Shown here: piece by piece, positions 1 to 64,000 of the stretch
Numbering within the stretch: position 1 is the first letter of the stretch
How the letters are laid out: every line of letters begins with the position of its first letter
NCBI RefSeq assembly: GCF_011683915.1
Contig: NZ_JAAQPH010000018.1
Span: forward strand, 1 to 64,000
DNA from: Pelagibius litoralis
GTDB taxonomy: Bacteria; Pseudomonadota; Alphaproteobacteria; Kiloniellales; Kiloniellaceae
Reading direction: 5' to 3'
DNA length: 64,000 nt
Made by a program: the position numbers and the translations under genes
The notes under the pieces: model-generated
What the model was told of the DNA's origin: nothing
Seen by the model: only the letters and a program-made list of their open reading frames with translations
The model's database searches: none

Positions 1-384
1 AAAACGCTATTGTGGTGGCGCACGGTGTTGTTCCTTTCTCGTGTCCCAGGACGTCGCCAAACGCTTGGACACCAGTAGAATCAACACCGTGCGCTCAGTC
101 CACCAAATCTAAACCGGACACCAGTGGGCTTGTCCCGAGCATCCATGGTGGCGGCAAAACCGAACCGATCCGACAAGGGCTCCAGCGAGCGGCCCGATGG
201 ACCCCCATGTAATCCATAAGGCGGAACAAGTCCGAGGGTGACGTTGATGGACAAGGGTGAGGGCAGCGAGTAAGCCGGTGCGGCCTTTAGGGCCAGAATG
301 CCCCGAGACGGCGCCCCTGCAAATGCAGGGACGCATCTCGAAGGATTGCCGCGGGCTCTGCGTCTTCCCCGGCCGCGCGCTATT
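1..384. other. Intergenic stretch with degenerate palindromic repeats, no gene seen
   Basis: No open frame here has convincing codon use or a family match. The first ten bases equal the end of the repeat tail seen at 57707-57740 and 44704-44733, so a repeat copy probably starts outside the window. Bases 18-30 and 82-94 are perfect 13-base inverted arms with a 51-base loop. Bases 304-347 carry a degenerate hairpin ending in ATCTCGAAGGAT, related to the dispersed palindromes at 15054-15096 and 26520-26562. Confidence 0.5.
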
Positions 385-1176
385 TCATTTCAGGTCCAGA
401 ACGACCGGCACGTGGTCGGAGGGCTTCTCCCAGGTCCGGGTCTCGCGGGCGATTGTCAGCTTTTTCATGCTCTTACGCAGGGCCTCGGTCACCAGGACGT
501 GGTCCAGCCGCCAGCCGTAGTTCTTGGCGAAGGCTTGGGGAAAGCGATAACCCCACCAGGTGAAAAGCTGTTCCGGTTCCGGAATAAAGTGGCGCGGCGC
601 ATCGATCAGCCCACCGGCTGCCCAGAGCTTGGCCATGTGTTCGGCCTCCACCGGGGTGTGGCCGACGTTGCGCCGTAAGCGCTTGTGATTCCACACATCG
701 TTCTCCAGCGGCGCGACGTTCAGATCGCCCACCAGCACCGCTTTGCGCTCCGCCAGCTTGTCCTTGCGGGCCCATTTCGCCATCTCGGTCAGAAACTGGA
801 GCTTGTGGGCGAACTTGTCATTTCGTTCCGGGTCCGGAATATCGCCGCCGGCGGGCACGTAGAAGTTATGCAGCTCGACACCGCCGACATTGACCGCCAC
901 ATGGCGGCAGTCGTCGCGTCCGCACCAGACCCGCCGGTCGGGTTTCGTGAAGCGCCGGCGCGAGATGATGGCCACCCCGTTGTAGCCTTTCTGGCCGTGC
1001 ACCTGGGCGTGCGGATAACCGATTTCCGCCAGGGCTTCCGCCGGAAAACTCTCGGTCGTCATCTTGATCTCCTGCAGGCAGATGACGTCGGGTTCATGGT
1101 CCTTGGCAAAGCGCGCCAGGTGGTCGATCCGTTGGCGCAGGGAGTTGACGTTCCAGGTGGCGATCCTGAGGGGCAT
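385..1176 (-). CDS. xthA: Exodeoxyribonuclease III
   Basis: Predicted exonuclease III / AP endonuclease of the Mg-dependent EEP superfamily, acting in cytoplasmic base-excision repair. The 263-residue length is close to the roughly 268 of the E. coli enzyme. Visible family motifs are WNVNSLRQR near residue 8, LQEIKM with the metal-binding Glu36, YNGVAIISRR in the middle, GDLNVAP, and the C-terminal LDHVLVT and SDHVPVVLDL containing the catalytic Asp-His. The ATG at 1176 has GGAG about nine bases upstream. It appears to be a single-gene unit. Homology is clear; the assignment as xthA rather than another EEP nuclease rests on the full motif set and length. Confidence 0.95.
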   Translation of the reverse strand: MPLRIATWNVNSLRQRIDHLARFAKDHEPDVICLQEIKMTTESFPAEALAEIGYPHAQVHGQKGYNGVAIISRRRFTKPDRRVWCGRDDCRHVAVNVGGVELHNFYVPAGGDIPDPERNDKFAHKLQFLTEMAKWARKDKLAERKAVLVGDLNVAPLENDVWNHKRLRRNVGHTPVEAEHMAKLWAAGGLIDAPRHFIPEPEQLFTWWGYRFPQAFAKNYGWRLDHVLVTEALRKSMKKLTIARETRTWEKPSDHVPVVLDLK

Positions 1177-1411
1177 GGGCGCTCCAAAGTGGCAGACGGG
1201 GGTGTTGTTCCGGAAGCGGAACGGTGGAATTTCTATTGTTTCGAAGGCGAAACGAATAAAGTCGGCGCTCCGGCGAAGCTATCGCGCTCCGCCCCGTGGT
1301 TTCAAGTGCGGCGGCGCCGAAGTTGCGACTCTCCTGACAGGTGAACTGACGGAGCCGGATTTGGACGGCGGGCTGCATCGGCGTTTTTGAGAAGCCGGGC
1401 CCGGAAAAGAA

Positions 1412-1444
1412 GGAACGCCCGGTCGGGGGGGATCCGGGCGTTCC
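1412..1444. terminator. Strong GC hairpin in the 1177-1667 spacer
   Basis: Perfect 11-base arms at 1412-1422 and 1434-1444. On the minus strand the hairpin is followed by TTCTTTTCC, so it could end transcription from the PuuD-like gene. The rest of the 490-base spacer holds an AT-rich patch around 1525-1545 and no supportable gene. Confidence 0.4.
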
Positions 1445-1667
1445 ATTTCTCCGCGGAGAAGCGGAAGAAAGGCAGGGGAATGCATTCTTCCGCCTTGTGC
1501 CGGCGGCCTTTGCGGCACCGGCTGTTAATATTTAATTTAGGATCGATCGCCGGCTTTGCAATCTCACATCTGCGTGCGCCGCACGATTATTTGCCGGCGC
1601 GCCGCTACCGTCGACAGCATCGCACAAGAAGTATTTTAATATCAACCTGTTAGCGCCGGCCGTTTTG

Positions 1668-2477
1668 TCAGAAGACAGCGGTAAGAGTCGGCTTTTCCGG
1701 GTTTCTTCGCAGCGCTGCCCGGTTTTGCACGGCCGTCCCGAAATCGGCAAACAGGCGGGCGGAAAAGGGGTTTTCCCAGGCCTTGTATTCCGGATGCCAT
1801 TGAACTCCCAGGGCAAAAGCATCAGCGCCGCTGACGCTCACCGCCTCCACCGTGCCGTCTTCGGCCCAGGCTTCCTCCGTCAGGCCGTCGGCGATCCGGT
1901 CGAGGGCCTGCCAATGCAGCGAGTTGACCATCAGGCTCTCGGCGCTCGCCATGGTGGCAAAGGGGCCGTCCGGGCGCAGCCGGACCGGATGCTTGGGGCC
2001 GTACTGAACGTCAAACTCCGGGTGCTGCGGGCGGCGGTGGTCCATGCGGCCGTCGATCTCATGCACGCGGGGATGAAGGGTGCCGCCCAGGGCCACGTTC
2101 AGTTCCTGAAATCCCCGGCAGATGGCCAGCAGCGGCACACCCTCCTCCAGGGCCAGGCGGATCAGCGCCAGGCTGGTGGCATCGCGTGCCCGGTCGAAAG
2201 GCTCTGCTTCCGGGGTTTCCGCTTGGTCATAGTGGTCCGGATGCACGTTCGACGGGCTGCCGGTCATCATCAGGCCGTCGAGGCGCCGCAGCAGGGCGCG
2301 CAGGTCCAGCAGGTCCTCGCCCAGCGAGGGGATCATCAGGGGCACGGCCCCGGCGCAGACCGCCAGGGCACGCACGTACTTGTCGCCCACGGCATGGAAC
2401 GGCTGACCGTCTTTGTCGTGGATACAGGCCGGCACGCCGACCAGGGCGGCAGCCGTGAAGGAAGGGCCATTGCTCAT
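1668..2477 (-). CDS. PuuD-like gamma-glutamyl-GABA hydrolase (class I glutamine amidotransferase, C26)
   Basis: A 269-residue cytoplasmic class I glutamine-amidotransferase-like hydrolase of peptidase family C26. Family members cleave gamma-glutamyl-gamma-aminobutyrate in putrescine use, or similar gamma-glutamyl amides. The nucleophile is Cys120 in LLAICRGFQELN, and the His-Glu pair lies in GVQWHPEY near residue 215. LDGLMMTGSPSNV near residue 67 matches the oxyanion-loop region. No polyamine genes (puuA, puuB, puuC) are adjacent, so the substrate is not fixed by context. The start at 2477 has only a weak Shine-Dalgarno (AGAAAG). Confidence 0.8.
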   Translation of the reverse strand: MSNGPSFTAAALVGVPACIHDKDGQPFHAVGDKYVRALAVCAGAVPLMIPSLGEDLLDLRALLRRLDGLMMTGSPSNVHPDHYDQAETPEAEPFDRARDATSLALIRLALEEGVPLLAICRGFQELNVALGGTLHPRVHEIDGRMDHRRPQHPEFDVQYGPKHPVRLRPDGPFATMASAESLMVNSLHWQALDRIADGLTEEAWAEDGTVEAVSVSGADAFALGVQWHPEYKAWENPFSARLFADFGTAVQNRAALRRNPEKPTLTAVF

Positions 2478-2593
2478 GTCTTTCTAGGTACGCTCCGTCC
2501 CGGGCCCTGACAAGGGGCCTTGCCCGGGGACAGGGGGCCCCATCGCGGCGGCGTTACTTGCGGCGGCGCCCGGCGCCTGCCATATCAGCAGTC

Positions 2594-3430
2594 ATGGTGG
2601 CAGAGCTTGAAACGCTTCTGGGTTGGAAGTCGCTGGCGGTGGGGCTTTGGGTTCTGGCGTTCTTCGTGGCTGAGCGCTTGCTGCCGGCGGCCCGGCCCCT
2701 GCCTGCCCCCGGGGATAACCGCAAACCGGCGGGCGGTTGGTGGCGCCTGGGGCGCAATCTGGGGCTCTGGCTGCTCAATGCCGCACTCTCGCCGTTGCTG
2801 ATCCTGCCGCTGACCTTCTGGGCCGCGACCCATGCCCTTTCCTGGCGGCCCGACTGGTGGCAGGGCCTGCCGGGCCTCGCCCTGGATATCCTGCTGCTCG
2901 ACCTGCTGATCTACTGGTGGCACCGGGCCAACCATGAGGTGCCGTTCCTCTGGCGGTTCCACGAGGTCCACCATCTCGACCGCTTCCTCGATACCACCTC
3001 GGCGTTGCGCTTTCATTTCGGCGAGGTGGTGCTCTCGGCCCTGGCCCGCGCCGCGGTCGTCCTGCTGCTCGGCTTTCCTTTTACCTCGGTGCTGGTCTTC
3101 GAGGTTCTGGTGCTGCTGGGCGCGATCTTCCATCACTCCAACCTGCGTCTGCCGGCGACCCTGGAACAGGTTCTGGCGCGCCTGATCATTACCCCTTCGA
3201 TCCACTGGGTTCACCACCACGCCCTGCGCCGCGATACCGATTCCAACTACGGCACCCTGTTCAGCTTCTGGGACCGGCTTTTCGGATCGCGCAGCGCGCA
3301 GCCGCGCGACCTCGCCATGCCCATCGGCGTCGAGGGGCGGGCGGAGGAAGGTTTCGTTTCGCTGCTGGTCCATCCGCTGCGCGCCGCTCCGGCCGTCCTG
3401 CCGTCTGCGAAAAGCCGCAGCCCGGACTGA
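2594..3430 (+). CDS. Sterol desaturase / fatty acid hydroxylase family membrane protein
   Basis: A 278-residue integral membrane di-iron oxygenase-like protein. Hydrophobic segments near residues 10-30, 55-80 and 90-110 precede the histidine clusters HRANH, HEVHH, HHSNL and HWVHHH, and the last is followed by RRDTDSNYG, a typical fatty-acid-hydroxylase-superfamily signature. These histidines normally bind two irons for hydroxylation or desaturation of lipids, carotenoids or hopanoids; the substrate cannot be told from sequence. I chose the ATG at 2594 over a TTG at 2558 because the extra 12 residues look non-conserved. A terminator follows at 3502. Confidence 0.8.
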   Translation: MVAELETLLGWKSLAVGLWVLAFFVAERLLPAARPLPAPGDNRKPAGGWWRLGRNLGLWLLNAALSPLLILPLTFWAATHALSWRPDWWQGLPGLALDILLLDLLIYWWHRANHEVPFLWRFHEVHHLDRFLDTTSALRFHFGEVVLSALARAAVVLLLGFPFTSVLVFEVLVLLGAIFHHSNLRLPATLEQVLARLIITPSIHWVHHHALRRDTDSNYGTLFSFWDRLFGSRSAQPRDLAMPIGVEGRAEEGFVSLLVHPLRAAPAVLPSAKSRSPD

Positions 3431-3501
3431 CGGCCTGCCTCAAAGGGGGTACTCCCCGAATTCCGTGAACCACCTGTCTGCTCCCCGCGACTGATCCCCT
3501 G

Positions 3502-3524
3502 AACGGCGCTGCTTCGCCGTTTTC
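3502..3524 (+). terminator. Intrinsic terminator after the sterol-desaturase-like gene
   Basis: Seven-base arms AACGGCG and CGCCGTT around a six-base loop, followed by T-rich sequence (TTTCATTGCTTTTC). It sits 71 bases beyond the stop codon and before the CARDB gene. Confidence 0.6.
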
Positions 3525-3564
3525 ATTGCTTTTCTTTTACTCAATAACTCTTGGGGAGTTAGAC

Positions 3565-4002
3565 ATGAAGACCCTTACCTTTGCCCTCCTGGCCGCTCTG
3601 GCCTTCGGTTCCATCCACAGCGCAACCGCCGCCGACCGTGCCAAGCCGGGCCAGCCGACGCCGCCGGGCCTGACCTATCAGAAAAAAGCCGCGAAGCCGG
3701 ACTTCGTGATCCTGCATGCCGGTTCTGTCGGCGGCACCAGCAACGAGCTGATGGTGCAGATCAAGAATGCCGGCACGGTCAACAGCCCCGGCGCCCTGCT
3801 TCAGGCCAACAACATGGCGCCCGGCAACAGCGGTGCCGCGACCACGCCCTTCATTCACATCAAGGCCGGACAGTTCATCTGGGTGAAGGTCGTTCTGAAC
3901 AAGCCGGCGCGAAAAGGCGACCGCATCATCCTGTTTGCCGACCACAACAACGCGGTCGCCGAGACCAAGGAAAACAACAACAAGTACGCCTTCAACTTCT
4001 AA
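3565..4002 (+). CDS. Small secreted protein with a CARDB-like domain
   Basis: A 145-residue protein with a clear Sec signal peptide (hydrophobic MKTLTFALLAALAFG, cleavage likely after the TAA of SATAADRA). The mature part is one immunoglobulin-like CARDB domain: LMVQIKNAGTVNSP in the first half and the characteristic ADHNNAVAETKENNN at the C-terminus. CARDB domains are adhesion-like or structural and have no enzymatic motif. The ATG at 3565 is preceded by GGGGAG at ideal spacing, which decides it over an in-frame ATG at 3526. The gene lies alone between two terminators, so it is probably monocistronic. The partner or ligand is unknown. Confidence 0.75.
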   Translation: MKTLTFALLAALAFGSIHSATAADRAKPGQPTPPGLTYQKKAAKPDFVILHAGSVGGTSNELMVQIKNAGTVNSPGALLQANNMAPGNSGAATTPFIHIKAGQFIWVKVVLNKPARKGDRIILFADHNNAVAETKENNNKYAFNF

Positions 4003-4059
4003 GGCTGCTTCCGGCGCGGGCCTTGCCGACAGGCGGCCCGGCGTTCATCAGGAAAAACA

Positions 4060-4089
4060 GAACGGCATCCCTGGGGATGCCGTTCTTTT
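4060..4089. terminator. Bidirectional intrinsic terminator between convergent genes
   Basis: Perfect 11-base arms 4060-4070 and 4075-4085 with a four-base loop. TTTT follows on the plus strand and CTGTTTTTCC on the minus strand. It can serve both the CARDB gene and the aminotransferase-ftsK-lolA operon. Confidence 0.85.
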
Positions 4090-4114
4090 GTCTGCGCCGA
4101 AAAAGACTGCAGGT

Positions 4115-4801
4115 CTAGCGGTCGCGGTTGCGCTTGTTGTGGACTTCCAGGTCGCCGTACTTGAAGAGATCGCCGTCGATCGCCTCGCCGTAGACGGGAT
4201 TGACCAGGGACACCTGGGTTTTGATGCCCTGCGGGTCGGTCAGTTCCCACTTGCGCAGGGTCAGCGGCCGGTCGGTGAAGACCAGGGTGATGGTGCCGCC
4301 GTCGGGCGTGTCCGGGTCGCGCAGCGATACCCGCAGGGTGCCCAGGGCCTCCTCGATCCCGACGATCTCGACATTCTCGTCGAAGCGCACCTCTTCGCGG
4401 ATCAGGAACCACAGCGGCGTTTCCCAAAGCGGCAGGAAGGTCGCCTCTTTCAACTGCTTGTCGTAGTACAGCAGGGTCAGGCCGTTGGCGATCAGCAGCA
4501 CCGGGGTCGGCGCGTCATAGTCGAAGCGCATCTGGCCCGGCCGGTCGACGAAGACGTCGCCCTCGGCATAGCCGCCGTTGCTGGACACCTGCACGAAGCG
4601 CGCCTGCAGGGTGCTGATGTCGTTCAAAAAGCGCTCGATCCGCGACAGGGCCGAAACCTGGTCCGGCGAGAGGGCGCCCAAGGCTTCCTGGCTTTGCGCG
4701 GCAACGCCGGTTGCGGCGGTGAAGCCGCCGGCGGCCGCGATCCCGGCGGCCAGCCCCAGCCTCAGCAGTTTGCGGCGCGGTAGAATTAAGCGACTGGTCA
4801 T
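4115..4801 (-). CDS. lolA: Outer-membrane lipoprotein carrier protein LolA
   Basis: A 228-residue periplasmic carrier that takes lipoproteins from LolCDE to the outer membrane. The mature part shows typical LolA features: FLNDISTLQARFVQ near residue 57, QMRFDYDAP, and a central beta-rich run ending with LVNPVYGE. The N-terminus has PRRKLLRLG followed by a hydrophobic stretch and an AxA-type cleavage site, which resembles a twin-arginine signal more than a plain Sec signal. The start codon overlaps the ftsK stop (ATGA at 4801-4798), indicating translational coupling. The ftsK-lolA pairing is common in alphaproteobacteria. Confidence 0.88.
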   Translation of the reverse strand: MTSRLILPRRKLLRLGLAAGIAAAGGFTAATGVAAQSQEALGALSPDQVSALSRIERFLNDISTLQARFVQVSSNGGYAEGDVFVDRPGQMRFDYDAPTPVLLIANGLTLLYYDKQLKEATFLPLWETPLWFLIREEVRFDENVEIVGIEEALGTLRVSLRDPDTPDGGTITLVFTDRPLTLRKWELTDPQGIKTQVSLVNPVYGEAIDGDLFKYGDLEVHNKRNRDR

Positions 4802-7227
4802 ACGTCGCCGCCGCCCGGCGGGATCACTTCGCGTTTGCCGACGTGGTTTGCTGCTGAAATCAAGCCTTCGTTCTCCATCCGCTCGATGATCCGCGCGGCG
4901 CGGTTGTAACCGATCTGCAGGTGGCGCTGGACGAAGGAGGTCGAGGCCTTGCGATTCTGCAGCACCACCGCCACGGCGCGGTCGTAAAGGTCGTCGCCGC
5001 TGCTTTCGCCCATGCCCACCGCACCGCCGCCGTCCATATCGCTTTCGGCGTCTTCGGTGATGGACTCGATGTAGGAAGGCTCCCCCTGTCGTTTCAAGAA
5101 GGCGACGACGTCTTCGACCTCCTGGTCGGTCACCAGGGGGCCGTGCACGCGGGTAATGCGCCCGCCCTGGGCCATATAGAGCATGTCGCCCTGGCCCAGC
5201 AGCTGCTCGGCGCCCTGTTCGCCCAGGATCGTGCGGCTGTCGATCTTGGAGGTGACGTGAAAGGAAATCCGGGTCGGGAAGTTCGCCTTGATGGTGCCGG
5301 TGATGACATCCACCGAAGGACGCTGGGTGGCGACGATCAGGTGGATGCCGGCGGCCCGCGCCATCTGTGCCAGACGCTGGATCGCCGCCTCCACGTCCTT
5401 GCCGGCGACCAGCATCAGGTCGGCCAGTTCGTCGACGATGATCACGATCAGCGGCAGGGGCTCCAGATCGAAGGGCTGCTCCTCGAAGATCGGCTGGCCG
5501 GTCTCCGGGTCGAATCCGGTCTGCACCTTGCGGGTCAGCACCTCGCCCTTGCGCTGTGCCTCCTGGACGCGGTCGTTGTAGCCCTCGACGTTGCGCACGC
5601 CCATGCGCGACATGGCGCGGTAGCGCTCCTCCATCTCGCGCACCGCCCATTTCATGGCGACCACGGCCTTCTTCGGTTCGGTCACCACCGGCGCCAGAAG
5701 ATGGGGGATGCCGTCATAGACGGAAAGCTCCAGCATCTTCGGGTCGACCATGATGAATTTGCAGCGGTCCGGGCCCAGGCGGTAGAGCAGCGAGAGGATC
5801 ATGGCGTTGATCGCCACCGACTTGCCCGACCCGGTGGTGCCGGCGACCAGCACGTGGGGCATCCGGGCCAGGTCCACCAGGCTCGGCAGGCCGCCGATAT
5901 CCTTGCCCAGGACCAGGGGCAGCTTACCGCCGTTCTTCTCGTAGTCCTCGGCGGCCAGCAGTTCGCGCAGATAGACCGTGTCGCGCTTGGCGTTGGGCAG
6001 CTCGATGCCGATGACCGAGTCGCCCGGCACCACGGCGACGCGCACCGAAACGGCGCTCATCGATCTGGCGATATCGTCGGCCAGGCCCACCACCCGGCTG
6101 GTCTTGGTGCCCGGCGCCGGCTCCAGGTCGTAGCGGGTGACGACCGGGCCCGGCCGCACCTTCACGATTTCGCCGCGCACGCCGAAGTCTTCCAGCACGG
6201 TTTCCAGGATGCGGGCGTTTTTTTCCAGGGAATCGCGGTTGAGGCCCTGGCTCTTGCCGGCGCCCTTGGGCAGGTCCAGCAGGGTCAGCGGCGGGGTCTC
6301 GTAGGCGCCGGTGGCCCCCAGGTCCAGCCGGCCCTGGGCGGCGGTCCGGGCGCGCTTGCCGGGCTTGGCGTTGCGCGGTTTGGTGGCGACCAGGGCGGCG
6401 GCCTCCGCCGGTTCGTCGTCCTCTTCGATGGCAAAGGCGGCGGCCGGCTCCCCATCGTAGCCTGGGCCATACCCCGGGTCGTCCCCGTCCAGCTTCGGTT
6501 CGATGCGCTGGCGGCGTGCCGCGCGCCGCGCCGCCCTGGCTTCGCCCGGCTCCTCCTGGCTCTGGCGTTGCACGGCCATGCGAATGCCGCGCCGCGCGCC
6601 GCCGAAGACCCAGGCAAGGCCGCCGCGCAGCATCTGCCACTCCGGCCGGGTCAGGCCCAGCGAGAACAACAGCCCGGCAAAGCCGGCCAGAAAGGCCACG
6701 AAGGCCAGAATCCAGAACGGAACGCCCAGAAACAGGCCAAGCTCGGTCAGCGCCAGATCGCCGACGAAACCGCCCAGCTTGTTGTCCAGCGGCCAGGAAT
6801 CCGGCTTCGGGATGGACTCCAGCGCCATGGCCAGCAGGATCAGGCCGGTCGGGAAGGCCGCCAGGCGCCACCACCAGCGGCTCGGCAGTTGCCGTTCGCG
6901 CAGCAGGCGCCAGCCCCAGGCAAAGAGCACCAGGGGCGCCAGCAGGGCGGCGACGCCGAGCGACTGCATCATGATGTCGGCGGTGTGGGAGCCGAACAGG
7001 CCCAGCGGATTGCTGACCGGCGTATTGTCGATACCGCCGACCGCATCGTTCCACGACGGGTCTTGCGGGTTGTAGGTCAGGCAGGCCACGAAAACCGCGA
7101 AAGCAAAGAACGCCAGCAGGGCGCCGGCCAGTTCGATCGCGCGTTTCCTGAAGAACGCGCCGGTGCCGCTGGGCAGCAGCGGCGGGCGCCCTTCGCGGGT
7201 GCCGGCGTTGCTCGTTCGCATAGCCAT
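4798..7227 (-). CDS. ftsK: DNA translocase FtsK
   Basis: An 809-residue septal DNA pump that coordinates chromosome segregation with division. The N-terminus has four hydrophobic segments within the first 210 residues. A charged, Ala/Arg-rich linker follows, then the motor with Walker A GTTGSGKS near residue 464, Walker B region LIVIIVDELADLM, and ATQRPSVDVITGTIKANFP. The last 70 residues form the gamma winged helix (FVQRHLQIGYNRAARIIERM) that reads KOPS sites. The length is near the SpoIIIE/short-FtsK class. It lies four bases after the aminotransferase and overlaps lolA, so the three genes look like one operon. Confidence 0.95.
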   Translation of the reverse strand: MAMRTSNAGTREGRPPLLPSGTGAFFRKRAIELAGALLAFFAFAVFVACLTYNPQDPSWNDAVGGIDNTPVSNPLGLFGSHTADIMMQSLGVAALLAPLVLFAWGWRLLRERQLPSRWWWRLAAFPTGLILLAMALESIPKPDSWPLDNKLGGFVGDLALTELGLFLGVPFWILAFVAFLAGFAGLLFSLGLTRPEWQMLRGGLAWVFGGARRGIRMAVQRQSQEEPGEARAARRAARRQRIEPKLDGDDPGYGPGYDGEPAAAFAIEEDDEPAEAAALVATKPRNAKPGKRARTAAQGRLDLGATGAYETPPLTLLDLPKGAGKSQGLNRDSLEKNARILETVLEDFGVRGEIVKVRPGPVVTRYDLEPAPGTKTSRVVGLADDIARSMSAVSVRVAVVPGDSVIGIELPNAKRDTVYLRELLAAEDYEKNGGKLPLVLGKDIGGLPSLVDLARMPHVLVAGTTGSGKSVAINAMILSLLYRLGPDRCKFIMVDPKMLELSVYDGIPHLLAPVVTEPKKAVVAMKWAVREMEERYRAMSRMGVRNVEGYNDRVQEAQRKGEVLTRKVQTGFDPETGQPIFEEQPFDLEPLPLIVIIVDELADLMLVAGKDVEAAIQRLAQMARAAGIHLIVATQRPSVDVITGTIKANFPTRISFHVTSKIDSRTILGEQGAEQLLGQGDMLYMAQGGRITRVHGPLVTDQEVEDVVAFLKRQGEPSYIESITEDAESDMDGGGAVGMGESSGDDLYDRAVAVVLQNRKASTSFVQRHLQIGYNRAARIIERMENEGLISAANHVGKREVIPPGGGDV

Positions 7228-7231
7228 GGGT

Positions 7232-8584
7232 CTAATCCCCCGTTGCTGCGGCCATCACCGAAGCGGGCGGTGGCGTTTCGCTGTCGCTTGCCAGGACCTG
7301 GACGATCCGCCTCAGGCCTTCCTCGGTCGTGGCCGCATCGTAAACCAGGGCGACGCGGATGTAGCGCTGCCCCGGATTATGGCCGTTCGCGTCGGCCTCA
7401 CTCATATAGGCCCCCGGCACCACCCTGACACCGGCTTCGCGCCACAGCTTCAAGGCGGCGGCTTCACCGTCGCCCACGTCGAGCCAGAGGAAGAAACCGC
7501 CGTCGGGTTTGCGAAAGCCGAAGCGGTTGCCCAGCAGGTGTTCGGCCAGGGCGAAGTTTTCCCGGTAGTAGGCGCGGTTGGCCTCGACATGGCTCTCTTC
7601 GCGCCACAGGCGGGTGCCGGCGGCCAGCACCGGGTGCGGCACGCCGGCCCCGCCGACGCGCAGCGCCATGTCGATGCCGTCGATCAGTTTTGCCGGCCCG
7701 GCGACGAAGCCGCAGCGCAGGCCGGGGGCGGAGGACCGCTTGGAAAGCGAGTGGAACACCAGCACCCGGTCCAGCGCGTCCTCGCCGCTGCCGCTCAGCG
7801 CTGCCGCTTGCAACGCGCCGGCCGGTGGTTGGTCGTCGTAGATCTCGGCATAGCACTCGTCGAAGGCGACGATGAAGTCGTGGCGCCGCGCCAGCGCAAT
7901 CAGATTGCCGAGTTGTTCCAGGTCGGCGGCGGCGCCGTGCGGATTGGCGGGGGAGCAGAGGAAGCAGAAGATCGCCCGGTCCAGGATATCGCGGTCGAGG
8001 GCCGCATAGTCGGGCAGAAAGCCGTTCTCCGCCGTGCAGGGCACGAGGACCGGCTCAGCGCCCACCGCGACCGCCGCCCCGGCATAGACATGATAAAAGG
8101 GATTGGGCATCAGGACCACCGGCGGCTCGGCCCCCTGGTGATCCTGCGCCGCCGCCAGCAGGGAGAAGAACAGGCCTTCGCGGCTGCCCGGCAGCGGCAG
8201 GACGGAGCGCGCCGGCGACAGCAGACCCTCGGGCAGGGCGTAGCGCCGGTTCAGCCAGTCGGTGCAGGCCTCGCGGTAGCCATCGGTGCCGCGCGGCAGG
8301 GGATAGCGCGACCAGCTTGCGGCCTGGGCGGCGATCTCCTCGGCGACGAAACCCGGCGGCTGGTTCTTCGGCTCGCCGATCGACAGCAGGATCGGATCGC
8401 CGGCGCCGCCCGGCCGGTTGCGGTCGAGCAGACGGCTCAGCCTCGCGAAAGGATGAAAAGCTTGCAGGGAACGGCGGTCGGCCAAGGTGCTTTGAATCCT
8501 CAGGGTTCGGATGTCACGGACTGCTGCCGCGCCCGGGTCATGCTCCGGTCCGGGCGGCCTACCCGGGGGCGGTACAAAACGCAA
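7232..8584 (-). CDS. Class I/II aminotransferase, DapC-like
   Basis: A PLP-dependent fold-type I aminotransferase of up to 450 residues. SLSKRSSAPGLRCGF near residue 280 holds the Schiff-base lysine. CSPANPHG and AFDECYAEIYDD are the substrate and PLP-binding motifs, and RYIRVALVYD carries the C-terminal arginine. The match is best to succinyldiaminopimelate-type (DapC) enzymes, which would place it in lysine and peptidoglycan-precursor synthesis; related aminotransferases cannot be excluded. DapC-like proteins usually begin close to LADRRSLQAFHPF, so the true start may be about 97 bases downstream (TTG near 8487). First gene of the operon with ftsK and lolA. Confidence 0.78.
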   Translation of the reverse strand: MRFVPPPGRPPGPEHDPGAAAVRDIRTLRIQSTLADRRSLQAFHPFARLSRLLDRNRPGGAGDPILLSIGEPKNQPPGFVAEEIAAQAASWSRYPLPRGTDGYREACTDWLNRRYALPEGLLSPARSVLPLPGSREGLFFSLLAAAQDHQGAEPPVVLMPNPFYHVYAGAAVAVGAEPVLVPCTAENGFLPDYAALDRDILDRAIFCFLCSPANPHGAAADLEQLGNLIALARRHDFIVAFDECYAEIYDDQPPAGALQAAALSGSGEDALDRVLVFHSLSKRSSAPGLRCGFVAGPAKLIDGIDMALRVGGAGVPHPVLAAGTRLWREESHVEANRAYYRENFALAEHLLGNRFGFRKPDGGFFLWLDVGDGEAAALKLWREAGVRVVPGAYMSEADANGHNPGQRYIRVALVYDAATTEEGLRRIVQVLASDSETPPPASVMAAATGD

Positions 8585-8703
8585 ACGATTCTAACGGCCT
8601 GGCCCCCAGGTCACAAGTACTGCGGCGTCACAGGACCCGCTTACCGGGCCCTACAGCGCCAAAGCGGGTTTCAATAGCAGAAAGCCTGCCTTGCAATTTG
8701 GGC

Positions 8704-8736
8704 AAAAAAAGGGCCCGGAAGCGATGCTTCCGGGCC
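8704..8736 (-). terminator. Intrinsic terminator of the glnK-amtB operon
   Basis: Perfect 11-base arms 8712-8722 and 8726-8736 with a three-base loop, followed on the minus strand by seven T. It sits about 120 bases beyond the amtB stop. Confidence 0.9.
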
Positions 8737-8854
8737 AGTTTGGCAGAGGATAATTGCACTTGCCTGGTACGACGGCCCCTGGGGACCCTTTATCGATCAG
8801 ACGCAATCATCGGAAAAACGTGCTTGTTGCCTCACTCAGGCTCTTCCGGGGCCC

Positions 8855-10222
<1,368 letters not shown>

Positions 10223-10239
10223 GTGTTCAGATCCCCTTC

Positions 10240-10713
<474 letters not shown>

Positions 10714-10729
10714 TCAAGAACCGTGCCAA
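10714..10729 (-). promoter_or_regulatory. Sigma-54 (RpoN) promoter of glnK-amtB
   Basis: Minus-strand TTGGCACGGTTCTTGA matches the consensus TGGCAC-N5-TTGC with exact spacing and one mismatch in the last base (A for C). It lies about 136 bases before the glnK start. NtrC-dependent activation is expected from the family, but I did not find a convincing NtrC site. The remaining spacer to 11001 contains an AT-rich patch with GTATAC/GTATAG repeats at about 10863-10880 and no gene. Confidence 0.75.
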
Positions 10730-11001
10730 ATGATGCTGCATCGCAAAAAAAGCCGGAATCCCGTCGCTGCGGGCAAGGGCGTGGCGACAGCATGGGCGCT
10801 CCACTCCGGCGTAGTATTGCCGCTTTTTTGCGCAATCGATATCGGGAGATTAAATTTTAGGCAGTATACAGATAATGTATAGCCTGGCCGGGCCCCCGGA
10901 TCTCCGGTGATCCCGGCGGCAAGCGGGCCCTGCGACAAGCGGCGTCTGGACAAAGCCGCGACGCCGCGCGATAGCTGGTTCAGGCTGATGCGAGGGACCC
11001 G

Positions 11002-12294
11002 ATGGCGGATCGAATTGAAACCGAAGTACTGATTGCCGGCGGCGGCATGGTCGGGCTGAGCCTGGCGGTGGCCCTTGCCGATGCCGGACTGTCGGTCATG
11101 GTGGTCGACCGCCTGGACCCCTCGGCGATGCGCGAAGAGGCCTTCGACGGGCGGTCCTCGGCAATCGCCCGCGGTTCCCGGCAGGCGCTCACGGTGCTCG
11201 GCCTCTGGGACGGCATGGCGGATGCGGCTTCGCCCATCCTGGATATCCGGATCTCCGACGGCTTGCCGGGCGCGGCGCGGCGCGGCGGCGCCTCGCCGCT
11301 GTATCTGCATTTCAGCCACAGTGATGTGCCGGATAATGTGCCGGGGGATGGGGGGCCGCTTGGCCATATCGTCGAAAACACGGCGATCCGCCGGGCCTGT
11401 CTGGCGCGCGCCGCGGCCCTGCCCGGCCTCGATCTGCGGGCGCCGGGCGAACTGGTTTCGGTGACGCGCGGCGCCGCCGGCGTGGCGGCGCGGCTGGATG
11501 ACGGAACGGCGGTTACCGCGCGGCTGCTGGTCGCCGCCGACGGGCGCGCCTCGGCCCAGCGCCAGGCCGCCGGCATCGCGGTGACCGAGGTGGGATACGG
11601 CCAGACCGGCATCGTCGCCACGGTGGCGCACGAGTTTCCCCACCACGGCGTCGCCCATGAACACTTCCTGCCGTCCGGGCCCTTTGCGCTGCTGCCGATG
11701 ACCGACGCGCAAGACGGTGAGGGTCGCCCGGTCCATAGATCCTCCCTGGTCTGGACCGAGCGGTCCGCGCTGGTGCCGGCCATGCTGGCGCTGGACGATG
11801 ACGGCTTTGCCGGCGAACTGCAGCGCCGTTTCGGCGACTCCCTGGGCCGGCTCAGCCTCTGGTCCCACAGGCGCTGGTCCTATCCGCTGTCGCTGCTCCA
11901 TGCCGAGCGTTACATCGACCGGCGGTTCGCCCTGGTGGGCGATGCGGCCCATGGCATTCACCCGATCGCCGGCCAGGGCCTGAACCTCGGCCTGCGCGAT
12001 GTGGCGGCGCTGGCGGAGGCCGTCGTCGATGCCCGCCGCCTCGGCCTCGACATCGGTTCGGCGACCGTCCTGCAGCGCTACCAGCGCTGGCGCCGCTTCG
12101 ACAACATGGCGCTGATCGCCGCGACGGATTCCCTGAACCGGCTGTTCTCCACCGACCTGCCGCCGGTGCGATTGCTGCGCGACCTGGGTCTTGCGGCGGT
12201 CAATCGCATGCCGCCGCTGAAGCGCTTTTTCATGCGCCACGCCATGGGCCTGGTCGGCGACCTGCCGCGTCTGGTGAAGGGCGAAACGCTTTAG
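11002..12294 (+). CDS. UbiH/UbiF/COQ6-family FAD-dependent monooxygenase
   Basis: A 430-residue flavoprotein hydroxylase of the ubiquinone-biosynthesis family, probably peripheral to the inner membrane. The N-terminal dinucleotide fold EVLIAGGGMVGLSLA binds FAD, and the second FAD motif is GDAAHGIHPIAGQGLNLGL near residue 313. The spacing and the LNLGLRDV ending are typical of UbiH/UbiF/VisC members, which hydroxylate the quinone ring at C1, C5 or C6. Regiospecificity cannot be assigned from sequence. The ATG at 11002 has GAGGGA upstream. It stands alone, about 420 bases from the divergent glnK. Confidence 0.85.
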   Translation: MADRIETEVLIAGGGMVGLSLAVALADAGLSVMVVDRLDPSAMREEAFDGRSSAIARGSRQALTVLGLWDGMADAASPILDIRISDGLPGAARRGGASPLYLHFSHSDVPDNVPGDGGPLGHIVENTAIRRACLARAAALPGLDLRAPGELVSVTRGAAGVAARLDDGTAVTARLLVAADGRASAQRQAAGIAVTEVGYGQTGIVATVAHEFPHHGVAHEHFLPSGPFALLPMTDAQDGEGRPVHRSSLVWTERSALVPAMLALDDDGFAGELQRRFGDSLGRLSLWSHRRWSYPLSLLHAERYIDRRFALVGDAAHGIHPIAGQGLNLGLRDVAALAEAVVDARRLGLDIGSATVLQRYQRWRRFDNMALIAATDSLNRLFSTDLPPVRLLRDLGLAAVNRMPPLKRFFMRHAMGLVGDLPRLVKGETL

Positions 12295-12388
12295 CGGTTT
12301 CGAAAGGCCGTCGCACCCGCCGATGTCGCCCCAGGGCGCGAAACCACGCTACGCCTTCGGACGAGATGTGATTGCAAGCGATAGAATC

Positions 12389-12568
12389 AGAAACAAAGCC
12401 CCCTCACCCCGACCCTCTCCCACAAGGGGAGAGGGGGGTAGTATTGAAGCTGTCACGAATGCCCCGCCTCTTTGGACAGAAGGCAGAAACGGGGCCGCGC
12501 AAATCCCTCTCCCCTTGTGGGAGAGGGAGGGGCCCGCGTAGCGGGAGGGTGAGGGGGCTTTTGTTTCT
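12389..12568. repeat. MITE-like palindromic element of about 180 bases
   Basis: The ends are inverted: AAAGCCCCCTCACCC at 12395-12409 and GGGTGAGGGGGCTTT at 12547-12561, extended outward with AGAAAC/GTTTCT. Inside are two hairpins, at 12413-12435 and 12505-12527, themselves related to each other. It fills much of the 387-base spacer 12295-12681; the rest shows no gene. Confidence 0.7.
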
Positions 12569-12681
12569 GGTTCCATAGTGCCCGCCACACAGACGTATCG
12601 GCGATAATTCGGGGTTGGCCGAAGTATGGATAAACGCGCTGACCCCGGTGGTGACGGCCGGTCATGGTGTCGGGAAGAGTT

Positions 12682-13935
12682 TCAGACCTCCCGGCTCAGT
12701 AACGCTTCCTCGAAAGGGAAATCCGACAGCAGCTCCGGGCCGGTTTCGGTGATCAGGATCTGCTGTTCCAGCTTCACCCCCTCGTGGCCGCCCTCCTCGC
12801 CCATATAGCTTTCGACGCAGACCGTCATGCCGGCCTCAAAGACGCCGTCGTAGCCGGACCTTGCGAAATCGGCGGCATACTTCACCGCCGGATACTCATC
12901 GCAGAGCCCGACGCCGTGGACCACCACCGAGTAACGGTTGGCGGCGCAGGAGGCCGGCAGGTTCCAGGCTTTCTCCGACAGCTCGCGGAAACCCAGGCCC
13001 GGCTTCAACAGCGCCGTGTTGGCCTGGATCTGTTCCCGGGCCAGCCCGAAGAGGCGGCGCTGGTCGTCGCTGGGCCTGCCATCGCCGCAGAAGAAGGTCC
13101 GTGAAAGGTCGGCGCAGTATCCGTAGGGGCCGATCAGGTCCGTATCGAAGCTGACGATGTCGCCGGCCTCGATCACCGCGTCGCTGCATTCGCGGAACCA
13201 GGGATTGGTGCGTCCGCCCGCCGACAGCAGGCGGGTCTCGATCCACTCGCCGCCGTTGGCCGCGTTCACCTGGTTCATGACCGCCCAGAGCTGGTTCTCG
13301 GTCATGCCGGGCGTCAGCTGGCGGCGCATCTGCGCCATGGCTTCCTGGCAGACGGCGATGGAGGCGCGCATGCAGGCCAGCTCCTGCGGGCCCTTGATCA
13401 CCCGGGCCAGCTCGGTCACCTCCTGGCCGTCATGGATGGTGATACCAAGCGCCTGCAGCGCCGCGACGCCCAGGGGCTCGCACTTGTCGACGGCGAGGCG
13501 GCGGTTGCCGCCGCCGTGGCGGATCACCAGCTCGGCGATCTCCGCCGCCCAGACCCCGGCCTGTTCGGCCGAGCGCGGTCCGGCCTCGAAGTAAAACCAG
13601 GATGTGCCCGGCCTGATCTCGTCGATGACTTCGATGCCCTCGGAGAGGTGTTCGCAGTTGTGGAAGTCGAAGACCACCACCGGCCCCTCGGTGGCGACGA
13701 AGCAGTAGCGCACCGCGTTGTGCAGGCACCAGACCGCCATGTTGCGGCTGTCGGTGGCGTAGCGGACGTTGATCGGATCGTAGAGCAGGATGCCGGCATA
13801 GTCGCGACGCCGCAGTTCGGCACGCAGCCGCTCCAGGCGCCAGGCGCGCAGCGCCGCTTTATCGACGCCGTTTTTGTCGGCGCTTCCCAGGCCGGTCGGC
13901 GGGGCTTGCGTTAGCGGTGTTCCGTCAGGCGCCAT
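12682..13935 (-). CDS. dddP: DddP-like DMSP lyase (M24 metallopeptidase fold)
   Basis: A 417-residue pita-bread-fold protein of the M24 aminopeptidase/creatinase superfamily. The putative metal ligands are Asp264, Asp266, Asp276, His340, Glu375 and Glu390. Their spacing equals that of the six ligands I recall for Ruegeria DddP (295, 297, 307, 371, 406, 421), and Tyr335 and Asp346 fall at the offsets of its pocket Tyr366 and Asp377. DPINVRYATDSRNM, GGEWIETRLLSAG and HGVGLCDEYP also fit that clade. DddP cleaves DMSP to dimethyl sulfide and acrylate in the cytoplasm. The alternative is a generic Xaa-Pro peptidase-like homologue. The ATG at 13935 has GGGAG upstream. Confidence 0.68.
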   Translation of the reverse strand: MAPDGTPLTQAPPTGLGSADKNGVDKAALRAWRLERLRAELRRRDYAGILLYDPINVRYATDSRNMAVWCLHNAVRYCFVATEGPVVVFDFHNCEHLSEGIEVIDEIRPGTSWFYFEAGPRSAEQAGVWAAEIAELVIRHGGGNRRLAVDKCEPLGVAALQALGITIHDGQEVTELARVIKGPQELACMRASIAVCQEAMAQMRRQLTPGMTENQLWAVMNQVNAANGGEWIETRLLSAGGRTNPWFRECSDAVIEAGDIVSFDTDLIGPYGYCADLSRTFFCGDGRPSDDQRRLFGLAREQIQANTALLKPGLGFRELSEKAWNLPASCAANRYSVVVHGVGLCDEYPAVKYAADFARSGYDGVFEAGMTVCVESYMGEEGGHEGVKLEQQILITETGPELLSDFPFEEALLSREV

Positions 13936-14135
13936 GGCAATCGCTCCCTCTCGGTTTTCCGCTCCAGCTTGCCAGCGCTACAATCATCGTCTTGTCCGCC
14001 TGCGACGCCCCCTATGGCGGGGATGGGAAAGGTATCATTTGGTCTTTGTCTCGATACTTCTCCGCCATTGCCGAACCGCCGGGTGGGCCTCTAACCTGCG
14101 GTATGCCGCCTGAATGACATCGCGGAGACGAGACC

Positions 14136-14807
14136 ATGCACATAGGTTTGATCGGCGGCATCGGCCCGGCGGCGACCGACCATTACTATCGCCGGCTCAT
14201 CAAGGCCTTCGCCGGACGGGCGGAGACCCTTGACCTGACCATCGCCCATGCGGACGCCGCGACCCTGCTGGCGCATCTTTCAACGAATGACACGGCGGCG
14301 CAGGCGGCGATCTTCCTGGGGCTCACCCGGCGCCTGGCCGCCGCCGGGGCACAGGTTGTGGCGGTGACCTCCATTGGCGGCCACTTCTGTATCGAAGATT
14401 TCAAGGCGGTCTCGCCGCTGCCGGTGATCGACCTGCTGTCCTCTGTGCCGGACCGGCTTCAGAAAGCCGGCTACAGGACCGTCGGTATCCTGGGCACCAG
14501 GACGGTGATGCAGTCGGCGATGTACGGCTGCCTTCCGATGCTGCGAGTTCTCCCGCCGCGCGACGGCTTTCTGGATGCGGTCCACCAGAGCTATGTCGAC
14601 ATGGCGACGGCGGGTGTCGTCACCGAGGCGCAGCGTCAGGTGTTCTTCGACTGCGGACGCGATCTCTGTGAAGGCGCCGGTGCCGAGGCGGTGCTGCTGG
14701 CGGGCACCGATCTCTTCCTCGCCTTCGACGGCCGCGACCCGGGTTTCAAGGCCGTCGACTGCGCACTGCTGCATCTCGAGGACCTGATCGAGGCGGCGGC
14801 GCGATGA
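14136..14807 (+). CDS. Asp/Glu racemase-family protein without catalytic cysteines
   Basis: A 223-residue protein with the racemase-family start IGLIGGIGPAATDHYYRRL and the two-lobed layout of aspartate/glutamate racemases. Active members use two cysteines, in a (C/N)NTxH-type motif and in LGCTEL. Here the corresponding segments read VTSIGGHF (no Cys, no Asn) and LLAGTDLF (Gly for Cys). It is therefore probably not a classical racemase; a different lyase, isomerase or binding role is possible. GGAGACGAG lies before the ATG. It is divergent from the DddP-like gene with a 200-base spacer. Confidence 0.7.
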   Translation: MHIGLIGGIGPAATDHYYRRLIKAFAGRAETLDLTIAHADAATLLAHLSTNDTAAQAAIFLGLTRRLAAAGAQVVAVTSIGGHFCIEDFKAVSPLPVIDLLSSVPDRLQKAGYRTVGILGTRTVMQSAMYGCLPMLRVLPPRDGFLDAVHQSYVDMATAGVVTEAQRQVFFDCGRDLCEGAGAEAVLLAGTDLFLAFDGRDPGFKAVDCALLHLEDLIEAAAR

Positions 14808-14852
14808 GTTTTCTCCAGCAAACTGCTGGAAAAACCGAGAACTTGCCGCGGG

Positions 14853-14894
14853 CATGCTTCGAGACGACCGCTATGCGGTCTCCTCAGCATGAGG
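14853..14894. repeat. Dispersed alphaproteobacterial palindrome, copy A
   Basis: Sequence begins CATGCTTCGAGACG and ends CCTCAGCATGAGG around a variable GC hairpin. It is related to copies at 15054-15096, 26457-26496 and 26520-26562. It lies 46 bases beyond the racemase-like stop. Confidence 0.75.
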
Positions 14895-14897
14895 TTC

Positions 14898-15040
14898 ACT
14901 AGATCGGATCATGTTTTGACGGAACCACTTCGTGGTTGCGCCAAAACATGTGAATCCGATCGCCATCAAACAGTGAGAGCAGATTCACCCGGTCGATGGA
15001 TCGCCTCCGGCGATTCCATCCGACCAGGATCTGCTCTAGT
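14898..15040. repeat. Nested 143-base palindromic element
   Basis: Bounded by the inverted hexamers ACTAGA and TCTAGT. It contains two large hairpins: one built on ATCGGAT...ATCCGAT and CATGTTTTG...CAAAACATG at about 14903-14963, and one with arms AGAGCAGAT and ATCTGCTCT (14976-14984 and 15029-15037). It lies between dispersed palindromes A and B. Confidence 0.65.
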
Positions 15041-15053
15041 CAATTACAGGAGA

Positions 15054-15096
15054 CCTCATCCTGAGGAAGCCCCGTTAGGGGCTGTCTCGAAGGATG
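15054..15096. repeat. Dispersed alphaproteobacterial palindrome, copy B
   Basis: Begins CCTCATCCTGAGGAAG and ends CTGTCTCGAAGGATG, with CCCC/GGGG arms in the centre. It is identical over its whole length to copy D at 26520-26562. Both copies are followed by the shared string AGTCCTTCTT. Confidence 0.8.
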
Positions 15097-15130
15097 GCCA
15101 AGGGTTCAACAGTCCTTCTTCAGCAGCCCG

Positions 15131-15523
15131 TTAGGGGTCGCGGCTGAGGCCCTTTGCCGCGAGGCTGTCGAGATAGGCCTGCCAGAGACCGTCCTGCTCG
15201 CGGCCCAGCTTGTGCAGGTACTGCCAGGAGAAGATGCCGGTGTCGTGCAGGTCGTCGAACTTCAGGCGCACGGCATAATTGCCGACCGGCTCGACCGCCA
15301 TGATGCCGACGTGGCGGCGCCCGGGGACGGTTGTTTTCTGCCCCGGCCCGTGGCCCTGAACCTCGGCGGAGGGGCTCTCGACCCGCAGGAACTCGGCCGG
15401 GTAAGTAAAGGTTTCGCCGCTGTCGAAGCGGATCACCAGCGCCTTGTCCTCGGAGACATAGCGGATCTCCTCGGGCCAATGCTCGGTGCCGAAGCTCTGC
15501 TGGTTTTCTTCCTGGATGGTCAT
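15131..15523 (-). CDS. DUF971 domain protein (gamma-butyrobetaine hydroxylase-like N-terminal domain)
   Basis: A 130-residue single-domain protein. It shows the DUF971 hallmarks: EFLRVESPSAEVQGHG in the middle, VGIMAVEPVGNYAVRLKFDD, and the closing GIFSWQYLHKLG. In larger proteins this fold forms the zinc-containing N-terminal domain of gamma-butyrobetaine hydroxylase; stand-alone versions often occur beside Mrp/ApbC iron-sulfur carriers, but their biochemical role is not established. It is last in a minus-strand cluster after the Trm112-like, LON-N and thioredoxin genes, separated from them by a palindromic repeat that may limit read-through. Confidence 0.85.
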   Translation of the reverse strand: MTIQEENQQSFGTEHWPEEIRYVSEDKALVIRFDSGETFTYPAEFLRVESPSAEVQGHGPGQKTTVPGRRHVGIMAVEPVGNYAVRLKFDDLHDTGIFSWQYLHKLGREQDGLWQAYLDSLAAKGLSRDP

Positions 15524-15540
15524 CTCAGGTTCTTTTCGTT

Positions 15541-15642
15541 TTAGACGGCGCCGGCCCGCTCCCCCACCCGGCCCCCCACCAGGATAAACGCATTGGGCGG
15601 CCGGGAGGGGGAGCGGGCCGGAACCGCTTCGACGTCAGTCGA
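15541..15642. repeat. Long GC-rich palindromic repeat, copy R1
   Basis: 15-base perfect arms CCGGCCCGCTCCCCC (15551-15565) and their complement (15607-15621), flanked by GACGGCG on one side and a GTCGAA-type tail on the other. Related copies are at 40446-40556 (opposite orientation), 44626-44734 and, as a half copy, 57707-57740. Confidence 0.8.
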
Positions 15643-15649
15643 ACAAACA

Positions 15650-15868
15650 TCAGTCGTCCAGCCGGCGGGCTTCGTCGACCAGCATGATCGGAATGCCGTC
15701 GCGGATCGGATAGGCCAAGCGGGCCTGGCGGCTGATCAGCTCCTGCGCTTCGGCGTCGTAGTCCAGCGGCCCCTTGGTCAAGGGGCAGACCAGGATTTCC
15801 AGCAACTTCGGATCGACGGCGCTGTGGGCCGCGGGGGGCGGGCTTGCGGGGGTGGTGTTCTCTGGCAT
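15650..15868 (-). CDS. Trm112-like zinc-binding protein (UPF0434)
   Basis: A 72-residue protein of the Trm112/UPF0434 family. The core [17 protein letters not shown] and [19 protein letters not shown] is intact; the full four-cysteine zinc knuckle of other members is reduced to one Cys here, as in many proteobacterial homologues. In eukaryotes Trm112 activates methyltransferases; the bacterial role is not settled. GAGAG precedes the ATG. It lies 64 bases after the LON-N gene in the same direction. Confidence 0.85.
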
Positions 15869-15932
15869 GGCTCTCGCTCGGGTCCGCTTGATGGTTGGGG
15901 CCGGACGCTGATGACCGGCCGGGGGTGACCGG

Positions 15933-16592
15933 TCAGTGGTGTTTGGCTTCGCTCTCGCCGTCGCCGCCGTGGGTTGCCATCTCCATGATGGCGGTCAGGG
16001 TTTCGGCGCGTTCGGTCAGGCCCATGGCTTCCAGCAGGGCCTGCTTTTCCGGTGCGGCCAGAGGGCAGATCATGGCGAGGGAGGTGACCAGCCGCTCGTC
16101 GCCGGTCTGCTCGATGGCTTCCCAGTCGCCTTCGATGGAATTGGCCTCGAAGTAGTCGCCCAGTACTTTCACCAGCCGCTCGCGGTCGATGGCCGCCGTG
16201 TCCTCCTCCATGTCGCCGCGGAAGCGCTCGTAGTTCGGCTCCACCATGCGGTAGCTTTCGCCGGGCAGCTCACGCTGCAGGTCGAAGCGGATGAGGCCGG
16301 AGAGCGTCACCAGATAGCGTCCGTCGTCGGTTTCGTTGAACGAGGTGATGCGGCCGGCACAGCCGGTCTCGTAGATCTTCGGCACGTCACTTTCCTCGCC
16401 GTCCTCGACCGGTTGGATCATGCCGATCAGCCGGTTGCTGGCCATGGCGTCGTCGAACATCGCCAGATAGCGCGGCTCGAAGATGTTGAGCGGCAGTCGC
16501 CCGCCCGGCAGCAGCAGCACGCCGCCAAGCGGAAACACCGGCAGGACCTGCGGCAGGTCGTCGAAGTCAGGGTCAAAGGCGGTTCGGCTCAT
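15933..16592 (-). CDS. LON substrate-binding-domain protein (no protease domain)
   Basis: A 219-residue stand-alone LON N-terminal (PUA-like) domain. [26 protein letters not shown] near residue 17 is the family signature, followed by [10 protein letters not shown] and [19 protein letters not shown]. It lacks the AAA+ and Ser-Lys protease parts of Lon, so it is not a protease by itself. Such proteins are common in alphaproteobacteria, usually next to a thioredoxin-like gene as here (28 bases downstream of it), which suggests a shared role in protein quality control; this is inference. Confidence 0.88.
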
Positions 16593-16620
16593 GGCGTCCG
16601 GATAACAGCAGCGGCGGGGA

Positions 16621-17559
16621 TCAGGAAAACAGCAGCGACGAAAGCTGCCGCCTTGTCTCGATGGTCAGGGGGTCGGTCGGGCCCCAGGCCTCGAAAAAGG
16701 TCAGGAGCTGCTTGCGCGCGCCATCGTCGTTCCATGTTCGGTCGCGGCGCATGATTTCCAGCAGCGCATCGGCGGCGGCCTGCTGCTGGCCGTTGCCGTG
16801 CAGCGCCATGGCCAGATCGAAGCGCGCCTGATGGTCGTTGTGATTGGCGGCGACCTGCTCCATCAGCTTGGGGATCTCTCCGGCATCGCCGGCCTGGGCC
16901 TGCAGGTCGAGCTGCGCGCCGATGGAGGCAAATGCCGGGTTTTTCTTTAGCTCGTCGGTCAGGCCGTCGAACATCTCCTGCGCGGTTTCCAGATCGCCGT
17001 TGGCCAGATAGCAGCCCAGCAATCCGGCAAGCGCTTCCGGGTTTTCCGGCTCATGCTGCAACACCTGGGAAAACAGAGCGGCGGCGGCGGCGGTATCGCC
17101 GGCCTCCAGGGCCGCCTGGGCCTGCTCCACCGCCTGTTGGACCGGGCTCGGCCCGTTGCCGGCTTCGCCGGCCTGGCGCAGCCGCTCGACAAAGGCCTTC
17201 ACTTCGCTTTCCGGCTGGGCGCCCTGGAACCCGTCCACCGGCTGTCCCTGGAAAAAGGCATAGACCGTGGGGATCGATTGGATGCGCAGCTGTCCGGCGA
17301 GCTGCTGGTTCTCGTCGATGTTGATCTTCACCATGCGCACGGCGCCGCGTGCCGCCTTGACGGCGGTTTCAAGCATTGGCCCCAGCTGCTTGCAGGGTCC
17401 GCACCAGGGGGCCCAGAAATCGACGATTACAGGCACGCTCATCGACGCTTCGATGACATCCTGCGCAAAAGCCTGCTGGGAGCTCTCCTTGACAAGGTCG
17501 GCGGGCGCTTCGCCTGCCATGTCCGGGGCTGAAGCACCGCCGCCGATTATCGGTTCCAT
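16621..17559 (-). CDS. Thioredoxin-TPR co-chaperone, CnoX/YbbN-like
   Basis: A 312-residue cytoplasmic protein. An N-terminal thioredoxin fold carries the intact redox pair Cys53-Cys56 in WAPWCGPCKQLGP. A helical TPR region follows from about residue 150 (EAGDTAAAAALFSQVLQ and later repeats), as in CnoX/YbbN, which protect substrates from oxidation and hand them to GroEL. E. coli YbbN has lost CxxC activity; here both cysteines remain, as in the Caulobacter type. The ATG at 17559 was chosen over one at 17727 because the thioredoxin fold begins soon after it and the extension lacks conserved sequence. Confidence 0.88.
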   Translation of the reverse strand: MEPIIGGGASAPDMAGEAPADLVKESSQQAFAQDVIEASMSVPVIVDFWAPWCGPCKQLGPMLETAVKAARGAVRMVKINIDENQQLAGQLRIQSIPTVYAFFQGQPVDGFQGAQPESEVKAFVERLRQAGEAGNGPSPVQQAVEQAQAALEAGDTAAAAALFSQVLQHEPENPEALAGLLGCYLANGDLETAQEMFDGLTDELKKNPAFASIGAQLDLQAQAGDAGEIPKLMEQVAANHNDHQARFDLAMALHGNGQQQAAADALLEIMRRDRTWNDDGARKQLLTFFEAWGPTDPLTIETRRQLSSLLFS

Positions 17560-17772
17560 CTCACGTCTTCCGTTCAACTGCTGTTGTGTTGCTTTTTGGT
17601 TGGTCGGGGCAAAGGTCATATGACCCCAAGGAAACCTCCGGATGCCCCTGGGGCACCGCTGTCCGGCGTCCGAAATCCCGATCCCCTTATCATAAATGGC
17701 TGCTTTGCCTCTAATAGGCAAGTGCACCCGATGTCGCGGGCCGCTATTGCCCCCGTCGATGGCCCAGGTCGG

Positions 17773-18303
17773 CTATCCCAGGTCGATCATTTGCGGCGCA
17801 TGATCCTCGGCTTCCAGGAAGCGGATCAGGTCCGGCGGGCTGATGGCCGTGGTCCGGTCGTTCATCAGCGGATGGCAGTTGACCAGCGCATGGGCCATGA
17901 CGCCGCTGTCCAGCACCATGGTCACCGCCTGGTCCTTGTCGTTGATCACCGCAAAGGGCGTGACCGAGCCCGGCCGGATGCCCAGATAGGTCATCAGGCG
18001 CTCGGCGCTGCCGAAGGAAAAACGGCCGGCCTCCAGCCGCTGGCCCAGGGCTTTCAGGTCGATGTCGCGGTCCTCCAGGCAGGTCACCAGCCACATCCTG
18101 CCCTTTTTGTTGCGCAGGAAGAGATTCTTGATATGGGCGCCGGGCAGCTCGCCGCGCAGGGCCTTGGCCTGCTCCACCGTGAAAACCGGCGGGTGGGAGA
18201 CGGTTTCGGCCGCGATGCCCAGGCTTTCGAGCCGGGCCAGCAGGGTCTCCGGCGCCGTCGGCAGGGCCTCTTCTGTTTCTGGTGAAGCGCCGGTCTCGGC
18301 CAT
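17773..18303 (-). CDS. YbaK/ProX-type aminoacyl-tRNA deacylase
   Basis: A 176-residue trans-editing factor of the INS superfamily that removes mischarged amino acids (typically Ala) from tRNA-Pro. Family features are HPPVFTVEQAKALRGELPG near residue 37, KNLFLRNKKGRMWLVTCLEDRDIDLKAL in part, and YLGIRPGSVTPFAVINDKD. This matches PrdX/ProXp-ala rather than the shorter YbaK. AGGAGACAGG precedes the ATG. It lies just upstream of the thioredoxin gene but is separated by about 210 bases, so it is probably its own unit. Confidence 0.88.
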   Translation of the reverse strand: MAETGASPETEEALPTAPETLLARLESLGIAAETVSHPPVFTVEQAKALRGELPGAHIKNLFLRNKKGRMWLVTCLEDRDIDLKALGQRLEAGRFSFGSAERLMTYLGIRPGSVTPFAVINDKDQAVTMVLDSGVMAHALVNCHPLMNDRTTAISPPDLIRFLEAEDHAPQMIDLG

Positions 18304-18485
18304 CGTCCCTGTCTCCTGTCCCGCGGTGCTGGTAAACGGCGGTGTTAAGTCTTGAGTAGCAATTGGCTAATAGCCTTGGGCCCGCAGGTCGGGCAAGCGG
18401 GAATTCGGCAACCACGACCGTCCCGGCGGTTAAAAGCAGGACTTGCAAAGCACGGCGAAAGGCGGTATCTCCGCGCTTCGCCGAT

Positions 18486-18560
18486 GCGGGCGTAGCTCAG
18501 GGGTAGAGCACAACCTTGCCAAGGTTGGGGTCGTGAGTTCGAATCTCATCGCCCGCTCCA
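18486..18560 (+). tRNA. tRNA-Gly (GCC)
   Basis: 75 bases including encoded CCA. The acceptor stem GCGGGCG pairs with CGCCCGC. The anticodon arm CAACC-UUGCCAA-GGUUG gives anticodon GCC, and the T arm GUGAG-UUCGAAU-CUCAU is complete. A terminator follows at 18585. Confidence 0.97.
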
Positions 18561-18584
18561 GTTTCTCGCGATCTTCGCGACGTC

Positions 18585-18618
18585 AAAGCGTCTCCTTCAT
18601 AAAAGGGGACGCTTTTTT
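18585..18618 (+). terminator. Intrinsic terminator of tRNA-Gly
   Basis: Arms AAAGCGTCTCC and GGGGACGCTTT (one G-T pair) with a nine-base loop, followed by a T run at 18613-18618. Confidence 0.85.
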
Positions 18619-18665
18619 CGTTTCGGCGGGTTTCCCGCTCTGTCTTGCCGGCCAGACTCATTCAC

Positions 18666-19577
18666 TCAGCCTGCCGCCGGGCTTTCCTCTTCATCGGCGA
18701 AGGCGGCGAACTCCTCGCGCAGCCAGGCCTCGAAGGCGCGCAGCTTGGCGCTCTTGGGGCGTTGGGCGGAGGTCACCAGCCAATAGGCGAAACCGGTCCT
18801 GTGGCGGCCGGGGAAGGGGGCGACGAGCTGGCGGCTTGCGATGGCGTAGTGGGCCAGCGTCGGCCAGGCGAGGAACACCCCTTGCCCGGCAATGGCGGCC
18901 TGCAGGCACAAGGCGGCGTCGGAGTAGACCGGGCCCTCGCTCAGGTGGAGGCCCTGATGGCCTTCGGGTGCCAGCCAGGCATCCCAGGTGAACATGGCCC
19001 CGTTGTCGCGAATGACGGGAATGCCGGCGAGGTCTTCCGGTTTTGTCAGTTTCTCGGCCAGGGCCGGGCTGCAGACCGGAAAGACCTTGTGGTCCAGCAG
19101 GTGCGCCGCGGTCACGCCGGGCCAACCGCCCTTGCCGATGCGCACGGCCACATCGACGTCGGAGTGGTCCAGGTCGGCCAGGTCGATCGAGGCTTCAATA
19201 CGCAGCTTCAGATCCGGTTCCCGCGCGGTGAAACGGTTCAGCCGCGGCACCAGCCATTTGGCCGCCAGGACCGGTGCAACAGAGACCGTGAGGCTGTTCT
19301 GTTCCGCCGCGCGGCTCAGCGCCGCCGCCGCCGCGAGATGGCGGAACCCTTCGTTCAGATGGGGCAGAACCTGATGGCCGAAAGCCGTCGGCTGCAGGCC
19401 CTTCGACGAGCGGACGAAGACCGCCTGGCCGAGCTGGGCTTCGGCCTTGAGAACCTGCTGGCTGACCGCGCCGAGGGAAACGCCGAGCTCCGCGGCGGCG
19501 GCGGTCAGGCTGCCCAGGCGCCCCGCGGCTTCCAGCGCCCGGAGCCCGTTCAGATGCAGGCGTGCCAGTTCATTCAT
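18666..19577 (-). CDS. LysR-family regulator, GcvA-like
   Basis: A 303-residue LysR regulator. The N-terminal winged helix (LNGLRALEAAGRLGSLTAAA, then GVSLGAVSQQVLKAE) is followed by a periplasmic-binding-protein-like effector domain from about residue 90 (SVAPVLAAKWLVPRLNRF), the pattern of the GcvA subgroup. The effector is unknown. It faces a 70-residue DUF1127-like gene across 71 AT-rich bases, an arrangement typical for LysR autoregulation and control of the divergent neighbour. Confidence 0.88.
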   Translation of the reverse strand: MNELARLHLNGLRALEAAGRLGSLTAAAAELGVSLGAVSQQVLKAEAQLGQAVFVRSSKGLQPTAFGHQVLPHLNEGFRHLAAAAALSRAAEQNSLTVSVAPVLAAKWLVPRLNRFTAREPDLKLRIEASIDLADLDHSDVDVAVRIGKGGWPGVTAAHLLDHKVFPVCSPALAEKLTKPEDLAGIPVIRDNGAMFTWDAWLAPEGHQGLHLSEGPVYSDAALCLQAAIAGQGVFLAWPTLAHYAIASRQLVAPFPGRHRTGFAYWLVTSAQRPKSAKLRAFEAWLREEFAAFADEEESPAAG

Positions 19578-19648
19578 ATAGTTTATCTATAGTCTGATCC
19601 CGAAAAACGCCAGTGTATTAGAGTCATAGGCCTTTCATATCTATAGCT
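19578..19648. promoter_or_regulatory. AT-rich divergent control region with repeated CTATAG
   Basis: CTATAG occurs at 19587-19592 and 19641-19646, one copy near each divergent start, within sequence of much lower G+C than the flanking genes. It is a plausible LysR operator; no consensus proves it. Confidence 0.35.
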
Positions 19649-19861
19649 ATGGTATGGCATTTGGATTTTATCTGGCAGCGCTGGCGCAATCCGTTATCCG
19701 GCTTGCTGCAGCGCTTTCGGGCGCCCGGGCTGGACGGCGAAGCCGCGGCGCGGCGGATCGCCTGGCGGCGCGACCCGCTCTCGCACCCGGCCTTGCAGGC
19801 GATGTCGCAGCGCGACCTCGGCGATCTGCCCTTCGACCCCCGGGTCGTCGCAGACGACTAA
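19649..19861 (+). CDS. Small DUF1127-like protein
   Basis: A 70-residue protein starting MVWHLDFIWQRWRN and ending with ALQAMSQRDLGDLPFDPR. The tail resembles the LxxMSxRxLxDL motif of DUF1127 (YjiS-like) proteins, which are short, basic and often RNA- or phosphate-related in other alphaproteobacteria; that function is not shown here. It is divergent from the GcvA-like LysR gene. No strong Shine-Dalgarno is visible, so the start is a best guess. Confidence 0.55.
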   Translation: MVWHLDFIWQRWRNPLSGLLQRFRAPGLDGEAAARRIAWRRDPLSHPALQAMSQRDLGDLPFDPRVVADD

Positions 19862-20059
19862 GGCCCCGCAGCGTCGATTCGGATTAGGCGGGCCGCCGGG
19901 GGTATCTACCGGCTGGAGTGCCTGACCAGGAGCGCCAAATCCTCTTTATTTGGCCGATAATCGGTTGAAATCCGGGGGACTTCGATATCCTGGCTTAATA
20001 ATTTCCTGAGGCTGTATCAGCCATAATCCCGGGGCGGAGACACCTGGGAAAGTGATGCT

Positions 20060-21244
20060 ATGGCGATGCAAGAGACGATGCTGGTGGCGCGCGCTTCTGC
20101 TGCGCCCGCAGAGATCAGGCAGGATGAAGGCCGTGGTTGCCTGTTCCATCCGATCGTCGATTTTCTCTGTCTCGGCGGCGGCTCTCTGATTCTTTTCGCC
20201 CTTCTGGCGGTCTGTCGCCCGCCGGTCAGCAGCTATCCCGTGGTGGCTGTTGTGATGCTGGCCCTGGCCAATATCATCAATCATCCTCACTTCGCCCACT
20301 CCTATCAGATCTTCTATCGGGGTTTCCGGGAGAAGGCCTTCGGCCAGCACTACGACCCGGTGTTGCGACTGCGCTATGTCTTTGCGGGCATCCTGGTGCC
20401 GCTGGCCTTGTTTGTCTATTTCCTGGGGGCTGTCCTGCTGCAGGATCTGCAGGGGCTCGGTTTCGCCGTAAATCTTATGCTCTTCCTCGTCGGCTGGCAT
20501 TACGTGAAACAGGGTTACGGCATGCTGGTCGTGTGTTCGGTCCTCAAACGCCAGTTCTTCAGCGAGGCAGAGAAGAAAGTGTTGTTGATCAACGCCTATG
20601 CTGTCTGGCTGGCGGATTGGATGGTCGCCAACTGGGCGGTTCGCGCGCATGACATATGGGGTTTGGCCTACTATACCTTTGAGTTGCCGGAGCAGCTTGT
20701 GATCCTGGCGATGGCGGTCGGTGTCGGCAGCACCGCCGCCATGCTGTGGATGCTGGCGCGCAAATGGTGGGGTGAGGGCCGGCGGCTGCCGATCAACGGG
20801 ACCATCGCCTATCTGACCACGCTCTATGCCTGGCTGTTGTTGAACGTCGATCCGCTGTTTCTGCTGGTGATCCCCGCCTGTCATTCCCTGCAGTATCTGG
20901 TCGTGGTTTGGCGCTATCAGCTGAATGCGGATCGCGATCGCGCAGAACGGGCAAAAACCGCAGGGGCGCCCGGCACGGAGAGAGCTTTTGGCTGGTTCGC
21001 AACGCGCCCTGCCTTGCGTTTCTCAGGTTTCCTGGCCGTTGGCATTGTGCTCGGATATCTCGGATTCTGGGGTCTTCCGGACCTTCTCAGTGCTGCCGTT
21101 GCGGTCGACGAAGCGGTATTCGGGCCGACGCTGTTTCTCTTCCTCTGTTGGCTTTTTATCAACATCCATCATTATTGCCTCGACAATGTGATGTGGCGCC
21201 GTGGAAACCCCGATACCGGCCGCTATCTCTTCGCGCATCGATGA
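20060..21244 (+). CDS. Histidine-rich multipass membrane protein of unknown function
   Basis: A 394-residue protein with about nine hydrophobic segments. Conserved-looking histidine motifs sit at membrane borders: NHPHFAHSY near residue 76, GWHYVKQGYG near 148, PACHSLQYLV near 275 and INIHHYCLDNVMWRR near 370. The set recalls membrane oxygenases or Brp/Blh-like proteins, and the HHYxxDxxxWR ending is a pattern I have seen in unnamed bacterial membrane proteins, but I cannot assign an activity. GGGAAAG lies about ten bases before the ATG. No co-directional neighbour is close enough for an operon. Confidence 0.7.
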   Translation: MAMQETMLVARASAAPAEIRQDEGRGCLFHPIVDFLCLGGGSLILFALLAVCRPPVSSYPVVAVVMLALANIINHPHFAHSYQIFYRGFREKAFGQHYDPVLRLRYVFAGILVPLALFVYFLGAVLLQDLQGLGFAVNLMLFLVGWHYVKQGYGMLVVCSVLKRQFFSEAEKKVLLINAYAVWLADWMVANWAVRAHDIWGLAYYTFELPEQLVILAMAVGVGSTAAMLWMLARKWWGEGRRLPINGTIAYLTTLYAWLLLNVDPLFLLVIPACHSLQYLVVVWRYQLNADRDRAERAKTAGAPGTERAFGWFATRPALRFSGFLAVGIVLGYLGFWGLPDLLSAAVAVDEAVFGPTLFLFLCWLFINIHHYCLDNVMWRRGNPDTGRYLFAHR

Positions 21245-21537
21245 CGTCATGGCGGTTTCGCTTTTCCGGCGGCTCTGAGTTCTGTCGCGTGGATTGATTG
21301 TTGCCGTTTGTCAGTTGCGAATTGCGGCGCGCGATGACCCTGGTGCCCCCGCCAGTGAACAAAGCTTCGTGCCCAAACAAATCCTTCGTTCACCTTTACC
21401 GGTATAATGGTTTAGCCTCTAGTCAGCTCGCTCAGAAGCCGTGGAGTATTTCGCGGCGGGTGGCGGACGGGGTTTCGCGACTTCAAGGCCAAAACGAAGA
21501 GTCTCATCACAGGGTTCCGCGGTAGGGGGAAATCGCT

Positions 21538-24500
21538 ATGGCAGGCAACAGCGCACAGGCGCGATCGCGACTGATCAGTCAGGTCTTGCAGGGGGTCCGC
21601 AAGCGCCTCAGTGCAGCCAAATCCAAGAATGCCGAAGGTTTTGTGCGTCAGTTCTTTGCCAACGTGCCGCCCAGCGATCTGCGCGGGGAAACCGCGGCGA
21701 ACCTGGCCGGCGGTGCGCTGGCGCTCTGGGACCGCCTCCAAACCCGGGTCCCCCGCAAGGCTTCGGTCAGGGGTTACAACCCGGATCTCAAGGCCGACGG
21801 CTGGGAAACCGCCCACAGTGTTATTGAGATCATCAACGACGATATGCCGTTCCTGGTCGATTCGGTCACCGCCGAGATCAATCGCCACGATGCCGAGGTG
21901 CATCTGGTGATTCACCCGATCATGACCCTGCGGCGGAACGAACAGGGCAAGCTGCTGAAGCTTATCGAGGCCAAGGCCAGCACCGTCCCCGGGGCGGTGG
22001 CACCGACCCGCGAGTCGGTCATGCAGATCCAGATCAGCGAACAGCCGGCGGACCGCCTTGCCAAGATCACCGCCGGGGTCAAAGCCGTGCTCAGCGACGT
22101 CAGGGCCTCGGTCGAAGACTGGCCGACGATGCGCGAACGCTGTGCGGAGGTGATTGCCGAGCTCGAGACCTCGCCGCCGATGCTGCCGGTGGGGGAGATC
22201 TCGGAGGGTCTGGAGTTCCTGAAGTGGATGAACGACGACCACTTCACGTTCCTGGGCTATCGCGACTTCAGCTTCCACGGCCGCGGCGGCAATGCCGTCA
22301 CCAAGATCAAAAAGCACAGCGGGCTGGGTGTTCTGCGCAGCAATGACGTGCGGGTCTTCGACGGCCTGCGTGACCTGGGCAAGCTGCCGCCGGAAGTGCG
22401 GGACTTCGTGCGCAAGCCCCAGCTGCTCCGCGTCACCAAGGGCAACCGGCGCAGCACGGTGCATCGCTCGGTCCATCTGGATACCGTGGCGGTCAAGACC
22501 TTCGACAAGAAGGGCGATGTCACCGGCGAGCGGCTGTTCGTCGGGCTTTTCACCTCGATCGCCTATTCGCGCTCACCCTCCTCCATTCCGTTGCTGCGCC
22601 AGAAGATCGACGCGGCGATGAAGCTCTCCGGCTTTGAGGAGCGCAGCCACGACGGCAAGGCCCTGACCCACATCCTGGAAACCTATCCGCGCGACGAGCT
22701 GTTTCAGATTCCCGTCGAGGAACTGAGCCAGATCGCCACCGGCGTGCTGCACCTGCAGGAACGCCAGCGCACCGCGCTTTTCGTGCGCCGCGACCCCTTC
22801 GAGCGCTTCGTCTCCTGCATGGTCTACGTGCCGCGCGACCGCTACGACACCAGCCTGCGCCGCAAGCTTCAAGACATTCTCTCCGATGCTTATGACGGCC
22901 ACTGCGCGGCCTTTTCGACCCAGATGAGCGACGAGGTGCTGGCCCGCCTGCACCTGATCATCAAGACCAAGCCCGGCAAGATCCCGCCGGTCAACATGAC
23001 CAAACTGGAGCAGGACCTGGTCCAGGCCTCGCGGTCGTGGAGCGACCTGCTGGAGGAGGCACTGGTCGCCGAGCTTGGCGAACAGCGGGGTCTGCGCCGG
23101 CGCGTGCGCTACGAGCGCGCCTTCCCGCCGAGCTATCAGCGTCATTTCGATTCGACGACGGCGGTCTTCGATATCGAGCGGATCGAAGAGGCCCTGAACT
23201 CCAACGACCTGGCGATGAACCTCTACCGGCCCGATGACGGCCCGGAGGAGCTGCTGCATTTCAAGATCTATATTCTCGACAACCCGGTGCCGCTGTCCGA
23301 CATCCTGCCGATGCTGGAGAACATGGGCTTGAGGGTCATCGGCGAAATTCCTTTCGACATCGAGATTCCGGACCGTAGGGAACCGATCTGGATGCACGAC
23401 TTCGACATGATCGCCGAGGGTGCGGCGGCCATCGATCTGGATGCGGTGCGCGATGCCTTCCACGATGCCTTCGCCCGGGTCTGGCACGGCGAGATGGAGA
23501 ACGACGGCTTCAACAAGCTCGTCCTCCATGCCGGCCTCACGGCGCGCGAAGTGATCATCCTGCGGGCTTACTGCAAATATCTGCGCCAGGCGCGGATACC
23601 CTTCAGCCAAGCCTATATGGAAGCGACGCTCGTGCGCAATCCGAAGCTGACGCGGTTGTTGGTGGATCTCTTCCTGGCACGTTTCGAGCCCTCCAATGCG
23701 AAGTCGGCGGAGCGGCAGAGCAAGAAGATCGTCACCAGGATTCAAGGCCTGCTCGATCAGGTTTCGAACCTGGACGAAGACCGGATCATCCGCCGCTATC
23801 TGAACCTTATCCTCTCCACCCTCAGGACCAACTTCTTCCAGCCGGCGGCCGGCGGCGGCGAGAAGATCTATTGTTCCTTCAAGTTCGATTCCCGGGCCAT
23901 TGAGGAACTGCCGCAGCCGCAGCCGCTGCGGGAGATCTTTGTCTACAGCCCCGCCGTCGAAGGGGTGCATCTGCGCTTCGGCATGGTTGCCCGCGGCGGC
24001 CTGCGCTGGTCCGACAGGCAGGAGGATTTCCGCACCGAGGTCCTGGGCCTGGTGAAGGCGCAGCAGGTGAAGAACACGGTCATCGTGCCGGTCGGCTCCA
24101 AGGGCGGTTTCGTGATGAAACAGCCACCGCCGCCCGACGCCGGGCGCGACGCTTTCCTGGCGGCCGGTATCGAATGCTACAAGACATTCATCCGCGGTCT
24201 GCTGGACATCACCGACAACCTGAAGAGCAATCGCGTGATACCGCCGAAGCAGGTCACCCGCTACGATGGGGACGACCCCTATCTGGTGGTGGCGGCGGAC
24301 AAGGGCACGGCGACCTTCTCCGACATCGCCAACGGCGTGTCCGCCGACTACGGCTTCTGGCTCGACGATGCTTTTGCGTCCGGCGGCTCGGCCGGCTACG
24401 ACCACAAGAAGATGGGCATCACCGCGCGCGGCGGCTGGGAATCGGTGAAGCGGCACTTCCGCGAACTCGGCAAGGATATCCAGAACGAGGACTTCACCTG

Positions 24501-26391
24501 TGTCGGCTGCGGCGACATGTCAGGCGACGTCTTCGGCAACGGCATGCTGCTGTCAAAGCACATCAAACTGGTCGGCGCTTTCAATCACATGCACATCTTC
24601 GTCGATCCCGATCCGGATGCGGCGCGCAGCTGGCAGGAACGCAAGCGCCTCTTCGATCTGCCGCGCTCCGGCTGGGCCGATTACAATGAGGAACTGATCT
24701 CCAAAGGCGGCGGCATCTTTGAGCGCAGCGCCAAGTCGATTGCTGTCTCGGCGGCGATGAAAAAACTCTTTGCTGTCTCCAAGGACAGCGTGACGCCCAA
24801 CGAGCTGATCAAGGCCATGCTGCTGGCGGATATGGAGCTGCTCTGGTTCGGGGGTATCGGCACCTATGTGAAGGCGGCGAGCGAGAGCGATCTCGACGTC
24901 GGCGACCGCGCCAACGATGCCATCCGCATCAACGGCAGCCGGGTCGGTGCCAAGGTGATCGGCGAGGGGGCGAACCTGGGTGTCACCCAGCTTGGCCGCA
25001 TCGAATACGGCATGGCCGGCGGGCGCAGCAACACCGACTTCATCGACAATTCGGCCGGCGTCGACTGTTCCGATCACGAGGTGAACATCAAGATCCTGCT
25101 CGGCGGGGTCGAAGCGGCCGGCAGCATGACCCGCAAGCAACGCGACCGCCTGCTGGAAAAGATGACCGATGAGGTCGGCGAGCAGTGCCTGCGCGACAAC
25201 TATCTGCAGAGCCAGGCGATCACCGTGACCCACGAACTGGGTGGGCATCTGCTCGACCGCTTCGCGCGCTTCATGCGGGCCCTGGAAAAAGACGGCCTGC
25301 TGGACCGCGACATCGAATTCCTGCCCGACGACGAGGCGGTGCTGGAACGGATGAAACGCGGCGAGGGCTTGACCCGGCCCGAGGTCGCGGTGCTGCTGTC
25401 CTATTCCAAACTGGTGCTCTATGACGAGCTTCTCGGCTCCAACCTGCCGGACGATCCCTACTTCGCCGACGATCTGACCGACTATTTCCCCAAGCCGCTG
25501 CGCGCGCCCTATGCCGAGGAGATCGCGCGCCACCGCCTGCAGCGCGAGATCGTCGTGACCGTGGTCAGCAACGACCTGGTCAATCGTGTCGGCATCAATT
25601 TCGTTCACGAGGTGCGCGAGAAGACCGGCATGGCACCGCAGGATGTGGTGCGTGCCTATCTGGTGACGCGCGAGATCTTCGGCATGCGCAAGCTGTGGGA
25701 ACAGATCGAGGCCTTGGACAACAAGGTGCCTGCTTTGCTGCAATCGCGCATGCTGGTCGAGACCGGCCGGTTGATCGAGCGGGAGACGGTCTGGTTCCTG
25801 CGCGAGGTCGGCCCGTCTTTGGACATCGCGACAGAGATTGCCAACTACGGCGCCGGCGTGGCCACCCTGGTGGAGCGCATCGAAAGCCTGCTCTCGCCGA
25901 CCGACCGCACCTATCTGGCGGAGCGCAGCCGGCAGCTGGTCGAACAGGGTGCCCCCAAGGCCCTGGCGCAGCGCATCGCCAGCCTGTCCTTCCTGGCCCC
26001 GGTCTGCGATATCGTGAGGATCGCGAGCTCTCTGAAGCGGCCGGTCGAGAAGGTGGCGGAGGCTTACTTCACCATCGGCGATCGCTTCGGCTTCGACTGG
26101 CTGCGCCGCTCCGCCGGCGGCCTGCCGACCGATACGGCCTGGGACAAGTTGGCGGTCACCGCGATCATCGACGATTTCTACGGCCACCAGAGCGAACTGA
26201 CCACCCGGGTACTGGGCGCCAACGGGAAAGCCGCGGCAACCGAAAAGGTCATCGCCAGCTGGTCGGCCAAGCGCGCGCCGCTGGTCAACCGCACCGAGCA
26301 GCTGCTGGAAGAGCTGAAGGCTTCCGCCGCGCCTGACTTCGCCATGCTGGCGGTGGCCAACCGGCAACTGAAGTCGATGGTCTCCGGCTGA
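21538..26391 (+). CDS. gdhZ: NAD-specific glutamate dehydrogenase (180-kDa class)
   Basis: A 1617-residue catabolic glutamate dehydrogenase converting glutamate to 2-oxoglutarate and ammonium with NAD. The roughly 700-residue N-terminal part holds ACT-like regulatory domains (VIEIINDDMPFLVDSV near residue 95). The catalytic core lies at about 780-1250, with FRTEVLGLVKAQQVKNTVI, PVGSKGGFV carrying the substrate lysine, YLVVAADKGTATFSDIAN and AGYDHKKMGITARGGW. A helical C-terminal domain follows. The length matches the large GDH class of alphaproteobacteria and Pseudomonas. GGGGGAAA precedes the ATG. Monocistronic by context. Confidence 0.97.
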   Translation: MAGNSAQARSRLISQVLQGVRKRLSAAKSKNAEGFVRQFFANVPPSDLRGETAANLAGGALALWDRLQTRVPRKASVRGYNPDLKADGWETAHSVIEIINDDMPFLVDSVTAEINRHDAEVHLVIHPIMTLRRNEQGKLLKLIEAKASTVPGAVAPTRESVMQIQISEQPADRLAKITAGVKAVLSDVRASVEDWPTMRERCAEVIAELETSPPMLPVGEISEGLEFLKWMNDDHFTFLGYRDFSFHGRGGNAVTKIKKHSGLGVLRSNDVRVFDGLRDLGKLPPEVRDFVRKPQLLRVTKGNRRSTVHRSVHLDTVAVKTFDKKGDVTGERLFVGLFTSIAYSRSPSSIPLLRQKIDAAMKLSGFEERSHDGKALTHILETYPRDELFQIPVEELSQIATGVLHLQERQRTALFVRRDPFERFVSCMVYVPRDRYDTSLRRKLQDILSDAYDGHCAAFSTQMSDEVLARLHLIIKTKPGKIPPVNMTKLEQDLVQASRSWSDLLEEALVAELGEQRGLRRRVRYERAFPPSYQRHFDSTTAVFDIERIEEALNSNDLAMNLYRPDDGPEELLHFKIYILDNPVPLSDILPMLENMGLRVIGEIPFDIEIPDRREPIWMHDFDMIAEGAAAIDLDAVRDAFHDAFARVWHGEMENDGFNKLVLHAGLTAREVIILRAYCKYLRQARIPFSQAYMEATLVRNPKLTRLLVDLFLARFEPSNAKSAERQSKKIVTRIQGLLDQVSNLDEDRIIRRYLNLILSTLRTNFFQPAAGGGEKIYCSFKFDSRAIEELPQPQPLREIFVYSPAVEGVHLRFGMVARGGLRWSDRQEDFRTEVLGLVKAQQVKNTVIVPVGSKGGFVMKQPPPPDAGRDAFLAAGIECYKTFIRGLLDITDNLKSNRVIPPKQVTRYDGDDPYLVVAADKGTATFSDIANGVSADYGFWLDDAFASGGSAGYDHKKMGITARGGWESVKRHFRELGKDIQNEDFTCVGCGDMSGDVFGNGMLLSKHIKLVGAFNHMHIFVDPDPDAARSWQERKRLFDLPRSGWADYNEELISKGGGIFERSAKSIAVSAAMKKLFAVSKDSVTPNELIKAMLLADMELLWFGGIGTYVKAASESDLDVGDRANDAIRINGSRVGAKVIGEGANLGVTQLGRIEYGMAGGRSNTDFIDNSAGVDCSDHEVNIKILLGGVEAAGSMTRKQRDRLLEKMTDEVGEQCLRDNYLQSQAITVTHELGGHLLDRFARFMRALEKDGLLDRDIEFLPDDEAVLERMKRGEGLTRPEVAVLLSYSKLVLYDELLGSNLPDDPYFADDLTDYFPKPLRAPYAEEIARHRLQREIVVTVVSNDLVNRVGINFVHEVREKTGMAPQDVVRAYLVTREIFGMRKLWEQIEALDNKVPALLQSRMLVETGRLIERETVWFLREVGPSLDIATEIANYGAGVATLVERIESLLSPTDRTYLAERSRQLVEQGAPKALAQRIASLSFLAPVCDIVRIASSLKRPVEKVAEAYFTIGDRFGFDWLRRSAGGLPTDTAWDKLAVTAIIDDFYGHQSELTTRVLGANGKAAATEKVIASWSAKRAPLVNRTEQLLEELKASAAPDFAMLAVANRQLKSMVSG

Positions 26392-26456
26392 ACTGTTTCG
26401 AGGGAAGCCGGCAAGCTTCTGGCAGGCCGCTGAAAAAATTGAGAGCTCGGCGCAGA

Positions 26457-26562
26457 CATGCTTCGAGACGGCGCTTCGCGCCTCCTCAGCATGGGGCTAC
26501 CGAATTGTAGTACAGGAAACCTCATCCTGAGGAAGCCCCGTTAGGGGCTGTCTCGAAGGATG
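26457..26562. repeat. Dispersed palindromes, copies C and D
   Basis: Copy C is at 26457-26496 (CATGCTTCGAGACG...CCTCAGCATGGGG) and copy D at 26520-26562, identical over its whole length to copy B at 15054-15096. The 23 bases between C and D correspond to the flanks of the nested element at 14898-15040, so this locus looks like the empty version. Confidence 0.8.
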
Positions 26563-26596
26563 ACCAGAGGCGCCATAGTCCTTCTTGAGCTGCTTG

Positions 26597-26911
26597 CTAG
26601 CCCAGCTTGACGGCGGTGCCGTTGGCGGAAACCATCAGCATCGAATCGCCGATCACCTCATAGTCCAGGTCGACGGCGACCACGGCGTCGGCGCCACGCG
26701 CCCGGGCTTCTTCCACCATGTCTTCCAGGGCGTGTTCCTTGGCGCCTTTCAGGGCTTTCTCGTAGCCGCCGGCGCGTCCGCCGACAACATCGCGCACTCT
26801 GGCGAAAACATCGCGAAAGATGTTGGCGCCGACGATGGCGTCGCCCGAGACGATACCCAGATACTCGACAACTTTTCTGCCCTCGATGGCGTCGGTGGTA
26901 ACGATCAGCAT
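26597..26911 (-). CDS. YbjQ-family protein (UPF0145)
   Basis: A 104-residue YbjQ/UPF0145 protein of the usual length. The family run [20 protein letters not shown] is at the N-terminus, and [20 protein letters not shown] is the central motif. The family forms a pentameric dodecin-like heavy-metal-binding fold in some structures; the cellular role is unknown. AAGGAG at ideal spacing selects the ATG at 26911. It is divergent from the MFS gene with about 100 bases between them. Confidence 0.9.
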
Positions 26912-27012
26912 TCCCCAGTAGCTCCTTGTCCAAGGCGTTGCAGCCGGCAGCCTACACGGCTTGAGCGGGCAGCGGAAAGCTGCTAGAGCGCTGTGAAGCA
27001 AGGAGGCTATCG

Positions 27013-28314
27013 ATGGCCAGCGATTCAGCAGAACCCGGCATCGGTGCCGTTCCTCCCTGGCGCGGACGCCGCGGCGCCGCGATTGCCTGGTGCTTTTACG
27101 ACTGGGCGAATTCCTCCTACCCCACGGTCATTGTTACCTTCGTCTTTGCCGCCTACTTCACCCGCGGCGTCGCCGAAACGCCGGAGCTCGGCACCGGTCA
27201 GTGGGGGATGGCACTCAGTATCTCCGGTCTGGTGCTGGCGCTGCTGGCGCCGATCCTCGGTGCCATCGCCGACCAGGGTGGCGGGCGCAAACCCTGGATC
27301 GGTTTTTTCACGCTGCTTTCCGTCGGCGCGGCCCTGGGCCTCTGGTGGATCGAGCCGGACCCACGCTTCATTCTGCCGGCCCTGCTGCTGGTGGCGCTCG
27401 GCAATGCCGCCTTTGAATTCGGCCATGTCTTCTACAACGCCATGCTGCCGGACATGGCGCCGCACAGCCACCTCGGCCGCCTGTCGGGTTGGGCCGGGGC
27501 CCTGGGCTACCTGGGCGGGCTGATTTGTCTCGGCCTCTGCCTGGTGCTCTTTGTGATGCCGGAGGTGCCGCTCTTCGGCCTGGACAAGGCCATGGCCGAA
27601 GAGGTGCGGATCACCGGGCCGTTTGTCGGCCTGTGGTTTGCCGTCTTTGCCGTGCCGCTGTTTCTTTTTGCGCGGGAAAAGCCGCGCCCTTTCAAGCCGG
27701 CCGGGGCGGTGCGGGCCGGTTTGGCAAGCCTCTGGCAGACCTTGCGGGCGCTGCCGCAGCACGGCCAGATCGGCCGCTTTCTGCTGGCCCGGATGTTCTA
27801 CACCGACGGCCTGAACACGCTCTTTGCTTTCGGCGGCATCTATGCCGCCGGCACCTTCGGGATGAGTTTCGAGGATATTCTGATCTTCGGCATCCTGCTG
27901 AATGTCACCGCCGGCCTCGGCGCCTTCGCCTTCGCCTGGTTGGACGACCTGGTGGGGGCAAAGACGACGATCCTGGTTTCGGTCGCCGCGCTGACGCTGC
28001 TGGGCGGCGCCATTCTGGTGATCGAAAGCCAGCTTTGGTTCTATCTGCTGGGCTGCGCCATCGGGGTCTTTATCGGCCCGGCGCAGACCGCCAGCCGCTC
28101 GTTCATGGCCCGCGTCGCGCCGGCGGAGCTGCGGGCCGAGTTCTTCGGTCTCTACGCCCTTTCGGGCAAGGCGACGGCTTTCCTGGGCCCCGCCCTGGTC
28201 GGCTGGGTGACGGTCATGGCCGACAGCCAGCGCGCCGGCATGGCAACCATCCTGGTCTTTTTCCTGCTCGGCCTCGTTCTGCTGTGGCCGATCCGCGATC
28301 CCCAGGCGCGCTGA
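27013..28314 (+). CDS. UMF1-type MFS transporter (Atg22-like)
   Basis: A 433-residue inner-membrane transporter with twelve predicted helices. [19 protein letters not shown] near residue 29 is the Atg22/UMF1 signature, and FARGRKPW-type loop residues appear as [11 protein letters not shown] near residue 96. Family members export small solutes, amino acids in yeast vacuoles; the bacterial substrate is unknown. AAGGAGG is seven bases before the ATG, an excellent ribosome site. Stand-alone gene. Confidence 0.9.
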
Positions 28315-28353
28315 TTTGCGGACGCGCTGGCCGGCAATCTTTCCGGCGGGGTT

Positions 28354-28572
28354 TCAGTGGGTCTGATGCTTGCGGTAAAAGCCACTGCCGCGCTGCCGGG
28401 GCGACGCCTTCAAGAACGCAAAAGCCCTGGCGAATGCCGCCCGCAGTGCTTCGTGCTGCAGTCGTCGGCCGCGGGCGACGGCGCGTTCCACCTCTGCGGT
28501 GGAAACCTTGACCGGGAAGGCCAGTGGGTTCGGGTGTGAAGCGGCCGCCTGACGTGTCCGGCTTCGGGTCAT
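28354..28572 (-). CDS. Small basic protein divergent from a LysR gene
   Basis: A 72-residue, Arg/Ala-rich protein. An amphipathic helix is likely in VERAVARGRRLQHEALRAAF, followed by AFAFLKASPRQR. I do not recognise the family with certainty; it looks like the short RxxxAxxxxFARxxxxL proteins common in Rhodospirillales. A near-perfect ribosome site (GAGGAGA, eight bases before the ATG) supports it being real. It faces the LysR gene at 28732, the second LysR/small-protein divergent pair in the window. Confidence 0.55.
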   Translation of the reverse strand: MTRSRTRQAAASHPNPLAFPVKVSTAEVERAVARGRRLQHEALRAAFARAFAFLKASPRQRGSGFYRKHQTH

Positions 28573-28699
28573 GATCGTTTCTCCTCGCCACAGGGTGCTT
28601 TTTGGGGGGAGGCGCCTTTAAGCGAAGCGCCCTTATGCCTGTCGAGCCTGAAGGATAGATCTGTTCCAATTAATTGATAATTCTGTTTTTTGGCATATG

Positions 28700-28722
28700 A
28701 TTTGTGCCTGAAAATCACAAAT
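28700..28722. promoter_or_regulatory. Candidate LysR operator
   Basis: Perfect inverted repeat ATTTGTG-N9-CACAAAT, which contains the T-N11-A form typical of LysR sites. It lies ten bases before the LysR start in an AT-rich divergent spacer, so autorepression is plausible. Confidence 0.5.
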
Positions 28723-28731
28723 GAGGCGAAG

Positions 28732-29619
28732 ATGGACAGCCTGGAAGGCCTTCCGGTCTTTGTGCGAACCGTGCGCGAGGGCAGTTTTTCAGCCGCCGCC
28801 CGGGCCCTGGATCTCACCCCCTCCGCGGTCAGCAAGCAGATCGGGCGGCTGGAAGACCGGCTTTCGGTACGGCTGTTCAACCGCACCACCCGGCGTCTCA
28901 GCCTGACCGAGGAGGGCGCGGCCTTTTACGAGCGGGCCAGCCGGATCCTCACCGACCTGGAGGATGCGGCGGCGGCGGTCTCCAGCCTGCGGGCGACGCC
29001 GCAGGGGCGGCTGCGGGTGACCATGCCCAGCGGATTCGGTCTGCTTCATTTTCTGCCGGTTTTGCCGGACTTTCTGGCCCGCTATCCGGAACTGGATCTG
29101 GATATCGATGTGAACGACCGTTTCGTGGACATGGTCGACGAGGGTTTCGATGTGGCGCTGCGCATCGGCGAGCTGCAGGATTCCAGCCTCATCAGCCGCC
29201 GCCTCTCGGCCAATCATCGGGTTCTGGCCGCGGCACCCGGCTATCTGCACGCACACGGCGCGCCGCGGCGGATCGGCGAAGTCGCCGATCACAACTGCCT
29301 GGTCTACACCTACAGGGCGCAGCGCCACGATTGGCACCTTGTGGACGAGACCGGCGCCGAGTTCGTGGTGACGGTCAGCGGCAATGTCGAGACCAACAAT
29401 CCGACCATACTGCGGGCCTCGGCGCTGGCGGGTGTTGGTCTGGTGCTGCTGCCGCTCTGGCTGATCGGGCCAGATCTGAAGGCCGGCCGCCTGGTGCAGG
29501 TGCTGCCCCGGTATCACGGGCCGGACAGCGCCATTAATGTGGTCTATCCGCCCGGCCGCCACCTTTCGGCCCGGGTCCGCTGCTTCGTCGACTTCCTGGT
29601 GGAGCGCTTTGCCGATTAG
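28732..29619 (+). CDS. LysR-family transcriptional regulator
   Basis: A 295-residue LysR regulator. The winged helix (SFSAAARALDLTPSAVSKQIGRLE) and linker are followed by an effector-binding domain (LRVTMPSGFGLLHFLPVLPDF; DVALRIGELQDSSLISRRL). It belongs to the large CrgA/DsdC-like group often annotated as YafC/PtxR-like. The ATG at 28732 is chosen over one at 28690 because MDSLEGLPVFVRTV is the normal LysR beginning and GAGGCGAAG precedes it. A palindromic operator overlaps its promoter region. The likely target is the divergent 72-residue gene and itself. Confidence 0.88.
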   Translation: MDSLEGLPVFVRTVREGSFSAAARALDLTPSAVSKQIGRLEDRLSVRLFNRTTRRLSLTEEGAAFYERASRILTDLEDAAAAVSSLRATPQGRLRVTMPSGFGLLHFLPVLPDFLARYPELDLDIDVNDRFVDMVDEGFDVALRIGELQDSSLISRRLSANHRVLAAAPGYLHAHGAPRRIGEVADHNCLVYTYRAQRHDWHLVDETGAEFVVTVSGNVETNNPTILRASALAGVGLVLLPLWLIGPDLKAGRLVQVLPRYHGPDSAINVVYPPGRHLSARVRCFVDFLVERFAD

Positions 29620-29626
29620 AGGCGGA

Positions 29627-30745
29627 TCAGGAGGCTGCGGAGACCTTGGGCGGTTCGCTGTATTTCTTCACCGCCTTTTCGATGTCTTTCAGCAAGGCGC
29701 CGCCGACCTCGCCGCCCTTGCCCCGGACCTTTTCCGTGAAGACCAGCCGGATGGCATCGATGTGGGCCTCGACCAGCATCAGCCGGTTCTCGGTGATCTT
29801 CGCGTTGGTATCGATGGTTGCTTCGTAGAGCGACTTGCCGAAGGCGGTGATCAGGGGGTAGTCGAAAATCCCGCCCTGGCCGCGCAGCTCATGGGCGATC
29901 TGATTGATGTTGAGGACGTGATGCTTGGTTTCTTTCGCGCCCTGGCGCAGGGCGTTGTGGGAATCGGTCATCGAGTCCAGGTAGTTGCGCACCCAGGTCG
30001 AATAGTCGCCGACCAGTTCCTGAATGCGTTCTTCCGCCGCCTGGATCACCAGCGGGTCAAAATCGATCTGGCCGCGCAGGGCGTTCGGCCCCAGCTTGTC
30101 GCGCAGTTTGTTGGCCGGCCGGAAGTAGATGGCGCGAACGTCATCACGCAGGCTGCGGATGTTCGATTGCGCGTGGATGACCTGGATGTCCGAGGCCTGG
30201 GTGATGCGGCGGTCGGCCTGCAGCCTGGTGTCGTCGTCATAGAGGGTGCGCCAATCCACCATGCGGTCCTGGCGCCGGCGGTCCGGCCCGAAGTAATTCG
30301 GCGCCAGAACGAACTGCCGGGGGTTCTTGATTACCTCCAGCAGGCGGTCGGCCATGGAGCGGGCCGAAAACGGTTTGGCCAGGAAGTCCGTCACACCGGC
30401 GTCGCGCGCCTTTTCGACCACTGCCTTGTCCGCCGCGCCGGAGACCATGACAAAAGGAACGAAACGGTCCGGCGCCTGCCGGCTGGTGCGGACCCAGCGC
30501 AGAAAAAGCGCGCCGTCGACCTCTGACATCACGAAATCGGAAAGCACGATATCGATGCTGCCGATGCCTGCCTTGATCGGATTCTTCCGGCTCACCTGCA
30601 AAGTCTCGATCGCGCTGCGCGCACTCGACTGCGTAGCGATATTGCCGATCCCCAGGGCGCGCAGCGTGGTCACGATCAAGTTCCGCATAAAGGAATTGTC
30701 GTCGACCACCATGATGGTGATGTTGTCCCAGTTCAGCTGTAGCAT
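29627..30745 (-). CDS. Receiver-domain protein with HPt-like C-terminal domain
   Basis: A 372-residue cytoplasmic two-component protein. The receiver spans residues 10-135 with the acidic pair Asp15-Asp16, phosphoacceptor Asp70 in VLSDFVMSEVDG, Ser102 and Lys124 in LAKPFSA. A linker with YFGPDRRRQDRM follows. The helical C-terminal part has INQIAHELRGQGGIFDYPL near residue 285, resembling the HxLKG motif of histidine phosphotransfer domains. There is no output DNA-binding domain. It could relay phosphate within one chain. The start at 30745 begins the receiver fold directly; an ATG at 30823 is less likely. Confidence 0.8.
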   Translation of the reverse strand: MLQLNWDNITIMVVDDNSFMRNLIVTTLRALGIGNIATQSSARSAIETLQVSRKNPIKAGIGSIDIVLSDFVMSEVDGALFLRWVRTSRQAPDRFVPFVMVSGAADKAVVEKARDAGVTDFLAKPFSARSMADRLLEVIKNPRQFVLAPNYFGPDRRRQDRMVDWRTLYDDDTRLQADRRITQASDIQVIHAQSNIRSLRDDVRAIYFRPANKLRDKLGPNALRGQIDFDPLVIQAAEERIQELVGDYSTWVRNYLDSMTDSHNALRQGAKETKHHVLNINQIAHELRGQGGIFDYPLITAFGKSLYEATIDTNAKITENRLMLVEAHIDAIRLVFTEKVRGKGGEVGGALLKDIEKAVKKYSEPPKVSAAS

Positions 30746-30919
30746 GGGCCGCAGGTCTCGCCCCGATGCCGCTTGCCAGCATCGCTTGATTTGATTTGTG
30801 ACAACTGCACGGTTTGATTGCAATCTCTGGTTTCGTCCAGCACGAAACCTAAAGGCAATTTATGAAAAATTGCCTACAATCTAAGAGCGCCGGTTGGAGG
30901 AACCCAGCTTTACCGCGCC

Positions 30920-32500
30920 CTAATGCCGAAAGTGACGCAAACCAGTGAAGACCATTGCTAGTCCCGCGTCATCGGCCGCTTTGATTACCTCCGCATCACG
31001 CATGGAGCCGCCGGGCTGGATGACCGCGGTGGCGCCGGCCTCGGCCGCGGCGAGCAGACCGTCGGCAAAGGGGAAGAACGCGTCGGAGGCAACCACCGAG
31101 CCTTCGGTCTTGGGGGCGACACCTTCGCCGGCCGCCTCACGGGCTTTCCAGGCGGCAATCCGCGAGGAGTCGATACGGCTCATCTGGCCGGCCCCGACGC
31201 CCACGGTGGCACCGTCGCGCGCATAGACGATGGCATTCGACTTCACGTGTTTGGCGACCCGGAAAGCGAAGATCATGTCGTCCAGTTCCTGATCGCTGGG
31301 CGACCGGCGGGTGACCACCTTCAGGGCCTCGCGCGTGATCCTTCCGTTGTCGCGGCTCTGGGCCAGGAAGCCGCCGGCCAGGGGGGTCATCACCAATCCG
31401 GCCGCCGCCGGATCGGCCATCGCCCCGGTCACCAGGACCCTCAGATTCTTTTTCGTCGCCAGGGCGGCGCGCGCGGCATCGTCGACGGCGGGGGCGATCA
31501 CCACTTCGGCAAAGAGCTTTGAGATCTCTTCGGCGGTTTCGGCATCCAGGGCGCGGTTGATTGCGATAATGCCGCCGAAGGCAGAGACCGGATCGCAGGC
31601 CAGCGCCTCGGCATAGGCGGCCAAGAGGTCGCCCCGGCTTGCGACGCCGCAGGGGTTGGCGTGCTTGATGATGGCGACTGTCGGGGCATCGAACTCGCTG
31701 ACCAGTTCGAAGGCCGCATTGGTGTCGTTCAGATTGTTGTAGCTCAGTTCCTTGCCTTGCAGCTGCGCGGCGGTGGCGACACCGGGCCGGGCCGGGCCCT
31801 GCAGGTAGACGGCGGCTTCCTGATGGGGGTTCTCGCCGTACCGCAGGGTCTGCTGCAGGCTGCCGCTTGCGGTCATGCGCTTGGGGAAGGTCTCGCCCAC
31901 TTCGCCGGCCAGCCAGCGCGCGATCATCGCGTCATAGGCGGCGGTATGGGCGAAGGCAGTCATCGCCAGGCGCCGGCGCAGCGCCGCCCCGACGGCGCCG
32001 CCCTGGGCGGCCATCTCCGCCTGGACGGCCGCATAGTCCGCCGGGTCGGTGACGATGGTGACGAAGTCGTGGTTCTTGGCGGAGGCCCGCACCATGGCGG
32101 GACCGCCGATGTCGATGTTCTCGATGCAGGTGTCGAAGTCGGCATTCGATGCCAGGGTCGCTTCGAAGGGATAGAGGTTGGAGACGACCATATCGATGCC
32201 GGCGATCTGGTGTTCCTCCATCGCCGCCAGGTGTTCGGGCAGATCGCGGCGGGCCAGAATGCCGCCGTGAATCTTCGGGTGCAGCGTCTTCACCCGGCCG
32301 TCCATGATTTCCGGAAAGCCGGTATGGCTGGCAACCTCGACGACGGCGATGCCGGCCTCAGACAGGGCGCGCGCGGAGCCCCCCGTCGACAGGATCTCGA
32401 CACCCTGCTGGCTGAGAAAGCGCCCGAATTCAACGAGGCCCGTCTTGTCGGAAACTGAAACAAGGGCGCGTTTGACGGGCGTCGGTGTGTCGAGCGGCAT
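30920..32500 (-). CDS. purH: Bifunctional AICAR transformylase / IMP cyclohydrolase
   Basis: A 526-residue bifunctional enzyme for the last two steps of IMP synthesis. The N-terminal MGS-like cyclohydrolase domain has [14 protein letters not shown] and [17 protein letters not shown]. The transformylase domain has [23 protein letters not shown] (catalytic Lys-His) and the C-terminal [13 protein letters not shown]. The length is standard. In many alphaproteobacteria it follows the heparinase gene directly; here two polysaccharide genes lie between them. Confidence 0.97.
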
Positions 32501-32607
32501 GGGCAGGCAACTCCGGTTGGGCTGTTGGCGGAACGGCGGATCTGAAGGCAGCGGTTATCGGGTCATGCTCTATGCGGCCCCGGCCCCAGCGTCAAGATCC
32601 TGAGGCG

Positions 32608-34539
32608 TCAAGATGCGGCGGCGGCGGCCTTGCGGGCAGCGGCAACTTCGCCGCAGAACTCGGGCACCAGGCGATGCAGCGCCTGCAGAATCTCGACGCG
32701 TTTTCCCTGGGCGACCAGGCGGGCAAGATCGTCGAGGCTGCGGCCGAGCAGTTCGGCATCCGCGGTGCGCGGGGCGGCCTGGTGCAAACCCGGGTGGCTG
32801 GTGGGCATCAACGCCTCGCCGCCGTGAAAGAGTTCCTCGTGCATCTTCTCGCCGGGCCTGAGGCCGGTGAAGGTGATCTCGACGTCTTTGTCCGGGCTGA
32901 GGCCGGAAAGGCGGATCATCTGACGCGCCAGATCGACGATTTTCACCGGCTCGCCCATGTCCAGTACGTAGATCCGCCCCGCTTCTTCCGCCGGGCTGAT
33001 ACTGCCGAGCGCAGAGGCCTGCAGCACCAGCTCCACGGCTTCGCGGATGGTCATGAAGTAGCGCGTCATCTCCGGGTCGGTCACGGTCAGCGGGCCCCCC
33101 GCTGCGAGCTGGCGCTGAAACAGCGGCACCACCGAGCCGGTCGATCCCAGGACATTGCCGAAACGCACGGTGACAAAGCGGGTGCCGCTGCCGCTTGACT
33201 GGCGCAGCAGATCCAGGGCCTGGCAATAGCTTTCCGCCAGACGTTTCGTGGCGCCCATCACGTTCGGCGGGTTGATGGCCTTGTCGGTGGACACCAGCAC
33301 CATCGCCGCGACCCCGGCCCGGCGGCAGGCATCGGCCATGTTGCGCGTGCCCAGCACGTTGGTGTGAACACCTTCCAGCGGGTTGTGCTCGACCAGCGGC
33401 ACGTGTTTCAGCGCCGCGGCGTGGAACACCAGGTCGGGCGCCGCTTCCTTGATCAGCCGGTCGACCCGCTGCGCGTCGCGCACGTCGCCGATCAGCGCCA
33501 GGCGGTCCAACGCCGCGTGCCGCTCGGCCAGCTCCATGTCGATGCTGTAGAGGTTGAACTCGGAGTTATCGAAGAGGGTCAGCTGCGCCGGTGCGAAGGC
33601 TGCGATCTGGCGGACAAGTTCGGCGCCGATGGACCCGCCGGCCCCCGTCACCAGCACGCGGCGGCCTTTGATCAGCGCTTCCATTGCCGGGCGGTCGAGC
33701 TTGGTCTGGGTGCGGCCCAACAGATCTTCGATGGCGATCGGCCGGATGTGCAGGCGGTCTTCGACGCCGCCGCTGAAGTCAGTCAGGCGCGGCAGGCGCG
33801 CGACCGTTGCGCCCTGGGTGTCGGCATAGTGCAGCAGGGCTTCCAACTCGTCGCGGGTCAGGGGTTTGGTCAGGATAAGGCGCTGGGGTTTACGCTCCCG
33901 TTTGGCCAGCCGGGCGACGACATCCGGCAGGTCGTCCAACGTGCCGAAAATCCTCACCCCATGAATATGACGGCCGGTCCGCATGCCCTTCTCGTCGATC
34001 ACGCCGAGCACCTCGAAGGGGCCGTCACGGTCGCGGGCCATTTCACGGATGAAGGTTTCCGCGGCGTCGCCGGCACCGATCAGCAGCACCGGCACGCGGC
34101 TATGGCGGTCGTGCTCCAGAAGATGGCGGAACCCCTGGTCCTTGAACACGCGGTAGGTCATGCGTGGGGCGCCGAGCAGGAAGATCAGGACAAACCAGCT
34201 GATGACCAGCCAGGAACGCGGCAGGTCATCCAGGCGGGTGATCAGGAAGGTGACCGGCAGGAAAATCGCCAGGGCCAGGGACACCGCCCGGATGATCGCC
34301 ACCAGATCGTTCATCGAGGCATAACGCCAGACGCCGCGGTAGAGACCCGTTGTCAGAAATACCAGGCCGCAGACGGCGGTGAAGAGCAGCATCGGCTGCC
34401 AGAGACCGCTGGTGAAAGAGTCCCAGGCGGCGTCACCCAAGCGCAGGACCAGGGCGATCAGAAAGGCTGCCGCCGCCATGAAGAGGTCATGGAAGAAGGC
34501 AACAATCTGTCTTGGGAATCTGGCCGAGCCCAGCTTCAT
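32608..34539 (-). CDS. Membrane-bound nucleotide-sugar 4,6-dehydratase, WbpM/CapD-like
   Basis: A 643-residue inner-membrane protein. Four hydrophobic segments fill the first 125 residues. A first Rossmann-like domain (LLIGAGDAAETFIREM) and a catalytic short-chain dehydrogenase domain follow, with NAD motif VTGAGGSIGAELVRQ near residue 298. The active-site region reads STDKAINPPNVMGATKR: Met replaces the usual Tyr, as in the SMK triad of WbpM/PglF. It should make a UDP-4-keto-6-deoxy-HexNAc precursor for surface polysaccharide. It pairs with the WecA/MraY-like transferase 59 bases upstream, which would load such a sugar onto undecaprenyl phosphate. Confidence 0.88.
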   Translation of the reverse strand: MKLGSARFPRQIVAFFHDLFMAAAAFLIALVLRLGDAAWDSFTSGLWQPMLLFTAVCGLVFLTTGLYRGVWRYASMNDLVAIIRAVSLALAIFLPVTFLITRLDDLPRSWLVISWFVLIFLLGAPRMTYRVFKDQGFRHLLEHDRHSRVPVLLIGAGDAAETFIREMARDRDGPFEVLGVIDEKGMRTGRHIHGVRIFGTLDDLPDVVARLAKRERKPQRLILTKPLTRDELEALLHYADTQGATVARLPRLTDFSGGVEDRLHIRPIAIEDLLGRTQTKLDRPAMEALIKGRRVLVTGAGGSIGAELVRQIAAFAPAQLTLFDNSEFNLYSIDMELAERHAALDRLALIGDVRDAQRVDRLIKEAAPDLVFHAAALKHVPLVEHNPLEGVHTNVLGTRNMADACRRAGVAAMVLVSTDKAINPPNVMGATKRLAESYCQALDLLRQSSGSGTRFVTVRFGNVLGSTGSVVPLFQRQLAAGGPLTVTDPEMTRYFMTIREAVELVLQASALGSISPAEEAGRIYVLDMGEPVKIVDLARQMIRLSGLSPDKDVEITFTGLRPGEKMHEELFHGGEALMPTSHPGLHQAAPRTADAELLGRSLDDLARLVAQGKRVEILQALHRLVPEFCGEVAAARKAAAAAS

Positions 34540-34598
34540 CGGTATTCCTTGTTTCCCCTTGCCCCTGCGAGTCTGCGCCGTTGCGCCGCCGAAGCGGG

Positions 34599-35657
34599 TC
34601 AGGGCGATCCGTTTTCGCCCCGATCGCGGCTGTTCTGCGCCGGCGGATCCTGTTTTGCCAGCATAAACAGAAGAACGGCAACCGCAAGACAGGCAAGGCC
34701 AAGGGCGACCGGCCAGGCCAGTCCGGCGACCGCTGCCAAGGCCAGGCCGGCCAAAACCATATTGCAGACCAGGATGCGGGATGAGACCGCGGCGTGGCTG
34801 AAGCCGCGCTGCACGGCCTGCTGATAGAAGTGTTCACGGTGGGCCCGCCAGAGCGCCTCACCCCTGAGGGCCCGGCGGCCGAGGGTCCAGGTTGCGTCGG
34901 CCAGATAATAGAGCGGCAGGATCAGCGCCGCCGCCCACTGGCCCGTCCCCGCCAGCAGAATCAGCAGCCAGCCCAGCAGGTAGCCCAGGGGCACCGAGCC
35001 GACGTCGCCCAGGAAGATCCGCGCCGGCGCCCAGTTCCACCAGACGAAGCCCAAGGCCGCGGCGGCCAGGCTGGCCGACCAGAAAACCAGATCAGATCCC
35101 AGGCTCGCCAGTGCCGCGCAAAGCGCAATCCCGCCGGCAACGGCAACACTCTCCACCGCCGTGATGCCGTCGATTCCATCCATGAAGTTGAACAGGTTGA
35201 TGAACCATATCCACAAAAGACCGACGATCAGATGATCCAGCAGCGCCGGCAGGATGCCGCCGAAGATCAGCGCATCGCCGCCCGACCCCCAAAGGCCGAG
35301 CGCGACGGCGGTGATCTGGACGGCCAGGCGCAGGCCGGCCGGCAGCGAGCGCAGGTCGTCGAGCCAGGATACCGCGGCCAACAGCAGCAGTCCGCCGAGA
35401 AGCGGCCAGAACCCGGTGGGGATGGTGCCGAAAGCAAGGCCGCCGCCGATCCAGGCCAGAACGATGACCGGCACCACCGCCAGGCCGCCGCCGCGCGGCG
35501 TCGCGATCTCATGGCTGCTGCGGTGGTTGGGCTGATCGAAGACCTGCCAGCGCTGCAGCAGGCGCAGCACGGCGCCGCTGGCCGCCCAGCTTGAAAGGGT
35601 CACGACAAGCAGCATCCCAAGGATGACGGCGGCGGACACGTCAGCTGCCGGGGCCAA
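34599..35657 (-). CDS. Polyprenyl-phosphate sugar-1-phosphate transferase, WecA/WbpL-like
   Basis: A membrane glycosyltransferase-4 family (MraY/WecA) protein of up to 352 residues with about ten hydrophobic segments. The motifs are all present: DQPNHRSSHEIATPRGGG, SWLDDLRSLP with the Asp pair, NLFNFMDGIDGI, ARIFLGDVGSVPLGY and the HREHFYQ loop. It should start an O-antigen- or capsule-like repeat by transferring HexNAc-1-phosphate to undecaprenyl phosphate. The start is uncertain: TTG 35657, GTG 35639 just after the heparinase stop, or ATG 35615. It overlaps the heparinase 3-prime end, so they are co-transcribed. Confidence 0.88.
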   Translation of the reverse strand: MAPAADVSAAVILGMLLVVTLSSWAASGAVLRLLQRWQVFDQPNHRSSHEIATPRGGGLAVVPVIVLAWIGGGLAFGTIPTGFWPLLGGLLLLAAVSWLDDLRSLPAGLRLAVQITAVALGLWGSGGDALIFGGILPALLDHLIVGLLWIWFINLFNFMDGIDGITAVESVAVAGGIALCAALASLGSDLVFWSASLAAAALGFVWWNWAPARIFLGDVGSVPLGYLLGWLLILLAGTGQWAAALILPLYYLADATWTLGRRALRGEALWRAHREHFYQQAVQRGFSHAAVSSRILVCNMVLAGLALAAVAGLAWPVALGLACLAVAVLLFMLAKQDPPAQNSRDRGENGSP

Positions 35658-37440
35658 GGCGCTGCAGCGCCCATTTCACGACGCAGCCTTCGGCCGTCTG
35701 GCTGCGGCCGCCGGTGGTTCCGGAAAGCACGATCTGCTGGCTGCGCCGGATCTTGCCGGGCACGCCCAGATAGACGCTCGGCTCCAGATCCACGGTGGCG
35801 CCGGCTGCGCGCAACCGCCAGCCGCCGCCCTTGGGCAGGCGCAGCACAGCGGAGCGCCCATCCTGGGCGGCCATGGCCTGAACCTCCGGGTGCAGGTGAA
35901 AACGAATGGCAAAGGCCAGGTCCTGGCCGTCTTTGCTTGGGTCGCCTTTGGCTTGACCCTTCAGGCAGTCTTCACCGCGCAGGTCTTCGCCGGAGGCGGC
36001 GAGATAGAGCCGGCGATGGTGGGTCAGGTCGAACAGCGGCAGATAGCCGTCGTGGCTGGCTTCCAGCCAGATGGCGCCTTCGTCCTCGTTTCTGCGGCAG
36101 GTGACGGTCTCGGCCCGGCGATAGAGGCCGCCGGAGGCGAAAAGCGCCGCCGAGTTCGTTTCGGCAAGGACCAGGGTGGAATGCGCCGCCGTGGTCCGCT
36201 GCGCCGCCTGCCAGGTGCCCTCGCCGTCCTGGGCACCGCAGTTGACGATCAGGCGTTCGCGCCCGACCGACATCTCAAAGCTCAGGGTGCCGGCATGGGC
36301 CGCGCGGTCGTAACCGGGCGCCGCGGGGCGGCCCGCGTCGACCAGCATCAGGCTGCGGCCGGCCTGCAGGCGCTGAAAGCCGCTGCTCGGCGCAGACTGC
36401 AGTTGCACCTTCTTGCCGCCGCCGCGCTGCAGGATCATATCGATCTGAAGGTCTTCGCCTTCGTTGCTGCCGTTGAAGAGGGCAAGCCCGCCGTCACCGT
36501 GTTGCAGCAGGCGCAGCACCGCAACCATGCCCTCGATGCGCAGGGAGAGATCGCCGGGCACTTCGCGCCCCGCCGCCAGCAGGGCCGCCCGCAGGTCGAT
36601 GCAGTCGCGCAGGATCGACAGCAGCAGGGCAGGTGCGCGTTCGCACTGACCGCCGTCGGCCAGCAGTTGTTCCTCCAGCGCCTGCGCCAGCAGGGCAAGA
36701 CCGCGGTCGAGCCAGGGCTCGCCCTGCGGCAGGCAGAGCCCGGCATAGCAGAGGCCTTTGGCGGCGGTGATCAGATCGGCGCCGCTCAAGCCTGCGGGCA
36801 GGACCCTGGCGAGGTGGCGGGCCTGCCGCGCCGCGCTGGCCAGCAGGGTCTGGCGGAACGAAACCTCGGCGCTGGCGGCGAAGAACTCGTACTGGCTGAA
36901 CCAGTGGGCCAGGCGGTCGGCGGTGACCACCGGGTGCCAGGCGATGGGCGACCAACGCTGGTTGGCGTCGATCCAATCGGCAACCAGGCTGCGGGCCTTG
37001 CGCCGCGGCGCGTCGCCGCCGGCTGCGCGCAGGTCGCGCAGCCAGCCGAAACCGTGCAGGCGTTTCAGCCAGGCGGGCTCCATGCCCAGGGGGGCCCAGC
37101 GCGGTGCCGGCTTGTGCAGGCTGCGCCCGAGGAAACGGAAGTTGTCTTCGACGATCGCCGCGCCGCGCTCGGCCTTGCCGGGCCAGGGGTCCGGCGGCAC
37201 CATGATGACGCTTGCCGGCGGCGTGCCGGTCCGGTGCCAGGGTGCCTCGGGCAGGGCAAAGAGCGGCCGGCGCAAGCCATAGGCCAGGCGGTCCAAGGCC
37301 AGATCCCGCGGCAGCAGGCGCCATTGGCGGTAGGTCTCGAGCCAGACGGCGACCGCGTTTCGGTTCTGCACCGCGGCGTCTCTTCGGCCCGCCGTCATGC
37401 CAGCCTTCGCGTTGTTATCCGCGTGGCTGTCCACGGCCAT
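35641..37440 (-). CDS. Heparinase II/III family protein
   Basis: A 599-residue protein with an alpha-helical N-terminal half and the heparinase II/III-like beta-sandwich in the second half (AGRSLMLVDAGRPAAPGYDRAAH in part, then SAHSTLVL-type segments seen as AAHSTLVLAETNSA). No signal peptide is visible, the usual state of the alphaproteobacterial group found between rpe and purH. The family are polysaccharide lyases; the substrate of this clade is unknown and some annotators doubt the activity. The start overlaps the rpe stop (TGATG), so the two are coupled. Confidence 0.85.
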   Translation of the reverse strand: MAVDSHADNNAKAGMTAGRRDAAVQNRNAVAVWLETYRQWRLLPRDLALDRLAYGLRRPLFALPEAPWHRTGTPPASVIMVPPDPWPGKAERGAAIVEDNFRFLGRSLHKPAPRWAPLGMEPAWLKRLHGFGWLRDLRAAGGDAPRRKARSLVADWIDANQRWSPIAWHPVVTADRLAHWFSQYEFFAASAEVSFRQTLLASAARQARHLARVLPAGLSGADLITAAKGLCYAGLCLPQGEPWLDRGLALLAQALEEQLLADGGQCERAPALLLSILRDCIDLRAALLAAGREVPGDLSLRIEGMVAVLRLLQHGDGGLALFNGSNEGEDLQIDMILQRGGGKKVQLQSAPSSGFQRLQAGRSLMLVDAGRPAAPGYDRAAHAGTLSFEMSVGRERLIVNCGAQDGEGTWQAAQRTTAAHSTLVLAETNSAALFASGGLYRRAETVTCRRNEDEGAIWLEASHDGYLPLFDLTHHRRLYLAASGEDLRGEDCLKGQAKGDPSKDGQDLAFAIRFHLHPEVQAMAAQDGRSAVLRLPKGGGWRLRAAGATVDLEPSVYLGVPGKIRRSQQIVLSGTTGGRSQTAEGCVVKWALQRLGPGS

Positions 37441-38105
37441 CAGCGCTCGCCGCGCAGGTTTCGGATGTTGGCTTCATAGGCTTCGGGTCCCCCCTTGAAG
37501 ACGGCGGTTCCGGCGACCAGCAGGTCGGCGCCGGCCGTGGCCGCCTGAGGTGCGGTCTGCGCATTGATGCCGCCGTCGACCTCCAGATCGATCTGGCGGC
37601 CGCTGGCGTCGATCCTGCGGCGCAGCTCTTTCAGCTTGTCGAGAGTCCCCGGGATGAAGCTCTGGCCGCCGAAGCCGGGGTTCACGCTCATGCAGAGGAT
37701 CAGATCAACGTCGCCGATCACCGGATCGATGACGTCCAGCGGTGTCGCCGGGTTGATGGCGATCCCGGCCTTTTTGCCCAGCCCCTTGATCATCTGCAGG
37801 CTGCGGTGCAGATGCGGTCCGGATTCCGGATGCACGGTGATGATGTCCGCACCGGCCTTGGCGAAGGGCTCGATAAAGAGATCCGCCGGTGCGATCATCA
37901 GATGGACATCGAAAACCAGATCCGAATGCGGGCGGATCGCCGCCACCATGTCCGGGCCCAGGGTGATGTTGGGCACGAAGTGGCCGTCCATCACATCGAT
38001 ATGGATGTAATCGGCCCCGGCCGCGGCGACGGCGCGGACCTCTTCGCCCATGCGGGCGAAATCGGCAGCCAGGATAGAGGGGGCAATGCGGACGGGTTGC
38101 TGCAT
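37440..38105 (-). CDS. rpe: Ribulose-phosphate 3-epimerase
   Basis: A 221-residue TIM-barrel enzyme interconverting ribulose-5-phosphate and xylulose-5-phosphate in the pentose phosphate pathway. It shows [31 protein letters not shown] (metal His-Asp), [19 protein letters not shown] and [11 protein letters not shown], with standard length. Its stop codon overlaps the heparinase start by one base, making it the first gene of an rpe-heparinase-transferase-dehydratase-purH run on the minus strand. Confidence 0.97.
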
Positions 38106-38262
38106 GAAATCGCGAACTCGGCTGGTTTTGGCGTTGCGCCCTCTAGGTATCAGCCCGGCCTCTGACCCGCAAGCCGCCCCATAGGGGGTAGTGGGCTTCG
38201 GCGGGCCGCCAGATCTGCTATGATCGCTTTGTTTTCAATGTCCTTGGGGGAAGGGTGGGGTC

Positions 38263-39009
38263 ATGATTCAACGATTGGTTACAGCTGTTGCTTTGGCATT
38301 GTTGTTGTTGGCGGGACTGTCCGGTGCTGCGCTGGCCAATCCGGACAACAAGAAAGACTCCGAAGAACGCGACGGCCAGTCGCGCCACGAAAGCGGACCG
38401 CTGAATCACGTTCCGCTTGTTTTTGGCGACAACGATTTTATGCGGATGGTTCAGGTGGTCATGCTGTTGCGCGAAGTGGCTTACATCTCGACCACGGCCC
38501 TGGGCGTCGACTTCACCAGTGATGATCGGGTCGGCCTGGGCGGTCTGCCGGTTCTCGGCGGTCTGTTCGACAAGACCTACGATGCCGACGATTTCACCGA
38601 GGAAAACCGCATCGGCAGCGTGTTCCGCAGCGGCGATGACACCATGGCGGTGGTGCTGACCGGCGACAGCGCGCTGGACGGCCAGAAGATCGTCTTCTTC
38701 AACGGCAAGGGGCACTATGAGGTCGTTGAGCGGCCCAGGCTGACCGAGGTTTCACCGGCCAGCCTGCTGCAGCTCGGTACCATCCCCTCGATGGAACAGC
38801 TGATCCGCGGCCAGGCGGCCAAGGAAGTCGTCCGGATATTGGCCGGTATCACCGCCACTACGACGCCGTCCGCCGATTCCAAGCTGCCGGTGATGGGTGA
38901 TATGCCCCTGCTGCAGAGTCTGTTTGTCGGGACCGCCCACGAAGGCGAAGACGACACGCTGTTGATCATGCTCCGGCCCTCGATCGTGATGGGCGACGAG
39001 AGTTCTTAG
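38263..39009 (+). CDS. Periplasmic protein with secretin-like motifs
   Basis: A 248-residue exported protein. The signal peptide (AVALALLLLAGLSGAALA) probably ends near residue 26. The C-terminus KLPVMGDMPLLQSLF followed by DDTLLIMLRPSIVMGD looks like the end of a type II/III secretin domain (PVLGDIPLLGxLF ... LxIxLxPxIV), and VGLGGLPVLGGLF near residue 97 is a second, similar element. The protein is much shorter than a secretin and lacks N-domains, so it is not a complete gate. I cannot name a function. It lies alone between rpe and rsmB, divergent from rpe. Confidence 0.6.
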   Translation: MIQRLVTAVALALLLLAGLSGAALANPDNKKDSEERDGQSRHESGPLNHVPLVFGDNDFMRMVQVVMLLREVAYISTTALGVDFTSDDRVGLGGLPVLGGLFDKTYDADDFTEENRIGSVFRSGDDTMAVVLTGDSALDGQKIVFFNGKGHYEVVERPRLTEVSPASLLQLGTIPSMEQLIRGQAAKEVVRILAGITATTTPSADSKLPVMGDMPLLQSLFVGTAHEGEDDTLLIMLRPSIVMGDESS

Positions 39010-39043
39010 AACTTTTTCGACTGCCGTCTAAATCTAAAAGAGT

Positions 39044-40372
39044 CTAGCGCAGCCTGAGCCGGCAGGCGTAGAAGCCGTCCAGGCCGCCGGTCTCCGGCAG
39101 GTGGCAGGGCAGGCTGCGGAAGTCGCCCGCCGCCGTGATCGTCTGTTCCATGCCCGGCAGCTCCGATGCCGTGACCGGAATCCGCGCCACGTCCTGGTTT
39201 CGCGCCAGCAGTGCGGCAATGCGCTCAGGCCCTTCTTCGGGTTGCAGGGAACAGACGGCGTAGACCAGCAGGCCGCCGGGCTTCAGCATCTTCACCGCCG
39301 CGTCCAGCAGACGGTCCTGGGTCTTGATCAGGGTCGTGATGTGATCCGGGCCCTTCAGATAGGCAATGTCCGGGTGGCGGCGCAGGGTGCCCGTGGCTGA
39401 ACAGGGGGCGTCCAGCAGCACCGCGTCGACGGCTGCGGCGGGCTGCCAGCGGGTGGCGTCGGCGCAGACCGTGGTCGCCGCCAAATCCAGGCGGCGCAGA
39501 TTCTCGTCCAGCCGCTGGATGCGGCCCCGCGCCCGTTCCACCGCCGTCACTCTGGCGCCTGCGGCGGCGAGCTGCGCGGTCTTGCCCCCGGGTGCGGCGC
39601 AGAGGTCGATGACGTCCTTGCCGGCGATATCGCCCAGCAGGCGCGCGGGCACGGCGGCGGCGGCATCCTGCACCCACCAGGCGCCCTCGCCATAGCCTGC
39701 CAGGCGGGCGATATCGCCCTGTCCGCCGGCAAGGCGCAGGCTGCCGCCGGGCAGGATTTCCGCCCCCAGGGCAATGGCCCAGGTGCGGGTTTCGGCTTCG
39801 GTTTTGTTGGTCAGGTCCAGGGGCGGATCGGCAAGCTGGGCCAGGGCGATGGCGCGGGCGGTCTCCTCGCCATAGGCCGCGCTCCAGCTTTCCCAAAGCC
39901 AGTCCGGGGTGTTGAGGCGCGCGGCATCCTGTTCCGCGACCAGGGCCTCGCCTTCGCGCGACAGGCGGCGCAGCACCGCGTTCATCAGGCCGCGCTGCCC
40001 CGCCAGACGGGGGCCGCGGGCGACCTCCAGGGTGGCGTTGACGGCGGCATGGGGCGGCGTACCGAGAAACAGCAGCTGCGCCGCGCCGAGCCGCAGGATC
40101 TGCCGCAGGGCGGTGTCCTTGGCCTTCAGCGGGCGGTCCAGGCAGTGGTCGATGGCGGCATCGATCTGGCCGAGGCGGCGCAGCACCGTGGCGATCAGCA
40201 GGCGGGTAAAGCCGCGGTCGCGGGTCGCCATCTTCGCGAGATAGGGATTGCCGGCCAGCGCCTCGTCCAACGGGTGGCCTTCGTCCATCACCTGTTGCAG
40301 GATCGCCAGGGCGGTCTTGCGGGCGTCGGCGCCTTTGGGGCCCGGGTTCTTGCTCTCGGGGTTTTCGGTCAT
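39044..40372 (-). CDS. rsmB: 16S rRNA m5C967 methyltransferase RsmB
   Basis: A 442-residue SAM-dependent RNA cytosine-C5 methyltransferase. The N-terminal NusB-like domain (ARKTALAILQQVMDEGHPLD) is followed by the Rossmann methyltransferase with DLCAAPGGKTAQLAAAGA, DAVLLDAPCSATGTLRRHPD (PCS cysteine) and VYAVCSLQPEEG (second catalytic cysteine). The ATG at 40372 is chosen because an upstream in-frame extension to 40492 runs into palindromic repeat R2. Clustered with htpX and a DUF1674 gene, as commonly in alphaproteobacteria. Confidence 0.95.
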   Translation of the reverse strand: MTENPESKNPGPKGADARKTALAILQQVMDEGHPLDEALAGNPYLAKMATRDRGFTRLLIATVLRRLGQIDAAIDHCLDRPLKAKDTALRQILRLGAAQLLFLGTPPHAAVNATLEVARGPRLAGQRGLMNAVLRRLSREGEALVAEQDAARLNTPDWLWESWSAAYGEETARAIALAQLADPPLDLTNKTEAETRTWAIALGAEILPGGSLRLAGGQGDIARLAGYGEGAWWVQDAAAAVPARLLGDIAGKDVIDLCAAPGGKTAQLAAAGARVTAVERARGRIQRLDENLRRLDLAATTVCADATRWQPAAAVDAVLLDAPCSATGTLRRHPDIAYLKGPDHITTLIKTQDRLLDAAVKMLKPGGLLVYAVCSLQPEEGPERIAALLARNQDVARIPVTASELPGMEQTITAAGDFRSLPCHLPETGGLDGFYACRLRLR

Positions 40373-40445
40373 GGCGCTAGGCTCTAAGGCCCCGCGGCCC
40401 TGCCTGCAAGCCTTTGCAGAGCGCGGCAGTGTTGCCTGGGGCGTT

Positions 40446-40556
40446 TTCGACTGATGTCGAAGCGGTTCCGGCCCGCTCCCCCTTCCGGCCATCCATAGGA
40501 TACTGGCGTTGGGTGGCCGGGAGGGGGAGCGGGCTGGCGCCGTCTAAACTGAAAAG
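40446..40556. repeat. Long GC-rich palindromic repeat, copy R2
   Basis: Arms CCGGCCCGCTCCCCC (40468-40482) and GGGGGAGCGGGCTGG (40523-40537). The flanks (TTCGACTGATGTCGAAGCGG on the left, GGCGCCGTCTAAA on the right) match R1 in reverse orientation. It fills the rsmB-htpX spacer. Confidence 0.8.
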
Positions 40557-40559
40557 ACT

Positions 40560-41435
40560 TCAACCCCAGGGACGGCCGGGGCGGGTGACGGTCTGGCTCA
40601 TTTCCTCGGCCATCTGTTGCAGCCGCTGAATGCGGTTGGCCGTGCGCGGATGGGTGGTGAAGAGGCCGTCCATCCGGTGGGCATGCAGGGGATTGATGAT
40701 GAACATATGGGCCGTCGCCGGGTTGCTCTCGGCGACGTCATTGTCGATATCGCGGGCGGCGCGGTCGATCTTCTGCAGGGCCGAGGCGAGCCACAGCGGC
40801 TGGCCGCAGATCTCCGCGCCCATGCGGTCGGCGGCGTATTCGCGGGTCCGCGAGATCGCCATCTGCACCAGGGCGGCGGCCATCGGCGCCAGGACCATGA
40901 TGAGGATCACGCCGACGATCCCCAGCGGGTTGTTGCGGCTGTTGCCGAAGAACAGGCCGAAGTTGGCCAGCATGGAAATCGCCCCCGCGATGGTCGCGGT
41001 AATGGTCATGGTCAGGGTGTCGCGGTTCTTCACATGGGCCAGCTCATGGGCCATCACGCCGGCCAGCTCTTCGGCGCTCAGCCGTTTGATCAGGCCGGTG
41101 GTGGCGGCGACCGCGGCGTTTTCCGGGTTGCGGCCGGTGGCAAAGGCGTTGGGCTGGTCGTCGTCGATCAGATAGACGCGCGGCATCGGCAGTTCGGCAT
41201 TGTCGGCCAGCTGCTCGACGATGCCGACCAGCCCCGGCGCAGTGGTCCGGTCGACCTGGCGCGCGCGATACATGCGCAGCACCATCTTGTCGGAATTCCA
41301 GTAGGCGAAGGCGTTCATGCCCAGCGCGATGACGAAGGCGATGATCATGCCGCCGGTCCCGCCGATCAGAAAGCCGACAGCCAGGAACAGGCCGGTCATG
41401 GCGGCCATCAGAATGCCGGTGCGCAGGCTGTTCAT
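40560..41435 (-). CDS. htpX: Membrane zinc metalloprotease HtpX
   Basis: A 291-residue inner-membrane M48 protease for quality control of membrane proteins. Two N-terminal hydrophobic segments come first, then the zinc site HELAH (His130, Glu131, His134) and two further hydrophobic hairpins near residues 145-195. [18 protein letters not shown] supplies the third ligand Glu. The C-terminal [11 protein letters not shown] is typical. Faces the DUF1674 gene divergently. Confidence 0.95.
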
Positions 41436-41587
41436 GGCCAGGATATCAAGGGGGATACCAAGGGTTGCGGCCTCCTTTTGCCGTCGGCTTTGGGCGGTTT
41501 TCGGGGATTTTCCCCAACTTCAGGTGGGGGGCCCGCCGGGTCGCGTCAAGACTTGGCGCGGGGCCTCCGCGATGCCATATAAGGGGC

Positions 41588-41863
41588 ATGGCTCTAAAGT
41601 TCACAGCGCGCCAGCCGAAGCCCCGGAAGGCAGCCGTCGACCCCCTGACGGCATCGCCGGAAGCGGCGGAGTCTGCCGATCCCAAGGCGCTCCAGGGGAA
41701 ATCGAACGAGGACAAATCCGCCGCGAAAGTCTCGGCCCAGGAAGAGTCTGCCGGGAAAAAGCCTTCCGGCGAAAAAGCACCCAAGGAGCTGGGCGGCCCC
41801 AGCGGCCCCGAGCCGACCCGCTACGGGGATTGGGAACGCAAGGGCATCTGCGTAGACTTCTAA
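41588..41863 (+). CDS. DUF1674 / SDHAF4-type succinate dehydrogenase assembly factor
   Basis: A 91-residue protein. The N-terminal half is low-complexity and charged; the last 28 residues carry the conserved DUF1674 block KELGGPSGPEPTRYGDWERK ending GICVDF. This motif defines SDHAF4/Sdh8, which binds flavinylated SdhA before complex II assembly. The ATG at 41588 gives the usual length; the upstream extension lacks similarity. Divergent from htpX, a conserved alphaproteobacterial arrangement. Confidence 0.88.
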   Translation: MALKFTARQPKPRKAAVDPLTASPEAAESADPKALQGKSNEDKSAAKVSAQEESAGKKPSGEKAPKELGGPSGPEPTRYGDWERKGICVDF

Positions 41864-41911
41864 GGTTCTGATGAACCGCTCGGCTGTTTGGAAATTGCGT
41901 TCGGCCGATCT

Positions 41912-42448
41912 TCACCCGGGCAGACCAATCGCGTGACTGATTTGCGCTCCCTCGTTGACGACTTGATAGTAGGGGCGTGGGGGATGCAGCTCCACATTCA
42001 CGGAACGTTCAATCCAATTTTGGTTGTTGAGTTCACGGAGTGACTTGGATAGCGCGCGATCCGTTATTGGGTTCAGCTCGCGTTTTAACTCCGAAAAGAC
42101 TTTTGGCCTGTTCGCCACGGCCAGCAGCGGAACGGTCCACATTTTCCTTAGCAGGATTGCTCCGGTGTCATCGCGCACGGCTGTTTCTATCTGATGAGCG
42201 ATGGGTGCCAATCTCTGCCCCGCCGGCGTTAGGCGAAACTCTGGCCGGGGCGGATGGCCGTGCCCTGGGTTGCGTTCCAGAAGACACAAATCTTCCAAGT
42301 GGCAAAGTGAATGCACGAAAGTCGTTCGACTGGCGCCCGAGGCAGCAAGCAAAGGGGCCTGCCGTCCCGGCACCCCTTCATGCATCAGTGCAAGGACCTT
42401 CAGCGACCACGCTCTCGACGTCACCTTGACAAGAATCTCGATGTCCAT
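41912..42448 (-). CDS. Tandem winged-helix regulator, HxlR-like
   Basis: A 178-residue DNA-binding protein with two winged helices: residues 10-85 (SRTTFVHSLCHLEDLCLLERN) and 98-165, the latter close to HxlR (KMWTVPLLAVANRPKVFSEL and LSKSLRELNNQNWIERSV). Its base composition is visibly lower in G+C than its neighbours. There is no Shine-Dalgarno before the ATG at 42448. It diverges from a VOC-family gene across 41 AT-rich bases and probably controls both. Likely acquired as a regulator/enzyme pair. Confidence 0.72.
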   Translation of the reverse strand: MDIEILVKVTSRAWSLKVLALMHEGVPGRQAPLLAASGASRTTFVHSLCHLEDLCLLERNPGHGHPPRPEFRLTPAGQRLAPIAHQIETAVRDDTGAILLRKMWTVPLLAVANRPKVFSELKRELNPITDRALSKSLRELNNQNWIERSVNVELHPPRPYYQVVNEGAQISHAIGLPG

Positions 42449-42489
42449 AAAGTATAGTATATATATTTTTAAGGAAATGAGAAAACCCT
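42449..42489. promoter_or_regulatory. AT-rich divergent promoter of the HxlR/VOC pair
   Basis: Contains AAGTATAGTATATATATT with overlapping TATA steps, the only strongly AT-rich run between the two divergent starts. It is a likely shared promoter and operator; no consensus was identified. Confidence 0.4.
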
Positions 42490-42867
42490 ATGCCCGTTGT
42501 CACACTTGAAGACACGATAACGCTCGCTCTGTCGGTGCGAGACAGACACACCAGCGCAAAATGGTATGCGGACAATCTCGGGTTCGAGGTCCTGTATCAC
42601 GCCGACGACGCAGGATGGAGCGAGTTGCAGACGAAGACCGTCGGCGTGACGCTTGGTTTAGGTGAACAATCGGAACCTTCGCCCGGGAATACGGTCCCCG
42701 TTTTCGGCGTTGCCGACATCGCATCGGCCCGAAGTGCTCTGGAAGAGGCTGGCGTTAAATTCGATGGTCCGACAGAGACTATCGAAGGAATGGTCAGCAC
42801 GGCTACGTTCTATGATCCGGATGGAAACGCATTGATGATCGCACAGGATCTGACCGCTGAAGGCTGA
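42490..42867 (+). CDS. VOC (glyoxalase/bleomycin-resistance) family protein
   Basis: A 125-residue vicinal-oxygen-chelate protein made of two beta-alpha-beta-beta-beta units: SVRDRHTSAKWYADNLGFEVLY in part, and FGVADIASARSALEEAGVKF with closing ATFYDPDGNALMIAQ. Family members include dioxygenases, lyases and drug-binding proteins; which one this is cannot be told. The last Glu or His ligand expected in the second unit is replaced (MIAQD), so metal binding is uncertain. It is divergent from, and probably controlled by, the tandem winged-helix gene. Confidence 0.85.
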   Translation: MPVVTLEDTITLALSVRDRHTSAKWYADNLGFEVLYHADDAGWSELQTKTVGVTLGLGEQSEPSPGNTVPVFGVADIASARSALEEAGVKFDGPTETIEGMVSTATFYDPDGNALMIAQDLTAEG

Positions 42868-42945
42868 ATGAAGCTTGGGCTTGAAACGGTCATCTGACGC
42901 TTCCCATCAGTTTATGGGTCTTGACCCCAGCCCGGTGAATCCGAT

Positions 42946-43845
42946 CTAGCGTTTTTCCAGGTTCACCAGGGCGACGCCGAGCACGGTCATCAGCATGCCG
43001 GTAAGGGCCAGGAGGCCGAAGGTTTCCCCGAACAGCGGCCAGGCGATCAGGGCCGTCACCGGCGGCGCCAGGAAGAACAGACTGGAGACCCGCGCCGCCT
43101 CGCCCCGCTTGATCAGCCAGTAGAGCAGGCTCACGGCCCCGAGGGAGAGCACCAGCACCAGCCAGGCCATGGCGAAGATGAACTCGCCGCTCCAGGTGAT
43201 CACCTGCTCCTCGAAGATCAGCGAGAAGACGCCGCAGCCGATGGCCGCGGCCACATACTGCACGACCGATCCGCTGCGCAGGTCCATCTCGGCGCAGAAG
43301 CGTTTTTGATAGAGCGTCGCCGCGGTGATGCCGAGCAGCGCCAGCAGGCAGAGGCCGACCCCCTCCGCCGTGCCGAGGCCGGCGCCGAGTTTGCGCCAGA
43401 CCACCAGCGTGACGCCGCCGAGCGCCAGGATCAGGCCGAGCCATTGCCTTGGGATGACGCGCTCGCCCAGCAGGGCCCCGGCCAGGGCCGCGACCAGCAC
43501 CGGCTGGATGCCGACGATGAGGGCGGCGACGCCCGCCTCGACGCCGGCATCGATCCCCGCGAAGACGCCGCCCAGATAGAGGCCGTGCAGCAGCAGCCCG
43601 GCGACGGCGAGATGGGCGAAGCTGCGCCACCCCTTTGGCCAGGGCGCCCTGGTCGCCACGGCCAGCAGGCACAGCAGCACGGCGGCGATGGCAAAGCGCA
43701 GGGCCAGAAAGGTCAGCGGTTCGGCGTGGGGCAGGCCCAGCTTGGCGCCGATGAAGCCGGTGCTCCAAAGCAGCACGAAAAGGCCGGCGGCCGAGAGGCC
43801 GGCAAGGCCCCAGGTCTTTCCGGCCGTTGCTGACGGTGTAGACAT
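42946..43845 (-). CDS. EamA-family (DMT) transporter
   Basis: A 299-residue inner-membrane protein of ten hydrophobic helices in two EamA repeats (residues 15-145 and 160-295). It begins GLFVLLWSTGFIGAKLGLPHAEPLTFLALR in part, typical of RhaT/YdcZ-like exporters. The second repeat ends with PLFGETFGLLALTGMLMTVLGV. These proteins export metabolites or amino acids; the substrate is unknown. Stand-alone. Confidence 0.9.
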   Translation of the reverse strand: MSTPSATAGKTWGLAGLSAAGLFVLLWSTGFIGAKLGLPHAEPLTFLALRFAIAAVLLCLLAVATRAPWPKGWRSFAHLAVAGLLLHGLYLGGVFAGIDAGVEAGVAALIVGIQPVLVAALAGALLGERVIPRQWLGLILALGGVTLVVWRKLGAGLGTAEGVGLCLLALLGITAATLYQKRFCAEMDLRSGSVVQYVAAAIGCGVFSLIFEEQVITWSGEFIFAMAWLVLVLSLGAVSLLYWLIKRGEAARVSSLFFLAPPVTALIAWPLFGETFGLLALTGMLMTVLGVALVNLEKR

Positions 43846-43927
43846 GACTTGCTGATAGCGCGCCGCCGCAGCGCCGGCAAACGCGGTTACGGCATGCCTG
43901 CCATCTGCCTTGTGGTCTCGGGCGATG

Positions 43928-44593
43928 TCACCCGATGCGGATTTTGGCCAGGTTCGGCGGCCGGGTTACGCCGGCCTTGAGATCGGGGTTGTCTTCAGGC
44001 ACGCCGACAAGGGTCGCCGTCGGCACGACACCGGCCCAGACGTCCAGGTCCATATCCTCGGCATCGTCAATGGCCGGGCCGCTGCGCACCTTGGCCACGA
44101 CCTCTTCCAGTTTCAGCGAGACCACGGTGGTGGCCTTGATTTCCTGCTTGGTGACCGGGCGCAGGGTCGCCCAGCGGCCGGGGACGATCCGTTCCATCAT
44201 GGCTTCCAGGCTGGCCCGTTTCTCGGCCTCGCCGCCGATCACCTCGGCGACACCCATCGCGATCACGCTGCGGTAGTTGACCGAGGTGTGAAAGCCGGAG
44301 CGGGCCAGCACCAGCCCGTCCATCAGCGCGACGGTGAAGCAGACCCGTGGTCCGTTCTCCAGGTGGCGCAGCATCTTGCTGGCCGAGGAACCGTGCCAAT
44401 AGACCTTGTCCCCCTCGCGCCAGTAAGCGGTGGGGGTGACATAGGGCTGTCCTTCGATCACATAGCCGACGTGGCACATCAGCCCGGCGTCCAGAATGCC
44501 GTAGACCGTCTCGCGGTCATAGTGGCCGCGCTGGTGGGATCGCTTGACCCTGGTGCGCGCCGTCGGCGTGAAATCGGTGTCTGTCTGGCTCAT
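43928..44593 (-). CDS. Pyridoxamine 5-phosphate oxidase-like flavoprotein
   Basis: A 221-residue split-barrel FMN-binding-like protein of the PF12900 / NimA-like group. RGHYDRETVYGILDAGLMCHVGY starts the barrel and YWREGDKVYWHGSSASKML is the FMN-facing segment. These are related to, but distinct from, PdxH. The ATG at 44593 has GAGAG upstream; an extension to 44677 would run through repeat R3. It faces a PdxR/MocR-like regulator, which suggests a vitamin B6-related or redox detoxification role under its control. Confidence 0.82.
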   Translation of the reverse strand: MSQTDTDFTPTARTRVKRSHQRGHYDRETVYGILDAGLMCHVGYVIEGQPYVTPTAYWREGDKVYWHGSSASKMLRHLENGPRVCFTVALMDGLVLARSGFHTSVNYRSVIAMGVAEVIGGEAEKRASLEAMMERIVPGRWATLRPVTKQEIKATTVVSLKLEEVVAKVRSGPAIDDAEDMDLDVWAGVVPTATLVGVPEDNPDLKAGVTRPPNLAKIRIG

Positions 44594-44625
44594 GGCAGGC
44601 TCTCTCTCGTAGACTCTTTCAGAGT

Positions 44626-44734
44626 TTGACGGCACCGGCCCGCTCCCCCTCCCGGCCACCCACCAGGACAATCTCATTGGGTGGCCGGGAGGGGGAGCGG
44701 GCTGGTGCCGATTCGACGTAAGTCGAAAACGCTC
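44626..44734. repeat. Long GC-rich palindromic repeat, copy R3
   Basis: Arm CCGGCCCGCTCCCCC at 44635-44649 and its complement near 44690-44704. The right tail GGTGCCGATTCGACGTAAGT and the following CGAAAACGCT match R4 at 57707-57740. It lies in the 272-base divergent spacer between the PNPOx-like and PdxR-like genes. Confidence 0.8.
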
Positions 44735-44799
44735 CAGCAGGCGCTATTCGCGACCGGGTCGCTGTCGAGGGCGCAGGCTAGAGAGAATGTGGTTTTCCA

Positions 44800-44838
44800 G
44801 AAAGGGCCGCTTTCTGATATCCTGAAAGGCCACTTTTT
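44800..44838. promoter_or_regulatory. Direct repeats before the PdxR/MocR-like gene
   Basis: GAAAGGGCCGCTTTC (44800-44814) and GAAAGGCCACTTTTT (44824-44838) are spaced by nine bases, in the region where MocR-type regulators usually bind paired direct repeats to control themselves and the divergent gene. Confidence 0.45.
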
Positions 44839-44864
44839 CGTTCTCGGGTATCGGAGCAGTCCTC

Positions 44865-46400
44865 TTGGCGACCAACAGCCCCGGCAGCGGGCGCCGCACG
44901 CCGCTTCTGGCCCTGGCGCTGGACCGCGATTCCAGCCTGACGCTGCAACAGCAGCTCTGCGACCAACTGCGTCAGGTCATTCTGACCGGTCGCCTGGCGC
45001 CAGGCGCCCGTTTGGCGTCCAGCCGCGCTCTGGCCGCCGAGCTCGGCTGCTCGCGCAACACCGTGGTCACCGCCTTCGACCAGTTGTTGAGCGAAGGCTA
45101 TCTTGAGGGTCATGCGGGCTCGGGAACCTTCGTCTGTCGGGTTCTGCCGGAGGAATTGCTGGGCGCGATGCCGGTTTCCGTCGAGGCACCGCTGCCGCCC
45201 GGTTCGAACAAACCGCCGCGCCTCGCCACGCGCGGGCGCAGCATCGCCGGTTCCCACTGGCACGACCGCCGTCACGGCGACGGCCGCGCCTTTGTGCCGG
45301 GCATGCCCGATACCGCGGAGTTTCCCTTCGACATCTGGGGCCGCCTCCATGCCCGGGTCTGGCGACGCCCGGCTGCATCGCTGCTGCGTCTCGGCCATCC
45401 GGCCGGATACCAGCCGTTGCGTGAAGCCATTGCCGACTATGTGAACACCTACCGCGGTCTGCATTGCCGCTGGCAGCAGGTCATCGTCACCACCGGCGCG
45501 CAAGCGGCCATCAACCTGGTAACCCAGATGTTGCTGGAGCCCGGCGACCCGGTCTGGATCGAGGAGCCCGGCTATGTCGGTCTGCGCGGTCCGCTGGTTG
45601 CCGCCGGTGCCGAGTTGGTGCCGGTGCCATTGGACGATGAAGGGATGTCGGTATCGCGGGGCCGCAACCTGGCGCCCCAAGCGCGCGCTGTCGTCGTCAC
45701 CCCGTCGCACCACTACCCGCTCGGGACCACTTTGTCGCTGGCGCGGCGCCTGGAACTGCTGGAGTGGGCACGCCAGGCCGATGCCTGGATACTGGAGGAC
45801 GACTACGACAGCGAGTATCGCTATGCCGGGCGACCCCTGGCGTCGCTGCAGGGCCTGGCCGCAGACCGCGGCGAAGCCGGCCGGGTTCTCTACGTCGGTA
45901 CCTTTTCCAAGGTGCTCTTCCCCTCCATCCGCCTCGGCTACCTGGTGGCGCCGGAGCCTTTGGTCGCGCCGCTGACGTCCGGGCAGGCGGCGCTTGGCGC
46001 CCTGCCCTCGGCCTTGGTTCAGCCGGTTCTCGCCGCTTTTATCGAAGAGGGGTACTTCGCCACCCACGTCCGGCGCATGCGCCGTCTTTATGCGCTACGC
46101 CAGGCCGCCCTGGTTGCAGCGGCTGACAAACACCTGGGCGATATACTGACCGTCGCCCCCGATCACGCCGGCCTGCATCTCATGGCCTGGTTGAAGCCCG
46201 AGGTGGCCAAGCGCCTGGGCGACAAAGCGGCAGCGCGGGTCGCCGGCGAAGCCGGGATCAGCGTAACCCCGCTGGCGGATTACTTCTTCGGAAAGCCGGC
46301 CCGCCAGGGCCTGCTGCTCGGCTATGCCGCGGTGCCGGAGGACGAGATCAACCGGCAGGCGGCGCGACTGGGTGAGGCCCTGCGCCGGCGCCTGCCTTGA
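44865..46400 (+). CDS. PdxR/MocR-family transcriptional regulator
   Basis: A 511-residue chimeric regulator. An N-terminal GntR winged helix (LTLQQQLCDQLRQVILTGRL; GCSRNTVVTAFDQLLSEGYL) is fused to a fold-type I aminotransferase-like domain. The PLP lysine lies in GTFSKVLFPSIRLGY near residue 347, with DDYDSEYRYAGRPL before it. Such proteins sense pyridoxal phosphate or amino-acid adducts. The start is TTG at 44865 with GGAGCA upstream; no ATG gives a complete GntR domain. Divergent from the PNPOx-like gene, its likely target. Confidence 0.92.
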   Translation: MATNSPGSGRRTPLLALALDRDSSLTLQQQLCDQLRQVILTGRLAPGARLASSRALAAELGCSRNTVVTAFDQLLSEGYLEGHAGSGTFVCRVLPEELLGAMPVSVEAPLPPGSNKPPRLATRGRSIAGSHWHDRRHGDGRAFVPGMPDTAEFPFDIWGRLHARVWRRPAASLLRLGHPAGYQPLREAIADYVNTYRGLHCRWQQVIVTTGAQAAINLVTQMLLEPGDPVWIEEPGYVGLRGPLVAAGAELVPVPLDDEGMSVSRGRNLAPQARAVVVTPSHHYPLGTTLSLARRLELLEWARQADAWILEDDYDSEYRYAGRPLASLQGLAADRGEAGRVLYVGTFSKVLFPSIRLGYLVAPEPLVAPLTSGQAALGALPSALVQPVLAAFIEEGYFATHVRRMRRLYALRQAALVAAADKHLGDILTVAPDHAGLHLMAWLKPEVAKRLGDKAAARVAGEAGISVTPLADYFFGKPARQGLLLGYAAVPEDEINRQAARLGEALRRRLP

Positions 46401-46435
46401 GTCCGGGCGTGTTGAGTTCAGCGATTGGGTTGAAT

Positions 46436-47116
46436 TTAGATCGTGCCGATCTTGCTCCGCGACAGGGCCTTGCGGAAATCGTCGCGGTCGCGCACCACCT
46501 CGATCTGCGCCAGAAGTGTCAGCAGGGCGGCTTCGTCCAGCTTGTCGGCGCAGAGCGATCCGGTGACGATGGTGTCCATGGCATCCGGCTCTCGCTCGAA
46601 GTTCCTGGAATCGACCAGCAGATAGCCGATGCGGAAGATGAAACAATCCTCGTGTCGGGTCTCTGAAAGGGCCTTGGTGTAGAAGCCGGCGCCGTGCAGA
46701 TCGGGCTGCTTGAAGGGCTTGGCGGAGCCGACCCGCAGCCGGCGGCGTTCCACCATCGACAGGCCCTTGGCATAGCGCAGGAACTCGTCGGGGTCCTTCA
46801 CATCGCGGGTCGGGTTCCTGGCGAACTGGCCGAAGAAAACCCGCGAGGTGACGATGAAGCCCTTCAGCCCGTGAAAGGTATAGAGGTTTTCGAAGAGCTG
46901 GTGCGCGCCGACGCGTTCGCGCAGTTCGTCGATCTCGAAGGGGGAGCTGAGCGGCAGGGTGAGGTCGGCCTCGGCGAGGTCGATGGGGTCCCAGACGTCG
47001 GGCAGCGCAACGATGCGCTCGTTGCCGTCGTCGGGCGTGGCGCAGGCCGCCAGCAGCAACCCTGTGGCCAGAGCGAAGCCCGCTCTCCAGAGCCTTTTTG
47101 TTCGTGTTTCAACCAT
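46436..47116 (-). CDS. Lipoprotein of unknown function
   Basis: A 226-residue protein with a lipoprotein signal: basic KRLWR, hydrophobic AGFALATGLL and lipobox LLAAC. The mature part contains FENLYTFHGLKGFIVTSRVFFG and CFIFRIGYLLVDSRNF; I recognise no domain. It should sit in the inner or outer membrane facing the periplasm. The ATG at 47116 is chosen with GAGGTGGG upstream, over a GTG at 47131. Convergent with the PdxR-like gene. Confidence 0.7.
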   Translation of the reverse strand: MVETRTKRLWRAGFALATGLLLAACATPDDGNERIVALPDVWDPIDLAEADLTLPLSSPFEIDELRERVGAHQLFENLYTFHGLKGFIVTSRVFFGQFARNPTRDVKDPDEFLRYAKGLSMVERRRLRVGSAKPFKQPDLHGAGFYTKALSETRHEDCFIFRIGYLLVDSRNFEREPDAMDTIVTGSLCADKLDEAALLTLLAQIEVVRDRDDFRKALSRSKIGTI

Positions 47117-47171
47117 TGCCGCCCATCCCACCTCTTACGGCTGGAGGTTAGCAAGGTTGTCGCCGTAGCCA

Positions 47172-47206
47172 CAAAAAGAAACGGCCGGCCCCGCAAAGGG
47201 CCGGCC
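47172..47206 (-). terminator. Intrinsic terminator of acsA
   Basis: Nine-base arms GGCCGGCCC (47183-47191) and GGGCCGGCC (47198-47206) with loop CGCAAA. On the minus strand GTTTCTTTTTG follows. It is placed 25 bases beyond the acsA stop. Confidence 0.88.
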
Positions 47207-47230
47207 GCCGGTGTCGCGTTCGATCAAGAA

Positions 47231-49174
<1,944 letters not shown>

Positions 49175-49341
49175 ATCTTAGGCGGCCTCCCTGCTTGGAT
49201 CGGGTCATCCGGACGGCCTGTCAGCCCTGCTGCCGTCTTCTTTTTGATCTTAAGAGTTATTTCCGGGGATTATTTCCGGAAAGCGCCCGCGAAACAAGGC
49301 CCGGCCAAGAGGCCGGCCGGGTCCGCCGGCGGGTCTGGGCG

Positions 49342-49758
49342 CTATTTCAGCTTGGTCTTGCCCATTTTGCAGATCAACGCCCACTCCGCCTTTTGGACCG
49401 GCAGCACCGAAAGCCGGGACTGGCGGACCAGCGCCAGGTCCTGCAGGCGCGGCTCGGCCTTGATATCGGCCAGGGTGACCGGCTGCACGAAAGGCTTCAC
49501 CGCCTTCACGTCGACCATGCCGAAGCGGCCGGAGGGATCGCTGGGGTCGGGGTAGTAGAGCTTCGCGACCTCGCAGATGCCGACGATCTGTTTCTCGTTT
49601 ACCGAGTGATAGAAAAAAACCAGATCGCCCAGCGCCATGGCTTTCATGTTGTTGGCCGCCTGGTAGTTGCGCACCCCGTCCCATTCGGCGGTGCCGGCCT
49701 TCACCTGATCGTCCCAGGACCAGGTTCCGGGCTCCGACTTCATCAGCCAGTAAGCCAT
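49342..49758 (-). CDS. EVE domain protein
   Basis: A 138-residue EVE-domain (PUA-like) protein. It begins YWLMKSEPGTWSWDDQ and has GVRNYQAANNMKAMALGDLVFFYHS in part and the KAVKPFVQPVTLADI segment. EVE proteins bind modified nucleobases; some occur in RNA modification or defence loci, but this alphaproteobacterial type lies in a housekeeping cluster. It overlaps the YciI-like stop by one base (TGATG), indicating coupling. Confidence 0.9.
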   Translation of the reverse strand: MAYWLMKSEPGTWSWDDQVKAGTAEWDGVRNYQAANNMKAMALGDLVFFYHSVNEKQIVGICEVAKLYYPDPSDPSGRFGMVDVKAVKPFVQPVTLADIKAEPRLQDLALVRQSRLSVLPVQKAEWALICKMGKTKLK

Positions 49759-50036
49759 CAGGGAAGCACCTTCTTGTAAGCCGTGATGGTCACGCTTTCG
49801 AACAGCCCGGCCTTGGCATAGGGATCGTTCTCGGCGAAGGCCTCGGCGGCGGCGCGCTCGGCGTCGTTGACGACGATGACGCTGCCCTTGACGGTCTTGC
49901 CGTCGTCGCTGGTCATCGGCCCGGCGATGACGATGCGATCCAGGTTGCTGTTCAGGTAGTCGAGGTGGGCCGGCCGGTTTTCGGCCCGGACGTGGCCGTG
50001 TTCGGCCTTGTCGACGCAGTAGAGAACGAAGGTCAT
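49758..50036 (-). CDS. YciI-family protein
   Basis: A 92-residue YciI-like protein of the dimeric alpha-beta barrel superfamily. HLDYLNSNLDRIVIAGPM and AEAFAENDPYAKAGLFESV are the family hallmarks, with His in RPAHLDYL and Asp in NDPY as the conserved pair. The enzymatic role in the family is unproven. It is translationally coupled to the EVE gene and 46 bases after gpsA, so gpsA-yciI-EVE likely form one transcript. Confidence 0.88.
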   Translation of the reverse strand: MTFVLYCVDKAEHGHVRAENRPAHLDYLNSNLDRIVIAGPMTSDDGKTVKGSVIVVNDAERAAAEAFAENDPYAKAGLFESVTITAYKKVLP

Positions 50037-50082
50037 GGGTCTGCTCCCTGGGATTGACGGCGTGTTCTTATGGCGGGCCGCA

Positions 50083-51081
50083 CTATGCCGAAAAGCCCTC
50101 GGCCTTGAAAGGCCGGGCCAGCAGCCGGTCGATGGTCGCCGCCAGATCGGTGCCCTGGTTCACCACCTGATCGACCGCCTGGCAGATCGGCAGTTCGATC
50201 CCAAGGCCCTCGGCCATGGCCAGCACGGCGGCGGCGGAAAAGCGCCCCTCGACCACACCGCGGCTGGCCTTGAGGGCGGCGTCCAGGTCCTGCCCTTCGC
50301 CGAGCGCCAGGCCGAGACTGAAGTTGCGCGACTGCCGGGCGGTGCAGCTCAGCGTCAGGTCGCCCAGGCCGGCCAGCCCCATCATGGTCTCGGCCTTGCC
50401 GCCGCGCGCCAGACAGAGGCGGGTCATCTCGGCGAGCCCCCGGGTGATCAGGGCGGCGCCGGCGTTGTCGCCCAGCCGGCGCCCGGCGACGATGCCGCAG
50501 GCGATGGCCAGCACGTTCTTTACGGCCCCGCCGATCTCCGCGCCCAGGGGATCGTCGGAGACATAGGGCCGGAAGCTGCGCCCGCCGATGGCCTGGGCCA
50601 GAGTCCTCGCCAGGTTCGCATCGGTCGAGGCCAGGGTGACGGCTGTCGGCAGGCCGCGGGCCACCTCGGCGGCGAAGGTCGGCCCGGAAAGGACGGCCAG
50701 TGGATTGTCCGGCAGGCAGGCCGCCGCGACCTCGGTCATCAAAAGGCCGCTCTGCTGTTCGATCCCCTTGGCGCAGAGCACCAGCGGCAGGCTCGGTTTC
50801 AGTCGCGGCGCCAACTGCCCCAGGGTGGCGCGCAGAACCTGCGCCGGCACCACCAAAAGACAGGCGTCGGCTTCGGTAAGCGCATCCGGGTCGGCGCTGA
50901 TCAGGATTTCCGGATCGAGGGCGATGCCCGGCAGATAGCGCGGGTTCTCCCGCTTGCCGGCCAGCGCCGCCATCTGCCCGGCATCGCGGCCCCAAAGGGT
51001 GACCCGGCGCCCGGCGCGGCGGCAGGCAACGGCAAGCGCCGTGCCCCAGGAACCCGCGCCGGCGATAGCGACATGCTCCAT
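50083..51081 (-). CDS. gpsA: Glycerol-3-phosphate dehydrogenase [NAD(P)+]
   Basis: A 332-residue enzyme reducing dihydroxyacetone phosphate to sn-glycerol-3-phosphate for phospholipid synthesis. The N-terminal motif is AIAGAGSWGTALAVA. The catalytic lysine region is KNVLAIACGIVAGRRLGDNA, followed by LITRGLAEMTRL and MMGLAGLGDLTLSCT. The length is typical. It follows tsaD by ten bases, the common tsaD-gpsA pairing. Confidence 0.96.
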   Translation of the reverse strand: MEHVAIAGAGSWGTALAVACRRAGRRVTLWGRDAGQMAALAGKRENPRYLPGIALDPEILISADPDALTEADACLLVVPAQVLRATLGQLAPRLKPSLPLVLCAKGIEQQSGLLMTEVAAACLPDNPLAVLSGPTFAAEVARGLPTAVTLASTDANLARTLAQAIGGRSFRPYVSDDPLGAEIGGAVKNVLAIACGIVAGRRLGDNAGAALITRGLAEMTRLCLARGGKAETMMGLAGLGDLTLSCTARQSRNFSLGLALGEGQDLDAALKASRGVVEGRFSAAAVLAMAEGLGIELPICQAVDQVVNQGTDLAATIDRLLARPFKAEGFSA

Positions 51082-51091
51082 GGCGCGGCCC

Positions 51092-52183
51092 TCAGCCTGT
51101 TTTTGCCGGTGCGGGGGTTTCGCGCAGTTCTTCCAGCGGCCAGCGCGGCCGGGCGGCGAAGTCCAGGGGATCGGTAAGGCCGAGGCGCAGGCGCTCGACC
51201 CCGGCCCAGGCGATCATGGCGGCGTTGTCGGTACAGAGCGCGGGCGGTGGCGCCATCAGTTCGCTGCCGGCGGCCCGGGCCACGCCGTCCAGACGCTCTC
51301 GCAGGTGCCGGTTGGCGGCAACGCCGCCGGCCACGACCAGCGGGCCGGCCTTGCCGTAGCGTTCCCGGAACAGGTCCAGGGCCTTGCCGCAACGCTCCGC
51401 CAGGATGTCGCCGACGGCTTCCTGAAAGGCCGCCGCCAGATCGGCCTTCCTGCCGGCATCGTTCCCGGCATCGCCTGGCGGGTCGTCCAGCAGATCGGCG
51501 GCCTGCGCGGCGTGGCGCACCGCGGTTTTGAGGCCGGAGAAGGAAAAGTCCAGGCCGGGCCGGCCTATCATCGGGCGCGGCAGGGCAAAGGCCGCCGGAT
51601 CGCCGTCGGCCGCCGCGCGTTCCACCGCCGGACCGCCGGGATAACCCAGGCCCAGCAGCTTGGCGGTCTTGTCGAAAGCCTCGCCCACCGCATCGTCGAT
51701 GGTTCCGCCCAGGCGGCTGTAGCAGCCGACCCCCTCCACCGCCAAAAGCTGGCAGTGGCCGCCGGAAACCAGCAGCAGCAGATAGGGAAACGCCAGATCG
51801 GTGCCGAGCCGCGCGGTCAGCGCATGACCTTCCAGATGATTGACCGCCAGGAACGGCAGGTCCCAGGCCAGCGCGATGGCCTTGGCGGTCATGACGCCGA
51901 CGAAAACACCGCCGATCAGCCCGGGCCCGGCAGTCACTGCGATACCGTCGAGCGCGCCGAACTCAAGGCCCGCTTCGGCCATCGCCTCTTCCACCAGGCG
52001 GTCGATGTGGTCGAGGTGGCTGCGCGCGGCGATCTCGGGCACCACCCCGCCGTAGGGGCGGTGTTCGTCGAGCTGGGAGAGGACCAGGTTCGCGAGGATC
52101 CGGCCGTCGCCGGTCACCACGGCCGCGGCGGTTTCGTCGCAAGAGGTTTCAATTCCCAGGACTGTCAGGGCGTTCTCGATCAT
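51092..52183 (-). CDS. tsaD: tRNA N6-threonylcarbamoyladenosine synthase subunit TsaD
   Basis: A 363-residue ASKHA-fold subunit that transfers the threonylcarbamoyl group to A37 of ANN-decoding tRNAs with TsaB/TsaE. It begins [16 protein letters not shown]. The metal-binding HLEGH (His116, His120), [13 protein letters not shown] and the C-terminal [16 protein letters not shown] are present. The ATG at 52183 starts the fold directly; an upstream in-frame ATG at 52264 adds unrelated residues. It is divergent from hemC across 132 bases, the standard alphaproteobacterial order. Confidence 0.96.
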
Positions 52184-52315
52184 GGCCGGGAATTTAGAGC
52201 ATGGCTTGCGGCGATGCCAGGACGCTGCGACCAGGACGGTGGTGTCAGGACACGGCACGATCAAATTACCGCTGCTGCTTGCGCGCTTACGCCAAAGCTC
52301 CTAAAGCTTGCCGCC

Positions 52316-53263
52316 ATGACGGACAAACCGCAGTTCCGCCTCGGCACCCGGGGCAGCCCCCTGGCCCTGGCACAGGCGCGCGAGGTCTGCGAACGCCTGG
52401 GCAAGGCCCATCCGGCGCTTGCCGAAGCCGATGCGGTCGAGATCGTGGTCATCAAGACGACCGGCGATCTGGTGCAGGACCGCGCCCTGTCGGAGATCGG
52501 CGGCAAGGGTCTCTTCACCAAGGAGATCGAGGAAGCGCTGCTGGACGGGCGGATCGATGCCGCGGTTCATTCCATGAAGGACGTGCCGACCTGGCTGCCC
52601 GACGGCTTGGTGGTGGATCACGTGCTGCCGCGCGAGGACCCGCGCGACGCCTATTTCTCACCGCACGGCAACAGCCTGGCGGACCTGCCGGAAGGGGCCG
52701 TTGTCGGCACATCTTCTCTGCGCCGGCAGGCCCAGGTTCTGATCGCCCGTCCGGACCTGAAGGTCGAGCCGATCCGCGGCAATGTCGATACGCGCCTGCG
52801 CAAACTGGCCGAGGGACAGGTCGATGCCACTCTGCTGGCGGTTGCCGGTCTGCGTCGCCTGGGTCAGGCCGATAAGATAACCGCTGCGATCCCGACCGAG
52901 GAGATGTTGCCGGCGGTCGCCCAGGGCGCCGTCGGATTGGAGACCCGCGCCGACGACAACCGCAGCCGGGAGATCCTGGATGCCATCGCCTGCACCGAAA
53001 GCGGCCTGCGGGTGGCGGCCGAACGCGCTTTGCTCGCGGTGCTTGAGGGGTCCTGCCGCACGCCCATCGCCGGTCTGGCGGAACTGGGTGGGGGCGGCAG
53101 CCTCAGGGTGCGCGGCCTGGTCGCCATGCCCGATGGCTCAGAGGTCTACAGGGCCGATCTGCAGGGCTCGGTCAGCGATCCCACCGGCTTGGGCGAGGCG
53201 GTGGGTAGCGAGCTGCGCGCCGCGGGGGGATCGGATTTCTTCGATGCCATTACGGGGCACTAA
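52316..53263 (+). CDS. hemC: Porphobilinogen deaminase
   Basis: A 315-residue hydroxymethylbilane synthase of tetrapyrrole synthesis. RLGTRGSPLALAQA is at the N-terminus, HSMKDVPTWLPDGL and GTSSLRRQAQVLIARPDL are in the middle, and the dipyrromethane-carrying cysteine lies in LEGSCRTPIAG near residue 247. The ATG at 52316 matches the usual start; no clear Shine-Dalgarno is visible. First gene of hemC-hemD-mitofilin-hemY. Confidence 0.97.
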   Translation: MTDKPQFRLGTRGSPLALAQAREVCERLGKAHPALAEADAVEIVVIKTTGDLVQDRALSEIGGKGLFTKEIEEALLDGRIDAAVHSMKDVPTWLPDGLVVDHVLPREDPRDAYFSPHGNSLADLPEGAVVGTSSLRRQAQVLIARPDLKVEPIRGNVDTRLRKLAEGQVDATLLAVAGLRRLGQADKITAAIPTEEMLPAVAQGAVGLETRADDNRSREILDAIACTESGLRVAAERALLAVLEGSCRTPIAGLAELGGGGSLRVRGLVAMPDGSEVYRADLQGSVSDPTGLGEAVGSELRAAGGSDFFDAITGH

Positions 53264-53311
53264 GCGATCTTGGGGCACTAAGCCAAGGCAGGGTGCCGAA
53301 GGCCGGAAGCG

Positions 53312-54040
53312 ATGCTGATCGCCGTCACGCGGCCGCGCGAGGATGCCGAAGGCCTGATTGCGGCCCTGGCCGCGCGCGGTCATGACGTCGTTCTGGAACC
53401 GCTGCTGACCATCCAGCCGCGCGCCGATGTCGACTGGCCGGCGGGTGCCGATAAGGTTCAGGCGCTGGCCATCACCAGTGCCAGCGGCCTGCGCGCCTTC
53501 GCCCGGCTCGACAAGCGCCGCGATCTGCCGGTCTTTGCGGTGGGCGATGCTTCCGCCGCCGCGGCACGGGCTGCCGGTTTTACGCAGGTCGCTTCGGCGG
53601 CCGGCACGGTGGAAGATCTGGCGCAATTGCTGCGGGAAAGTCTGCAACCGGCGGCGGGGGCGATCCTGCAGCCGGCGGCCAGCAAGCTGGCCGGTGACCT
53701 GAAAGGCGATCTGGAGGCCGCGGGATTCGAAGTCTTGCGCGCCGTACTCTATGATGCCCAGGCAGCCCGGCGGCTGTCGTCGGCGTTTCTTGGTCATATC
53801 AATTCAGGGTTGATCGATGCCGTCACACTTTTCTCGCCCCGGACGGCGGCGACCTTTGCTAGCCTGATCGGCGAGGCCGGGTTGAACGGGGCCTGCCGGG
53901 CGATGGTCGCGCTCTGTCTGAGCGATGCCGTCGCGGAGCAGATTTCCGACCTGCCATGGCGGCAGGTTCTGGTGGCCGGGCGTCCGGATCAGGACGCGCT
54001 GCTGGCGCGGCTTGACGCCTTGGCCGGGAGGGGCGAGTAA
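53312..54040 (+). CDS. hemD: Uroporphyrinogen-III synthase
   Basis: A 242-residue enzyme that cyclises hydroxymethylbilane to uroporphyrinogen III. The sequence is poorly conserved, as usual for HemD. It shows the opening AVTRPREDAEGLIAALAARG, the ALAITSASGLRAFA core and the late VTLFSPRTAATFASLI motif. It follows hemC by 48 bases in the same direction; position and motifs together make the call firm. Confidence 0.92.
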   Translation: MLIAVTRPREDAEGLIAALAARGHDVVLEPLLTIQPRADVDWPAGADKVQALAITSASGLRAFARLDKRRDLPVFAVGDASAAAARAAGFTQVASAAGTVEDLAQLLRESLQPAAGAILQPAASKLAGDLKGDLEAAGFEVLRAVLYDAQAARRLSSAFLGHINSGLIDAVTLFSPRTAATFASLIGEAGLNGACRAMVALCLSDAVAEQISDLPWRQVLVAGRPDQDALLARLDALAGRGE

Positions 54041-54136
54041 TGGGGCGAATACTGCGCTGCAGCGAAGGGGCGCATGGCGTTTGCCGGCGCGGCATAAACC
54101 GGGGTGGCGTTTAGCGGGAAGGACCCGGCGGGGATC

Positions 54137-55738
54137 ATGGCAGAATCCGAAGGGCAGGGCGGCAAAACGGCCGCCGGCGGTGAGAACAGGGGCGACCGAA
54201 ACAAGCCGGCGGAGGCGAAGATCGCCCCGGCCGTCGCGGTGATCGAGGCCTTTGGCGGTATCCGCCCCATGGCCAAAGACCTGGGCGTGGCGGTTTCCAC
54301 CGTGCAGGGTTGGAAAGAGCGGGCATCGATCCCGGCCAACCGGCATGATCAGATTCGCGCCGCCGCCGGCAAGAAAGGCCTGACGCTCGATCCGGACGTC
54401 CTGCGGGCCTCCGCTCAACCGGACTCTGCGGTCCCGCCGCCGCCGGTGATCGACGCCGAGGTGCAGTCCTCCGCCCCGGCTTCGGCATCGAAACCGCCGC
54501 AGCCCGGGAAAACGTCCGCTGAGCCTGACAAGAAGCCTTCGGAAGCCAAGTCGGATGCCGGCGGTTCCATGGCCTCGCGCGCCGCGGCTGCCGCCTCGGA
54601 AAAACGGTCCTCACAGAAGCAAACGGCGGCTGATCCGTCGTCGCAGGCCGCGAAGGCAAAGCCTGCCGCCGCGGCCCGCCGCAGCGCCACCCCGCTGGTC
54701 GGCGGTCTGGTGCTCGGGGTTCTTCTGGCGGTGGCGATTGCGGTCGCGACGGTTTACAGCCGCGGCTACTGGTTGCCGCTGATCGATCCGCAAAGCGGTC
54801 AGCAGAACCAGGCCGTAACGGATGCCCTGGCCGGTCTGGACGGGCGGCTTGCCGACCTGCAGGCATCGCTGCCGCCTGACAACAGCGCCGCGGTTCAGAC
54901 CCTCAACGAACGCCTGGCGACGCTGGAGGCGGCGGTATCCCAGGGCGCCGGCCAGGACCCGGAAACCCGCGCCGCCATTGAATCGTTGAGCGCCAGCCTC
55001 GCCCGCATGACCGACCGCCTGCAATCGATCGAGGATGGCCAGGCCAGTATCGGCGCGCCGACGGAGGCCCTGAACAACCGGCTCAGCAGCGAGGCCGCGC
55101 GCCTGGATGAGCTGCTCACCGCCCAGTCGGAACTGGGCGCGCGCCTGGATGCGGCGGAGAACGAACTGGCCGGTGCGACCGCCAGCCGCGAAGCGGCACC
55201 GGGCAGCGAGGAAACGCTGATGCTGCTGGCCATGTTGCAGCTGCGTGACGCGATCCGCGGCACCGGGCCCTATGACGAACCGCTGCGCATGTTGCAGAAC
55301 CTGGCGGCTGACGACCCGGCCCTGGCGGAAACCATTGCCCCGCTGGAGCGGCGGGCGCCGGCCGGCCTGCCCGGTCTGGCCGACCTGCAGGCGGCCTTTC
55401 CCGATGTCGCGCGGCGGATCGCGGCGATCGAACTGGGCGAGGAGGGCGAGGGCTGGTCGGCCGGGGTCCTGCGGCGGCTTTCCGAAGCGGTCAACCTGCG
55501 CCCGGTGGGCCTGGTCGAAGGCGACCAGCCGACCGCCGTGGCGGCGCGGGCCGAGGTCAAGCTGAACGACGGCGATCTGGCGGGTGCCTTGGCCGAGTTG
55601 GACGGCCTCACCGGGGCCGCGGCGGAAGCCGCCGCCGACTGGCGCAGCCATGCCGAGGCCCGGATCGCCGCGGACCAGGCGGTCAGCCGCCTGGGGGCCC
55701 TGGTGTCGGAACGCTTCCGTCTGACGGTAGGCGGCTAG
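54137..55738 (+). CDS. Mitofilin/Mic60-like membrane protein with N-terminal HTH-like domain
   Basis: A 533-residue inner-membrane protein in the position of alphaproteobacterial Mic60 (COG4223) between hemD and hemY. Residues about 25-85 (VIEAFGGIRPMAKDLGV, then STVQGWKERASIPANRHDQI) resemble a carph-isopro/Cro-like helix-turn-helix. A Pro/Ala/Lys-rich linker leads to one membrane helix near 188-208 (TPLVGGLVLGVLLAVAIAVA). A coiled coil at about 225-350 and a mitofilin-type C-terminal domain follow. Mic60 bends inner membranes. The ATG at 54137 is chosen over a GTG at 54104. The cytoplasmic HTH part is unexpected in a membrane-shaping protein. Confidence 0.82.
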   Translation: MAESEGQGGKTAAGGENRGDRNKPAEAKIAPAVAVIEAFGGIRPMAKDLGVAVSTVQGWKERASIPANRHDQIRAAAGKKGLTLDPDVLRASAQPDSAVPPPPVIDAEVQSSAPASASKPPQPGKTSAEPDKKPSEAKSDAGGSMASRAAAAASEKRSSQKQTAADPSSQAAKAKPAAAARRSATPLVGGLVLGVLLAVAIAVATVYSRGYWLPLIDPQSGQQNQAVTDALAGLDGRLADLQASLPPDNSAAVQTLNERLATLEAAVSQGAGQDPETRAAIESLSASLARMTDRLQSIEDGQASIGAPTEALNNRLSSEAARLDELLTAQSELGARLDAAENELAGATASREAAPGSEETLMLLAMLQLRDAIRGTGPYDEPLRMLQNLAADDPALAETIAPLERRAPAGLPGLADLQAAFPDVARRIAAIELGEEGEGWSAGVLRRLSEAVNLRPVGLVEGDQPTAVAARAEVKLNDGDLAGALAELDGLTGAAAEAAADWRSHAEARIAADQAVSRLGALVSERFRLTVGG

Positions 55739-55741
55739 ATC

Positions 55742-57397
55742 ATGCGCCGCGCCATTGTCTTTGTGGTTCTGGCCGCGCTGGCGGCGCTCGCCGCCTTTTG
55801 GCTGGCGGAGCATCCGGGCAGCGTCTCCATCGAATGGCTGGGCTACCGGATGGAGCCGCCGGTCGGCCTGCTGGTGCTGGCCGGGGTTGTCCTGTCGATT
55901 TCCGTCATCATCGTCTACCGCATCATTACCTTGATCCTGGGAACGCCGGGCAGCATTGGCCGGGCCTTTGCGTCGGGCCGGCGCAAGCGGGGTTTCCGCG
56001 CGCTCAGCCAGGGCATGGTGGCGGTCGCCGCCGGCGACGCGCAGGAAGCGGCCCGCTGGGCCCGCAAGGCCGACAGCCTGTTGGAGGACCCGCCACTGAC
56101 CCTGTTGCTCTCCGCCCAGGCGGCCCAGCTCGGCGGCGACGAACAGGCGGCGGAGAAATACTTCAACGCCATGCTGGAAAAGCCGGAGACCCGCTTTCTC
56201 GGTCTGCGCGGTTTATTGATGCAGGCGCTGCGCAGCGGCGACGACCAGCGCGCCCTGGGATACGTCCGCGAAGCCCATGCGCTCCGGCCCAAGACGCCCT
56301 GGGTGGTGACCAACCTCTTCGAGTTGAGCGAGCGCACCGGCGACTACGATGCTGCCGCCGGCGCCTTGAAGCAGGCCGCGAAGATCAAGGCCCTGCCGAA
56401 GCCTGACGCCGACCACAAGGGCGCGGTGATCACCCTGGCCAAGGCGGAAAAGGCCCTGGCCGAAGAGCGCAGGGACGAAGCCTTTTCCCTGGCCCGCGCC
56501 GCCGACAAGGCCGATCCGGACCTGCTGGCCGCCGCGGCCCTGCATGCCCGTCTGGCGGTGGAGAGCGGCCGTTTCCGCGAAGCCGCCAAGGTGGTCGAGC
56601 GGTCCTGGCCGCGTACCCCCTCGGCGGAACTGGCAGGGCTCTATCGCCGGGCCGCGCCCGCCGCCAAGCCGCTGGAGCAGGTGAAGCGCTTCACCAAACT
56701 TGCCGCCCTCAACCCCGATCACCGCGAAAGCCACCTGGCCCTGGCCGAGGCCAGTCTGGAGGCCAAGCTCTGGGGCGAGGCCCGGCGCCATCTCGGCATT
56801 CTCGTCACCCTGGAAGGCGAGGACCCGGCCCGGGCCCAGGTCTGCCGCCTCATGGCCCGGCTGGAGGAGGCCGAGCATAACGACAGCGAGGCGGCGCGGG
56901 CCTGGCTTGAACAGGCCGCCCATGCGCCCCGCGATCCGGCCTGGGTCTGCAATGCCTGCGGCGCCGTGGCGGCGCAGTGGAGCGTCGATTGCGGCGCCTG
57001 CGGGGCTTTCGACAGTCTCGCCTGGCGGGCGCCGCGCCGGGTCGGGACGCTGGGCGCCGCCGACGCGGGTTCCTGGGGCTCGGCGCTGGCCCGGATCACC
57101 GCCAGGCATCCGGTAAAGACCGCCGAAGCGCCGGTCGGCATTCCTCTGGCGCCGCTGCCGGATCAGCCGCCATTGCCGGACTGCGCCCCGGCGGAACCGT
57201 CCAAACCGGCGCCTCAGCCGAGCGCCGGCGCGGCGCTTCCCGCGGCGAAACCCGCCCCCCCGGTTTCACTGACGCCGGCGGCATCAAAGCCCGCGCCGGC
57301 GGGCCCCAACGGTCAGCAGCCGCCGGAAAGCAGCCCGGAAGACGACGATCCGGACGAGGCCTCTGCCGTGGAAGGCTCCGTCCCGCCGCGCCCGTAA
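55742..57397 (+). CDS. hemY: HemY-type TPR membrane protein with zinc-ribbon tail
   Basis: A 551-residue protein. Two membrane helices (residues 3-20 and 42-65) form the HemY N-terminal domain, followed by TPR-like helices to about residue 390. Near residue 400 a four-cysteine unit CNACG...CGACG looks like a rubredoxin-type zinc ribbon similar to that of LapB. A Pro/Ala-rich tail follows. HemY of the hem operon is not protoporphyrinogen oxidase; its exact role in haem synthesis is unresolved. It starts three bases after the mitofilin stop, so it is co-transcribed. Confidence 0.87.
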   Translation: MRRAIVFVVLAALAALAAFWLAEHPGSVSIEWLGYRMEPPVGLLVLAGVVLSISVIIVYRIITLILGTPGSIGRAFASGRRKRGFRALSQGMVAVAAGDAQEAARWARKADSLLEDPPLTLLLSAQAAQLGGDEQAAEKYFNAMLEKPETRFLGLRGLLMQALRSGDDQRALGYVREAHALRPKTPWVVTNLFELSERTGDYDAAAGALKQAAKIKALPKPDADHKGAVITLAKAEKALAEERRDEAFSLARAADKADPDLLAAAALHARLAVESGRFREAAKVVERSWPRTPSAELAGLYRRAAPAAKPLEQVKRFTKLAALNPDHRESHLALAEASLEAKLWGEARRHLGILVTLEGEDPARAQVCRLMARLEEAEHNDSEAARAWLEQAAHAPRDPAWVCNACGAVAAQWSVDCGACGAFDSLAWRAPRRVGTLGAADAGSWGSALARITARHPVKTAEAPVGIPLAPLPDQPPLPDCAPAEPSKPAPQPSAGAALPAAKPAPPVSLTPAASKPAPAGPNGQQPPESSPEDDDPDEASAVEGSVPPRP

Positions 57398-57407
57398 TCC
57401 CGAGCCA

Positions 57408-57422
57408 TTAACCCTGGATTAA
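57408..57422. promoter_or_regulatory. Perfect CtrA-type motif
   Basis: TTAACCCTGGATTAA is an exact TTAA-N7-TTAA, the alphaproteobacterial CtrA consensus. It lies just beyond hemY and about 140 bases before tRNA-Thr. The motif is short enough to occur by chance. Confidence 0.35.
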
Positions 57423-57562
57423 GGCACAAGGCCTAAGGATTGCGGCGGGATTGTCGGGTTCCGGGCGGCTGTAACAAGCCCGGTTGCGGGTCTTGCCTTG
57501 ATCGCGGCTTCGCCGTAATCTCCGCTCGATTCAGGTCGCCGGGGTCTCGCTCCGGCCAAAGG

Positions 57563-57638
57563 GCCGCCTTAGCTCAGCTGGTAGAGCATCGCATTCGTAA
57601 TGCGGGGGTCGGGTGTTCAAGTCACCCAGGCGGCACCA
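57563..57638 (+). tRNA. tRNA-Thr (CGU)
   Basis: 76 bases with encoded CCA. The acceptor stem GCCGCCU pairs with AGGCGGC. The anticodon loop UUCGUAA gives anticodon CGU between stems UCGCA and UGCGG, and the T arm GGGUG-UUCAAGU-CACCC is complete. Confidence 0.97.
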
Positions 57639-57706
57639 TTTCCCCCAGGATACTGTAAAACGCCAGAAGGTTTTGCCTTTATGGGCAGCTGGATTTGCTG
57701 TTTTCC

Positions 57707-57740
57707 GGTGCCGATTCGACGTAGGTCGAAAACGCTATAG
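57707..57740. repeat. Half copy R4 of the GC-rich repeat
   Basis: GGTGCCGATTCGACGTAGGT followed by CGAAAACGCTATAG equals the right tail of R3, without the long palindrome. The window itself begins with AAAACGCTAT, the end of the same tail. Confidence 0.7.
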
Positions 57741-57788
57741 AGGACATGCGACCAAAATAGTCGGATGACCACCTTAGACCCAATGCGG

Positions 57789-58181
57789 CTATGGGCTTTT
57801 CCTTTTCTCCAGCGCTTCTCCTACAGTTTTTCCCTGAGCAGGCTCATAAAGCCCACCTCCCAATTGAGCGTGACCCCAGCTCATGATTTGCAGGAGAAGC
57901 GATTCCAGTTCCTTTCCTCTGTCGGTCAAGTAGTAGCGGTATCGAACGGGTCGGTCCTGATAGGCTTCGCGCTGCACAAGCCCCCATGCCATCAGCCTCT
58001 TTAGACGTTGCGACAATAAATTCGCAGGCACTCGTTCCGCGCTGCTTTGCAGCGCCTGAAACGTATGTTTGCCGTGCCACATCAGATCGCGAACGACGAG
58101 CAACGTCCATTTGTCGCCGAGTATTTCCAAAGTGCGCGCGATGGAGCATCGAGAGCGAAAGTCATGTTCTGGATTTTGCAT
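57789..58181 (-). CDS. HxlR-family transcriptional regulator
   Basis: A 130-residue winged-helix protein of the HxlR type. The usual cysteine near the N-terminus (FRSRCSIARTLEILGDKWTLLVV in part) is present and may sense thiols or oxidants as in other HxlR/YodB members. The recognition region is NLLSQRLKRLMAWGLVQRE. The ATG at 58181 has GGAG upstream. Lower G+C than the flanking core genes. It faces a cysteine-synthase-like gene across a spacer with an inverted repeat. Confidence 0.88.
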   Translation of the reverse strand: MQNPEHDFRSRCSIARTLEILGDKWTLLVVRDLMWHGKHTFQALQSSAERVPANLLSQRLKRLMAWGLVQREAYQDRPVRYRYYLTDRGKELESLLLQIMSWGHAQLGGGLYEPAQGKTVGEALEKRKSP

Positions 58182-58220
58182 GGAGGTCTCCGAAAGGCAG
58201 TAGCACATCCCTCTCTACCC

Positions 58221-58262
58221 AAGTGACTTTAAAAATGAAAGCTTGACGAACGTTAGTCACTT
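58221..58262. promoter_or_regulatory. Inverted repeat between the HxlR and cysteine-synthase-like genes
   Basis: AAGTGACT (58221-58228) and AGTCACTT (58255-58262) are exact inverted octamers separated by 26 bases, each followed by TTAA-type sequence. They are good candidates for HxlR binding sites controlling both divergent genes. Confidence 0.55.
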
Positions 58263-58304
58263 TAATTATGGAAGTTACATACTGAATTTCTGCGAGGGCT
58301 CGCC

Positions 58305-59216
58305 ATGATCGCGATCGGGAAAACACCGTTGATCAAATTGAACCATTTGACCGATCCTGGCAGTGCTGACGTCTATGTGAAATGGGAGGGGGCGAACCCA
58401 ACCGGCAGCATGAAAGACAGAATGGCGCTGTCGATGATTGAAGGTGCGGAACGGCGCGGCGTTCTGAAATCTGGTGGGCGTGTGATCGAATACACTGGCG
58501 GCAGCACGGGAAGCTCTTTGGCGATGGTCTGTGCCACGCGCGGCTATGGTGCGCATTTCGTGTCTTCAAACGGCTTTTCCGAAGAAAAGCTTCAAACGAT
58601 GCGTGCCTTCGGCGCCGAGGTGGAGATTGTTCATGCGGAAGGCGGCATTCTTACCGCCGACGTGATCAACCGAATGATCTCTCGTGCAAAAGAGCTGGCT
58701 GATCGGCCGGGCACGTTCTGGCCGGATCAGGTAAACAACATGGACAACAAGCTAGGATATCACGCGATGGCGCGCGAAATCCTAGATCAAGTTGATGGCC
58801 CTATCGACGAGTTTGTCATGGCGGCAGGCGGCGGCGGATGTATCTCCGGCAATGCGGAAATCCTGAAAGACCACAATCCGCAAACGCGGATCATCGCAAT
58901 TGAACCCTACTATGTACGCAATGTTTCAGGGGGGGACACAAGTGGCACCCACAAGCTCGAAGGGATCGGATTGTCGTTTGTACCAACTATTCTGCGGCGC
59001 GACCTGATTGACGAGGTTGTGTCGGTGAAAGATGAGGACGCGTATTGGGGTGCGAGGTCATTGGCGCGGCAAGAAGGTTTGTTTGGCGGCGTCACTTCGG
59101 GCGCAAACGTCTGGGCGGCCCTTCAGCGTGCCAATGAACTGGGACCCGGAAAAAAGATCGTGACGGTGATAATTGATACCGGGATGCGGTATTTGAGCGA
59201 CGACTTGTATCGGTGA
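58305..59216 (+). CDS. Cysteine synthase-family PLP enzyme
   Basis: A 303-residue fold-type II PLP protein of the CysK/CBS group. The Schiff-base lysine is Lys37 in NPTGSMKDRMA. The substrate loop reads EYTGGSTGSSLA instead of the common PTSGNTG, and the phosphate loop is AAGGGGCISG. These changes make it a divergent member; O-acetylserine sulfhydrylase, cystathionine beta-synthase or another beta-replacement activity are all possible. Base composition is lower in G+C than nearby genes. Divergent from the HxlR regulator, which probably controls it. Confidence 0.85.
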   Translation: MIAIGKTPLIKLNHLTDPGSADVYVKWEGANPTGSMKDRMALSMIEGAERRGVLKSGGRVIEYTGGSTGSSLAMVCATRGYGAHFVSSNGFSEEKLQTMRAFGAEVEIVHAEGGILTADVINRMISRAKELADRPGTFWPDQVNNMDNKLGYHAMAREILDQVDGPIDEFVMAAGGGGCISGNAEILKDHNPQTRIIAIEPYYVRNVSGGDTSGTHKLEGIGLSFVPTILRRDLIDEVVSVKDEDAYWGARSLARQEGLFGGVTSGANVWAALQRANELGPGKKIVTVIIDTGMRYLSDDLYR

Positions 59217-59239
59217 CCTATCACGGCGGCATTAGCTGT

Positions 59240-59917
59240 TCATGATTTGAAGGCTGTCACAGGCAACGTCAGGACCACCGCTTCCAGGATGGCGGCGTAG
59301 TGGCAGCCGGCGGCGGCCAGCACCAGGGCATGCCAGATCGCGTTGTGATAGGGCAGACGCCGCCAGAGGTGAGAGACCACACCCAGGGTGTAGAGACCGC
59401 CACCGGTGACCAGCAGCACCAGGGCGGCGGTCGAGAGCGCCGCGACCAGTGGCTCCACCACCGCCAGGATGGCCCAGCCCTGGGCCAGGTAGAGGGCGAT
59501 GGCGGCCCGCTCGAAGCGGCGCGGCAGGAACAGCTTCAGGGCGACGCCGGCCAGCGCCACTACCCAGACCGCCGCCAGCAACGCCAGGCCCCAGCCGCCG
59601 CCGATGACGATCAGCGAAAAGGGGGTATAGGTGCCGGCGATCATCACGAAGATCGCGGCATGGTCGAGGCGCCGGAGGATCTCTTTCCAGCCGGGCCGTT
59701 TCGCCATGTTGTAGGCGGCGGAGCAGGCAAAAACCGCGATCAGGCCGGTCCCATAGACCGCCAGGCTGAGAATCGAGAGCGACGAGCCCTGCGGCAGGGC
59801 GAGCAGGATCAGGATCGGAAAGGCGATCAGGCTGGCGCCTACGCCGAGAACGTGTACCGCCGCATCAGCACGGCGCTCGGCGGAGGCATAGGTGGGAAAG
59901 ACAAGAGGCTCGGGCAT
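59240..59917 (-). CDS. Hemolysin-III / PAQR-family membrane protein
   Basis: A 225-residue protein with seven hydrophobic helices. Family signatures are SAAYNMAKRPGWKEILRRLDHA near residue 73 with the putative metal His, IAGTYTPFSLI, and the last-helix WHALVLAAAGCHYAAI. Despite the name, these are PAQR-fold proteins linked to membrane fluidity and lipid homeostasis, not proven toxins. High G+C, unlike the cassettes on both sides. Its start is 30 bases from the palindrome at 59947. Confidence 0.92.
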   Translation of the reverse strand: MPEPLVFPTYASAERRADAAVHVLGVGASLIAFPILILLALPQGSSLSILSLAVYGTGLIAVFACSAAYNMAKRPGWKEILRRLDHAAIFVMIAGTYTPFSLIVIGGGWGLALLAAVWVVALAGVALKLFLPRRFERAAIALYLAQGWAILAVVEPLVAALSTAALVLLVTGGGLYTLGVVSHLWRRLPYHNAIWHALVLAAAGCHYAAILEAVVLTLPVTAFKS

Positions 59918-59946
59918 CGAAGGGGGCTCTTATAAGCACTCATAGT

Positions 59947-59979
59947 ATTGCGAAATTCGCAATAACTTGCTATTATAAT
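59947..59979. promoter_or_regulatory. Palindrome overlapping a sigma-70-like promoter
   Basis: ATTGCGAAATTCGCAAT (59947-59963) is a perfect 8-1-8 palindrome. On the plus strand TTGCGA (59948-59953), 17 bases and TATTAT (59971-59976) form a good -35/-10 pair, so a bound regulator would block the promoter. It may serve the cassette genes (start at 60147), hemolysin-III, or both. Confidence 0.55.
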
Positions 59980-60146
59980 CCCTTACGTGCGCACTAAGAT
60001 GCACAGCATCGAAAGGTATGAAAGGGTGACTACCAATGATCATAGTTTGGAATTTGTTAACTCAAGATCATTGCGACGAAGCTATTTGCATCAGAGTCAA
60101 GCATGATTCATGATGCCGAAGAATCTGTTTTGTCTGAGGCTCCTTG

Positions 60147-60980
60147 ATGAGTGGTCGACCTAAAGATCTACCTGACTTCGAGAATCCACCACTTGTAGAG
60201 GTTGTTCTTGGCGTCCAATTCGAACGTATCCAAGGATTTCAGTCCATTCACATAGGCGATCTTTGGAAAGCGTTTAGGGACAAGTTTCCCTTTGTTCAAG
60301 AGCAGCCTCCTCTTGGGCCGAGTTTTGAGACATTTGGAACGCGATCACAAACCAAAGGCCCAAAGGTAGAGCTTATATCGGGCCCGATGCCCACACCGCG
60401 CCTGTGGTTCATGGATGAAGCCAAGAATGAGCTCATTCAATTCCAGTCGGATAGATTTATCCATAATTGGAGAAAAATAAGCGAAAGCGATCCATATCCA
60501 CGGTACGAGCAGATAAAGGAAAACTTCGCGGATGAACTAAACGTTCTTGCTCGGTTTCTCGAGCAATCTGAATTGGGAGATCTTCGCCCAAACCAGTGTG
60601 AGGTTACCTATATAAACCATATAGTTTCCGAAGAAGCAGAGAACCTATGCGCCGACCCAGGCAAAGTATTTCGGATGTTTGGTAATATGCCCGACACGCT
60701 TCGGGCCGAAGAAATCGAAGATGCACAATTCTTGCTTCGTTACGTAATAAAATCTGACGATCAGCTTCCAGTGGGCAGATTGTTAATCGAATCTAAGCCC
60801 GGGTTCTCAGATGAAGGCCTTCCTGTAATCGCACTATCAATTTTGGTGCGTGGTCAGCCGAGCGAACCGAATATAGAATCAGCTTTAGAATTTATTGATA
60901 TAGGACGCGAGAAAATTGTTGGGCACTTTGCACAGTCCACGACAGAACTCATGCATGGCCGGTGGAGGAGGAAGCAATGA
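60147..60980 (+). CDS. TIGR04255-type protein of unknown function (cassette gene 1)
   Basis: A 277-residue soluble protein resembling the TIGR04255 family: opening ENPPLVEVVLGVQFERIQGF, then HIGDLWKAFRDKFPFVQEQP, then VTYINHI in the middle. These proteins are sporadically distributed and have no established function. There is no signal peptide or membrane helix. The ATG at 60147 has GAGG upstream, with an in-frame TTG just before. The gene is markedly AT-richer than the core: the 60 bases from 60601 contain only 27 G/C. It overlaps gene 2 by ATGA. Confidence 0.78.
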   Translation: MSGRPKDLPDFENPPLVEVVLGVQFERIQGFQSIHIGDLWKAFRDKFPFVQEQPPLGPSFETFGTRSQTKGPKVELISGPMPTPRLWFMDEAKNELIQFQSDRFIHNWRKISESDPYPRYEQIKENFADELNVLARFLEQSELGDLRPNQCEVTYINHIVSEEAENLCADPGKVFRMFGNMPDTLRAEEIEDAQFLLRYVIKSDDQLPVGRLLIESKPGFSDEGLPVIALSILVRGQPSEPNIESALEFIDIGREKIVGHFAQSTTELMHGRWRRKQ

Positions 60981-61498
60981 CTGCAGATGCAGCGTATGAC
61001 CCGGACGCTAGCTTGATGGCTTCAGGGGTATCTAGCTTGAGAAGCTTTTCACTCCGACAAAACCTGACTGAGGAGGATGTTATTCAGGCTCCGCGTAGCG
61101 GCTCAATCAGCTCCTATTTTGCGGCAAAACAAACGAATAAATGCCTGTTTTCGATTGCTAGGAAACTCCAAGAACTCGCAGGTTTGCCAGTTGGTTGGGA
61201 TGGGTACGATGGGCAACCGCTTCAAAGCGATATCGCGAATTTCGCTTTCAAATTGCTGTCGGAGACGCTCGATCCAGATTGCCCTCCGCCTCAAATCGTT
61301 CCGCTTGGCTATGGGGGCCTTCAATTGGAATGGCACGAAAGAGGAATTGATCTAGAAATTGAGATTGAGGCGCCAAACCGAGTTGCGTTGTACTTCTGCG
61401 ATCACCAAACAGGAGAAGAGATCGAACAGCAGATCTCAACAGACTATACAGCAATGGCTGAGCAGCTAGCAAAGCTGAGCTCGCGCATCCAGACCTGA
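60977..61498 (+). CDS. Hypothetical protein (cassette gene 2)
   Basis: A 173-residue soluble protein. Its recognisable block is ELAGLPVGWDGYDGQPLQSD followed by PPQIVPLGYGGLQLEWHERG and DLEIEIEAPNR; I have seen this LPxxWDGYxxxP / GGLQLEWxxxG pattern in scattered bacterial proteins without known function. GGAGGAGG stands seven bases before the ATG. The start overlaps the gene 1 stop by four bases, so translation is coupled. AT-rich like gene 1. Confidence 0.78.
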   Translation: MTADAAYDPDASLMASGVSSLRSFSLRQNLTEEDVIQAPRSGSISSYFAAKQTNKCLFSIARKLQELAGLPVGWDGYDGQPLQSDIANFAFKLLSETLDPDCPPPQIVPLGYGGLQLEWHERGIDLEIEIEAPNRVALYFCDHQTGEEIEQQISTDYTAMAEQLAKLSSRIQT

Positions 61499-61518
61499 TT
61501 CTTGGTTGTTCGGGTCTC

Positions 61519-61953
61519 ATGGCAAAACCTCCGCGGGACGGTTCCAACCGAATCATGCCTTATGATGACCCCGATATTTTGGAAAACGACGGGCTCATTC
61601 GTTATATTAATCCCGAGTATCATTTGGTTCCGGACCAAAACACTGGTCAGCCTCGTCTGTCGACTGGCGCGTTTTCGGAATCAAGTGGGCCGTCCGGCGG
61701 AATGTCAGTAAACCTTGAGAGACCGATGGTAGAGGCGGGCGTTAATGTCACGCACACTTTGCCAAACCCTGAATTTGGTGCTGTTCGGCTAATTGCCGGC
61801 GCACTCAGAGCGATGGGCTGTAGAGTTGGGAGTGATCCCAAGGAAGGCAATCCATATCACGGTTCTGTATGGGGAATACCCAAATCGAAAGGGCAGAAGA
61901 GGAGGATTGCCGAGACTGCCATATGGGTAAAGAAGCCAGACGGAATGACTTAA
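61519..61953 (+). CDS. Hypothetical protein (cassette gene 3)
   Basis: A 144-residue protein. INPEYHLVPDQNTGQPRLST and GAFSESSGPSGGMSVNLERP are the most striking segments; the C-terminus is basic (KSKGQKRRIAETAIWVKK). Similar short proteins often occur next to WDGY-type genes, but no activity is known to me. It begins 20 bases after gene 2 without a strong ribosome site. AT-rich. It likely forms one transcription unit with genes 1 and 2. Confidence 0.7.
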   Translation: MAKPPRDGSNRIMPYDDPDILENDGLIRYINPEYHLVPDQNTGQPRLSTGAFSESSGPSGGMSVNLERPMVEAGVNVTHTLPNPEFGAVRLIAGALRAMGCRVGSDPKEGNPYHGSVWGIPKSKGQKRRIAETAIWVKKPDGMT

Positions 61954-62203
61954 TAGTCGGGCACATCCTTTCGTCGAAATTTGATCTAAGTCGGCAATCT
62001 CAATCTTCCAATAGATTGCTGCACGGGTGCGGTTCCAAGTTTTTTAATGCCCTTTCTCCAAAGCGACCCAAATTCCGAACTTTGCCAAGAGCCCGTAACA
62101 CCTCTGTGACTTTGCCTGCCGGGGCTTTGAGTGTTTAAATGCGCGGGAATCGGGCCCGGGCTTCAAGAAGCCGGGCCGCGCAGCGCTGACGTCGGGGGAC
62201 CAG

Positions 62204-62869
62204 ATGACACTCGGGAAGATGACACCCGGAAATCGGAACATGCTTACTGCCGGGGCCGCGGCCGGGCTGCTGCTCTTGCTGAGCGCCTGCGGCACGCCGG
62301 GCGGCGACTACGACGACCTGATGGCGGAACGCAACTTCGTCGGCGCCAAGAACGATGCCTTTTCGATCTGTCACGGCCATGGCTGCCGGCTGACTTCCGA
62401 CGTATCCCTGACCGAATTGGAATGGGACCCGGTCGCCGACATCTTCGCCGAGCCGGCGGCCTCCGCCGATATCGAGCGGGCGCGCATCGCCATGGCCACG
62501 GCGATCCTGGAAGAGGCGGTGGGCCGCAAGACCGGCACCCATAAAGACCAGGGCGGCACCTTCAACGCCATGAGCGGCAACCATCAGTTCGACTGTGTCG
62601 ACGAGACCAGCAACACCTCCGTCTATCTCACCCTGATGGCCAAGGCGGGCTATCTGAAGTGGCACAAGATCAAGGGCTGGGCCGGGCGCGGCCTGCTGAT
62701 CGACGGCTCCTGGCCACACCAGTCCGCCGTGGTGGTGGAGTTGAAGACCGGTCAGGCCTACGCCGTCGATACCTGGTTCGAAGACAACGGCCGCCCGGCC
62801 CACGTGGTGCCGTTGGAAGAATGGCGGGCCGGCTGGTCGCCCCCGGGTTTCGTCGACAGCATTCTCTGA
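62204..62869 (+). CDS. Lipoprotein with candidate Cys-His-Asp active site
   Basis: A 221-residue lipoprotein: hydrophobic AGAAAGLLLLL then lipobox LSAC. In the mature part NHQFDCVDETSNTSVYL near residue 127, WPHQSAVVVEL near 167 and AYAVDTWFEDNGR near 182 line up in the order Cys, His, Asp, as in transglutaminase-like or papain-like cysteine hydrolases. This is a motif reading, not a family match. High G+C, core-like. The spacer 61954-62203 before it holds a GC hairpin at about 62152-62177 and no gene. Confidence 0.65.
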   Translation: MTLGKMTPGNRNMLTAGAAAGLLLLLSACGTPGGDYDDLMAERNFVGAKNDAFSICHGHGCRLTSDVSLTELEWDPVADIFAEPAASADIERARIAMATAILEEAVGRKTGTHKDQGGTFNAMSGNHQFDCVDETSNTSVYLTLMAKAGYLKWHKIKGWAGRGLLIDGSWPHQSAVVVELKTGQAYAVDTWFEDNGRPAHVVPLEEWRAGWSPPGFVDSIL

Positions 62870-63003
62870 TCCCAGCGCGGTGTCTCCGTGGGCGGCTGGT
62901 CGCCCTTAGGATGATCGCGTGTCGCCTGCAGGGGCGACAGCGCGCCGCAACGTCCGTATTTCTCCCCTGAAAGGCGACTGCCGGCAGCGGAAGGAGTATG
63001 GCC

Positions 63004-64000
63004 ATGACCGTGCTTTCGAACATCGTAATCTCGGCGCGGGTGCGCCGTTCGCCCTTCTTCGCGGCGACCCAGCGGTATGGCTGCAAGGCCTATTCGGTCT
63101 ACAATCACATGTACATGCCGCTCTACTACCAGAGCCCGGAGGCCGACTACTGGCATTTGGTGAACGGGGTGACGCTTTGGGACGTAGCGGTCGAGCGCCA
63201 GGTAGAAATCGTCGGGCCCGACGCGGCGCGCTTCGTCCAACTGCTCAGCCCGCGCGATCTCTCCAACTGTGCCGTCGGCCAGTGCAAGTACCTGCTGATG
63301 ACCGACGAGACCGGCGGCATCCTCAACGATCCCGTCCTGCTGAAGCTGGCGGAGGACCGCTACTGGCTGTCCCTGGCCGACAGCGACGTGCTGCTCTGGG
63401 CCAAGGGCGTCGCTTACTTCGGCAATTATGACGTCGAGATCTTCGAGCCCGATGTCTCCCCCCTGCAGCTGCAGGGCCCGTTGGCGGCGGCGGTGGGTGA
63501 GGCCTTGTTCGGTTCCGCCCTGAACGACCTCAAGTACTTCTGGTTTGCGGAGTTCGAACTGGCGGGCATGCCGCTCATCGTGTCGCGCACCGGTTGGAGC
63601 GGTGAGCGCGGTTACGAGATCTATCTGCAGAACGGCGACGACGGCGACCGGCTCTGGGAGACGATCATGGAGGCCGGCAATCCCCACGGCATCGCCCCGG
63701 CCACCCCTTCGGCGATCCGGCGCATCGAGGGCGGCCTGCTGTCCTACGGCGCCGATATGAACTTGGACAACAACCCCTATGAGATGAACCTGGGCCGCCT
63801 CGTCGACCTGGATCAGGAGGCCGATTTCATCGGCAAGGCGGCGCTGGCCCGGATCAAGAAAGCGGGCATCACCCGGCGTCTGGTCGGGCTGGCGGTCGAG
63901 GGCGGCGCGGCAGCGGTGCCGAGTCTGGAACGTGCGGCGATCACCTGCGATGGCGCGCCCGCCGGGCGCATCACCAGCGCCGTCTACTCGCCCAGCCTGG
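63004..64000 (+). CDS. DmdA/GcvT-family protein, possible DMSP demethylase (truncated by window end)
   Basis: 332 codons without a stop, running off the window. The product is a tetrahydrofolate-dependent aminomethyltransferase-fold protein. It starts ARVRRSPFFAATQRYGCKAY and continues SVYNHMYMPLYYQSPEADYW, WDVAVERQVEI, LSPRDLSNCAVGQCKY, GGILNDPV, VSPLQLQGP and RIEGGLLSYGADM. This pattern is closer to DmdA than to the glycine-cleavage T protein. DmdA moves a methyl group from DMSP to tetrahydrofolate. Many DmdA-like paralogues act on other substrates, so the substrate is open. AAGGAG lies seven bases before the ATG at 63004. Confidence 0.7.
   Translation, partial: MTVLSNIVISARVRRSPFFAATQRYGCKAYSVYNHMYMPLYYQSPEADYWHLVNGVTLWDVAVERQVEIVGPDAARFVQLLSPRDLSNCAVGQCKYLLMTDETGGILNDPVLLKLAEDRYWLSLADSDVLLWAKGVAYFGNYDVEIFEPDVSPLQLQGPLAAAVGEALFGSALNDLKYFWFAEFELAGMPLIVSRTGWSGERGYEIYLQNGDDGDRLWETIMEAGNPHGIAPATPSAIRRIEGGLLSYGADMNLDNNPYEMNLGRLVDLDQEADFIGKAALARIKKAGITRRLVGLAVEGGAAAVPSLERAAITCDGAPAGRITSAVYSPSL

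What the first reader, a model, noticed from the sequence alone, without database searches (positions are those of the whole stretch)
59918..61953. AT-rich three-gene cassette of unknown function (TIGR04255-type, WDGY-type, third small protein)
Three co-directional genes are tightly packed: genes 1 and 2 overlap by ATGA and gene 3 follows after 20 bases. All three belong to sporadic uncharacterised types, and all are visibly poorer in G+C (27 of 60 in the block from 60601, against 44 of 60 in the block from 39601). They sit between core genes with their own promoter and operator-like palindrome. This combination of foreign composition, coupled translation and private control is what compact defence, toxin-antitoxin or signalling modules look like, but no function is known to me.
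Basis: partly seen in the sequence, partly recalled or inferred. Interest (0 to 1): 0.75.

Follow-up and report, generated by a model that had tools for sequence, protein, structure and literature searches.

The report
Mobile three-gene cassette, possible phage defence
Three small genes of unknown function travel together as one unit through many kinds of bacteria, several times as the only cargo of tiny DNA insertions at tRNA genes, and relatives of two of them sit inside known virus-defence gene clusters, so they are probably an uncharacterised bacterial defence or addiction module.

Summary
Genes 1-3 (60147-60980, 60977-61498, 61519-61953) lie in the window's poorest-G+C stretch (about 48% against 65%). 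They are an insertion of about 2.1 kb: four same-genus genomes keep the flanking genes with nothing like it between them.

The cassette is no accident of this locus. In 82 other loci found by a close gene 1, gene 2 follows in 81 and gene 3 in 78. In 398 genomes searched separately with gene 2 and gene 3 profiles, 23 of 24 gene 3 places lie beside a gene 2. Gene 1 is TIGR04255; genes 2 and 3 are relatives of PDC-M32A (C-terminal part only) and PDC-M32B, a defence candidate in PADLOC. The pair also occurs in type I restriction operons, after an AbiLi-like ATPase, and beside HepT or MntA-like genes.

New here: in three loci exact 45-52-bp tRNA-derived repeats bracket the bare cassette (controls: 0 of 2693 reach 18 bp); a fourth case is likely. 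tRNA genes lie beside the cassette about six times more often than expected.

Function is inferred, not shown; no structure could be predicted. Best reading: a mobile anti-phage or addiction module.

The parts
59936..62086 (.). inserted segment of about 2.1 kb, 47.8% G+C, between hlyIII and the upstream region of the lipoprotein gene; left edge uncertain, somewhere in about 59920-59945
   Evidence: In four same-genus genomes (L187, L188, L189, L193) the aligned ends of hlyIII and the lipoprotein gene are 0.34-0.50 kb apart instead of 2.3-2.5 kb; homology resumes at 62087 in L187; genomes and regions; G+C
59946..59976 (+). inverted repeat TATTGCGA-AAT-TCGCAATA (59946-59964) overlapping a sigma-70-like site (TTGCGA-17-TATTAT, 59948-59976); possible promoter/operator
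   Evidence: consensus match only
60147..60980 (+). gene 1, TIGR04255 family protein, 277 aa
   Evidence: NCBIfam TIGR04255 70.8 bits, cut-off 30, E 1.5e-19; 18 positions invariant in 79 of 79: P14, P15, E18, Q24, W40, Q98, Q100, N107, W108, Y117, Q150, E152, Y155, N157, R211, F261, T265, W273
60977..61498 (+). gene 2, 173 aa, W-D-G-Y protein; C-terminal part is a relative of the C-terminal domain of PADLOC PDC-M32A; ATGA overlap with gene 1
   Evidence: PDC-M32A positions 257-368 of 375, E 1.7e-12; W74, P105, P109, W119 80 of 80
61519..61953 (+). gene 3, 144 aa, small protein with conserved R28, S63, R97, H114; family relative of PADLOC PDC-M32B
   Evidence: no hit of its own in Pfam, NCBIfam, PADLOC, PHROGs; 12 of 71 alignment members match one PDC-M32B profile at E up to 1, best 5.1e-6, the window's own row not among them; R28 70/71, S63 71/71, R97 69/71, H114 71/71
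57563..57638 (+). tRNA-Thr(CGT) downstream of a hemY-like gene (name recalled): the chromosomal site at which other alphaproteobacterial cassettes sit; 2.3 kb from the window's cassette
   Evidence: ARAGORN; homologues of the gene at 55742-57397 beside the cassette and tRNA-Thr(CGT) in L096, L102 and L274

Best explanation
It is a horizontally mobile three-protein accessory module, most likely an anti-phage or anti-mobile-element defence unit. Shown: it is a foreign insertion; the three genes are a conserved co-directional unit under purifying selection; gene 2 and gene 3 are a tighter pair that also occurs with other upstream partners or alone; cassettes sit on phage and plasmid contigs and in tRNA-bounded elements. 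Inferred: the coupled products act as one assembly. Gene 3 (invariant S and H plus conserved R) is the likelier active or toxic component. Gene 2 is the partner gene 3 cannot do without (antidote or adaptor). Gene 1 is an exchangeable sensing or scaffolding subunit, in the slot that a PDC-M32A N-terminal domain, an AbiLi-like ATPase or a TPR-like region fills elsewhere. A trigger, presumably infection, would release or activate gene 3. Which component senses, and what gene 3 does, are guesses.
For: Co-occurrence in order: gene 2 in 81/82, gene 3 in 78/82 loci found by gene 1. In 398 genomes, gene 3 profile in 23 and gene 2 profile in 25 genomes, 22 shared, adjacent in every shared case; by handle, 14 of the 22 gave no row to either profile. 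Homology to PADLOC candidate PDC-M32A/B. Pair in type I R-M operons (HsdM, M32A, RhuM-like, HsdS in L195, Hsd and RhuM names by Pfam, gene 3 place; L112, L113 by eye), after an AbiLi-like AAA ATPase (3.1e-77), and beside HepT or a MntA-like nucleotidyltransferase. dN/dS 0.06-0.31 for all three genes in the four closest pairs with measurable, unsaturated differences. Distance matrices of the three genes correlate, r 0.65-0.76, 0 of 1000 permutations as high. Sites without the cassette. Phage and plasmid carriage. tRNA-bounded elements. Gene 3 lost or broken while gene 2 stays in five of 82 loci (L032, L033, L050, L104, L110), plus L165 and L114 elsewhere and L059 split by a transposase-like ORF; no gene 3 without gene 2 in these sets except one chance-looking hit.
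Against: No functional data and no structure: prediction was busy, then switched off. Of 140 neighbouring proteins only a few match defence families; the visible part of the Pfam list is mainly housekeeping and metabolism. The gene 1 tree follows host phylum in part (15 label changes, shuffled mean 35.4, minimum 8), so spread is not unrestrained. In L194 the pair lies beside a Tle1-like phospholipase and an ATPase, and type I R-M has its own effector, so genes 2 and 3 may be regulators rather than effectors. Bias of loss towards gene 3 could come from its terminal position, and gene 1 is damaged with gene 3 kept in L069 (a stop in the match) and L174 (only a C-terminal piece, near a contig end). 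Gene 3 shows no profile similarity to RES or SspB.
Confidence: 0.42

Rival explanations
1. A toxin-antitoxin-like addiction module that only stabilises the small element carrying it: gene 3 toxin, gene 2 antitoxin, gene 1 third component or regulator. Protection from phage would be secondary or absent.
For: Gene 2-gene 3 pairs also stand with no recognised partner (L160, L167); gene 3 not seen without gene 2 apart from one chance-looking hit; gene 3 more often lost than gene 2; the cassette is the only cargo of elements of about 2 kb; translational coupling of genes 1 and 2 in the window.
Against: No known toxin or antitoxin family matched the window's genes, and only scattered Pfam hits in one or two members appear among gene 3 relatives; a third protein is usual; the pair is built into type I R-M operons.
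Confidence: 0.27
2. A control module that other defence systems recruit: genes 2 and 3 regulate or gate the partner (HsdM/HsdS, AbiLi-like ATPase, TIGR04255 protein), which does the work.
For: The same pair is found with several unrelated partners, two of which have other candidate effectors (type I R-M in L195, Tle1-like hydrolase in L194).
Against: In the loci found here the usual partner is TIGR04255, itself without known activity; pairs with no recognised partner exist.
Confidence: 0.16
3. An ordinary accessory metabolic or ligand-binding operon that happens to be mobile.
For: Gene 1 is dominated by conserved Q, N, W, Y, E residues, as in a binding protein; many neighbours are metabolic genes.
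Against: Divergence (mean pairwise amino-acid difference 0.61-0.75), sporadic presence (18 of 289 class genomes have gene 1), phage and plasmid carriage, relation to PDC-M32.
Confidence: 0.1

Closest known systems
TIGR04255 (NCBIfam 'sporadTIGR04255', function unknown)
   Same: Gene 1 is a member by the curated cut-off (70.8 against 30 bits).
   Different: The NCBIfam description shown gives no function and no partner genes; searches of the held library for the name and its synonyms found no paper.
PADLOC candidate system PDC-M32 (M32A + M32B)
   Same: Gene 2 matches the last third of M32A; relatives of gene 3 match M32B; same order.
   Different: M32A carries about 250 N-terminal residues not found here, and its full-length copies seen here mostly lie in type I R-M operons; in the window that slot is a separate TIGR04255 gene. 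The one paper found (passages seen only) reports PADLOC hits in Sinorhizobium meliloti prophages (PMC12429752).
AbiL (AbiLi ATPase)
   Same: One relative locus has an AbiLi-like ATPase followed by gene 2 and gene 3.
   Different: I recognised no AbiLii among the ORFs there, by eye; a Tle1-like hydrolase gene precedes the ATPase. The window has no ATPase in the cassette.
Integrative elements at tRNA genes, and elements kept between att sites without an integrase (CIMEs; recalled, no call)
   Same: Direct repeats copied from a tRNA half bracket the cassette in L096, L102, L093 and probably L202.
   Different: Only about 2.0-2.4 kb, three genes, no integrase inside; the window copy shows no such repeat.

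Membership tests
TIGR04255 | whole-protein score over the curated cut-off | tested here: met
   70.8 bits, cut-off 30, profile positions 2-251 of 252
PADLOC PDC-M32 | full-length M32A (375 positions) | tested here: not met
   gene 2 covers only positions 257-368; gene 1 has no PADLOC match
PADLOC PDC-M32 | M32B beside it | tested here: inconclusive
   window gene 3 has no match itself; 12 of 71 members of its alignment match one M32B profile at E up to 1, best 5.1e-6
toxin-antitoxin system | two coupled small genes, one dependent on the other | tested here: inconclusive
   gene 3 depends on gene 2 by distribution; functional dependence not tested
toxin-antitoxin system | toxicity of one product, neutralised by the other | not testable with these tools
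   needs expression
anti-phage defence system | protection against phage | not testable with these tools
   needs plaque assays
tRNA-targeting integrative element | direct repeats derived from the tRNA on both sides (window copy) | tested here: not met
   no copy of the tRNA-Thr of 14 or more bases in the window; best flanking repeat 10 bases
tRNA-targeting integrative element | the same, in relatives | tested here: met
   52, 45 and 45 exact bases in L096, L102, L093 (3 of 79 places tested, window included; controls 0 of 2693 at 18 or more); 24 exact bases up to a contig end in L202; L215 44 of 45 with an integrase inside
RES toxin domain (PF08808) and SspB (PF04386) | profile similarity of gene 3 | tested here: not met
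   hhalign probability 0.4% or less

The most novel reading that the evidence does not exclude
The three-gene cassette is itself the mobile unit: an integrase-less element of about 2.0-2.4 kb that inserts at tRNA genes (Thr, Ser, probably Phe) by borrowing recombinases in trans, making it one of the smallest tRNA-integrated immunity or addiction elements. The hemY/tRNA-Thr(CGT) site is a recurrent landing place for divergent copies in Alphaproteobacteria, with the window's copy close by.
Probability: 0.33. Interest if true: 0.72.

Novelty: new variant of a known kind. Interest (0 to 1): 0.56.

Why it matters
A three-gene unit with no assigned function is found in records named for nine phyla, shows purifying selection where it could be measured, and is repeatedly caught as a free-standing insertion. 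If it is a defence system, it links TIGR04255 and PADLOC's candidate PDC-M32 into one family built on a shared gene 2-gene 3 core with exchangeable partners, and it is small enough (about 2 kb) to test directly. If the tRNA-bounded copies move, they are a very compact way to spread immunity.

Tried and rejected
Rejected: chance cluster. Gene 3 as a RES-like toxin or as an SspB-like adaptor (a lead from L124, where a real SspB gene follows a doubled W-D-G-Y protein): no profile similarity. In one search one of 17 RES rows was read in the wrong frame; it was dropped and the test repeated with 16 rows, with the same result. Gene 1 as an internal duplication: no sign. PDB relatives by sequence: none convincing for genes 1, 2 or 3. 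Pfam: none for the window's three genes. Phage GenBank records: no gene 1 match. Plasmid records: one for gene 1, four for part of gene 2, none for gene 3. Window cassette as a tRNA-bounded element: no repeat. First genome-contig scan with gene 2 alone found nothing.

Not obtained: structures (see below), hence no fold search.

Weak points of the counts: the 82 loci were found by gene 1, are the best 80 of 109 genome contigs candidates plus 2 viral ones, and hold two near-identical pairs (L040/L041, L028/L070). L074, L082 and L044 appear to be the same contigs as L015, L017 and L020 (equal contig lengths). Gene 3 counts include L104 and L110, whose gene 3 is in two pieces. Divergent gene 2 and gene 3 rows in A8 and A9 were admitted by operon position and motif. 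For one search, L059, L104 and L110 were left out, and L069 for a stop in gene 1. For some searches, 140 of 254 nearby ORFs were scanned: the 148 nearest were picked, five then left out as contig-end pieces and three (L056, L105, L109) omitted from the submitted list; the answers show the first 25 of 138 and of 133 families. Phylum labels follow record titles of mostly metagenome bins.
Full report
CHECK OF THE OBSERVATION. They are 46.4, 50.0 and 51.5% G+C in a window of 64.8%; of 2-kb windows taken every 250 bases the lowest starts at 60001. Gene 1 is TIGR04255 (70.8 bits, cut-off 30). Gene 2 matches the C-terminal third of PADLOC's candidate protein PDC-M32A (E 1.7e-12, positions 257-368 of 375). 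Gene 3 matches nothing by itself. The palindrome at 59946-59964 is real, but the promoter evidence is a weak consensus match.

IT IS AN INSERTION. The window's genome has one TIGR04255 copy. The gene at 62204 (lipoprotein-like, my reading) was found in 12 of 21 genomes searched, the window's own and all seven others of its genus among them; the region upstream of it was fetched in those seven. In four (L187, L188, L189, L193) hlyIII still precedes it, with 0.34-0.50 kb between the aligned ends instead of 2.3-2.5 kb; in the other three (L190-L192) no hlyIII match is found there. In L187 homology resumes at window position 62087. A second insert in the window (57645-59260, an HxlR regulator and a PLP-dependent enzyme) lies directly after tRNA-Thr(CGT); in L187 and L188 the aligned hlyIII block begins 33-38 bases after the aligned tRNA block.

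IT IS A CONSERVED UNIT. A scan of genome contigs with a gene 1 alignment gave 131 pattern matches, 109 relatives and 80 kept loci; viral contigs gave 2. In these 82 loci, profiles grown from the window's gene 2 and gene 3 find gene 2 just downstream in 81 (not L056) and gene 3 in 78 (not L032, L033, L050, L056; in L059 it lies 2 kb on, behind a transposase-like ORF; in L104 and L110 it is in two pieces). For 75 rows, window included, all three genes could be compared: their distance matrices correlate (r 0.65, 0.76, 0.73; 0 of 1000 permutations each), and the four closest pairs with measurable, unsaturated differences give dN/dS 0.06-0.31 for every gene (the nearly identical pair L040/L041 has too few differences to use). 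In a sample of 289 genomes of the class, own genome included, 18 have TIGR04255, 22 copies. By ORF inspection 12 of the 22 carry the three-gene order, and a thirteenth (G070) has its gene 3 by profile. Nine do not (L002-L005, L007, L010, L016, L018, L019); two of these have an HTH protein next to gene 1 (L004, L005).

GENES 2 AND 3 ARE A PAIR WITH EXCHANGEABLE PARTNERS. With broader profiles (A8 for gene 3, 27 rows; A9 for gene 2, 24 rows) the same 398 genomes of the phylum were searched. Gene 3 is in 23 genomes (24 places), gene 2 in 25 (26 places), 22 in common and adjacent in every shared case. The gene 3 place without gene 2 (G548, E 4e-4) looks like chance. Gene 2 alone is in G328, G346 and G389, but the G328 locus has a gene-3-like ORF by eye and G389 has gene 3 in two out-of-frame pieces (L165). 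By handle, 14 of the 22 genomes gave no row to either profile. Of ten upstream proteins checked, nine are TIGR04255 (one, in L174, a piece scoring under the cut-off) and one (L121, G330) is not recognised. Other partners: full-length PDC-M32A (5 places covering 325 or more of its 375 positions). Of these, L195, the wider region of L111, shows HsdM, M32A, RhuM-like and HsdS (Hsd and RhuM names by Pfam), with the gene 3 place of G404 just after M32A; L112 and L113 show the same HsdM-M32A-HsdS order by eye; L115 shows the HsdS side only; L114 shows no R-M gene and no gene 3. Next, an AbiLi-like AAA ATPase (E 3.1e-77), preceded by a Tle1-like phospholipase. A TPR-like region (by eye) fused to gene 2 in L117/L196, with a MntA-like nucleotidyltransferase (Pfam) and HepT (by eye) nearby; L123 has HepT by Pfam. 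Pairs with no recognised partner (L160, L167). On an Acetobacter plasmid a doubled W-D-G-Y protein is followed by an SspB gene instead. Twelve of 71 members of the gene 3 alignment match one PDC-M32B profile at E up to 1, best 5.1e-6. So the cassette and PADLOC's candidate PDC-M32 share their last two parts and differ in the first.

RESIDUES AND LOSS. In gene 3, S63 and H114 are invariant in 71 of 71 and R28 is kept in 70; in the divergent set of 27, H114 in 27, R28 and S63 in 25 each. In gene 2, W74, P105, P109 and W119 are invariant in 80 of 80. Gene 1 has 18 invariant positions in 79, many of them E, Q, N, W, Y. Of the 82 loci, gene 3 is absent in 3 (L032, L050, L056), broken in 3 (L033, L104, L110) and cut by a contig end in 1 (L063); gene 2 is absent in 1 (L056). 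Four further gene 2 copies flagged 'broken' by the script only lack the variable N-terminus. Gene 3 is also in pieces in L165 and missing in L114. This asymmetry fits a costly gene 3, but gene 3 also sits at the exposed end, the loci were found by gene 1, and gene 1 is damaged with gene 3 kept in L069 (a stop in the match) and L174 (a C-terminal piece near a contig end). Some frameshifts may be assembly errors in metagenome bins.

MOBILITY. Two viral contigs carry the cassette, one beside an integrase; a Mycobacterium plasmid carries it directly after a MobF relaxase gene. Of 140 proteins of nearby genes, integrase is the commonest Pfam family (6 members); the visible defence matches are few (AbiJ 2, HsdS 1, Vsr 1 and some helicase profiles), and the visible Pfam list is mainly housekeeping and metabolism. 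ARAGORN over all 82 loci found 20 tRNA genes and one tmRNA; 10 of the tRNA genes, in 9 loci, lie within 500 bases of the cassette, against 1.6 expected. In a test of flanking exact repeats at 79 places, window included, three reach 52, 45 and 45 bases (L096, L102, L093), while 0 of 2693 control windows reach 18. In L096 and L102 the repeat is the 3' half of tRNA-Thr(CGT), with a different host sequence in each; in L093 it is the 5' half of tRNA-Ser. The repeats start 2048, 2063 and 2162 bases apart, and only the three genes lie between them. Of 20 further loci, chosen for divergent cassettes or pairs, L202 has a 24-base exact repeat running into a contig end, which reads by eye as the 3' half of tRNA-Phe (ARAGORN sees no complete tRNA there). 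L215 is a 6.3-kb element at tRNA-Arg with a 44-of-45 copy and an integrase inside. In L216 the end of gene 3 overlaps the 3' end of tRNA-Thr(TGT). L205 has a 29-base repeat from a duplicated gene start, unexplained. The other 16 show no long repeat. Six tRNA-adjacent loci (L065, L074, L082, L089, L100, L110) show no second copy of their tRNA, apart from a neighbouring tRNA gene in L065. The genomes of L096, L102 and L093 hold other integrase genes, and in L093 one lies beside the same tRNA. Homologues of the window's gene at 55742-57397 (hemY-like; name recalled) lie next to the cassette and tRNA-Thr(CGT) in L096, L102 and L274. In L274 genes 1 and 2 match the profiles and gene 3 is by position only. 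In the window the cassette is 2.3 kb beyond the tRNA and without a tRNA repeat. Of 129 genomes in the family of L102, 3 had a gene 1 match, itself included; one of the other two is L274, the other (L275) has no tRNA nearby.

AGAINST. The gene 1 tree is partly sorted by phylum (15 label changes; shuffled mean 35.4, minimum 8), so exchange between phyla is not constant. No structure could be predicted. The held library has no paper naming TIGR04255 under the terms tried. One paper names PDC-M32; I saw only the matching passages (PMC12429752), which report PADLOC hits in Sinorhizobium meliloti prophages.

VERDICT. The finding is real and understated: the cassette is a widespread, selected, mobile unit related to a listed defence candidate. 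Defence or addiction is the best reading, by association only. The tRNA-bounded minimal elements are the most surprising result and deserve a direct test.

Noticed in passing
57645-59260: Second foreign insert (53% G+C in the 1-kb block from 58001): an HxlR-type regulator and a PLP-dependent (cysteine synthase-like) enzyme placed directly after tRNA-Thr(CGT); in L187 and L188 the aligned hlyIII block begins 33-38 bases after the aligned tRNA block.
   Followed up: partly
L189:4874-6572 and L190-L192 between the tRNA and the lipoprotein-like gene: Other genomes of the genus carry other DNA after the same tRNA-Thr, so the site looks like a hotspot; contents not examined.
   Followed up: no
L124:4932-6237: On an Acetobacter persici plasmid a tandem-duplicated W-D-G-Y protein overlaps an SspB (ClpXP adaptor) gene (Pfam 2.5e-11), and a second gene annotated SspB lies nearby.
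   Followed up: partly
L002, L003, L004, L010, L019: TIGR04255 copies without genes 2 and 3 have other small neighbours, including an HTH protein (L004) and a recurring family that reads 'QGD...SQTCD' by eye (L004, L010, L019); no Pfam match for that family.
   Followed up: partly
upstream of gene 1 in window (about 60097), L029, L035, L096, L102: GAGTCAAG is present in 5 of 82 upstream regions, window included; possible regulatory site.
   Followed up: no
L205:5783-5811 and 9180-9208: 29-base exact repeat from the duplicated start of a protein gene brackets a 3.4-kb stretch with a divergent cassette.
   Followed up: partly
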